DNA from: Polytrichum commune
Taxonomy: Eukaryota; Streptophyta; Polytrichopsida; Polytrichales; Polytrichaceae
DNA length: 64,000 bases
Assembly: GCA_950295325.1 (NCBI GenBank)
Contig: OX485807.1
Location: forward strand, 40,702,440-40,766,439
Direction of reading: 5' to 3'
This document shows, piece after piece, positions 1 to 64,000 of the stretch (position 1 is its first letter; each line of letters opens with the position of its first letter). Both the position numbers and the translations under genes were made by a program. A model generated the notes under the pieces. It made no database searches. It was not told the origin of the DNA and worked only from the letters and a program-made list of their open reading frames with translations.

Positions 1-89
1 CATGGGACAGCTTCTGCTTTTGTTGCAAACTGGGAAAGCTTATGGGTTACTACCAGTGTTGGTCTGGTTTCGTCTTTTTAAATACGATT

Positions 90-420
90 CAGGTATCTTT
101 AATGAGGATTTCACATTTTTGTATACCAGCAGGGTATGGGTATTTGACGGCATTTTTGTTTTCGATACCATTCAGGTCTATGTAGTATAGCCTGTGCATG
201 AACCTTTATACCTAGGAAAAATTGCTCTAGTATCAATGTGATTTAGAATGGTATTGACTAACTTGGGTATACAAAGATTCTCTCACCTTGATATATCCAC
301 CAAATATCAATATTTGACTGGTAATATAGTTTTGATACCCCTGGTAGGTTCCTTGATGCCATTTTTGATGTTGATTATTGACACCATGCATTCACTTATA
401 TACCAGACCAGCACTGGTTG
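90..420 (+). repeat. dispersed repeat, copy 1 (pair with 17765-18108)
   Basis: Direct reading shows a long diverged match, same orientation, to 17765-18108. Shared stretches include tctcaccttgayatatccac, caaatatcaatatttgactgg and gataccatgcattcac-like blocks. There is no open reading frame of note. This copy lies in the upstream intron or flank of the transporter gene; the other sits just upstream of the sterol dehydrogenase gene. Element class unknown. Confidence 0.6.
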
Positions 421-612
421 CTACCAGCTTGTAAAGGGAGTGCACCAGGACTCTCTTAATTTAGGTCAAATTGGACACTAACTCTGAAACCTTGCTACCT
501 TTACCAATCCAAGTATACAACAGGGACAAATCTTGTGAGCTTGGAAGATGTGTTCACAAAGTGGAGAAAATGCTATTTCTATTACTGACGGGTTTTTTGA
601 TTGGCACCTCAG

Positions 613-3600
613 CTATGGGTGGTACTTTACATTCGTCCAAGGCTTTGTATATTTAGGGTTGATTCTTTGGTATGGCTTTAGACCGAAGCATATCATCAAT
701 CCTTGGAAGACATATCTCAAGCTCTCCGGGGTACTCATGGGGTCACAAGGCCTCACTAAAGGCTCCCTCATGTTTTTGAACTACCCTGCCCAAATCATGT
801 TCAAGTCAACAAAGGTATGTATCATTTTGTTCTCACAACCTTTTTTATATTGTGGGAACCATGTGAAGTAGTTTATCTGGAATATTTAGTTACAAAAAGG
901 GATTAAAAACAAGGGTCTTGGGTTCATTGAGTTTAGAGTTGAAAGGTTGGAATCAATTTGCATTTGTGATTCACATCTTTGGTTCTATTTTAAAGGGATA
1001 AGGAGGGAAAAGGTGCATTGATGACAATCACAACCACAACTACTCTTACTTGCCCAACTACAATACAAGGTGTAGTTGGGAGTAGTTGCAATGGTTGTGG
1101 TTTATTCTCTTTGGTTCTATAGTGTGGCACTAGGAGAGGACTTCCAGGCCAGATTTGTAGGAGGCAATCACTTTTAGACAAACTAGTCACTATATATTAT
1201 AAATTGTTGTCTCTACTCCATGGATTGCACCAATAGGAGGGACGATTGTTGAGGTGAAATCCACTCTTCAACTACAAGAGTAGTTGTGTGTGAATGAGAA
1301 ATCTCGTAGTTGTGGTTGAAAGTGGGCCTGAATCTCAACTCAGCCATTGCTGTGGTTGTGTGTAAATGCACCTTCAGTTAGTATAGGCCATTATTGTAGT
1401 AGCAAGGCTGTCCTTTGTCCTTTTTGTGGTTTTTGTGGAGAAGTGAACCAATTATGTGGACATCTGTTTTTGAGTGTGCCTACATTCACATGATACATTT
1501 ACCTCATGTCCATGGTAGCCTTAATGGATGGACCAACACACATTGGGAAATAATTGTAGAGTTTCTAATTCCAAAGCAGTAGTTAATGTGTGACGGTTAG
1601 GTTGAAACTTAGATGGAACAACCTTCATTTGTGATTTACCTAGGGCTCAGTCAGTGTAGGCCATTCTTATAGGAGCAATGCTTTCTCCTTCCTATTTTGT
1701 GGATTTCTGGTCTACTTAGAAAAATGAGCCAATAATGTGACACATCCACAGTTATTTTTGTGCTTTTGAATTCACACAATTTTCAATTATTGGGAGTGAT
1801 GAGGTATGCATCAAGGGGTTGATGTCCATGGAAACCTTAGTGGATGGACTGGAACACACATTGGAAAAATATTGTAGATTTTCTAATTTCAATGCCTTAG
1901 TTATAACGCGTGGCAGATGGGTTGAAAGCTAGGTAGCTAAGGTAAGTGGGCCTATATTTGAGTTCTAATTTGTTTACCCATCTTAAATTGATACCTATAT
2001 TTGAGTGGTGTGTGGTTGGGTATGGTTCTCAGAACGGACACCAAAAAGACATGTGTTTCAAAGAGATTGGACTCTGCTCAAAATTTGTTAACCATTCTAG
2101 GCACAATAGTCAAAATAATTGGGGGACCTACATAATCATTCAATGAGAAAGATAATCTTTACTTTGATTATGAATAAGATATTCATGTGAACTCTGGAAA
2201 TTATGAGGCAAAAGGTTACATGCATGATTTGGATTTGCAAATCATTTTGCACTAGTTCTGCATCCTACAAGAAGTGGATGCAGAGATAAAAGTGTCTGTT
2301 TAAGACCTGCTTAACCTTAGGTACTGGAGACATAAACTTTTGTTGGAAACCCTGTTGTGCAGGTTTTGCCAGTGATGGTAATGGGAGCCTTTATCCCAGG
2401 CCTTCGACGTCGATATGCACTGTACGAGTATGTCTCAGCCATCATGCTTGTTGTAGGACTTGTCATCTTCACACTGGCCGATGCCAAAACTTCGCCAAAT
2501 TTCAGTGTGTGGGGAGTTATTATGGTGTCGGGTGCTCTGGTATTAGATGCATTCCTTGGCAACTTACAGGAGGCAATTTTCTCCATGAATCCTGCTACTT
2601 CACAGGTCAGTGATAGGAACTCTTTTCAATTACCTTGTTATTGCACAAGTTTGTGTAAAGACTCTTGACAACTTCTTGTACAGTGGTTTAAAAAGGCCAG
2701 TAAACTTGACCATGAAGATGTTAATCCTTACATGTCAAGAGTGTTTTTGGGAAATTGAGATGACTTACAATGAAAGAGTTTTAGTGCTCAAATGCTGTTT
2801 ACATCAAAAGAGGAGTAGTTACAAATCACTTCAAGATTACTTCCATATGGTTCAAAGCTAAATTAAACATCTTGACATGCCAGAAAAAGCATGTATAAGA
2901 ATGTGAACGCAAATATTCATAAACATTCTATTGCAAGGCTTTATTAGATGAATTGTGTCACAAAGGTCATAAACTAACTTCATTTACAGTACACTTCGAA
3001 AGATACAAAAAAGAAAATATGTGCAGTACTGGTGGCTCAAAATAACAGATATTGCATAGAATTGTACACTGGATTCCTTCACATCCTTGACTGTATTTAC
3101 ACCCTAATTTCAGCTTATTTTATCAATCAGAGAACCTCATTAGAAGAATTCAACTATTGTAGGGTGGGTCAATCTTTCAAGAAACTACTAAAGATGAAGT
3201 TATTGATAAGACTTTTTCATTTTTCTTCTCTCCAAGGCTCTAGAGGGGCTTAGGTGATGTTTAAGGGGTTAAGCACAATGCTCTCAGCGTTTGAAATGAG
3301 TGAACATGATTTCCTCAATATGGCACTGCAGATGGAGATGTTGTTTTGCTCAACAGCTGTGGGTTTACCTTTTCTAATTCCACCCATGTTCCTCACTGGC
3401 GAGATCTTTGTAGCCTGGTCAAACTGCCTTAACGTAAGCATCTATCTATGACCTCGCTTTCAAGTTGGGAAAGTTTTTCTTCTGTCAAGCAAGATAATCT
3501 CATACCAGATGTTAATGGATGGCAAAATTATGTCACATAGGAATGTATCATATACTGCTACATTTTTTTTTTTAAATGTTTATAGTCTGACTTGTGTGTC

Positions 3601-5078
3601 TGCTGCAGCATCCATATGTCTACCTGGTGCTTATATTTGAGGCTTTTGCAACTTTCATCGGCCAGTTGTCAGTGCTTTCACTTATAGCCCTCTTTGGTGC
3701 TGCAACAACAGCCATGGTGAGTGCATCTTTTGAAATTCCTGATTCTTTTGCAATAGATGGAAGTCTTTCAAAACTTCAAATCACTTGAGCTGTTGATGTG
3801 CCTTCAATTGCGTCATCCTGCATGAAATAATCTCCCATTGTGGGCAAGTTAACCCTTAAATGTCCGAGAGACTCATTCTGGGTCACAAGATGTCATACAT
3901 ATTACGGAGGGGTTTAAGAGTACTTGATATTTTAAGCTAAAGCTGGTAGAGGTGGCGCTTTCTGAAATTAGCCCATTTAATGTATGCATTATTCCAATTA
4001 AGCATACTTATATGTAGAATAATGTATAGGGAGATTTGAGCTCATATAAATGACTTACACCCGAATACATACTACATAACTCTAATCATCATTATCATAT
4101 ATGACTTTATTTTCACTTCCTCTTTCTCATAGGTTGTGCTAAATATGGACTCCATACCATACACCAAATAAAATTTGATTTCAATATGTGTGGGGGTTCA
4201 TACAAATCGTCACCGTATAAACACACCCCCAGTCATTTAAGGGTGAATTGTTACTTATGACCAGCTGTAGAACCTTGAACTTGGTCTCCTTGCCTTAGCA
4301 GAGAATGTCATAAATCAAAGGTCGTGACTTTGCCTCTCTTCCTGCCATTAGATGGAACAGAAGGTTTTGAGAGTTGGGTAGAGCAATGGAGCAAGAGTGA
4401 ATTAAATTGTCTTATCAGTGTGAGCCACAGTAATTCTCTACTACCCACATCAATTTCTTATAATAGAATTATTGTTCACCACAACCCACACCAAGTTTCT
4501 AGTTTTCAATTAGTGTGGGCTACAGTGATTGTTCTTGTAGGAAATTGATGTGGGTAATTTTATCATTTCATGCTACTTCTGTCCTTTGAATTAATACTCA
4601 AAGGTGTTGGTCAGAAGTCTCCAGGAAGACTTACCCAGGGTCTTGGGCCCACCTTATTTCCACCTTGACTAGACAATTAGAGTGGCCCACAAATTTATTT
4701 CCACATAATTTTCCACCCACACTAATATCAGAATTTGGCACTCAACTAGCTCATGTTTTTTTCAGCATTTTCACACCTTTGTAGAAACTGATTTTTTTCT
4801 TCTGAATATGTTTATGGCAGGTAACCACAGCACGCAAGGCCTTTACCCTACTCCTTTCGTACATTATTTTCACTAAGCCACTATCTGAGCAACATTGCAC
4901 GGGACTCCTCCTCATTACTATGGGCATTGTGTTAAAAATGTTCCCGGACCAAACTAGTAATGTGGCCCGAACTATTAAAGGCAAAACTTATGCACCTATA
5001 CCAAGGAAGATTGTGCATGAGGGGGTCTCTTCAACGCGAGCACATGCCAAACACGAGGTTGGGGATGACGTGCCCTGA
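613..5078 (+). CDS. UTR2: UDP-galactose/UDP-glucose transporter, UTR2/UTR4 type (5' partial)
   Basis: Five exons can be placed: 613-814, 2363-2605, 3332-3433, 3609-3716 and 4821-5078 (TGA 5076-5078). All introns are GT-AG and frame is kept throughout. The product is a multi-span drug/metabolite-superfamily nucleotide-sugar transporter of the Golgi/ER membrane. It is recognised from conserved blocks such as [72 protein letters not shown] and a final [18 protein letters not shown] helix. These match the plant UTR2/UTR4 group, related to animal SLC35B2/B3 PAPS transporters. About 300 residues are present of roughly 340 expected. The first visible exon starts mid-codon (Ser split at 611-613), so the N-terminal exons lie left of the window. 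The C-tail after the last helix is hydrophilic and poorly conserved. Intron 1 (1,548 bases) and the last intron (1,104 bases) hold repeats. Substrate specificity is inferred from family only. Confidence 0.9.
1374..1941 (+). repeat. two-copy direct tandem duplication in transporter intron 1
   Basis: Segment 1374-1623 is repeated with divergence at 1646-1941. Shared anchors in both are taggccattmttgtagtagcaa-like, ccatggtarcctta-like, tggatggac, acacacattggraaa and gttgaaac/gttgaaag. Just upstream (1020-1100 and 1240-1370) are foldback stretches built on caaccacaactac/gtagttgtggttg. No coding potential seen. Confidence 0.55.
3835..4265 (+). repeat. intron repeat family A, copy 1 (MITE-like)
   Basis: A ~430-bp element in the last intron of the transporter gene. 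It begins near aacccttaaatg and ends near catttaagggtg, i.e. a short terminal inverted repeat. Inner blocks (gactttattttcacttcctctt, gggatttgagmtcatataaat-like, the cac(c)cccgt-like end) recur at 40384-40800 and 41572-41950 in introns of the JmjC gene. Too short to encode a transposase; probably non-autonomous. Confidence 0.6.
4420..4735 (+). repeat. dispersed repeat (partial match to 33085-33225)
   Basis: The block containing gggtcttgggcccac, ccaccttgactaga and gtggcccaca recurs at 33085-33225. Here it lies in the last intron of the transporter gene. It contains inverted copies of atcaatttctta-type sequence, so it may be a foldback MITE. Boundaries are approximate. Confidence 0.45.
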
Positions 5079-6013
5079 GCCGCAAATAGTCCATCGTTTT
5101 TGGTGGAAGACAGATTCTCTCACTCACACAACAAAAAGGTCTGATGAGCCTAACATCGATGTTAGGTTCCAAATTGCAGTGCTCAACTGACAGTCACTTG
5201 TATACTATTTACCCAGTTAGGATTTACTCGTATCAAATAATCAGGTTAGTGTTATTTGGGTTCCACTTGAGATTTGATTTGACATATTGAGGCTCCACTC
5301 CAAGTAACTGTACAAAATTTAGAGCCCTGAATTCATTTGTTACGACGTTGCTATGAATGTAGAGCTGTATGCTGTACGCCGTTTCTATCATTCACAATGT
5401 GACGAAAAGAAGTTTATCTGTTCAAAGAAGTCTTGTCACATTTCATGTTTCTAAGATTGTATGACTAGATTTGTATGCAACTGATCTTTGTGATGCAGCT
5501 GACAAGTCAAGCAGTGAAAACCCAGACTTTTGTAGACTAGAGTGACAGTGGCTTTGTAACTGCTAGAATATAATATGGTATGTGGATGTTATTTGGTTCG
5601 TTTTTCATGTTCTCCAACTCCTGTTTAGATTTACACAACAGAACTTGTGTTGCATGAGCAAATTTACGATGAAGCATTAACATAAATGGGATGATGATTT
5701 CAATCTATGGCAGTCATAGCCACACATTGATCAAAGTCTTTGGAGAAACCAAATTTTTCTAGGGTTATCATTTATAGCAATGCAAGTGTGTGAAATACGC
5801 AACCACTGACAAGGCAATGATGGTTGGATGGAATTGGAGCAGTAAGAAATGGAGATGCCCAATTTATTGATTCGGGAACACTACAAGGATCACATGTCCA
5901 TCCCATTGGTCAATGCCACTCGTAATTCAAGATGCATTGAGAAAGATTTGTCACAATGCATCTTGAATGTGTGACAAATCCACTACATTTTTGTCAATTC
6001 CCACTAGACCAAT
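5079..6013. other. 3' flank of transporter gene, no gene seen
   Basis: 3' UTR and intergenic AT-rich DNA. The only structure noted is a pair of overlapping, mutually incompatible hairpins at 5925-5980: a 15-bp stem 5925-5939/5954-5968 and a 10-bp stem 5945-5954/5971-5980. No open frame looks like protein. Confidence 0.5.
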
Positions 6014-6540
6014 TATGGTATTTAGTATCACATACATTGTTTGCGAAGGGCCTAAACTAGATGCCTAGAGGTCTCAATGTGTCATGTTCGCTAATTGTCG
6101 ATATGATACTATTTGTCAACATTAGTAAAAATTTATGCGAAAACTTATTTAAATTATGATATTTAGGGTAGCACATTGGGATACAGTACTTGAGATGATA
6201 GTTTTGCATTTTAGTATACAAGGGGAAGATATTATTGAGCTTACTAATGGCAAGTGTCATGTGTTTACATTTAGTATGCAAAGAGGAAGATATGCTTGAG
6301 CATACCAATGTCAAGTGTCATTTGTGTACACTCTAACCAACTTGCAAACCTTTGTGTATTATAGACATACATCTCATGACATTATTGAACATACTCATTC
6401 CAAGATATTAGTAAACGCACTTGAACGCCAAGTGTCATGAGGTCGCACTAATAGTGAAGTTGTTGATCATTAGTGTAACCTAGTATACGCCTCAAAATAG
6501 GGTAAGTGACACTCTAATGCATGTGACACTAAATACCATA
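6014..6540 (+). mobile_element. MITE-like element, TATTTAGTRTCAC family, copy 1
   Basis: Starts tatggtatttagtatcac and ends gtgacactaaataccata, an imperfect ~20-bp terminal inverted repeat. The interior (cattttagtatrcaagggg, gagcatacyaatg, gtgtcatttgygtacac, ccaagatattagta) is repeated with ~75-80% similarity, same orientation, at 21067-21535. No transposase. Confidence 0.65.
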
Positions 6541-6553
6541 AACGGTGTACATT

Positions 6554-6764
6554 GTTTATGGTATTTAGTGTTATGTGATTTTTGGAATTAGTAAAACTAT
6601 AACTTTTTTACTATAAATTTCATTCTTTACCAACAAAGTTCAAATTGGTTGTTTGGACAATACAACACCTCAACGTCTCTACTTGGTAAAAACAATTACA
6701 TTCTCAATAAGAAGTTATAGCATAGGTTAACTCCCTATAGTAAGTGACACTAAATACCATAAAC
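6554..6764. mobile_element. short MITE-like element directly adjoining 6014-6540
   Basis: An 18-bp perfect terminal inverted repeat, gtttatggtatttagtgt (6554-6571) with its complement at 6747-6764, brackets 211 bases of non-coding AT-rich DNA. Its left end also forms a perfect 17-bp palindrome with the right end of the neighbouring element (6524-6570). Confidence 0.65.
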
Positions 6765-6814
6765 AGAGTAGAGATACACATGGTATATTAATATACTGAT
6801 TTTGTTTTGGGGTT

Positions 6815-7200
6815 AAGGTGTGTAACCGTATTATGGGCACTTCCAACTCCATGTATCATTTTAACAATTGGATTGGCACAAGAATTGTTTCGTCCAGTTA
6901 GCATTTTTGAGTCACAAAGATTGTCATGTCAAGTTCTAGAAGTGAGATTCAAAGAGGTCTAAGAGGGCAAAATGAAGACCCTCTTCCTCTTTATGTGATC
7001 ACCTAGGCGCTCCCAATTGTATTGATTGTTAACCCTAGATTGATGTCTATATTTTGAGCACGTAGTCCAATCTCATCATAACAAGTGTCTTTCTAGTGTC
7101 CATTATGAACTCTAAGTTGTGTCATTTACCAATCAATATAGGTGTCCAATTAAGGAGAGTTACCACATAAGACCTACATACCATAGCAATTTGCACTGTC
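6815..7200 (+). repeat. dispersed repeat family B, copy 1
   Basis: Blocks such as attttgagcac(g/a)yagtccaatctc, gtgtccaattaaggagagt(t/g)accayataag and ccctacataccata-like sequence recur at 36300-36720 in a JmjC-gene intron, and more degraded at 22600-22800. Non-coding; class unknown. Confidence 0.55.
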
Positions 7201-9369
7201 AAGGTGTCCATTGCAAAAGCGTTATTTTTTATTATTTTCTAGAAGTTTGACTCCAACAATGACACTAGACACCTCGAATTACTGTAATGGTGCCTACTTT
7301 GAATAAATAAGCCCTCAACCTCTCAAAAGACATTTGTTTTTACTAAAGTCCCTTCCTCAACCAAAATTTCGAAGCCCAATAGTTGTACACAACAGATCGA
7401 ATGGGTTGACGCAATAGAAGAAGATCGAGGACCAAGATGCACGCATTGCCGATTACGTTAATGTCGTCGCATGTGTGAATATAATCCCTACAACCTCGAT
7501 GCCGACCAATTCCATCGCTTCGGGCTTCTAAGCAGATCAAATCCACAAGGACGAAATTGTCGCACTTCTTAAGGGCAAACGATAATTCTACATGCCCACA
7601 ATGCTCGAAATTGGTCGCTAATTAGGTGCAAAGACGGGTAAAAAAATCAACAGCAAGGTCGGAGACTTACCTCATATTGACGGTAATCTCATATTGCCCT
7701 AATCTCACCTTCTTCTTGACTTCTTGGATGTGGCGGCATCCCTCACAAGCAAAAGAGAAGACAAAAGAGAGCAATAAGAAGCAAGAGTAAGAACCAACGC
7801 TCCGCTGATGGGTACTTCACAAACCTCCTCCTCCCATCGACCCGCGACAATGCTGCACCAAAGATCATCCAACAAAACAAGGATTCCCGGAACCAACTTC
7901 ACCTCCAATCTCGCTCCGAGCTACTTACACAAAGATTTGTCGCTTCAGTAAATTTCACCACATGCAGGACTGATGCGAGCACAGAATCTCCGTCTTGTTC
8001 TGTTGGCTGTGGGATGTGGGGAAACCTCAAATCCCTGCATGAAACTTACCAAAAAAGAGTGCACGACAACTGAAGAGGCGAACAATGAACAACAATGGCC
8101 AGCGGGATAAGAGGAGCGAAGAGGAGAGAGCTCCGAAATGAGGAGGAATGGCCAAAAGCTCCAGCTAAGCTCCGGTTAAGCTCCGGTCAAAATCGACGGC
8201 AGACATGAAGACAAAATTTCATCGGACGGACAGAAATTGAAAGGTGACGTGGCCTCACGAGAGGGCTGGAATCCATTCCATGGGCTCATATACTTCTTCT
8301 CGACAATGTGGCTATTGCATCTCAAAATAATATCACAAAGACAAATTTGGGTTTTTTGATGCTAATTCCATGATCAAATTTGCATTTGAAAGATCATTTC
8401 AAAACCACGAGTTTCCAATACGGTGACCCTCGACACATGAGGTAGTCACAAATCCATATCCTTTGCGAGGGTACGTGCACAATTGGGGGTACCCAAAAGG
8501 GAATGTTCCTAACCAAAATTGTCAAAATTTCAAGGCTTTGAATTAGCTAAAATATGCATCTTCTTGTAAACATGATAAACTGACAGTCCTTTGTATATCT
8601 TATATAGTGTTCTAACCATAACTAATGGTATTTGATGATGTTGATTTTATTTTAAATGTCTTTCTATATTATACAAGACCTATCACAAAAGGCTCTCTTT
8701 TTTCTTAAAGGAAAGAAAATGAATGCCTTTAATGTGAGAGTAATCTATAAACATCAACATGGAGCTCATAAATATGTAAAAATCCATGTTTTTATAAAAT
8801 CTAAATCCTAAATAAATGAACATGATCATGAATAATAAGGCAACATGCAAAAGGACCTTTATTTTGAAGATATTTGGCGGTTTCAAAACAAATTCAAACA
8901 AGTAAGGATGTAAAGAAGTGATACAAACCTAAAGTGGTCTTAAACACGCCAAAAACATGTACAAACTATTCATCTCAAAGCACCAAGTGCCTCAAATTTA
9001 TAATTATGAAAAAACAACATTTGTGGTTATTGCAATATTTTGGGTTAGACAATCATTGCTATATCCATACTAGATTTGTGGTTACTCTTTTATCTTTAGG
9101 AAGCATTTATGGATCCCTTACATCAATTACAAAACAATGTCCCGGATTCCTTAAGGGGTACCCAAACTGTACATGTACTTGCAAAGGGCTTGTTTGATAC
9201 ATGACTTTCTACACATCTAAAACCATGAAAGCTACATACTAATACATGCTAAAGAGAAATACTATTCATGTGAGAGGAACATGGTGGAGAGGTTACATGA
9301 TAATAATCTTGTGCAATTTCAAGGCAGTCTCATTCAACCTAAATTTATTCACCACTAATATTGTATTAA
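7201..9369. other. intergenic, no supported gene
   Basis: 7340-8290 is richer in GC than its surroundings and reads in short broken frames, so it may be a decayed coding element, but I could not identify it. 8290-9369 is AT-rich with no recognisable feature. Confidence 0.4.
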
Positions 9370-9678
9370 GTATCATAAGATATTCAAGTCATTGTGGTAA
9401 CTTCTTATAATTGACACTACTTATGAACAAGTATACAAGTAATGTCATGGATGATTGAAATTTGGATGAGATCCATGCCAAATCGTTGAAACAAAGTTTG
9501 ATATATTCTTGCATCCCAATGAGTCTATAATTAAATATCGTTATGAATGATTGAAATTTGAATGAGAAATCACTTAGTAAGTGATAGTAATTGCAGCATT
9601 GTAAATCTATTGATACCCACAAAAACTCACAAGGAATTACAAATAATGCTAGGTCTACATTTAGTGTTAGTGACACTA
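9370..9678 (+). repeat. MITE-like family C, copy 1
   Basis: A ~310-bp segment containing tcattgtggtaactt, gtcatggatgattga, ccatgccaa, gaaacaaagttt and aaatcacttMrtaagtga. It recurs in the same orientation at 56226-56545 and inverted at 56895-57245. All copies are bordered by tatttagtgtcac-type sequence. No protein. Confidence 0.6.
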
Positions 9679-9748
9679 AGTACACTAAGTTTTGTATTTA
9701 GTGTCACCAATACTAAGGAGTGACACTAAATACAAAACTTAGTGTACT
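9679..9748. repeat. perfect 29-bp inverted repeat with 12-base loop
   Basis: Arm 9679-9707 (agtacactaagttttgta...) is exactly complementary to 9720-9748, with a 12-base loop at 9708-9719. It carries the tatttagtgtcac end motif of the nearby MITE-like repeats and ends 17 bases before the target duplication of the 3.2 kb transposon. Confidence 0.85.
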
Positions 9749-9767
9749 GTATTTCACTAGCTACATA

Positions 9768-12700
9768 CCGTACGTTAAGGGCAGCTTCGGCGCTCTCTTG
9801 CCGAATAATTATTAAAAGTAAAAAAACAGTGTTCGGCGGCAAAAAAAAAATTACTAAAAATTTCGGCATTTTAAATAGTTTAATAATGCAATTTCGGCAC
9901 ACATCCAAGAAGTTATTATCTAACAGTAAACAAGGATGTTCATTCACGATTTCTCGATTTGTGTGAAGAGTTTTACAAAAGATATAAATCTTTCACGATT
10001 TTGTGAAGAGTTGAGAATGCTCTGTGCTTTATACAAGTAGAGTGGAGTTGTGTTCAACAATGCATATGGGATATGTAAAGTTTGAGGTGAAGCACCTAGT
10101 TAGACTTCATTTTTATAACACGCATAACTTTTGCATAGAGTCTTCAAATGACATAAAATTTGTTGGAGGTGGAAGATTACTTGATTTCTAAACTTTTCTT
10201 AGAGCAACAAAATTCCAAAAAAGTTGATCTTCTATGCACAAATGAGCTCCGAAAAACTGTTATGAACGCATTTTAATTTTTTGATCTTTACACGGCTGCA
10301 ATGTTTTGTCCATATCTTTCGCATAAAGACTTATTTTGACACAAAACTTGTTGGAGGTGGAAGATTACTTGATTTCTAAACTTTTCTTAGAGCAACAAAA
10401 TTCCAAAAATGTTGATCTTCTATGCACAAATGAGCTCCGAAAAACTGTTATGAACGCATTTTAATTTTTTGATCTTTACACGGCTGCAATGTTTTGTCCA
10501 TATCTTTCGCATAAAGACTTATTTTGACACAAAACTTGTTGGAGGTGGAAGATTACTTGATTTCTAAACTTTTCTTAGAGCAACAAAATTCCAAAAATGT
10601 TGATCTTCTATGCACAAATGAGCTCTGAAAAACTGTTATGAACGCATTTTAATTTTTTGATCTTTACACGGCTGCAATGTTTTGTCCATATCTTTCGCAT
10701 AAAGACTTATTTTGACACAAAACTTGTTGGAGGTGGAAGATTACTTGATTTCTCAACTTTTCTTAGAGCAACAAAATTCCAAAAATGTTGATCTTCTATG
10801 CACAAATGAGCTCCGAAAAACTGTTATGAACGCATTTTAATTTTTTGATCTTTACACGGCTGCAATGTTTTGTCCATATCTTTCGCATAAAGACTTATTT
10901 TGACACAAAACTTGTTGGAGGTGGAAGATTACTTGATTTCTAAACTTTTCTTAGAGCAACAAAATTCCAAAAATGTTGATCTTCTATGCACAAATGAGCT
11001 CTGAAAAACTGTTATGAACGCATTTTAATTTTTTGATCTTTACACGGCTGCAATGTTTTGTCCATATCTTTCGCATAAAGACTTATTTTGACACAAAACT
11101 TGTTGGAGGTGGAAGATTACTTGATTTCTCAACTTTTCTTAGAGCAACAAAATTCCAAAAATGTTGATCTTCTATGCACAAATGAGCTCCGAAAAACTGT
11201 TATGAACGCATTTTAATTTTTTGATCTTTACACGGCTGCAATGTTTTGTCCATATCTTTCGCATAAAGACTTATTTTGACACAAAACTTGTTGGAGGTGG
11301 AAGATTACTTGATTTCTAAACTTTTCTTAGAGCAACAAAATTCCAAAAATGTTGATCTTCTATGCACAAATGAGCTCTGAAAAACTGTTATGAACGCATT
11401 TTAATTTTTTGATCTTTACACGGCTGCAATGTTTTGTCCATATCTTTCGCATAAAGACTTATTTTGACACAAAACTTGTTGGAGGTGGAAGATTACTTGA
11501 TTTCTAAACTTTTCTTAGAGCAACAAAATTCCAAAAATGTTGATCTTCTATGCACAAATGAGCTCCGAAAAACTGTTATGAACGCATTTTAATTTTTTGA
11601 TCTTTACACGGCTGCAATGTTTTGTCCATATCTTTCGCATAAAGACTTATTTTGACACAAAACTTGTTGGAGGTGGAAGATTACTTGATTTCTAAACTTT
11701 TCTTAGAGCAACAAAATTCCAAAAATGTTGATCTTCTATGCACAAATGAGCTCTGAAAAACTGTTATGAACGCATTTTAATTTTTTGATCTTTACACGGC
11801 TGCAATGTTTTGTCCATATCTTTCGCATAAAGACTTAGTTTGACACAAAACTTGTTGGAGGTGGAAGATTACTTGATTTCTAAACTTTTCTTAGAGCAAC
11901 AAAATTCCAAAAATGTTGATCTTCTATGCACAAATGAGCTCTGAAAAACTGTTATGAACGCATTTTAATTTTTTGATCTTTACACGGCTGCAATGTTTTG
12001 TCCATATCTTTCGCATAAAGACTTATTTTGACACAAAACTTGTTGGAGGTGGAAGATTACTTGATTTCTCAACTTTTCTTAGAGCAACAAAATTCCAAAA
12101 AAGTTGATCTTCTATGCACAAATGAGCTCCGAAAAACTGTTATGAACGCATTTTAATTTTTTGATCTTTACACGGCTGCAATGTTTTGTCCATATCTTTC
12201 GCATAAAGACTTATTTTGACACAAAACTTGTTGGAGGTGGAAGATTACTTGATTTCTAAACTTTTCTTAGAGCAACAAAATTCCAAAAATGTTGATCTTC
12301 TATGCACAAATGAGCTCCGAAAAACTGTTATGAACGCATTTTAATTTTTTGATCTTTACACGGCTGCAATGTTTTGTCCATATCTTTCGCATAAAGACTT
12401 ATTTTGACACAAAACTTGTTGGAGGTGGAAGATTACTTGATTTCTAAACTTTTCTTAGAGCAACAAAATTCCAAAAATGTTGATCTTCTATGCACAAATG
12501 AGCTCTGAAAAACTGTTATGAACGCATTTTAATTTTTTGATCTTTACACGGCTGCAATGTTTTGTCCATATCTTTCGCATAAAGACTTATTTTGACACAA
12601 AACTTGTTGGAGGTGGAAGATTACTTGATTTCTCAACTTTTGTTAGTCGGACAAAATTCTATAAAACTTCATCTTCTATGCTCAATTGGGCTCCAAAAAA

Positions 12701-12993
12701 TTGTGTACAACACATTTGAAAAGCCTCACTTAGAGTCTTGCTACTTCTTGACCCATATTCTTTGTGGACTAATGTAAGTGAGCTTGATTACAAAAGGAGC
12801 ACCTTCTCTCCTTCAGAATTCATATATGCTTCCAATGTAAATAAAATTCTAGTGAGGAGTTAAAATTTCTTACTTTTCGGCAATTTTGAAAATTAATTAA
12901 TTTTATATTCGGCAAAAAATGTCAATAATTTTCCAAAATTTTCGGCATCTATTTTTAGAATTATTTTGTGCCGAAGCTGCCCTTAACGTACGG
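9768..12993. mobile_element. non-autonomous TA-flanked DNA transposon filled with a 188-bp satellite array
   Basis: Both ends carry a perfect inverted repeat: 9766-9791 (taccgtacgttaagggcagc...) and its exact complement at 12970-12995, 26 bases including the TA at each outer edge (9766-9767 and 12994-12995). The TA pair is read as the target-site duplication, as in Tc1/mariner/pogo elements. Subterminal zones (9785-9905 and 12875-12975) contain repeated ttcggca/tgccgaa motifs in AT-rich DNA. The interior is mostly a tandem array (10159-~12720). No transposase frame exists. The TIR matches that of the pogo-like element at 48640-51915 at 20 of 26 positions, so it may be mobilised by a transposase of that group (inference). 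Confidence 0.85.
10159..12725 (+). repeat. 188-bp tandem repeat, 13 full units plus a diverged 14th
   Basis: The anchor cttgttggaggtgg recurs exactly every 188 bases at 10347, 10535, 10723, 10911, 11099, 11287, 11475, 11663, 11851, 12039, 12227, 12415 and 12603. A diverged first copy starts at 10159, and the last unit degrades after about 50 bases. Inner units differ at very few sites. Three sites vary in a patterned way: ttctAaac/ttctCaac, ccaaaaaTg/ccaaaaaAg and gagctCcg/gagctTg-type. Units 1-4 and 11-14 show nearly the same order of variants. No unit is coding. Confidence 0.95.
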
Positions 12994-12999
12994 TAAACA

Positions 13000-13536
13000 A
13001 GTGCAACATTTACACATGGAAAGAAATTGACACACTCACCTAAAAGTTGATACAATTGGCAAAAAGGTTACGTTGAAGTCCTAAAACTCAGTTACTCCAC
13101 ACCTATTTACAAGACCGGTTATTCCATTTAGTGAGGGTGGGCTTTATTAGTGAGTATGGGATGTTGATGAAGGTGATATTAAATTTCTTTACGCTACGCA
13201 ATTAGTGCCATCATAAGATATAGGATTCCGGGAGTCCAAAGTGTCACAGTGCCGGAACTTCCAAATGCAAGCTCTCTTCAGGTTCTTGGTGTTAGGAGAT
13301 GCCTCATGAATGAACAAATGCCGCTGACTGAAAAGAAGAAGAAGAAGAAGAAACCTCTTTGAGCTCACCCAAAAATAATAATATACACACACACTCTACA
13401 AACACTTTAGAACATGCACTGGTTTCCTCAAAATCTATGACAAATTGGGTGCGTATTCACGAATTTAACATCGCTCAGTAAAATTTTCAACCCTCACTGA
13501 TTTTGAGATTTGACAAAGCACTGCATGTTTCAAGAA
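13000..13536. other. intergenic, no gene seen
   Basis: AT-rich non-coding DNA between the satellite-filled transposon and the GC-rich palindrome. It includes a short (aag)n stretch near 13333. Confidence 0.4.
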
Positions 13537-13539
13537 TTA

Positions 13540-13922
13540 GTACCACACGCACGCCCCAGGCCAGATCGCATCCTCCTTCGGCTGGGCCCCGCCCCCTCCC
13601 ACGCCTCCTTCACCGCCCGGTCTTCCTGCCCGCACCTACGTGGGAACTCTTCCTCGTTGGGAACCAATCTAACAATACCCAACCAAAATTACACATATTC
13701 AAGCTGCCATCACTTTCATCATTCCCAAGCGAATGGATGAAGCTCCTTCACATGCCAAAGGAGCTCAATGGCTTAAGTGACCGGGTATCGTCACATTGGT
13801 TCCCAACGAGGAAGAGTTCCCACGCAGGTGAGGGCAGGAAGACCGGCAGTGAAAGAGGCGTGGGAGGGGGCGGGCCCCATCCGAATGGGGATGTGATCTA
13901 GCCCGGGGCCCATGTGCACTAA
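13540..13922. repeat. GC-rich near-full-length palindrome (foldback element)
   Basis: The left half (gccccaggccagatcgcatc..., gggccccgccccctcccacg..., ...gttgggaaccaat ~13672) is complementary over ~125 bases to ~13793-13920 (attggttcccaacgagga..., ...gcgtgggagggggcgggccc). Pairing continues more weakly into the centre (aacaatacccaa with cgggtatcgtcac). GC content is far above the flanks. An aattagt stretch lies on both sides (~13535 and ~13932) and could be a target duplication. Frames reading through it are a by-product of the GC bias. Foldback transposon or hairpin-RNA locus. Confidence 0.75.
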
Positions 13923-14560
13923 ATGGGGTAAATTAGTGTAGCGACACGACAATTATTTTTCAATTGAAGCTCCGCAAGTGTATAACTTGAGATCGTGTTG
14001 CAGGTGCAAATCTAGGCAGCGGCGGCTGTCCTTCATGTTTGTAATCAGCAGCAGTTAAGTTAAGTTAGTAGTACCTTACTCCAAACACTCGACCGTGTTT
14101 AATTTTCCCCCATTGAAGCTCACGTAAACCGTAATAATGGCAATGACGCCCGAGAAATCGGAAAATCTTGGGCTGTGTTTAAACTAACTTAGGTTAGGTA
14201 CTAGAACCAAGTGTGGGCTTCACTCAATGCGCTTGCTACGTTTTTAATCCTCTCGAGCTTGGCCCGCCCATTGCCCATTGGAGAAAGGTACTAGGCTTAA
14301 CTTCTAAGTTAGAGCAACACACAGCCGAAGTTATTGAGTCACTTATTAGGGCACTTAATAATCCTTACGTGCACGGGGGTTCTTAGCTTAACTCTAAGAT
14401 GTGTTGTAGAATATGAATTTATAGAGGCGATAACTTACTTGGAGTTGATAGAGTATAGAAAGATATAGAAGCGTCAATTTTAGGTTACATGTGGAATAAG
14501 GATCGTTGTTGTTGATCTTCATCCAATTGTCTGTCGGTTTCATCATAATATATGTTGATT

Positions 14561-14592
<32 letters not shown>

Positions 14593-17210
14593 TTTTTTTT
14601 TCCTATGGCAATTTGAGTGGTCTAAAGTGCGAGATGTTTGAGCTTCTGGTTTTAAAAGCCCATGAGGTTTTCGGATTCTTACTGTATTTTTAGGGATTTT
14701 TTAAGAGAATAACACTCGATGGGAAACTCCAATCGGGTTGTTGTTGCAAATGTGTGGTTGGTCGAATATCAACAATTTAATTGTGCATAGCACTTTGATT
14801 GACGTTTAGAATCCCATGGCCCCCTCATTTCCACTCATATTTATTTGGTTTTGGAAGATGGGATAGTAAGTCGAATAGGACATGACATCATTCAACAAAT
14901 TCGTATGAAACTCTATCTAGGCATGGAATTAATGGTGATGCATGCTCAGATGATTCCTAAAGGATATCGTTGCGGGTGCAAATTCAACGTTGAACCTAAC
15001 TTAACTTACCACGAAGATACACTAACAGTTATGCACATGAACTAGGTGGTCTTGCACTCCAAGCATTAGCAACTAGTTTTGCAACAATGATACTTAGAAT
15101 CGTGTTTAATGGAAATGGGCAATGTTGGTACATTGTAGGAGAGTTGATGCTCATTATTCAAACGGGTCACATTGTATGTAGCAATCATCAAGAATTGACA
15201 TGAATTTGGGTTGAGGCATAATCGCATTTTGTGAACCCGATTCGCCAAATTACCCACCGAGGCGGAACTCCACACTTTCACACGAAACCTCCTAATTTCC
15301 AACCAAATCACCCGTTCAAAACAAAATCCACAATTATAACAATGAATGGAGGTTCATCATCCCAACATGAATGTAAAGTTTCTCAAATCCAAACATTTGC
15401 CTCGACAAGGTCACCACATAAAGGGACACGAAGCTTTAAGATTTCACCCAAACATTGCAACGCCACTCAAGACTCACTCTCAACCCTAAACGGCCATCGA
15501 CCATCAAATCCAAACTCTTGCCCTAATTTACATGCAGAAGGCAATGTTGGTTGATGCCACTCGAGGAAGAACAAAAATTGTGACCTACTTATTCCAAGTT
15601 TTCAGCCCTCCGAGTCATGTTATAACAACTTGCTTTTGCCAAAGGCTTTGCATGCTCTTTCGTATTCCCTTTGTCCCAAAATGATTGTCCTACCTCCCGG
15701 ATTTTTTTTTGTTCCAAAATGATTGTCGAGTTTATATGTCCAGCTAGAAATTTGAGACTCAAAGTCAAATATTTTTGCGCCAAACTTTCTATATCAAGAA
15801 GTCTTTTGACACTGCAGCTTCTGGGGGCGTTTCGGAGAAGTTGGTGTTTTCTATATCAAGAGTCGTACTTACAACTACTCGTCAATGGTCAGGGTGGTTT
15901 AATCTTGCCAAAGTTAGGAACACAGACAATTGTTATGGGATGGAAGGAGTACCTACCAAGTATGCAGGGCAACAAACCCACTAGTGCCAATTGTTGACTT
16001 TGTGCACAGTAGTTGCATGTTATGTAAATCAACATGTATTGAGGGAAGTTGATAATTGCCATGGTGGTTGGTTGGGAGGACCAAATGCCAAGATCATAAA
16101 TAGAATGGAAATAAATTTACATGTCTAAGTACACCCTAACCTCCATAATGTCATCCTCCATACTGTCACTCCCTCTCTTATATCCCAAAAGCCTAGGGGA
16201 CGGATGTGCTCAGTTTCAATCTCCCTCCTTGTTGTCACATTTATCTCCCATATACATGAGTTTTGACATTAAAACAATTAATTGAAGAATTCAAACCACA
16301 CACTCACATGCATCATGTTATCATTTTGTCATTATTGCAATGTTAACTTTGTGTTATTCCATAATGTCACATGCTACACTAGTTCTCTATCATCATGCAT
16401 CCATGGTAACACTACAAACCTCCTTGATATATATCATGTGCACTTTGGTTGCCACATGCATGACATTAGGTAGGTTAAAGCATAATGTTATGGAAGTTGA
16501 TTCACATGAAATGAATATGATGGGAAGCCCCAATCTGCTCTCTATGTGGTAGACTACACACTTCCATGCATCTTATAACAACTTCCATGGCGCTCCGAAT
16601 GCTCACAACCGTTGATTTATTCTATTTTATCATGTGTGAGGACCCGCATGAATAGAATTCATTGAAATAGCATTTGGTTGAGGGCCCGGTCACATATGAC
16701 TTCACAACACACTTGAGGAACCGTGACCACACTACATGCTTTTGGAGGTGTGTTGGGACGACCTTTGGAACACTTTGTTTTGGGCTCTCACAATTTCATA
16801 GTCACGGCTCTTGGCTCATGTGTGAAGTGACCCTAAGTCCTAGATCGGCCTATGCAAGGCTAGCTTGACCCACCCATCCTAGTAGGACAAACTAGAAAGC
16901 CAATTTTCCACAGCCCCAACACCACTCTTGACATATGGTAATTCAAGCAGTAAAAAAACTTGAATGACATTGCGTTAATTCTCATGAAAATATGATTTCA
17001 TCTCCTTTACTTTACAAATAACTCTAATATTAGAAGAAGGAGAAGGGTTTAGGTAATAAAGTTTAGTCAAGTAGGAGCTTGAGAGGTTCATTCTTGGAAA
17101 AAGACATCCACCCAATAGCAAGCTCCACATGGGTAGTTACAAAAAGGGGAAGCGCCGGCGTCCCCATGTGAGGGGCCACTCTTCATGGGCCTGGAACACC
17201 AACCACTCTC
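13923..17210. other. intergenic, no supported gene
   Basis: Non-coding AT-rich DNA with a (ttc)n/T-tract microsatellite at 14561-14601. At 15667-15730 two copies of ccaaaatgattgtc lie ~47 bases apart. The first is preceded by attccctttgtcc, which resembles a Stowaway-type MITE end, but no opposite end was found. Short open frames here show no family signature. Confidence 0.4.
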
Positions 17211-17410
17211 CTCCCTTGGGACCCCGATCACTTTCCGCACCTGGATGGGCACCTCGCTCAACCCCTCGCTCCCCCGTTCCCACTGTACTAGTGCCTCCAA
17301 ACCTTTGGAGAATTCCTCCCTCCCTTCCTCCCTTCTCCCTTGGGACCCCGATCACTTTCCGCACCTGGACGGGCACCTCGTTCAACCCCTCGTTCCCCCA
17401 AATACCACTA

Positions 17411-17712
17411 CACTAAATAGGACATTTAGTGTTTGATAATATTTAAGTGTTGTTACCACCCTACTGTGCTCAACACTAATTTTTAATTACTTGATAATCA
17501 ATGTTAGACATAAATGTGCCGCTACCTTCCCTACTACCACCTCCCTTATATATATATATATATATTTCATATCTTTACTAACACTAAATTCAAACATGTG
17601 ATTTCCACATATTATCATAGTTAATATTTAATGATTGAGTTTACATTTAATGTTACTTATTTTCATAAGGTTATTGATATTTAGTGTATGAGTTCGTATT
17701 TAATGTAATGGT
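17411..17712 (+). mobile_element. MITE-like element family D, copy 1
   Basis: Starts cactaaataggacatttag just after a TA. The interior (tttcatatctttactaacac, aacatgtgatttccacat, attatcatagtt, ttacttattttcataagg) is the reverse complement of 22835-23153. It carries a (TA)n run at 17549-17566. Non-coding. Confidence 0.65.
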
Positions 17713-17764
17713 GCCTTTAAACTAGTGTTGGACTAGAATTTTTATTATTTAATTTATTTATTAT

Positions 17765-18108
17765 CATTGGGGTATTTATAACAAGGATTTTCCACTTTTT
17801 TTTTATGCTAGTAGGGTATAGGCATTTTATGTTATATTTTGGTTTTTGATACAATTTGGGTCTATATACCATGGAAGAATTTTCATATATAGGTTAATGC
17901 ACCCTAGTATCAATATGGTTCAGAATGATATTGACCCAGAAATTAACTCAAACATGCATACAACAATTCTCTCACCTTGACATATCCACCAAATATCAAT
18001 ATTTGACTGGTATTACAATTTTGATATCTACGAATAGGTTCCTTGACACCATTATTGATGTTCATTATTGATACCATGCATTCACATATGTACCCGGTCC
18101 AACATTGC
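17765..18108 (+). repeat. dispersed repeat, copy 2 (pair with 90-420)
   Basis: Diverged copy, in the same orientation, of 90-420. It lies immediately upstream of the resumed leader repeat of the sterol dehydrogenase gene, so this region may now serve as distal promoter. Confidence 0.6.
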
Positions 18109-18355
18109 TTCAAACCTTTAGGAACTCCTCGCTTCCTTCCTTCCTTCCTTCTCCCTTGGGACCCCGTTCACTTTCCGCACCTCGCTCGGCCTCTCGCTCG
18201 GGCCCTAGCACTACCGTTGCCTCCAAACCTTTGTAAACTCCTCGCTTTCCTTCCTCTCACTCTCTTCTCCTTCTCCTCCTCCATCGCAACGCAAACCCCA
18301 CCCTTAGGGTTCATTTCGCCATAGCCAGGGCTTTGCATTCGACCAAATCATTGCC

Positions 18356-20086
18356 ATGGGGGAGGACGAAGTATGCGTAGTTACAGGCGGCCGAGGTTTC
18401 GCGGCACGGCATGTAGTTCTAAAGCTCCTGGAGGAAGGCCGGTTCGTGGTTCGGATCGTAGACCTAGCTCCGACGATGACGCTATCACCAGAAGAGCTCG
18501 AAGGACCGATGGGGATGGCACTTTCGAACGGTCGAGTGCAATATGAGTCGTGCGATCTACGCAACAAGATGCGTGTAGCAGAGGCTTTACGCGGGGTTTC
18601 TGTGGTTTTTCACATGGCAGCACCGGATACGTCGATCAATAGTCAGAAACTGCATTACGATGTGACTGTAACGGGAACGAGGAATGTGATCGAGGCTTGT
18701 TTGAAAAACGGTGTAAAGAAGCTGGTGTACACGAGCTCACCGAGTATTGTTTTTGATGGTGTACATGGGATATACAATGGCGATGAGTCGATACCCATAT
18801 GTGATACGCATAACGACTACTACTCAGATGCGAAAGCACATGCGGAGGCATTGGTTTTGGATGCTAATGGGAGGGAGGGGTTGCTGACGTGCGCTGTTCG
18901 GCCGAGTGGGATCTTCGGACCAGGAGATCGGTTGGCTGTGCCTGCTTTTGCTTCGAGTGCGAGAGCTGGGAAATTGAAGTTTATTGTTGGAGATGGTGAG
19001 AATATGTTCGACTGGACGTATGTGGAGAATGTGGCACATGCTCATCTATGTGCTGAGCGGGCCATGGTGCCTGGTGAGTTTGAGGGAGAGCATGTCGCAT
19101 CCGGTAAGGCTTATTTCATCACCAATCGGGAGCCAATTCGGTTCTGGGAGTTTGTCACTATCATCATCACAGGGTTGGGGTACCCTGCACCCAAGTACAA
19201 TCTCCCTGCTAAAGTTGTTATTCAGATTGCTGAAGTTGTTGAGAAAGTTGCGAATCTCTTGGCTCCATTTGGAGTCAAACCTCCTATGAATTTCAATCCA
19301 GTGCGTCTGCGCATTGTCACCACCACCAGAACATTCAACTGCGATAGAGCGACGAAGCTCTTGGGGTACAAGCCCATTGTTTCTCTGGACGAGGGAATAC
19401 GACGCACATTAGACTCAATGCCACACTTACGAGCAGATGCGCCCCAGCCGGAGTCAACAACACCGAGAGAATTCAGAGCAACGTCCAAGATGAGTTCTTT
19501 GATCGGAGGTAATGCCGTTGGTGATCTGGTGATGTGGAAAGACCCCAAGAAGAGCGCAGGAGTCCTTTTTGGGATTCTCACCGTCTTGTACCTCTTCTAC
19601 TCATCAGGCACCACATTACTCTCTGCATTGACATCGAAGCTCATGTTTGCCTTCGTCGCCATTTTCATCTACAGTTACTTACCAGATCCATTCTTTCAAA
19701 TTTCACTCCCGAAGATCCCCCCTGCCTCTTACTTCGAGCTCTCCGAAGAGACAACGCAAGCAATTGCTCTCGAAGTCAGATCGTACTGGAATACAGCCTG
19801 GGGGATCTTGGACAGGATCATTGTGGGAAGAGATTTTGCTCTGTTCTTCAAGGTCATGCTTGTGTTGCGTGTTGCCAAGCTGTTCGGAAGATTTTCCTTC
19901 CAAACCCTTCTCTTTACCAGCTTGTTTGCAGCTTTCAGTGTGCCTTACCTGTATGAACAGAATGAGGAGGAAGTCGACAAGCTGTGGGATCTGGGCATGG
20001 ATACATTCAACCAGTACTGGGGTTTAGTTGCCAGTAAGTTACCGGAGGGCCTTCGTGACCGATTGGAGCAGAAGAAGGTGCAGTAG
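18356..20086 (+). CDS. 3BETAHSD/D: 3beta-hydroxysteroid dehydrogenase/C4-decarboxylase with reticulon domain
   Basis: A single 576-codon exon. In plant sterol synthesis this ER enzyme oxidises and decarboxylates 4alpha-carboxysterols, the second step of C-4 demethylation, after SMO and before the sterone ketoreductase. Residues 6-17 are the NAD(P)-binding TGGRGFA loop. Y156-x-x-x-K160 with S127/S128 (YTSSPS) is the short-chain dehydrogenase catalytic set. FGPGDR (187-192) and DWTYVENVAHAH (219-230) are family hallmarks. Residues ~388-576 form the reticulon-homology domain with two hydrophobic hairpins (~402-445 and ~494-533), known from plant 3BETAHSD/D proteins. The start is the first ATG in a good context (gccATGg), after a CT-rich leader. 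Full length and undamaged. It lacks introns, unlike the flowering-plant homologues as I know them, so a retrogene origin or lineage-wide intron loss is possible. Confidence 0.95.
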   Translation: MGEDEVCVVTGGRGFAARHVVLKLLEEGRFVVRIVDLAPTMTLSPEELEGPMGMALSNGRVQYESCDLRNKMRVAEALRGVSVVFHMAAPDTSINSQKLHYDVTVTGTRNVIEACLKNGVKKLVYTSSPSIVFDGVHGIYNGDESIPICDTHNDYYSDAKAHAEALVLDANGREGLLTCAVRPSGIFGPGDRLAVPAFASSARAGKLKFIVGDGENMFDWTYVENVAHAHLCAERAMVPGEFEGEHVASGKAYFITNREPIRFWEFVTIIITGLGYPAPKYNLPAKVVIQIAEVVEKVANLLAPFGVKPPMNFNPVRLRIVTTTRTFNCDRATKLLGYKPIVSLDEGIRRTLDSMPHLRADAPQPESTTPREFRATSKMSSLIGGNAVGDLVMWKDPKKSAGVLFGILTVLYLFYSSGTTLLSALTSKLMFAFVAIFIYSYLPDPFFQISLPKIPPASYFELSEETTQAIALEVRSYWNTAWGILDRIIVGRDFALFFKVMLVLRVAKLFGRFSFQTLLFTSLFAAFSVPYLYEQNEEEVDKLWDLGMDTFNQYWGLVASKLPEGLRDRLEQKKVQ

Positions 20087-20106
20087 AGAAGAGGAACCCA
20101 TTTGCT

Positions 20107-20375
20107 GGACATAAGACAAACCTGGGACATGGTTTTTGTGATGATAAAAAATATGGTGGACATCAGACAGACATGTGGGCATGGTTTTTGCGATGCTGAA
20201 CCAGATGGTGGACATCAGACAGACATGATGTGAGCATGGTTTTTGTATTGGTGAACCATGTGGTAGACATCAGACAGACATGTGGGCATGGTTTTTGTGA
20301 TGACGAACCATATGGTGGACATCAGACAGGCGCGATGTGGGTATGGTTTTTGTGATGACGAACCATATTGAGTGG
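20107..20375 (+). repeat. 51-55-bp minisatellite in the 3' UTR
   Basis: Five units start at 20107, 20158, 20210, 20265 and 20317, with the core ggacatcagacagacatg...gggcatggtttttg...gaaccat. A further isolated part-unit lies at 20420-20455. The array begins 21 bases after the stop codon, so it is probably transcribed in the mRNA tail. Confidence 0.85.
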
Positions 20376-20455
20376 AAATCTTGTTCGTGACAAGAAGCGG
20401 GACAGGCCTCAGCAGACAGACAGAGATGATGTGGGCATGGTTTTTGTGAGGATGA

Positions 20456-21066
20456 GTTCTGAAGCTTTATGCATACATGAGCAGAGTAGGTTACTATACG
20501 GAACTCCATGTACATCGGATGGTATGTGGCGGATGACATGCACTCATATCGCTGTTGGCTATCCACTGTAAAAAAGTATTAGGTAGGACCATTTTTTGCC
20601 TCATGTTTGGAGAGTGTTCAAACACTCATCGCTACTACAAGCTGAGAAGATTTTGAGGAGTAAGCTTAGGTTTGGCTGGACTGGTTCTTCTCTACCAAGA
20701 AGCTGGCAACAGACAGTGTATTTTTGTTTGTTTGTTTCGCTGTGCTGAAACAACAACAGCAGTCGAGAGCATGAACTGAACTGAACTAAACTGAACTGAC
20801 TGGAATGTTTGAATTCTCGTCTTTTGATCACATTGCAGAGCTTTCTGTCTCATGGAGTTATCAGTATCTTGAATCTCTGAAGTGGTTATTCTGAGTAAAT
20901 TGCTGTCAGAGATTGCCATTGATGTGAGTCAGTGCTTGCAAAATGAATTTGACTCTCCAAATCAATTTTGAGAAGTGAGCGTAGAGAGTCTGAGGCAGTT
21001 TGAATTTTAAAATCTCGGATCATGCTCAGTCTTGTATATAACTGACAATCACAAGTTCTATGTACG
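20456..21066. other. intergenic, no gene seen
   Basis: 3' flank of the sterol dehydrogenase gene. Contains a short ctgaactgaactaaactgaac repeat at ~20776-20800. No coding signal. Confidence 0.4.
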
Positions 21067-21535
21067 CCGTATATGATATTTAGTGTCACGTACACTATGC
21101 TTAGAGGCCAAAGTGTCCCGCCATCTCTATGTGGAAAAAACATTCACATTGTGACATTTTGCATTGCACATTGGGATACTGGAGTTGATACTTTTTGTGT
21201 TTTAGTATGCAAGGGGAGTATATCGTTGAGCATACTAGTGGCGACCATTGTGTGTTCACGTTTTAGTATCCAAGAGGGAAGATATTCTTGATCATACTAA
21301 TGTCCAGTGTCATTTGCGTACACATTTGGAGACGACTTTAACATTGTTGAACATACTCATGTTGACCACTTTAATACTATTGAACATTGCCAAGATATTA
21401 GTAGCCTCACTTGAACATCAAGTGTCACGAGCTGACACTAATGGAGTTGTTGCTCATTAGCATGACCTAGCATACGTCTCAAAGTTGGGTAAGTGACTAC
21501 TATGCATGTGATACTAAAAACCATAAATGGTGTAG
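21067..21535 (+). mobile_element. MITE-like element, TATTTAGTRTCAC family, copy 2
   Basis: Same orientation and overall structure as 6014-6540: starts tatgatatttagtgtcac and ends near gtgatactaaaaaccataa. No coding capacity. Confidence 0.6.
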
Positions 21536-22834
21536 TTTAGTGCATTCAGATTGAGAGAAGATTCTGACATGCACAGCACCACATGATGGGCAGAGAAGAT
21601 CAACTACATTTGTTCTCTATCTTTCTGTACTGAGGCAGAAAACATAGGTTAACCTCGCACAGAATTTGAATGATTGGGAGTCAGTGGTTCTGAGTTTTTT
21701 ATGGCATCAGATTTTGCGTTGATTTTGGAATGGGTGGTTAACTTCTTGTACCAAGAAAACCAAAAAGCGGTCGTGAGCATTTCTCAAAGCAACCACAAGT
21801 ACATGTTTAGGGTTACCTTCACTTTGGAACTCTTAACTTTCCTTTGTCACAACACATACTACCCAAGGAAAGTAACAAGGTTAGCGACATGATAAGTTTT
21901 CCTTTTGTCTCGCCAAACTCATAATTATAACCAATCAAAGCAACACTAAGTGTTTGATTTTGATTTATCTTGTGAACTTTAGTTACTTGATGGAGGAATT
22001 GCTTCTAAATTGATTTGGTGGATATCCTTATTCCAAATTTATAAATTTAGTATGGAATTTAGTCTTTACAAAACAAACATCATACATATGTCAACTCTCA
22101 AATAAAGTCTCCAACTTGTATTCTTTAACATATTTGTGGTGTGCATAACATTACTTAGATGATGAGTTGTGTTCATGGGCCTTGTAATAGACTTGAGAAT
22201 AAAGCCTCCGGATGTTAGAATCCTAGTGCTTTAGATTGAATTTGAAGGGAGGCCAACTAAACACAACTCATCAACTAAGTAAAATTATGTGGGACCAAGT
22301 ATTAGGAGTTAAATCAATCATCCTCTTTTGTTGGTTGTGCTACCAAAAAATAGCCTTTTAGTGTATGTGAATAGACAACCTATTAGTGTAGGAGATAATA
22401 AAGTGGTCCTCAAATCAAGTATGTGGTATGGTATGTGGGTGTTATGTGGTTCCTTTTTTTTATGTTCTCCAATTTCTACCAATTAGATTTTCACAACAAA
22501 ACTCACATTGCATTAGCAAATCTACGATGAGACATCTGCAAGAATCGGATTGAAAACTGGACCTCCCTTGATTTAGTTATGATTATCGGAAGTGCATGTT
22601 GTTGATTTCTAAACTAGATACATAGGTCCCTCCCAATTGTGTTCACTATTGGGTGCAGAGTAGTTATTAATATTTGAAGACGTAGTTCAAGCTTTCTTAA
22701 ATATGTGTCTTTATGATGCTTGCTCTTTGATCCTCACGGAACCACTCAAATCTAGGGGTCTGATTAAGAAAACTAGCCACTTAAGACCCATCTATCTGAG
22801 TACTTACACAAGTAATCAACAAGGAGATCCGACC
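21536..22834. other. intergenic with a degraded family-B repeat
   Basis: AT-rich. 22600-22800 is a degraded match to the repeat at 6815-7200. No gene seen. Confidence 0.4.
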
Positions 22835-23153
22835 ACTATACTAAATGGGATATTTAGTGCTTGATACACTAAATACGAATGCATACAGTAAATACCAATA
22901 ACCCTATGAAAGTAAGTAACATTAAACGTAAACTCAAACACTAAATATCAACTATGATAATATGTGGAAGTTACATGTTTGAATTTAGTGTTAGTAAGGA
23001 TATGAAAGAAAAAGGAAAAATAAACAATGATAAAAGGAGAATTCTAGCATATCTTCTAACATTAATTATCAAATTTTTGAAAATTAGTGTTAAGCAGGGT
23101 AGGGTGGTAACAACATTACATATAATCAAACACTAAATATCGTATTTAGTGTA
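22835..23153 (-). mobile_element. MITE-like element family D, copy 2 (inverted)
   Basis: Reverse complement of 17411-17712 over most of its length. It ends with the palindromic tip cactaaatatcgtatttagtg near 23133-23152. No coding capacity. Confidence 0.65.
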
Positions 23154-24539
23154 GTTACAAATCAATTGATTGAAGTTCGAGACTTAAGGAAAATTACCAC
23201 TCGTTTAAGAGGAATTTATGGAATATATCCTAATAAAGAAAACCAAAAGATGACATCATGTACCCGTTGGACTTAGAAACACTAGGATCTCAACCGATTA
23301 TGCCCAAAAATCTTCCCGGACACCGTACACAACATCATTTCATATGCTTATGTTCTTTGAACCATTTTGTGTGACAATTGAAGGGCCGGTTGGTTCCCTA
23401 ATAGCATTCATGTCCTATTGAGCACTACCATACATACCAATGGCCTTTTAAGGATCCTTCCATCTCTAACCCCTAAATTGGCTTACCTACTATGTGCAAT
23501 TAGGGTGCCTCACACTACTTTATTGACATTACACTACTTTGAATACTTAATATCACAATAATAAAATAAAAATATTTACGAAACTTTGTGGTTGCTATAC
23601 AAATGAATAAACAAAGTCACGAGTTTGTGATTTTTTTTTTTAATCAAGCTAATTTGCATGGGCTAAGAGGCAACTTATTTGTGAAGGATACTGAATTGCA
23701 CCTTTTGATTTAGTTGTTTCATGGATTCTTCTAATCCTTAGAATATATGGTTGCCTTGCCATCACCTTGGTATGGCAAGTTGGAAGAATATACTTTTGGG
23801 AGTCTTCAGTCCCAACATTCCATGGGGTTCGTTTCAAAGCGAGAGAGGGAATCATCGCATACAACGTCCATCCATTTAACATAAAAAATTGACCCCTCCA
23901 CTACTAAACAATACATAAACACTACAATAACATAATTGAGCACTACAGGAACATTACCTAATGTTCAAGAGTTGAGGTTGTGAGTGGAAAAACCCTTGTG
24001 ACCCTCTACAATTTTTGTACTATCCTGAACACAATACCCTAGATGTAGTTCTATAACAAAATAACACATGACAATCATAGGGTACCGTATAGTATTTATA
24101 ATGTAGTATGTGAATGGGAATGATACTATATCATATTGAATATTTTTCACAATTTATGCTTGCAAAAATAAATAGTATCCTATTAGTTTCACCTATCTCT
24201 AATATTTCAGTAGTGTAATATTTGTGAATAAGATCTTGAGGAATCATGAATAATTTTAACTTTGAAATCAACATTATCTTATTGTATACAAAACAAATCT
24301 TAGTATTTTATTTCTATTTTAAAATTACAAATAATCTTTACATTTAATTTTGAATGGGTTCCCCCTCACAAATTCTACCAAGACTTTATATTTTATGATG
24401 GGAGTACTTAAAATTGAAGACCTTCATTTACATATGAGAGATGACTATTGCATAAATGAAAGCCATGAAATTATCTTGTGCACATGAGAGAATGTTAGGT
24501 GCTCCAAGAGTTAAAGTGACTTAATACTAGATGTTAGGT
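23154..24539. other. intergenic, no gene seen
   Basis: AT-rich DNA with no recognised feature on either strand. Confidence 0.4.
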
Positions 24540-24925
24540 GATGACCTACTTCCATATATTAATCGTCAAGGTGATAGACTGGATTGTTTTGCATAGGTTT
24601 AGTTGTACCGTGTTCAAATATTACTTCCTCAACTGTTACAAGTGTTAGGCAAGTATCATGGTTGCTATAAAATGAGCCATCTTGCTCAATTCATCGACAC
24701 TTAGAAGTATTGTATCATACTCATCCAATGCAGGAGTAAGGGGAATGATGAATTCAATACTTATACATTCACAATTTTGCTAGGAATTTTTCTTTCAAGG
24801 GTGCAACAATCTTGTTGATCAAATAGTATGGACTTTACTACGTTGGCAAATATCACAAGTTTCAACATAACCTCTAGCATTCTCACATAATTACAGCCAT
24901 AGAAAATCGATATAGATTTGTTTAA
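24540..24925 (-). pseudogene. decayed Ty3/gypsy-type integrase fragment
   Basis: On the minus strand one frame reads YVETCDICQRSK, the C-x-x-C end of an integrase zinc finger followed by the usual Q-x-x-K. After a short broken stretch comes LSVDELSKMAHFIAT, matching the highly conserved start of the retrotransposon integrase core (the D-x-L-S-K-M-A-H-F motif). Several stop codons interrupt it. No LTRs or other pol domains were recognised nearby, so it is an isolated, dead fragment. Confidence 0.7.
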
Positions 24926-26879
24926 AGGTCTTTGTTACACAATAATTATCAAAATTGAGTTGCACCAGACAATCTACTTCGTTGCATTAAATGTTCCAAA
25001 CATCAATGAGACTTTATGTTATTGATAAAAATAATAATTTGAGAATATTGGTATTTATGGAAAATAGTAGGTTTTTGAGATTAAAGAATTGAATTATTTT
25101 ATTAATATTTTAGTTTATTGAATATTATATTATTTTTCATAATCCTCACACCGTAGTCATTTAATGCATAATACATAATTTATATATCAATCATATGATA
25201 ACATGTTAAAAGCATCGTTACGATTCACACAAATCCACAAGAATCGTATGATTTAATGATTTATTTGAATTGAAGTAAAGAAAGGAAAAAATTCATATCT
25301 AATTTGTTGAGAATGGTATTTTTTTAATTTTCACTTAATATTTTAATATTTTAATATATTCCTTTTTTTTGTAAAAAAATGTGAGTGCTATAATTGGTCT
25401 TAAAAACCAACAAGAAGTTATGTGTTAAAAAAATGTTCATAAATTTTATAAGTAAACTGCAAGGACTTTTGATAGGTAGAAGTCATCATAAACTTACGAA
25501 TAATACTTAATGCATAAAACTCATTAAAGATGTTCTTAAAACTCCAATGTAAAAGGATTAAAATTCATTAATATATATATATATATATATATATAAATAG
25601 TTAAATGTTTGTACTCTAATTTATGATACACATAACTATAAGATAATTTAGTACATAATTCTAATATTGCACTCCTCAATGCCATCAACTGGGCCCGTCA
25701 TGGAGCCGGCAAAGGGATAGAAACATAAAGGAGCCAAGGGGTTGGTATCCTCACACTGCATGTTGAGTGGGGCCATTCTACCAAGAAACCACCAGTGAGG
25801 GAATTGGATCCATTGCCATGGGTTGTCCTCAATAAAAAACAATTATTGAGTGGGAAATGTGGGGTGTGTGGGGATGTGGACACCTGCCGAGGATTAGGTA
25901 GGTGTAGATGTCCCATCTAGCCATGTGCACCATGGGACTAGGTGGCGGGGGAGTGGGGATTGATTGGCCTACTTTGATGGAGTTTGTCCTTGCAAGCTTT
26001 CAATGTGAACATTCCCCCTTAAAGCCTCTGCGACGTGGAGTGGGTGATTCTTTGGTGAAACCGGAATGGAACAAGGAGGCTGGGATGCAAGTTCCATGAT
26101 GAATTTTGGGGAGGACAGATTAATAAATTGGGGAGGCGTGCGCATAATGGTTTATGCATGGTTAAGCAAAACCATCATGTTCCGGGCTGGGGGGTGGCAA
26201 CTTGGTGTCACCACAGAAAACATCCTCGCCCCCACATCCATCAACACTTGGGATCGGATTGCTAGGAGGAGGACTGGTGGGGACATGATCGTTCATCACC
26301 TCCCACCTCAAACTTGCATTATGGAACCTGACAATCTTTTGTGAACCATATGCGTGCCATTAGCATAACCCCAACCAACATGTGCCTTTCAATTTAGGTC
26401 AAAGAACTTGATTATTGGACTTTGAAAGTTAGGTAAATGTGGTAAATGTATATTAGGTGAAGAATGCATTCAAACGTGCACAACAAAATTGTAGTGTAAA
26501 TAGCGATTGTGTGTCATTGTAGCTCGAGTACCAACCACCATTAACAAATACAACTAAAACATGGCAAAAACACACATAAACAACACACCTCCACATGCCC
26601 CCCTTTAGCTGACTATGGAGTCCTGCCAAGCAGTTAGGATCAATGCCAATCCAAAGGGCATGGATAATGAAGAATCGCTTCGCAACCAAGGAGTGTGGTG
26701 AATGTCATTCCAAGGAACAGTAAGTTGGGTGCAGTGTGAGCCCCATCTTTAATCGCCTCTGATGTTTGGCCATCATATTCCAAAGAATTAAATCCGCCGT
26801 CTCACGTTTAATCACATTTGTAAACTATAACTCATCATTGTCCATTTGGGCACGCATAACACGGTGAAAGCCACACATG
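24926..26879. other. intergenic, no supported gene
   Basis: 24926-25640 is very AT-rich, with an (AT)n microsatellite at ~25571-25596. 25640-26350 is clearly more GC-rich with short plus-strand frames (26066-26344), but I recognise no family. Confidence 0.4.
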
Positions 26880-26880
26880 A

Positions 26881-27720
26881 TCATTGAGTATGACTGTTGG
26901 AAACACCATGTACCAAAGATCCTCGACAGCAAGGACAACTCCACTGTCCACATGGTAGAAAAGTCAAAGATGTCGTCATTTTCTCGCCGGAAGTTTTGAA
27001 TCCGTTGCATTTGATCCCGACGGAAACCTCCGTATTTCTTCTCCAAATGAAGATGGAATTTTTGCAAATGATCAAAATCTGGCGGACCCTTAAAGAAGCT
27101 AATGCTGCCTGGGTGGCTTGGACGTAACGAGAGAGTGCAAAGACCGGGCCTGACGTACTCGCGGATGTGAAAGCGGGAACCTTCTTCTTAGGTTTACTAG
27201 GAAAAGATCCCCCCACATTCACTACAAAGACGCCCTCTATTTTCTCCGTCTTAACTACAGAAACGGCCAACAAACTAGCAGTCGCACCTTCTTTTAATGT
27301 GGAAACCAACTCACCCGCGTCTTCCAATACCGCTCTATCTGTCGAAGCGCCATCCAATAAGCATCCCTACATTGCTCATAATTCTGAAGCGCCTCGTGCT
27401 TCAAATGTTGAGACAGAAACTCGAACGTATACAAGTCATTAAAATTAGTATTGCGTTGATGTTTCTTCTGCATCTACGTCCTAAATTGAATTTTCCAGTC
27501 TTGCAGGAAAATGGTCTTTACTCGAACGGTAAACTGGTTTTGGATTGCTCCTCGCATCTCCTCCTCAATATTGTCAAAGGTTTGTACCCAAATAACGTGA
27601 GACCGAGTGGCAATCCCCTACGCCGAAGTAGGCTGAAAAAACTCGTCGGATGCTATCACCGGTTCAACGTCTGAGAGGGCACAAGATCGACCTTCCGATG
27701 CCCTTGAAGATGGAGAACGA
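26881..27720 (-). pseudogene. unidentified decayed coding remnant
   Basis: Read right to left, one frame gives protein-like sequence interrupted by stops (around QNQFTVRVKTIFLQDWKIQ and FEFLSQHLKHEALQNYEQCR). Another frame continues through 27357-26881 with a lysine/proline stretch (PSKPKKKVPAF) and then EKKYGGFRRDQMQRIQNFRR in yet another frame. This pattern, coherent composition across shifting frames, fits an old coding element with frameshifts. I do not recognise the family; a transposon accessory protein is possible. Confidence 0.35.
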
Positions 27721-30013
27721 TAATATTTGCTTTGAGTTTTAATTAAAAATTTATAATGAGTTCAGTTACTAAAGCCAACAACCTAATATGGTATCAAGGT
27801 AGAAGGTTAAAATATGAAAAACAACCTGCACCTATAACCACCATCAACCTTATGGTCTACTGGTGATAAATCCAATCTCATCATAAGGGAATACAAGCAC
27901 TGCCCACACAAAAGAGTCTCGTTGGTCATTACTTTGACATCACCCCCACGATACCCTATCACAAACTAAAACAACATAAAATGGGCAATGCCGGCAACAT
28001 CTAGCAACACAGCCCGCCACGGAAAAATGTACCATAACGAAATATTAAAACAATGTAATGACAATGTAATGACAATGTAATGACAACACTGGATTCTCGT
28101 CCCTAAACAGTAATTAAGTAAAAATTCAAATTAACCGCGCACAATTGACACTTACATGCGATTGGTGGTTAAGCGTAAGATACACTTGTTGCCGTAAAAA
28201 ATAATTACCACATAAGCATATCTCTCATCTCCCACTACAACATAAAATTCCCTCCTTACAGAAATCCCTGGAATGTATGTTTTTAAACACAATTCGACCT
28301 TAACAAATATATTATTAGGTTCAATGACAATTCCATGTGCCAACAACCTCTAATAGCAATTCCATGCACTTATTCCTAAATGAATTCCAATGCCCACAAT
28401 TTGCCCCCCAAGAATTTAAGTATATGGTGGCTTAAATTTCATCCCCTTATTTTTATTTTTAACCAAAAGAAAATCAAATCACCCTTTTATGCCAAGTACC
28501 TCTCCCAATTCGATGTAGAAAAAGAATAAACCATTTGCAAGTTCGCCGCAATCCCACGCCCTCCGCGTATTCCCGAATGCTCCACCTCTTTCGAAACCCA
28601 ATTACCTTAATTTTTCATAGGGTACTTGTGGATGTCGGCATTGGATTGTCCCGTGCCTCCAACTTCCATGCTTGATTAATGAAAATATCCTTGGCAAATT
28701 CTCGTGCGAAAATGTGTTTGAATTAATTTAAGAATAATGCCTCCAATTAATAATATCTTGGAATGCCCCGTCCAAGATATCTTATTGAAGATTTTATTTT
28801 TTTATTTTTTTGTTAGTTTTGTTATAAGTGGAAATTCTTGATGAACAAAAATAAATAAAAAATAAATAAAAAATAAATGCTCCCCCCCCCGCCCCCGCAA
28901 CTACTGCCAAGAGAGAAGAAAGAGAGTCAACCCCTTGTAAGAGTTCTAACTCTCTTTTCAAATGCATATAATGAGTCAAGTTATCTCTCACTCCACCACA
29001 GGAGAATCCAAGAGTGTAAGTAGGGGGTAAAAAACTCAAAATTTATTACAAAAACATGCAATCTTCACTTCACACAAGCTCTCTCCACACACTCACTCAC
29101 AAGGCTTGACTTGGCAAGAATGCCAAGCCAAGGAGGAGGCTCCTCACTTAGGAGCATTTCTCCAACTTCTAAGATTCATCCATCCAAACCTAAATGGAGG
29201 AAATCCCATGGATAACGTGCGGCCACCGACGCCGCATACCGCGACAAAACCCTTATGAAGGATAACCTCCATGTAGATGTTTTCCCAAGTCTGGGACCTT
29301 GCCACCCAAACAAAAGTACGGGCAAGTGCTTTGCATGCACAGAGAGGAGGCCAACCACATGGTTCCAATAACCTGACATTTCTAAAAGAGTTGCACAATG
29401 ATCCCCAATTTCGGAAAAAGGCAAGCCATTGTAGGGGAAAAAAAAAAGGAAAAAATTCCCAATGAGCAAGGTTCGAACATCAAAGGGGCTATGTTATGGA
29501 CATCTAATGCAAATGATTGGCAAGCACAAAAAAAGGCCGAATTTCAACCACACACCCGTGCATTCAACCCCACACAATGCATTTTGAGACTATCAAGTTG
29601 ACTTCAAGCGATAGGAAGACACAAGCATAGACATTTTGATAACCTCTAGCAATCCATATTGAATTCAACCACATATCCAACAACGGCCTCACAAACAAGA
29701 CCACATCAAAGATGAAGAGAAATTGCAACAAAGTGGATATGGAAATTGATCCTAGAAATGGCACCAATGCTCCTTCACTTGAACTCACTCCACCGAATTC
29801 CGAACTCCACACATTCGATCTACATCTACTAGAAACATCATCTTCACTCGAAGGTTCCCGGAGCACACTAACAGAATTTGTCTTGGGTGATTGGATGAAT
29901 GTCACATTTTCATCCATTACAAAGCAACACTAGAAACTAGATGGGGTATGCGTTGGTTAAGCTACCTCCAGGGGCACTAATGAGAGCTGCACAAACCTCC
30001 AACAAAGCCTGAT
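27721..30013. other. intergenic, no supported gene
   Basis: Mostly AT-rich. Contains three short aatgtaatgac repeats at ~28053-28085 and a taaa-rich/C-run stretch at 28845-28890. No gene recognised. Confidence 0.4.
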
Positions 30014-30268
30014 GGCCTTATCAACTAAAATGAGCCAATTGGTCCACTCAATTTAACGTAGGGAACATGATGGGAACGTAATGATTGCTAGTTGGTACAA
30101 GAGAATACCTGTTGAGGGTTCTTAAAATACAACTCAACCATTCCAATACACCCACACATGTTTATAAAACCATGCAAATAATCAATTGTAATATGGAAGA
30201 TCTCATCAATTGTGACGGTATGGATTGTCTCATAATGGCCCAATTGGCTCATTTTAGTTGATAAGGCC
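30014..30268. mobile_element. MITE with perfect 29-bp terminal inverted repeats
   Basis: 30014-30042 (ggccttatcaactaaaatga...) is exactly complementary to 30240-30268. The interior is 197 bases, AT-rich and non-coding. No clear target duplication is visible, so the superfamily is not assigned. Confidence 0.8.
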
Positions 30269-31946
30269 AGTGCTTTGAAGGAGCATCATGCAACGTTATT
30301 TCACTTAAATAGCCATCACAATCATATTGTTTGTAAATAATCATCAAAATTTGATTGTTATTTTCTTGTGTCAGTCATTGTATTTTGGTTGTTGATTTTT
30401 ACTAAAAGTCATTTGAACGCTTGGTCGCAACCTGGCCAGATTCAACTAGCGTAGATGACCTGCTCCAACTTCATACCTTGAACACGCCTTTGCCCTGAAA
30501 AGTTGAGAGACGTACGAATCGACAGTAATTTGTAATACTCGATCATGAAACAACAGCAGTACTGCCTGGCAGCTCTAGGAGTAACTCTTCACCATAATCA
30601 CATTATAACCGTGTACGTCTACTACTTCTCGAGTGCTCATCTATTAAAGAGAGCACTCTTGCAACCACTATTTGATGATAGGAGGACAAAGTAAGATCCA
30701 TGTACAAACAACAGTACAATTGTGCGCGACAAGAAATTTGAACTATACATTCAGATCTGAAATGCAAAAGATACGTACAATTTCGCAGATCATCAGTTCC
30801 AACTATTCACTTCATAAATGTGAACTCGAAAGTTCTAGTATGCGAAGTGGCATGTGACACCCTAGGTTCTAGAACCGATGTTCATCGTTTAATGCAACTA
30901 GACATCCACATCTTAGCAATTTCAACTAAAAATCAGATGTCTTCAATCATAGTAGTATTACCATAGTCGTTGTTGAGGAATATTGCTCTTGCACATTCAT
31001 GGACACGCTCGCTTCGATCAGTGCCGGATTGTAGACACAAAACTACTCAAGTCATCAGATTCAATCCTTCAAAGAATTCTGGAAACGCAGTTTTGACTCG
31101 TAGTACCCACCCGTTTGCATTAGGTGGAATGCCACCAAAGAGTCTTAAGTAGAATTTGATACTTACCAGGGGTGCCAACTCCCATATATGGAGCAACAAC
31201 TCATGTGTATCTCTAAAAAATCTAGAATCCAAGAAAAGAATTGTTTGACAAATCTAAAACTATAACACAATACTCTATATTTAGATCTTATAGACTACTA
31301 TATACATCTTAATATGAGTAATATACGAAAATGTATTACACAAGTAGGAGAGAGGCAAGCCACAAGATTGTAGACAATTGATTGATAATTATGATACATT
31401 ATGATATTTTATGCTACGATATGATATACAAATAGAATTATCCATATTAATATTCTGAAGCAGCCAACAAATATATTTCATACGACATGGCTATGTAGAA
31501 CCTTTTTACGAAATTTAATTGAGACTCGTGGGCCCCTCATTGGAGAATGAAACTCAAATTTCATAGCATTCTAAAGCCCTCATAGGGGTAGGCCTTAGAG
31601 GAGGAATCACCAGGCTTGTGCTGCAAGATGATTAGTCTTCAACGCCAGTCTGAATCGGATTTGAATTGGGTGCACTGGCTCACATTCACACTAATTTAAT
31701 CAAGGATAGCAGGTCAGCTTCAGTAGAACCTATTTTAATTAGTCTCAATGAACTCCTGCTCTCAATGCCGTCTTTCTAAGCATAATCACCTTCCTCTAAT
31801 CTGCGAAACAACTAATCGTCATCAATTCATTGGATTCATCATTAGAAGTGAGACAACTGAACTCAAGGGAACGAGATTTGTCATCTGTAACAGGATCTTC
31901 CCAGTGCTGTGATCTGAATTTCGGTTCTTGTTTGATGTTGTCCAGG
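30269..31946. other. intergenic, no supported gene
   Basis: AT-rich, no recognised feature. The end (31920-31946) reads like a polypyrimidine tract plus splice acceptor (ttcttgtttgatgttgtccag) for the coding-like stretch that follows. Confidence 0.35.
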
Positions 31947-32846
31947 TGAATGATATGCGTCATTCATTTCTGAATGAGTCACGTAATTCGGTCTCCGAAG
32001 ATATTTCCGAGTTCGCAGTGGCCTCATTCGCACGAGGCGAGAAGACAAAGAAGTGGTGCATGCTGTGGATGGACGTGAACGAAGGTATGATGTTAAATGA
32101 CAAAGACTTTGATAAAGTGGCGGACACTGAGAATTTCTGTGACTTGCCAAACGAGGCCACCTCCGAGCTCGAGCGAGTAGATTTAATGGATTGCGTGTCG
32201 TTTGACAGCGATCTCTACAGAATGTGAAACTCCTTCACATCCACGCCGGCTTGTACGCAACTTGCAGACCCTTGACCTCCAGGGCTTGCGCTCGCTTTGC
32301 GTCCGCCGTGTTATCCAATGTGACGAAACCGAGAAAATTGTATGCTCTTGCAACCCCTCATTCACCAACAAGCGGTTCTGTTACGAAAAGAACCGGGGAT
32401 GCTTGTCCGAGCCGCGAGCAGCGCAACTGGAATGCCTCCCGAACCTGAAGGAGGCATCCTTCGTGGTGCATTCTCGAAGGTTGAAGAGTTTGTGGTTTAA
32501 CGAGAGTCCCGACCTCGATCGGGTGCTATCCCGACCTAAGTTTGTGCCGGAAGCTGAAGTGGTTGCGGCTCCCCTAATCCGATTTCAAGAGCTTCAAAAG
32601 ACCTGCGCAATCCTCGTGCGTTGGCTGAATTTGCGTTTCACTGGGAAACCTACCGACACCGTCGGCAATTTCACGGAGGAGATGCGGGTACCGTTGTTGG
32701 GAGATGTGATGAAACCCAGAAACCTCCAAATTGTGGACATCGTGGACGACCGACAAGGAGCTGTAGGGACGATCGGAGTCCGGCGGATTTTGAACTTTGA
32801 CGTGGGGAAACTGGAGTTCTTGAAGGTTTCGGACTGGGGACGCTAG
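31947..32846 (+). CDS. unidentified coding-like stretch, leucine-rich character
   Basis: GC content jumps here compared with both sides. One frame is open from a possible splice acceptor at ~31946 to TGA at 32225. A second, shifted frame is open from 32202 to TAG at 32844-32846 without an early ATG. The second frame contains repeated leucine-spaced segments (LQTLDLQGLRSLCV, LECLPNLKEASFVV, RLKSLWFNES, LEFLKVSDW) that recall leucine-rich repeats of plant receptors, but not convincingly. The overlap of two frames means either a hidden intron or a frameshifted pseudogene. No function assigned. Confidence 0.35.
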
Positions 32847-34178
32847 ACTTTCCCTGACGAGCTTTGTGGGGACGGGTCTCTTATAGGATAAGGGCCGGGC
32901 CCCGTTGTCCGCCCGGCCCAACTTCAATTCTTTGTCATTGCATTTTTGAAGGCCGTCTTGTCCACAAAATCCGTATTGACTGCACCTCGTCTTATGAACA
33001 CATATATTAAATTTGGAAACATTTTATAAGTTCCTCTAGATCGATCAGGTAACATAACATTATTATGTAGTGTGCGTTCATTTGTGTGGGCCCCAAGAAT
33101 ATAACCATGGGATGTCACAACTAGTCTGAACTTGGGGTCTTGGGCCCATGTTAATTTCACCTTGACTAGAAAATTAGTGTGGCCCACACTAATTTTCCAC
33201 CCAAACTAATAGAATTGTTTAGTGTAGTTGTTGGTTCTCCCCGTCCATTGTTTTGTTCTCAAAGTGAAACCACCAACAAAGCATGTAAATAACTTGAAAG
33301 CTTAAATATGAAAAAACCCTCATTACACTGACTATCCCAATTAATGAGTGTTACTATACAGAGTTACACAGTGCTATAACTTTATAACGAGAATGTAATT
33401 TTACCAAGCAAAGTCATTTATGTTCAATAGTGTCCGCACAACCTATTGAACTTTCGTTAGTAAAAATCAAACTCATGAGTAAGACATTATTTTTTTTAGT
33501 TTTTTGAGACAGAAGGCCAACACCGCCAACGCCAAATGAATTGAAACAAAAAGAAAACCGCGCCCATCACAGAGGGGAGGCGGGACCCCTCGGGCACGGG
33601 ACACCGCCATGAGTAAGACATTATTGCACTGCATAACTCTGATAGGAAAACACACTAATTGGAGTAATCAATATAGCAATGAGGTAATACTTTTTGGTGA
33701 CTTACCATTTGAAAGGGCCCTTGACATTTTAGAATTGAGCTTACAATTCTGTGCTGATTTTAGCTGTACAATAATGAATCTATAAGTGTCATCAATCTCC
33801 ATTTTTCTGCATGTCATCATGCCCAAAACACTACAAATGCGCAACACAACTCCATCTCTTCAGCAAGGGCCACAAACCAAAGAACAGCTATAATGACTTC
33901 AGACTCAGGTGGCATTGTGCCAGCCATAACATTTACTTCTGAAGTAATGTATCAGCGAGAAAGGGTGCTGGCACTCCACCCGTTTGGTAGCAATGCTGTC
34001 AGCATATGACTGAAGTGTTTTCATCCAACCTAGTTATCAGTCCCTTGGAAGTAGGCATTCAACTTTTTAACATTCTTTGAATAAATCTACTTGAACCGCT
34101 TTGTAGAGTGAAGGAGAAAACAGAAAAATAAAAAGTGAGTGTTGTGTGAGTGTGCCGATGCAAGTGTCTTTCTCTCAA
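32847..34178. other. 3' flank of JmjC gene and intergenic
   Basis: Contains 33085-33225, a partial copy of the repeat in the transporter's last intron (4420-4735). 33480-33610 is GC-richer with an inverted gagtaagacattatt copy at each end. No gene. Confidence 0.4.
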
Positions 34179-45781
<11,603 letters not shown>

Positions 45782-45850
45782 CCTCCTCGTTGGTCTCAAC
45801 AAACGGCCAAGTGCTTCCTCATCCCACCAAGATGTAGTAGCACCCTAATT

Positions 45851-46989
45851 CTTAACACCCTTTGTTCACATTCTTCTACCCTTACAGAATTTCGGGTAGT
45901 GCATCTTCAGAGTGGTAATAAACAGCGGCTTAGTGACACTTGAGATGATGTGGAGCTCCGACTTAACCCTCCGAGAACTGTGGTTGCACAAAACACTTCG
46001 AGCTCCACCTCCATCACACATAAGGACTTGGTCTTCAATCTGGATCAGTCCTTGTGAGCTCAACCAGGCTTAAGGCCGGCGCCATGGCACTCATTCCCAA
46101 AAATCACCGCATAAGCCATGCACATGTGAGATGCAAAATTCCCACACATACACAACCACAACAGCAATAAAAGGCAAAAAACCTCCAAAATCCTCCACGA
46201 CCCGGGAGCACCTAATTAGTTAAGAGAGAACTGCCGACCTTCTTGGGTACTCCCAACAACCCCAACCATACAAAACCTCTTCAGAGGTCTTGGATTAAGT
46301 TAACAAAAAATTGCAAGCTCCAAAACTCCTCAACTGGCCGACATTCCTCCGTGGATCCAGCACAGGCATTCACCAAATCATCCCCCAACACATGCTCACA
46401 TCATCACCATCACCACCATAACCCTGGCCATCACATAACCCAAAATGCTCCTCCGACTGCCATACTTGTTGTCACGGGAACCCTACCTACCATGAATCAT
46501 CACAGCAATTTCACACCACCTTCCTGGTCAACACACGCTTTGGGGCCCACTTTCTCCCCTCCAAACCCCCAAGAGAGTACGTTAAGCCAAATTTAGGTAC
46601 AATTCTCTCCTCCGAAGTGCTTGGCACCGCCAAAAGATAAGACAAGAAGACAACAAATACAACAACATCATCTGCGAGTTGGTAAGTTGTTGCAAGTCCT
46701 TGAATCCATCCATCCACACATGCATCCGAAAAGGTGGAGGTACCTATTACACATGCTTGCCGCCTGGAGGAGAGGGGTTAAGTGCTTACTAAGGCCATTT
46801 CCCAGTGGGGTTTCCCTCAACACCATCATCATGGCTTCATCATTGTGGCAGATGGTGGGCTGACTTGAGACACCTGACTTGCTTGATTCCATACCATAGA
46901 TTGATTCCTGCAAAAGTGCTCCAATGCATTCATCGGTGCACATTAGCCAAAACTAAGTTTGTGTGTTTTGGCTGCACTGGCTGCCTGCC
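45851..46989. other. 5' flank of JmjC gene, no other gene seen
   Basis: CT/CAT-rich on the + strand; 46380-46440 is rich in catcac triplets. Frames here (for example 46243-46596) have His/Pro-rich, low-complexity content and look spurious. Promoter and 5' UTR of the JmjC gene are expected in 45782-46600. Confidence 0.35.
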
Positions 46990-48897
46990 TGCCTCCCCCA
47001 CCTGCCCTAAACACACATGCACCCAACCATATATACACCATAGCTACAAACCTACAAACCTACATACTAATATTGTCCATGTATTTCATACATCCCACAA
47101 ATACAAAAGTGGGAGAAGAATCAAGGGCGCGTGCATATCCATTGAGACGCGGAAACCGAATGCCAATGTTGCGTTGGTGGTAAGGTTAGTTACCACCTTC
47201 ATCTCCAAGTAGGTAGTGTTCCATTGGGGGTTCGTTCATGTGGGCATTGTTTTCTTTACATGTTATATTTAGAAATTTAACAACAACAACAACCAATAAG
47301 AGCAAGGGGTAGTGCATGGCGTGGAAGCCAAGGGAAAAGGTTGGAATAATTGGGGCATGGACATGTTAGGTCATGTGCGCAATCTTTGAATAATTATGAT
47401 ATTTGAAAGAATGTATTGGACAATCACAATTGTCAATGTAGTGTCTCATGTGCTATGCATGTCACTTGTCCGACTAGACATGCACCCAATCATACACCAT
47501 ACCTACTAACTCACATACTTGTAACCCTACCTATTAACCTACAAACTTGTATTGTACATGTATTGATACATTTGACAGTTACTATCAACGTGGGAGAAGA
47601 ATCAAGGGCACGTTTCCATTGAGACACGGAAACCAAACATCTGATGTTGCCTTGGTGGGTGCCATTTTTTAACTCCAAGTAGGTAGTGTTTTGTTAGGGG
47701 GTTGGTTTATTTGGGCATATTTCCATTTGGGGTCATTAGCAAGGCAAGCTTTGTACCAACCAATGAGAGGAGGCAATGAGTGTTATAGAAGCTAGGGATT
47801 AGGTTGGGATGGTTGGGGCACGGATCTATTAGGTCATGTGTGCATCTTGAAAGATTATGATCATGTAGATTAAATTGAAAAATGTATTAAACAATCAAAG
47901 TGTCATCACATGTGCTAGCAAGTAGTGGCAAGTCATGTGCCCGAACTTAGATCCACCCACCTTACATCTTACACCACGATTAAAAACGTACATGCCCACA
48001 TACTTGTACTGTACATTTATTCATATATATGGCAAATATGAAAGCGGAAGAAGAATCACATGCATGTTTCCATTGAGATGTAGAAAGTGAATATACCAAT
48101 ATTGCCTTGGTGGTGAGTACCACCTTCAATTCCAAGTAATGGGGCTTCATTTATATTTGCATAATCCATTTGGGGTCATTAGTTTAGTTTGGGAGATCCT
48201 TAAATTATTAAGAATTAAATAGAAGCATCCAATGAGAGTGTGGTGTGGAAGCTAGGGATAAGGGCAAGAAAACCGGGGAACAAAATATCATGTCATGTGC
48301 GCAATATTGGATGATCATGATTATTGAAACCAAACTGATGATTGTATGGGTCAATCGAGGCCATCGAATGTAGTATTTTTGTTTTTAGCTAGTACTTGCA
48401 TGTCATATGCCCCAATAGATGCACTTAACCATAAACTACATCTACAAACTTGCATGCCTACGTACATGTATTGTATTTGTATTCATGCATCCAATAAATT
48501 TACAAAAGTGGGAGTTCCATTGAGATGTGGAAGCTAAACATCGATGTCACCTTGGTGGTACCACCTTCACCTCCAAGTAGGTAGTGTTTTGTTATGGGGT
48601 TCATTCATGTGGGCATTGTTCCAATTGGTGTCACTACTACCCTACCTCAACGGCAGGTCCGGCACACCAGTGCCGGATAATTAAATAAATAAGTGCCAAC
48701 CAGGTTCGGCAAGTGCCGTTGAAATTTCCAACTCCGGCACTTGCCGTTGATGATAATTCCGGCACTTGCCGAAGTACCGGTAGAAGTTCCTGTAGAAGTC
48801 TGCTGCCGAATTGCCGAAGTCTGCTGCCGAAGTACCGGTAGAAGTTCCTGTAGAAGTCTGTTGCCGAATTGCCGAAGTCTGTTGCCGAAGTAGAAGG

Positions 48898-49160
48898 TCA
48901 CCTGCCGAAGTCCTGAACCTCAACCGGTTCATCTGCAACTAGCAGCTGGTTCTCCCTGTTCATTGAGCACCAACCTCGATCACTCAACAAGTGTTGTACG
49001 CAGGCATACGGTAGTGGGAAGCCATCTGTGACTTCAAGTTTTTTACGCATTTCGGAGTCCAAATGCTCAATTCTTCGTACTTGCAGTTGTCTGTAACTTG
49101 AGGCCAAAGGTGGAAGTTCACAAACACAGACTCTTCCTGCTGTTTCTTCGACTCACAACA
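48898..49160 (-). other. opposite-strand coding-like segment inside the pogo-like element (possible captured exon)
   Basis: Minus-strand frame open from ~49160 to 48898, reading through LPPLASSYRQLQVRRIEHLD, LPYACVQHLLSDRGWCSMNR and ending in an AG|gtgacc donor-like site. Composition is that of a real protein (mixed charged and hydrophobic, no low complexity). A possible acceptor (gctgttgtgag) lies at its start. Family not recognised. It could be an exon of a captured host gene or of a second transposon gene. Confidence 0.35.
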
Positions 49161-49290
49161 GCTTGGTGGTGGTGGTGGTGGTGGGTTGTCAGCATTAGCT
49201 GAAGGTGATCTCTCTCTTAAGCCCGTAAGTCAGACTCTTCTTCCTCTTGATCTGGCTCTTCTGCATTCTTCTTGCCCTTTTGCTCTTGAG

Positions 49291-49650
49291 TCATATTGCC
49301 ATGTTGTTCTTGCAGAGTCTTTTCTTTAGAAAACTTTTGGTTGCATCAATGATAACCATTTCTTCTCCGTCTTTGCTCTTTTTGGATGGAACTCTCTCTT
49401 TCTTCTCTTTATTTCTGGACTTCTCTCTACCCTGCTCCTTAATGTCATCCCGCCAATCATCAATAATCATTGGTTCTGCATCCTCAATTTCCTCATCACC
49501 CATAAAGGATCTGTCCTTGCTTCCCCTTTTTGCTGGCTTCTTGAATCCTTTGGTTTGAAGACCTGATTCAGGTTCTAAGAGAATTGCATTCCTCAATGCC
49601 TCCAAAGTGCTTGGGTGCTGCCTTGTTTTATCTTCAAGGTCTTTTAACAT
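49291..49650 (-). CDS. unidentified charged ORF on the opposite strand of the pogo-like element
   Basis: From the first ATG, 119 codons very rich in K, E, D and R (MLKDLEDKTRQHPSTLEALR..., then KEKKERVPSKKSKDGEE). Near its 3' end a one-base shift leads into another charged frame (QEQHGNMTQEQKGKKNAEE...SDLRA, then stop). So either an intron or a frameshift joins the two. The reverse + frame is an unnaturally hydrophobic shadow. It lies between the left TIR and the transposase, transcribed divergently from it. Captured host fragment or accessory gene; function unknown. Confidence 0.35.
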   Translation of the reverse strand: MLKDLEDKTRQHPSTLEALRNAILLEPESGLQTKGFKKPAKRGSKDRSFMGDEEIEDAEPMIIDDWRDDIKEQGREKSRNKEKKERVPSKKSKDGEEMVIIDATKSFLKKRLCKNNMAI

Positions 49651-49815
49651 ACTCGTTGTATCAAGCTTTGCTTTTGGTGCCTTATTCTCTGTGTTCGAAG
49701 GCAAAGGTGATGATAGCAAAGATTAGTTGAAATACGGTAGTTATGATTGAAATAGTTATGATTTGAAATAGGTTGTGAAATAATATTTTTTTCTTGTTTT
49801 CATACAGCTTTCAAA

Positions 49816-51657
49816 ATGAGCCAACTTTTGTTATCATCGATGTTCGGTCGTATAAGTAAAGAGGAGAATCAATCTTATGTTGAGAAGGCTGCCGAGGTTG
49901 ACCGGTTGGAGCACAAAGATAAGAAGAAACCTTGTGATATTATCAAGAACCCGGTTGGTAGACCTAAAAAAATTAGACGATTGGAGATGAGTTTGGTTTC
50001 CAACATATCTCCAATATTGCAACCTTCATCTTTTGGTACTAAGGCTAGGGTGAGGGGGTCTTACACCAATTGGTTTACGCATGAGCTTTGGCCTCCAATT
50101 GAAGCAGCTATGAAACAACACAAAAATCATACTGCTGCATTGAAATATTTGAGGATTACTCATCGCACCAAGGGTACATCTACAGGGCCTTACGATAAAT
50201 TGTCACGAGGAAGTTTAAATGAGTGGTTCACAACCAGTGGAGAGATTCGAGGTCATGTTTTTGCATGTGTTGCAAGAGAACACGCATTTGTACCTCAAGG
50301 GCAACACATGCCACCACTTCAATCGCATATGGAGGTTACCACAGAACTTGTGGAATTACTCTTAAGTATGAGGGAAGCAGGTGTTTCTCTGCATGCTGGA
50401 ATTGTTCAACCAATCATTATTGGTTTTCTCCAAGAAAAAGCCCCCGAAGTACTCCAAAAATTGAAGGTGTCATTGAATTGGACTAGGAGATTTATGCGAT
50501 CTAGGCTCAATTGGCGATTTCGGAAGCCCACAACGGTTAAGGGTAAACTTCCAACTGATTGGGTAAATCAAGGTCACATGATGACCTTGAGAATTGCATA
50601 CTTGGTTAAACTATACAACATACCTCTTAGTCTTGTGGTGAATACTGATCAAACAAGCATACATTTGGTACCATTAGCTGGAGATAGGACTTGGGAAAAG
50701 AAAGGATCCAATGATGTTGGCGTTATTGGAGGTGATGACAAAAGGGCTATCACTGCTTGTGTATCTTCAGCAGCAAATGGTTCTTTACTTCCGCTTCAAC
50801 TCATATTTTCAGGGACTACAAAGAGAGTCATACCCAAAACTCAGCGAGGACGGCAAGGCCTTGATTATGGTTTTCATTTCACTATGAGTGGGAATCATTG
50901 GTCGAATTTGGAATCTATGAAACAATTTGTGAATTTCATAATTGTTCCATATCTTCACCGTGAGAGTGACATGTTAAATCTTTCTAGTTCGCAAAATATG
51001 GTGTGGCTTATTGATTGTTGGAGCGTACATACCAGTTCAGAATTTCGACTTTGGATGAAAACAACTCATCCCCGCATTTTGTTGCTTTATGTGCCGGCTA
51101 ATTGCACATCTAAATTTCAACCAGCAGATGTTGTCTTACAAAGGCCTTTAAAATGTGCTTTTGCAAATTTTTTAAAGTTATGGTCTGCAAGTGAAATTCA
51201 AAGGATGGTGGCTAGTAAAGTGCTAGTTGGTGCAATGAAGGTTGATAGTTCAATGGAGACAGTCCGTGAAAATGCTGCTGAGTGGATGTTTATGGCTTGG
51301 GATAAGCTTCGAGTTCATAAAGAGATGATTGCATCCGGTTGGGCGCGATGTGGGATTCTAAAAGCGTGGGACTTTCAAATTCAGAATGAAGCAATGAGAG
51401 TGAATTTTGAGAAATCTCTTTTTGGAGAATTAGGCAATCTTGTTGAAGACCAAAATTCGGAATTAGATGTTCCTGATTATTATTTAGACATGGATGTTTT
51501 AGATTGTTTAGCTCGTTGTGTGTCTAACTTGAGCATATCTGATGAGATAGACTTACCTGATTTGAATGAAAGTCTTGACTTGGAGAATGGCATACTAGAT
51601 TTTGCACATTTTGATTCTACTGGGACTGAAGAATGCCCACCAACAAGTGAGAATTAG
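49816..51657 (+). CDS. pogo-like DDE transposase
   Basis: 613 aa, uninterrupted. The cut-and-paste transposase of the surrounding element. Residues ~46-52 (PVGRPKK) form an AT-hook. Residues ~214-245 (LNWTRRFMRSRLNWRFR) resemble the second helix-turn-helix of the Tc5/CENP-B type DNA-binding region. The catalytic core of the DDE_1 superfamily has D278 in VVNTDQTS, D400 in WLIDCWSVH and D438 in KFQPADVVLQRPLK, a D-D-D triad with the usual N-x-T preceding the last D (ANCTSKFQPAD). A good splice acceptor (gttttcatacag, exon from 49808) sits 8 bases before the ATG, so a 5' UTR exon is likely. The C-terminal tail (540-613) is acidic. Intact, hence potentially active. Confidence 0.9.
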   Translation: MSQLLLSSMFGRISKEENQSYVEKAAEVDRLEHKDKKKPCDIIKNPVGRPKKIRRLEMSLVSNISPILQPSSFGTKARVRGSYTNWFTHELWPPIEAAMKQHKNHTAALKYLRITHRTKGTSTGPYDKLSRGSLNEWFTTSGEIRGHVFACVAREHAFVPQGQHMPPLQSHMEVTTELVELLLSMREAGVSLHAGIVQPIIIGFLQEKAPEVLQKLKVSLNWTRRFMRSRLNWRFRKPTTVKGKLPTDWVNQGHMMTLRIAYLVKLYNIPLSLVVNTDQTSIHLVPLAGDRTWEKKGSNDVGVIGGDDKRAITACVSSAANGSLLPLQLIFSGTTKRVIPKTQRGRQGLDYGFHFTMSGNHWSNLESMKQFVNFIIVPYLHRESDMLNLSSSQNMVWLIDCWSVHTSSEFRLWMKTTHPRILLLYVPANCTSKFQPADVVLQRPLKCAFANFLKLWSASEIQRMVASKVLVGAMKVDSSMETVRENAAEWMFMAWDKLRVHKEMIASGWARCGILKAWDFQIQNEAMRVNFEKSLFGELGNLVEDQNSELDVPDYYLDMDVLDCLARCVSNLSISDEIDLPDLNESLDLENGILDFAHFDSTGTEECPPTSEN

Positions 51658-52180
51658 AAGTACGATATTACTTATTATATACCAAGTAGGTTAAATGTGA
51701 TTTTATCACATTAAGTTTGCATATTAGTGTTGTTTTTTTATTTCTACGGAAATTACATATGTATTTTTCAGTTTATAATGAAATTTGTTTTACAAAAATT
51801 TGGCACTTTTATGATAGATTTTCCAACATTTTAGGCATTTTTGGGTTGCTGGAAAATAATTATTAGGCACTAGCAAAATCAATTAATTATGGCCGAACCT
51901 GCCGTTGAGGTAGGGTAGTTGGAGGAGCCCCCCCCCCCAATCAGTTATGACGTAAATAGCAACAACCAATAAGAGCAAGGGCCAATGAGTGGTATGGAAG
52001 CTAGGGGTCAGGCTGGAAGAACTGGGGGAGGGATGTGTTATATCATGTGCACAATTCTTGGACAATCAAATCCATTGAAATAAAATAAAATAATATTTTG
52101 GCCAATCAAGGTCATTGAATGTCTCTTATATTAGCTAGCCATTATGTGTTTGTTTATTGTCATTGGCCATTCATCGCTTC

Positions 52181-53134
52181 TTGTATGCTTCTAATTTTTC
52201 ATTGGCAAATATAGTCATAATTTTGGAACTTACTAAAGCTTGCTTGAATACAACGTACATAAGGCTGACCCAAGGAATGCATATGAAAGAGAGAGAGAGA
52301 ATTTAATTGTTTTTGTTTGACTTTATGTACATTGATTGTGTTTTTGTTTTTGTTTTATTGTGTCTATATTACTTATTTATGTTTACCATCGAATAAAATG
52401 TCATAGCACTTTGTAACTCCCAATGGTGACTAGTGAACTCATAGTTAACTTATTTTCCCACTTGTACAAAAGCTTTATTGGTTTTGTCTGTAGGACAAAG
52501 ACTATGCATTAACTTCTATGTTTCAAGAGCAAATTTCCTAACCACTTTGCATTCACACTTGGATGTTACTTGTTCCTATTATTTTTGGTCCAATTTATTT
52601 AACGTGGACGGTGAAAGCTTGCATACCTTGGACAACTAACCGACTATCAACTATTAGTTAACTAGTTGCCTTTTGTAACTATAGTTGTTCGCAATTTGAC
52701 ATGCCAAAAATGTAGTTAAATATAGTTGTTCTAAAATCTACTTAACTGCCATTATATATGTCTCGTTAACTATAGTTGTTCCCTAAAATGTATTGAAAAA
52801 AAACTAATTGACTATAGTTGGTTATAGGTATAGCAAATAGCCATGGATTGGCATGAGCAAAGTGTACAACTACAATTGTAGTCTTTCATAAGAAATGACA
52901 GAGCCTCACGGTTCTACCGTTTTCTTGTTTGCAACCTGGAAGTAGTGTAACATGGGCCATTATTGGTACATTTTGACTAGAACCAAGATAATGGTAGTCT
53001 AGAATGAATTTTAAAGTAAAAGCATAAAGTTCATTGTATTTGCTAATAATGAATAGCTTTTACTTTAGTTAAACTTAAGACAACCGGGCATAGTGGGGAG
53101 ATATATAAAGGGCTCTTGCATGAGAGTAAGGGTT
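52181..53134. other. intergenic, no gene seen
   Basis: AT-rich. A short motif actatagttgtt recurs four times between 52680 and 52830, and there is a (ga)n run at 52289-52300. No protein-like frame. Confidence 0.4.
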
Positions 53135-53640
53135 CTTGATCTCCCACATCCGTAGATACGGATGAAGCTATGGGTCATCTGGTAGCCAGAAAGATCTGGG
53201 ATTATTGTGAGGGGAAACTCATTGATGACCATGATCAGTTTCAACGGATAGAGACGTAGTGTGACCAATTAATGTCTATGTATGCTAAACATGACGGGCG
53301 TTTGGATACGCATGAATGTAAGTTGATTGTCTTACAAGCATACCAAGACACGGACAAGGTCCGGTCCACCACTGCGTCTGCTAAACTAGAGAAATTCAAA
53401 GATAAGTCTAAGGTTACTATTATGGCATGGTTGGCTCAAATGCAAGAGTATTTGACAGCACGTCAAGTGCCCAGTGTGGAATAGGTGGTCATTGCGTCTA
53501 CATATTTGGAGACCAATGTTGCACAACATTGGGACGTATTGGCAATGGAGCTCTGAACGGATAAGAAAGATCCGTTACTCTGGGACAATTTCCAGGATGC
53601 ACTCATCACTACCTATGGCAGTGTGAACTAGGAAATGGTG
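53135..53640 (+). pseudogene. dead gag fragment, + oriented arm of an inverted duplication
   Basis: Near-identical reverse complement of 53764-54265. Carries premature stops at 53258 (TAG), 53482 (TAG), a TGA near 53555 and TAG near 53628 where the other arm has sense codons. Most differences are C to T or G to A transitions, as expected from decay of methylated cytosine. The gag frame continues past the arm into the spacer (53641-53763). Confidence 0.7.
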
Positions 53641-53730
53641 ACCCGGAATAAGCTCCGCACTCTGAAACATAGAGGTTATGTGGATGAATACGCTAATGAA
53701 TACCAACATATGTGTTCCCAAATTACGAAA

Positions 53731-54336
53731 TCACCTATCTCCAGGGGAAACAAGGTAGAAAACCACCATTTCTTGGTTCACACTGCCATAGGTAGTGATG
53801 AGTGCATCCTGGAAATTATCCCAGAGTAATGGATCTTTCTTATCCATTCGGAGCTCCATTGCCAATACGTCCCAATGTTGTGCAACATTGGTCTCCAAAT
53901 ATGTAGACGCAATGAACACCCATTCCACACTGGGCACTTGACGTGCTGTCAAATACTTTTGCATTTGAGCCAGCCATGCTAGAATAGTGACCTTAGACTT
54001 ATCTTTGAATTTCTCTGGTTTAGCAGATGCAGTGGTGGACTGGACCTTGTCTGTGTCTTGGTATGTTTGTAAGACAATCAACTTACATTCATGCGTATCC
54101 AAACGTCCGTCATGTTTAGTATACATAGACATTAATTGGTCACACTGCGTCTCTATCCGTTGAAACTGATCATGGTCATCAATGAGTTTCCCCTCACAAT
54201 AATCCCAGATCTTTCTGGCTACCAGATGACCCATAGCTTCATCCGTATCTGCGGATGTAGGAGATGTGACCACGGGAGGAACTACATGAGGGCTACCCTC
54301 AGTTGATGGACCAGATGTGTCCATGTCAGTGGCCAT
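53731..54336 (-). CDS. LTR-retrotransposon gag, N-terminal part (truncated)
   Basis: Minus-strand frame of 202 aa from ATG 54336. After a Pro/Ser/Thr-rich start comes the helical gag/capsid region, with hallmarks ILAWLAQMQKYL, FIASTYLETNVAQHW and DNFQDALITTYG, typical of the Ty3/gypsy Retrotrans_gag family. It stops soon after the palindrome centre, where the sequence turns into the opposite arm. It lies downstream of an LTR and primer-binding site in the right orientation. No zinc knuckle, protease or reverse transcriptase follows, so the element is truncated. Confidence 0.7.
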   Translation of the reverse strand: MATDMDTSGPSTEGSPHVVPPVVTSPTSADTDEAMGHLVARKIWDYCEGKLIDDHDQFQRIETQCDQLMSMYTKHDGRLDTHECKLIVLQTYQDTDKVQSTTASAKPEKFKDKSKVTILAWLAQMQKYLTARQVPSVEWVFIASTYLETNVAQHWDVLAMELRMDKKDPLLWDNFQDALITTYGSVNQEMVVFYLVSPGDR

Positions 54337-54776
54337 TGGACCAAACAAACACCCAAAACCAAAATAAAACGTTCAAATTTTGAAGAAAATTGGAAATAAA
54401 ATACAAGAAAAAATTCTCAAAATTCTCAAAATTGCTTTAACTACAAATGAAAATAAAATTTTAGTTGATGACCGGCTAACCCGGTATTCAAGTCGCGCTG
54501 CAAAAGTTTTTCACCTTGGTGACCGGCCAAACCGGTAATCGCATGTTGGTGTCCGGTCGTGCCGGTCTGTTACGTCAGTTGTTTCTGCGCATTCGATTGA
54601 AGCATTCGATCTCTCGTTTCCTCGTGATGCGGACCACATGCGATCAGTGCCTCGGCATTCGTGTGTGCTAAAAATCACACAATCGATAATCTGAGTGGAG
54701 ATCAACGGGATTTTTTTGCGAGCTCGCGGCCGTCGCCCGTCGCCCGTTGCGCTACGCGTATGCGTACGCGGCGGTT

Positions 54777-55022
54777 GGCTGGGGATTCATGGCACTCAAG
54801 TAAAATCATCCATCCAAGATATCGTGGATGAAGTGGCTCCAATAAAAAAAGCCCCCCTATGGGGTTGAGGGCCGATTCATTCGAATGTGATGTCACTAGA
54901 CTAATTCAGGGCCTTTGACTCTATTTCCGGAATCAAATTTCCCAAAAATAGCCATTTAGATGATTCCTGTGTTTTTTTCATCCACACGGATGATTTTACT
55001 TGAGTGCCACGAATCCCCGGCC
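54777..55022. mobile_element. Mutator-type MITE inside the retrotransposon leader
   Basis: 246 bp with terminal inverted repeats ggctggggattcatggcact... (54777-54816) and the near-exact complement ending gaatccccggcc (54987-55022). It is flanked on each side by the same 9 bases, gcggcggtt (54768-54776 and 55023-55031). A 9-bp duplication is the signature of Mutator-like elements. Non-coding. Confidence 0.85.
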
Positions 55023-55190
55023 GCGGCGGTTCATATGCTTACGCGGCGGTTCGTACGCGTATGCGGCTCAAAATACAAAAAAATAAAATTACAGCATTTC
55101 TCAAATTATGCTCCCCATTTTCCCAAATCTCAACACAACAAAATGCACAGCAGAATAATAGCAACACCCAAAAATGAACAAAGTTCAAGA

Positions 55191-55202
55191 GCTCTGATAC
55201 CA
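55191..55202 (-). other. retrotransposon primer-binding site for initiator tRNA-Met
   Basis: On the minus strand tggtatcagagc, the complement of the 3' end of plant initiator tRNA-Met, lies one base from the LTR end. It primes minus-strand DNA synthesis in many plant LTR retrotransposons. It fixes the element's orientation as right to left. Confidence 0.85.
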
Positions 55203-55203
55203 A

Positions 55204-55599
55204 TGTAACATATCTCACAATAATGAGATTCAAGAGGCATGTTCCACCCAACCTTTGAGCTTATATACTAGATACTACTATGAGTTGAGGCTCCCTTCAA
55301 CTAATAGTTCCATATTTCTTAACTAGCTCTCCCTCCATGCCTTTAGGATAACTCTAAGTATAGTTAACTCATGGTCGTTTCTTACGATGTGATAACCTAG
55401 GGTAAGACCATAGTCTCAACTAGTAGTGACTCCCTTTACCTTTAGAACTGCTAGAGTACCTAGGGTGGCACCTCTAGTCTTCTAGTAAAGGAGTTTAGTT
55501 GAACTAGAGGTTGTAAATAGTAAATAAATAAGAAATAAGAAAATACATGTTACATCTTATTTCGTGGTTGGGTGGTTGATGCGAAAGAAATTTCCAACA
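55204..55599 (-). repeat. 5' LTR of truncated retrotransposon
   Basis: 396 bp bounded by TG...CA: in element orientation it begins tgttggaaatttc and ends gatatgttaca, directly followed by the primer-binding site. No second LTR was found in the window, so the element is incomplete. Confidence 0.75.
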
Positions 55600-56225
55600 G
55601 AGAATTAAAGTTATGTTACAAGCAGTGTCCTAGAAGATTATTGGGCATCACCTTGGTGAGATCCTAGTGGTTTCAAAGACCAACCGGTTACATGTTGACA
55701 TCTTTTGGTTTTTCCTTATTAAATTGAAGAATATTATGTAAATTTCTCAAAATGGATCGGACATTACTCAAACTCAACTAGTTCATATGTAACTACAATA
55801 CTAATATGGTATTCGTGAAAACATCACATGGCATGCCAAAACATCACAAATGATGTTTTATTGAATACTTAAAAGGTATAGGAAAACGGTGGAAAATAGA
55901 AACTTGTACGTGACCCATATTTTAGGAATTCCCAAAACCTTCTAGATAAATTTGGGTCAAATAGCATATGGAACTTCAATAAAAAAAAATGTCATTTTTG
56001 GTTGCCTTTAAAAATAGGTTACCTCTTTACCCATGCAAAATCAATTCACAAAAAGTTATAACTTTGTTTATTCATGCAAACAACAACCATCGTAACAAAA
56101 TGCATTATGTTACAATAGTAATGATTACTAAAATAGTATAGAATGTTGATAAGTGCGGCAACCTAATTGCATTTTTAGTGTAGTTATATGAGTTACAAAG
56201 CTCTAAAATAGTCTACACTAAATAT
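55600..56225. other. intergenic, no gene seen
   Basis: AT-rich non-coding DNA, no recognised repeat. Confidence 0.4.
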
Positions 56226-56545
56226 TGTATTTAGTGTCATATGGTAATTCATGTCATTGTGGTAACTTTTCTATTGACACTTCTTAGGAATAATGTTTAC
56301 AAGTACCGTCATGGATGATTGAGATGTGAAATCCATGCCAATTGCTGAAACAAAGTTTACTATATTCTACATCCTAGCACTTTTGTAATGAAATATTGTC
56401 ATGTGTGAATGAAATTTAGATGAAAAATCACTTCATAAGTGACAGTAATTGTAACATTGCGAATCCATAATTTCCAAACAAACTTAAAAGGAATGACAAA
56501 TAATGTAAGGTATATATATAGTGTTGGTGACACCATATTTAGTGT
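56226..56545 (+). repeat. MITE-like family C, copy 2
   Basis: Same orientation as 9370-9678. Begins beside atttagtgtcat and ends near gtgttggtgacaccatat. Shared blocks: tcattgtggtaactt, gtcatggatgattga, gaaacaaagttt, taagtgacagtaattg. Confidence 0.6.
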
Positions 56546-56894
56546 GGTAATATGTTTAGAAAATACTTAAATTGCCTCCTTAGAAGCAATTGATAGGCCC
56601 AAATGGTACATAGATCATCAATATAACTTAGGAATATAGGTACATTGAAATGCATTCTCCACAAAACATGATCATCTACTAGTATCTTCAAGTGATGAAT
56701 GCTAGGTAACACATAGGTAGCGAGCGGTACCTAAGTAGATCATCAATGTATTGAAGTTTTTTATTATGGCACACTTGCATAGTGCACCATTGAATTCCCT
56801 TCCACTTCCATACAATACTACAATCGGGTCCAAGTAAATTACTTATGATGAAATGGTTAGAAAAGGAACACAAAAAACCACATTAAATAGTATA

Positions 56895-57245
56895 TTTAGT
56901 GTCACCGATTTCTATTTGTCTTTCTCAATGCTATTTGTAAACCGCCCGTGTAGTGTCACCAACACTAATTGTAGACCTAACATTATTTGTCATTCCTCGC
57001 AAAATAAAATAAAATTGGGCATTGTAGATTTACATTGTTGCATTTACTGTCGATTACTAAGTGGTTTTCATCCAGATTTCAATTATCTTTGACAAAATTT
57101 AATTACAAAAGTGTTATGATGCGGAATATACCAAACTTTGTTTCAATGATTGGCATTTGGATGAAATAAAAGTAAGTTGGGATGACAATATTTGTAAACT
57201 TATTCATAAGCCACAAGTGACATTAACCATCATATGACACTAGAA
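56895..57245 (-). repeat. MITE-like family C, copy 3 (inverted)
   Basis: Reverse complement of the two other copies, starting tttagtgtcaccgat and ending near catatgacactag. Lies 350 bases from copy 2 in opposite orientation. Confidence 0.6.
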
Positions 57246-59262
57246 ACAAAATTTTATGTAGTAGTTTTTAGCTAAAACGGTAATACATTCCAAAACTAGT
57301 GTGATTGGTTGAGATTAGTATGTATGCATCACATTTAATCACTGAGAGGTTCACTTACCTATAATTTACTTCGTAGAGGCAAAGTATCAGTCGCAAGGAC
57401 ATGTGATCCTCCAATAAACTTGAGACTCCTCTCTATGCGAATGAAGGCATATCGTAACATTATTAAAATGACAATACATTGATGCATTACTAATAAAATG
57501 AAATCGATTTAAAAATCTGGGAGCGTGAAGGTTTATGGGACTAAAAGTATTACATCAAGATAGTGACAAAAAGGTTGATTTCATGGGGTATTGGAGTGTA
57601 GTGTCGTAATATAGATACATGCTAATATAAACCCGGTGGTCCAACATGGAAGAAAGACTTAAAACTGCGTAGTGGTACGTTTTGACTTAGGCTAAGTCAC
57701 CTGTCTCCAATGGAGTTGTAGGGGGACACTTTGAACACAAAGTGCATTCCACATTCAACTATAGTGTAAGAGCATACGTGGCACAATCTGTAATCCCTAG
57801 GGATCATCAACTACCAGTCAATTTCAATGGCAAGTGTATGATTTTGAGGTGCAAGATGCAACAATAATTGTGTATTGGGGTGATGTCAATGATTGCTTCA
57901 CGTACGATTCATGTTCATAGTTGAGAAAGACCTCGAGGTGAAAGTAATCTAATTTCTTTCTTGTGTGGCGGAAACAAATCCATTCCGTAGGGAGAAAGGT
58001 ATGCTTGAGAGCTTCAAATATGATTTTTGGTGGTGTTGGGATGTCATGGGTTTCTTATTGTGACAGACCCCCCATGATGCCTTCTAAGTGGTTCACTTTG
58101 TGCCACATGCCAAATCCTTGTTCAACTCGGTGTCGAGAAAGTGAGGCTGCATGATTGACTAAGTTAATCAAGAGGAGGGTGGGTGGGGCATGTCATTGTT
58201 CGAAACATGTAGTTAGCTTAAGCTAAATTACATGATACACAATTTTGCAGTATCACATCTTACAAGGAATACTGAAGATAAATGCACTTCTTTTTCCAAT
58301 AGTGTGGCCAATTATTTTGACAGTAGATTGGAGTTAAAGTACACCAGATAAATCCAGTTACTGTTAATGTCTTGCCACCCCAAGGCACTCAAGCATGAGG
58401 TTGAAGTTGCATGTCATAGAATGTTTCTGGATTAGGAGCATGTACTCAAAAGTTGACAATGGAGCATGTGCTCGAGAATTATTGTGGTGGACATCCATAC
58501 ACATTCATCATCTGAGTAACAGAGTCAGTATTAGCATATTATCTGATAACGGACCACACCAGTTTCAGAAACGTGGAAACTACAAAGAGCTCCATGAAGT
58601 GTTTCGAAATCATATGGCAACAACAATTGCTTGATTGAGTGAATGTGAGTTATGTGCAAACATTCAACATCTGGACTGCCAGAATGATAATGCACCAATA
58701 TGGCGGAGAGACACCATGGGCCAGCCATACCCCTGAATTATTGTAATTCATCACCATAGGTAAAACACCCAGTCAGTCTTTACAGTGTCATACTGAGAAT
58801 TATTGCATAGTTGAGGCAAGTGGCAATATGAAGCAATAGAATCGAGAAACTTGGACCAAGAACTGGAACTTGCTCAATATTTACTTGAACACAATTACAG
58901 CCAAGCTCCAGGCTCAGAACACATCTGTAGAGAGGATGAGCTCAAAACACATCTACGCTACAAGATCAAGAGTCCCTTTGGTAGTAGTGTCTGGAAAAAT
59001 CTTCACTACCATAAGACACTGCAAAAAAGAGAATAACAAACACCACACACAATCCGTCAGGATGTAGCATCGATGGTTGAGTATACAGGAACGAACAGCT
59101 CATTAAACTTCTATGACAGACCTATTCTTAGTAGAATATAAATAAGTACGAGAGGTCATCAGCCTTCAAGAACTCTTATCCTCAAGATCCGTGTGGAGGC
59201 CAACTTACACTTTCCCACCAACACAAAAGCGTTCAAAAGTAGCCAACAGGCCAACAAATTCT
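57246..59262. other. intergenic and 3' UTR of U2AF65, no other gene seen
   Basis: Non-coding by inspection. Short frames at 57963-58154 and 58395-58634 show no family signature. The part nearest 59262 should hold the U2AF65 3' UTR. Confidence 0.4.
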
Positions 59263-62200
59263 TCAGCCTCCAAAATCTTCTCTTGCGAACTTGTCTTCAG
59301 GATAATACACGGCAACTACTGAATTTCCTCCAAATCGTCGCCCATGAAGTGATGCTTTCGCCTTAGCAGCACCAGCTGTGTCTGCATACTCGACAAAGAC
59401 CTTCAACACCAACAAACTTGTCAGAATATTGAGGGAGATGATACGAGGGCGGCACGTGACAAAAAGTTATCACAGAAAGGAAGTGCCCACAAAGTAGACA
59501 GATGCTAACCTTGCCTACGCCAGGAACATCTTCACCAGGTCTTGGCCTTGGAATGACAACCTTCACTAGGTTCCCTGCACAAAGATCACTAAAAATAAGT
59601 TACATGTTCATTTTTGAAGGGGCCTCAACATATGAATGAATACTTAACAACAATAGGACAGCATTCAGGTTCAGAACCTACCATACTTCCCGCACTCTTC
59701 TCTCATATCTTCCAAAATCTCCTGATATTCCTCATCATCTTTCAGTTCATCTGCTGTACAAACCTGCACAAGAAAGGATGTTGTTAGTGGACTCCATTCC
59801 AGTTCAATGTAATCTGACAACAAACTACTAATTTCAACTCATATACAGTGACCTAGGACAGAAAGCCATTTGTGAATATTCAGCTTGTGAGATGCACTCA
59901 CCTGAGTCAATGCAACCACATTGGTAGCCGTTTCCATTGGTGAGAGACCATTTCCCATTCCAGGCATCATGCCCATCATTGGAAGCGTACCCATCATAGA
60001 CATACCACCTAATGCCACTGCATTTGCACCGCTAGCTTGCAAAGCAAGTTTCTGGAAGCCCACATGATGTATAAGTACTCTGCTCAAGAATGTCAGTTCA
60101 GATATAGTACCAACATCTAGAATGCATAAACTTAACCTCTAAGGTTGCCAATTGTCCACATCAAATCATTCATTCCTTTCAAACCACACTAGGTTTCCAC
60201 AAATTGCTCATCAGTATGAAAATGCACCTGGATAGCAATCTGGTGTTGCGCTTGAGCTAAAACATTTGCTTGATCAGGTTTTGGTTGTCCACTGCAATTA
60301 AAAGCATTGAAAGCTGTATTAGACAGGTTACAAACTTCCAATACAACCTGATGCAACTGTCCAGTATGCCTTGCACTTATTTTGAAAAACTTCTTTTAAA
60401 AAGTACAAGAAAACAGCACTTCCTGGGAGTTTAATTTGTCCATTGTCCATTGCAAATTCCATCCACATGTTCCTCTCCTTAGGTCCCTTTTCGTAGGATT
60501 GCATGGTGGATCTCAGATCGACAATACAATGCAGCATGAGCAATAACCTAGTGCAGGAAAACCTTCTTGTGAAATGTAAAGAGGTCAACTCATGAGCATA
60601 AAGCCTTGACATATGAGTGGACTAAAGCCAACCTTGCAGTGGCTCGGCGGACGTTTAATGTCTTGTCATCCATTTTCATGCCATTAAGCGTTGCACAGGC
60701 AATATCCACAACTGACGGATCCTGCGAAAGGGGAAAATAGAGGGCCACACAGCCACACAGACGGATAGGAGTGAGCAAGATAAGCAAACTTCCTACCTGG
60801 CAGATGCGCGACGCACGCTTAGTGTCTTATCACCCATTTTCAAACCATTAAGTGCCGCAATGGCGACGTCTGTGACAGCTGGGTCCTGCAGAATATGTGG
60901 TTTGTCACGGCTCACAAGTTAACCATGGGGAGGTGCACAACTATTGTTCTAGCGGTTGTTATAAGCTCAGCAAAGCCTTCATAGACATTCTCCATGACAA
61001 ACCCTTGAGGTGAAATGCGTCGCTTTGTAAGTGAAGCCCATCGAGGAGATATTTTCAGATGCATTGGGTAGGTTTGGGCTATCAGATAGTGAAGGACACT
61101 GAGGTAGACCACGTAAGTTCAGACCTTGGGAAAGAAATTGTACCTGATAAACACAAAAGCCATAACCTTTGGAATTTCCCGTGTCACGATCTTTGACAAG
61201 ATCAAAACCTCGCAGAGGCCTAGCAGTGAAAACGGTGAAGGATGAGACGTGATATCAAAACAGATTGATGAACAAGCACACACATCATTGCAATTAATGC
61301 ACAAATCATACCCTACTACCATTAACATTCTATTGTATTGGTGCATGGTATATAATATGTATATTCCAGAACTGTAGTGAATGAATTGGATCAATTCTCC
61401 TCACCCAAAAGATTCAAGTAACTCCTTGATCTGAACTTCTGTCAAGTAATAGGGCAAACCACCAACAAAAATGCGATCCGGACCATCAGCACCCCCAGCA
61501 GCACTTCTGCATTCATATAAAAAACTGGTTTAAGATACAACTACTGGAACTCTGGCATTTCTATTAAGAAAATTACTGCAAAAACCAGAAGTGGACTAGC
61601 TTGGTACAAGATAGTACAATAAAAACAGATACAAGCAACTTTTAAGGACCTTGAGATACTGCTGGAGAAGAAACTTCTTGAGTTATGCAAGCAGGTTCCT
61701 TCCTCATTCAACACTAATTATAGAATAATGGTCACTACTTTGTAGAAAGCTTACCCTGGGGTTAGGCCAACAGCAGCCAGGTTAAGATGCGGGCTAGGCT
61801 GACTTGGACCTAGGGTAGCAGCCATAGAAGGGTTGTAATCACTTGGCCTTCGAACTCTCACAGAGACACCCTGTCAGTAACCAAAAAAACAACGTTAAAT
61901 GAAATCCATCACACATCCTACCTGAACTGAGCTTGACTACCTCTATAATAACAACACATATCTAAAACTGCAGATAACCTTTTTATAGTGCCAACTGCTG
62001 CTGTAAGGTTGAGCATCAAAAACCTCACGACATCTGATGAGCAAAATGTTACGTCAAAGAAAGAAAAACTGTTACCTCAAAGATAATGCCATCTAAAGCC
62101 ATTGCATTACTAGCTTCTTCAACAGTCCTCATCTCCACAAATGCAAACTTTTTCTCTTGATTGATGTAGACATTCACAACAGCATCACCTATAATAGAAC

Positions 62201-64000
62201 CCAAGCTGGCTCAGTAACACCACACAGCCATAATGATACACAGATCAAAGTATCTCACAAGGATCTTTGCTGTAAGTGTTTCAAAAAAGGATGGAGAAGT
62301 AGGTACCAGAGAAGATAGATTTTTACTACACAAAGGAAGACTGTGAATGTACTAGTCAACTACATTCATAATGCTCTTAAATCAGAAATGTGATGCCTAA
62401 AAACCAACATACCTGGACCAGCGGTGTTTCCTCCGACAGCAGCCATCACCTGACTAAAAAAGGTCGCAATTGTCTAAACCATACAACAGCAGCAGAAGTG
62501 GTTGGTCAACATAGATATCCAAGATATACAATTACCGGCCAAACCTTCCAAGAAGAGACTCGGAGATAATGTCAATAGATCATGGCACACATGATTCTCT
62601 TCCAGGTTAACACCTACACCATTGAACTTGCTTTACTTTACCAATGACTTCAACAGCTTAATTATGTTGGCACAATGGGTAATAAGTTATCTGTCTGGCA
62701 GGATTTAGGATCACTTTCATAGCAGGTGAGATAGAAACAGGAGCTTCCTATGCGCCTGCAGGTTGGAATCCTGAAAGAGTGACTAACAACAGCAGCGTCA
62801 CCTGACTGAAAAATGTGGCGACCGTCTGAAAAACAAACACCATAGAAAGAAAAGGCTAAAGTTTAGGGGGCAGAGAAACCCCTTGAACTCTGACAACCAA
62901 AGCTTATTGCATGGGACTGGCTAAAGGAACCGCAACTGTACACGATACACTTTGTGATTCTATGACTGCCCATTGGTGCCTCCACTACCATGAGGAACTC
63001 ACTGAGTCACCCAACCCAGAAACATAGGACTTGACACACAATGCCAGACCTTACCTTATTGAGTCCCATTGACACCTTGAAAATGAGTATCAAGTTGCAC
63101 CAACTCTTGGCAGGGAAGCATTTTGACCTCTAGATTAACTTCTGTTATGCTGTATGTTCATGTGCGCATTAGCATTACACGATCTGGATACCACACTCAG
63201 GTGCTATAAATGTCCAGCAAACATTGCTAGAAACCCACATCCTACTTACAGAAAAGTAACCGGTCAAGCTAATGACTTTCATTGCAAATGTGCAATTAAT
63301 TGCTTTAACATGAAGAGATCACTCACTTGCTCATTCGCCATGGGTGGAAGACCTCCAACGTAAACTCGGCGAGCATGCCTGGTTGCCTACAAAAAAAACG
63401 TCCACAATGTCAATAAAATTCTTCCTTTAATAAACACTAAACTATTTTCCTTGTTAATATTAATTCATTACAAACTGGTGCAATCTGCATAAAATTATTC
63501 AGAGCTACCTTCTGAAAGGTAGATCATAACTATATTGGTGGCCATGACTCCTTTCCCACTGTTCTTAGCATCAAAGATGTTGGCAAGCCACTGATATATA
63601 TCAATATGTTTCATACTCAAACAAGGTTTAGACAACAATAGGAGCACTTCCACAAAATGCCACAACACCTGAGAAAAGGGGATTAAAGAGTTTCTACGAT
63701 GTTTCATTAAGACAATACCAAGGGTGACTACAACTTAATACATCTTGGTATGTGAAGGTCACTGAGCAGTAAGAAGCAGAATCACCTGTTGAGTCATGGC
63801 TTGTGCTGGCATTCCAGGGAGACCTCCAAACTGATTGATCACCAAAGTACTTGATTACTATATAGCAGGCTAGAGGACTCACCTCTGACTCATTGAAGTC
63901 AGAACTTAAAACACACCAACATATGACAGGTTAAAATATCAAAAGCAATATCACCATGAGATAGAACCACATACCTGTGTACCACCGAAAGGGAACATTC
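59263..64000 (-). CDS. U2AF65: U2 snRNP auxiliary factor large subunit U2AF65 (5' partial)
   Basis: Binds the polypyrimidine tract at 3' splice sites in the nucleus and recruits U2 snRNP with U2AF35. Exons, 5' to 3': 63975->64000, 63786-63830, 63327-63386, 62413-62473, 62076-62188, 61755-61870, 61405-61506, 61144-61219, then either 60797-60885 or 60633-60721, 60228-60291, 59902-60051, 59682-59763, 59510-59574, 59263-59400 (stop TGA 59263-59265). All are GT-AG and in phase; 395 codons are visible. RRM1 (ARRVYVGGLPPMANEQ, KKFAFVEMRTVEEASNAMALDG), RRM2 (DRIFVGGLPYYLTEVQIKELLESF, SKGYGFCVYQ) and a C-terminal UHM (VVIPRPRPGEDVPGVGKVFV, with the R-x-F motif in GRRFGG) are all present. The RS domain and ligand motif would be right of the window. 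The methionine/glycine-rich exon 59902-60051 lies in the RRM2-UHM linker. Two exon duplications are described separately. Confidence 0.95.
60633..60721 (-). other. U2AF65: U2AF65 alternative RRM2 exon B
   Basis: 89 nt; starts in phase 0 and ends in phase 2. Encodes DPSVVDIACATLNGMKMDDK then TLNVRRATA, the last helix and strand of RRM2. Preceded by a strong pyrimidine tract (ctattttcccctttcgcag). Homologous to exon A (20 of 29 residues identical). Lies 75 bases downstream of exon A. Confidence 0.85.
60797..60885 (-). other. U2AF65: U2AF65 alternative RRM2 exon A
   Basis: 89 nt, same phases as exon B. Encodes DPAVTDVAIAALNGLKMGDK then TLSVRRASA, retaining the MGDKTL core usual in plant U2AF65. 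Its acceptor (aaaccacatattctgcag) has a poor pyrimidine tract; its donor is gtaggaag. Confidence 0.85.
62802..62825 (-). other. U2AF65: duplicated remnant of a U2AF65 RRM1 exon
   Basis: A strong acceptor (tgtttgtttttcag) is followed by codons TVATFFSQ, the same start as the functional exon 62413-62473 (TIATFFSQVMAAVGG...). After CAG the copy carries a one-to-two-base deletion (gtgacgctgctg against gtgatggctgctg) and loses frame. A gtgacg donor right after CAG could make a 24-nt in-frame microexon, or this is a dead copy. Confidence 0.6.

Follow-up and report, generated by a model that had tools for sequence, protein, structure and literature searches.

Most of a gene for U2AF65, the large subunit of U2AF, including its 3' part, lies on the minus strand between positions 64000 and 59263 of the window, the whole stretch of 64,000 nucleotides from Polytrichum commune that was analysed. 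The message within the window comprises 14 exons with GT-AG borders, plus one additional copy of the ninth exon (Table 1), and the spliced product is a single open frame of 394 amino acids. The 5' part of the gene, with the N-terminal RS domain, is expected upstream, beyond the window. Identification of the gene rests on the TIGR01642 (U2AF_lg) profile, which scores 473.6 bits with the form containing exon A and 471.5 bits with the form containing exon B, over the cut-off of 310.3, and which spans both RRMs and the C-terminal UHM (residues 15-392). Solved RRM1-RRM2 chains of the U2AF 65 kDa subunit, which we take to be human, were the top matches to residues 22-229 (6.4e-56), and UHM chains of the same subunit separately matched residues 292-392 (1.9e-23), both among the best 60 of 212 matches. 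Searches with 250 of the 394 residues against a viral contig collection (4 pattern-matching stretches) and a genome contig collection (58 such stretches) found no relative, as expected for a plant gene.

Other coding regions occur in the window. Pieces of a JmjN/JmjC histone-demethylase-like gene are found in successive ORFs at 37028-42598 on the minus strand, where JmjN, two JmjC pieces and a C5HC2 zinc finger score above the Pfam cut-offs and KDM5_C-hel and FYRN score below them. An unbroken ORF of 576 amino acids on the plus strand (18356-20086) encodes a 3-beta-HSD domain fused with a reticulon domain at the C terminus. A second unbroken plus-strand ORF, of 613 amino acids (49816-51657), encodes a DDE_1 transposase domain; it is possibly a young DNA transposon, and some 7.6 kb separate it from the 3' end of the U2AF65 coding sequence. 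No tRNA genes were found within the 64-kb window.

Table 1. Exons of the U2AF65 gene and features of the A/B region, in window coordinates.
Feature	Position	Strand	Remarks
E1	64000-63975	-	cut by window end
E2	63830-63786	-	
E3	63386-63327	-	
E4b	62473-62413	-	RRM1 exon
E5	62188-62076	-	
E6	61870-61755	-	
E7	61506-61405	-	
E8	61219-61144	-	
Stem arm 1	60910-60924	-	E8-A intron, over a branch-point match of A
Exon A	60885-60797	-	89 nt, RRM2 helix a2 to strand b4
A-B intron	60796-60722	-	75 nt, shortest of 14 introns
Exon B	60721-60633	-	89 nt, homologous alternative to A
Stem arm 2	60583-60597	-	B-E10 intron, about 35 nt downstream of the B 5' site
E10	60291-60228	-	
E11	60051-59902	-	
E12	59763-59682	-	
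E13	59574-59510	-	
E14	59400-59263	-	

Exons A and B have the properties by which tandem homologous exclusive exons are recognized. They are adjacent, homologous and equal in length, each is bordered by its own AG and GT, and each starts in phase 0 and ends in phase 2. A message that joins E8 to A and then to E10 is open, as is one that joins E8 to B and then to E10. Inclusion of both exons results in a TGA at the 16th codon from the A/B junction codon (nucleotides 44-46 of B, 60678-60676), which lies 43 nt ahead of the B/E10 junction and 107 nt ahead of the E10/E11 junction. Skipping of both results in a TGA at the sixth codon of E10 (60276-60274). Thus, inclusion or skipping of both exons disrupts the protein. 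A preliminary description of this DNA had reported two homologous 89-nt exons, 75 nt apart and with these phases, of which either one keeps the message open and both or neither lead to a TGA, and had counted nine differences among the 29 encoded residues; the recomputed coordinates, phases and frames and the protein comparison all agree with it. Its statement that exactly one exon must be used is right for the full protein, but mRNAs with both exons or neither could still be made as products bound for nonsense-mediated decay (NMD). NMD would be expected of the message containing both exons because its stop lies upstream of several later junctions. Were NMD escaped, that message would yield a protein with a complete RRM2 (RRM_1 70.6 bits) and no UHM. 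Since a message that encodes the full protein can, by its frame, contain only A or B, the plant can probably make two protein forms. The sequence of the locus supports an assignment of A and B as tandem-duplicated, frame-enforced exclusive exons in RRM2 of U2AF65.

The homology of A and B is well above chance. Their local alignment score is 33.5, whereas 1000 shuffles averaged 7.6 and reached at most 16.5, and a repeat search returned a direct repeat of 98 nt (70%) that ends at the splice signals. No clear similarity was detected between the flanking introns in local alignment (7.0 versus a shuffle mean of 7.0) or in the other comparison of these introns (9.0 versus a mean of 8.0, s.d. 1.5). 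The exons differ at 28 of 89 nucleotides, distributed over the three codon positions as 8, 4 and 16. A single assembly could in principle contain a duplication created by misassembly or collapse, and no support for such an artefact was found; copies that have diverged to this extent, between introns that do not align above shuffles, make it extremely improbable.

The pattern of divergence indicates selection on the encoded protein. The comparison of replacement with silent change, a check suggested in the preliminary description, gave a Nei-Gojobori pN of 0.17 and a pS of 0.77, the latter saturated and beyond correction and both from a pairwise comparison only. Nine of the 12 fourfold sites common to A and B differ (95% interval 0.43-0.95). 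The nine replacements are mostly conservative (BLOSUM62 sum of +6), with 20 of 29 residues kept, and exon B contains no stops and no indels. The RRM_1 scores of the two forms are nearly equal (70.3 bits for A and 66.8 bits for B). In neutral simulations, in which one copy drifted without indels at one composition and the other was held fixed, 30 of 4000 runs (0.75%) at 0.4 substitutions per site ended with the frame open and 20 or more of the 29 residues retained; at 0.6, 0.8, 1.0 and 1.5 substitutions per site, none of the 4000 runs made at each level did so. By these measures, the A/B duplication is old and both copies are under coding constraint.

A second duplication in the same gene had a different fate. 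The intron between E3 and E4b contains, at 62798-62830 on the minus strand, a copy of part of the RRM1 exon E4b (62826-62798 against 62473-62446), here called E4a. The repeat is 33 nt long (79%), with a local score of 27.5 compared to a maximum of 24.5 in 500 shuffles. E4a reads QTVATFFSQV, after which the frame is lost, about 30 nt in. It has a cag acceptor and a donor-like site, gtgacg. E4a was considered as a member of a second exclusive pair and rejected; decay is likelier, given that the homology continues beyond its donor and the frame is lost. Joined as a 24-nt microexon to the AGTCAG inside E4b, E4a would keep the frame with only an I/V change, and low-level use of this kind is possible. 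Within one gene, the E4 duplicate has probably decayed, whereas A and B are both intact.

The splice signals of A and B look complementary. The acceptor tract of A has the lowest T content of the 14 introns (0.23). Its pyrimidine content is ordinary (0.55, with 2 of the 13 other introns lower and 2 equal), and a poor pyrimidine tract was accordingly dropped as a special feature of A. The acceptor tract of B (60746-60725) is 82% pyrimidine, the highest of the 14. Pairing with U1, scored over four exonic and eight intronic bases, ranks the donor of A second of 14 (-11.0 kcal/mol) and the donor of B last (-5.4 kcal/mol), the next weakest, that of E13, being barely stronger (-5.6 kcal/mol). A therefore combines a T-poor tract with a strong donor, and B a rich tract with a weak donor. 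The preliminary description had called the borders of both exons good; GT and AG are present at each, but the adjective does not suit the weakest donor of the gene or the tract lowest in T.

The rank of the B donor would also be expected if B were a rarely used relict in a gene that effectively uses A only. Of the two copies, B, with the weakest donor, is the more likely candidate for such a relict; A is closer to the solved human RRM2 (18 versus 15 of 29 residues identical; BLOSUM 83 versus 65). This explanation is nevertheless quite improbable: the neutral simulations hardly reproduce the state of B, which has kept its frame, is preceded by the pyrimidine-richest tract of the gene and gives a protein with nearly the same U2AF_lg score as A.

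The position of the predicted branch points of B suggests how joining of A to B might be avoided. Only two YTNAY matches in the A-B intron are 12 nt or more away from the acceptor, with branch adenines at intron nucleotides 16 (60781) and 25 (60772), counted from the donor of A; these are motif predictions. At these distances, they may sterically discourage the joining of A to B. Weak branch points might also be provided by the adenines at intron nucleotides 31 and 59. The AG-free zone of this intron is 65 nt, and two other introns have longer ones (69 and 91 nt). No YTNAY match falls within 12-45 nt of the acceptor, which is also true of 3 of the 13 other introns, and this was consequently dropped as special to the A-B intron. 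For exon A, one branch-point match has its adenine at 60919, at a distance of 33 nt from the 3' site.

Enforcement of exclusivity by distant branch points has its classic example in alpha-tropomyosin. A parallel is offered by OGDH exons 4a and 4b, where exclusivity is enforced by branch points that lie 25-41 nt from the 5' site, under a steric threshold of about 50 nt (PMC7969005). That threshold is an animal value, and the limit in plants may differ. The two pairs are alike in consisting of duplicated exons, in the closeness of the second exon's branch points to the 5' site of the first, and in the AG-free zone and pyrimidine tract between the exons. They differ in the length of the intron, 75 nt here compared to 118-131 nt in birds and mammals (PMC7969005), and in that the branch points here are motif matches.

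RNA structure, as in docking-selector systems with their competing conserved pairings, offers another possible route to exclusivity. An uninterrupted stem of 15 bp, three of them G-U, can form between the introns upstream of A and downstream of B (Table 1), with an energy for the two arms of -21.3 kcal/mol. The pairing brackets the A-B cassette. By covering a branch-point match of A, it might close A and leave B available, an explanation that is compatible with the one preferred below. The score of the stem has a P of 0.006 in 2000 dinucleotide shuffles, the lowest among 25 intron pairs (the other 24 were given 200 shuffles each), and the P for its length is 0.03. As the best of 25 pairs, it has a P of about 0.15 after correction, which is not significant. 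Moreover, the E1-E2 and E2-E3 introns, which have no known alternative exon pair between them, hold a longer stem of 18 bp (length P 0/200, score P 0.01). Among contiguous stems, no competing pairing above chance appeared in either of the two remaining intron pairs of the cassette, and whole-intron duplexes gave z values of -0.95, 0.72 and -1.67. The stem is a lead, and it seems rather unlikely that exclusivity is imposed by it.

Alignment to the solved U2AF65 places the exon at human residues 309-337, numbered by counting, a segment that comprises helix a2 with its run-up, a loop and strand b4. The counted numbering agrees with G319, G326, K329, G338 and K340 of the papers cited below. A and B differ at positions 311, 313, 315, 317, 319, 323, 326, 331 and 336. 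On the RRM2 side of human U2AF65, the contacts to RNA include K260, F304, the backbone of K329, G338 and K340 (PMC4786784). Only position 329 of these falls within the whole codons of the exon, and it is threonine in both A and B; none of the contacts named here differs between the two. Position 326, where the preliminary description had pointed out a G/D difference, corresponds to a glycine that is solvent exposed and does not contact RNA, as described for G326V/R (PMC7408900). The proposal that the two forms would differ in polypyrimidine-tract preference thus finds little backing, with the named contact identical and position 326 off the RNA, and different base preferences of the A and B forms are not indicated.

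It is plausible that A and B differ in 3'-site choice through the stability or dynamics of RRM2. The closest evidence for a functional effect comes from the human substitution G319V, which caused comparatively mild changes in splicing and stability and is cited among those that alter how competing 3' sites are balanced (PMC7408900). Position 319 is alanine versus threonine in the pair described here; the human variant is glycine to valine, not alanine to threonine.

The stops in the non-productive messages suggest a further alternative, in which the pair serves dosage control: inclusion of both exons or neither would yield NMD-bound mRNA, as autoregulatory unproductive splicing, and the protein difference between A and B would be nearly neutral. 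The two later junctions downstream of the A+B stop and the conservative nature of most A/B replacements are consistent with this alternative, and related genes behave in a comparable way. Arabidopsis U2AF65A switches between coding and PTC-containing isoforms with temperature (PMC6033173), and RBM39, a homologue of U2AF2, autoregulates via a poison exon (PMC10477243). A pure poison exon, however, has no need of an intact RRM2 frame, nor would it be expected to have 20 of 29 residues in common with its partner despite saturated silent divergence. Dosage control as the main role of the pair is judged unlikely. RBM39 resembles the present case as a U2AF2-like protein that regulates, at a 3' site, how its own transcript is spliced (PMC10477243), but differs in that a poison exon is used there and a homologous coding pair is found here.

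Alternative splicing is known for U2AF65 genes of Arabidopsis. In U2AF65A, intron 11 can be retained, exon 11 has an alternative 3' site and an exitron occurs, and each of these events leads to PTC-bearing transcripts (PMC6033173), and the splicing of ATU2AF65A responds to ambient temperature (PMC5336241). Arabidopsis U2AF65B is alternatively spliced at its fourth intron (PMC4419537). The gene described here would be similar to these in the switching of a plant U2AF65 transcript, with a likely regulatory output. The portions of PMC6033173 and PMC4419537 that were available contain no mention of a duplicated RRM2 exon for Arabidopsis U2AF65A or U2AF65B.

By analogy, the closest precedent for A/B is the vertebrate U2AF1 (U2AF35) pair Ab/3, tandem exons of 67 nt that change seven residues, and of which the inclusion of both or neither results in stop codons and NMD (PMC5224494, PMC4402522). 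Both pairs affect the same heterodimer, both consist of equal-length tandem homologous exons, and in both only a small number of residues in an RRM-type domain are altered. The choice between Ab and 3 is regulated by U2AF itself, a feature that A/B would share, as such regulation is proposed here. The pairs differ in subunit and kingdom, and in size, with 89 nt and nine residues here versus 67 nt and seven in U2AF1; expression has been shown for Ab/3, whereas A/B is predicted from sequence. With a gene that is U2AF65 and not U2AF35, A/B is an analogue of Ab/3 and not a member of the same pair, and we infer that it originated independently.

A pair of this type in U2AF65 does not appear to have been described. 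No description was found in the open-licence PMC literature among the matches listed, and the available sections of two papers on plant U2AF65A/U2AF65B gene families (PMC8635922, PMC12027700) describe no such pair. The accessible text of PMC9741552 contained no match for U2AF1 or plants. Section 2.7 of PMC12027700 reports that U2AF65B is alternatively spliced in three bryophytes, based on Phytozome, and the kind of splicing is unstated there. It is possible that the A/B pair was annotated earlier among those bryophyte splicing data.

The evidence from the locus is best explained by an old tandem duplication that has been kept as a functional mutually exclusive pair, giving two U2AF65 proteins, and we regard this explanation as likely. 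In a productive transcript, one of the two exons would link E8 with E10, yielding proteins with nine differences in helix a2, the loop after it and strand b4 of RRM2. Exclusivity would be enforced first by predicted branch points of the A-B intron too near the 5' splice site of A, and second by the frame, as mRNAs with both exons or neither contain stops that would be expected to lead to NMD. The choice of exon would be made by competing signals, the T-poor tract and strong 5' site of A against the rich tract, AG-free zone and weakest 5' site of B. The two proteins would differ mainly in the stability, dynamics or partners of RRM2, not in direct RNA contacts, which may shift the balance between competing 3' sites.

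Given the complementary signals of A and B, U2AF activity itself could set the ratio of the two forms, A being favoured when U2AF is high and B when it is low. Longer AG exclusion zones and longer tracts characterize the exons whose use increases in human cells upon depletion of U2AF35 (PMC4402522). This pattern leads to the prediction that B would rise when U2AF falls. In its fullest version, the pair would be a self-tuning toggle, in which U2AF reads the tracts of A and B in its own pre-mRNA and thereby picks the RRM2 it will contain, with an origin independent of the vertebrate U2AF35 pair. Exclusivity would then be threefold, through branch points near the 5' site, through frame and NMD, and perhaps through the stem over the branch point of A. 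We put this version forward tentatively, as a possibility that is on balance doubtful.

The reading of 3' splice sites falls mainly to U2AF65. If the interpretation of A and B as a functional exclusive pair is correct, Polytrichum commune would provide an independent U2AF65 counterpart to the vertebrate U2AF35 exon pair, and a direct way of asking whether plants adjust their choice of 3' sites by altering the reader. Isoforms that differ by the exon swap isolate nine residues of RRM2, and would allow the effect of these residues on 3'-site selection to be cleanly measured.
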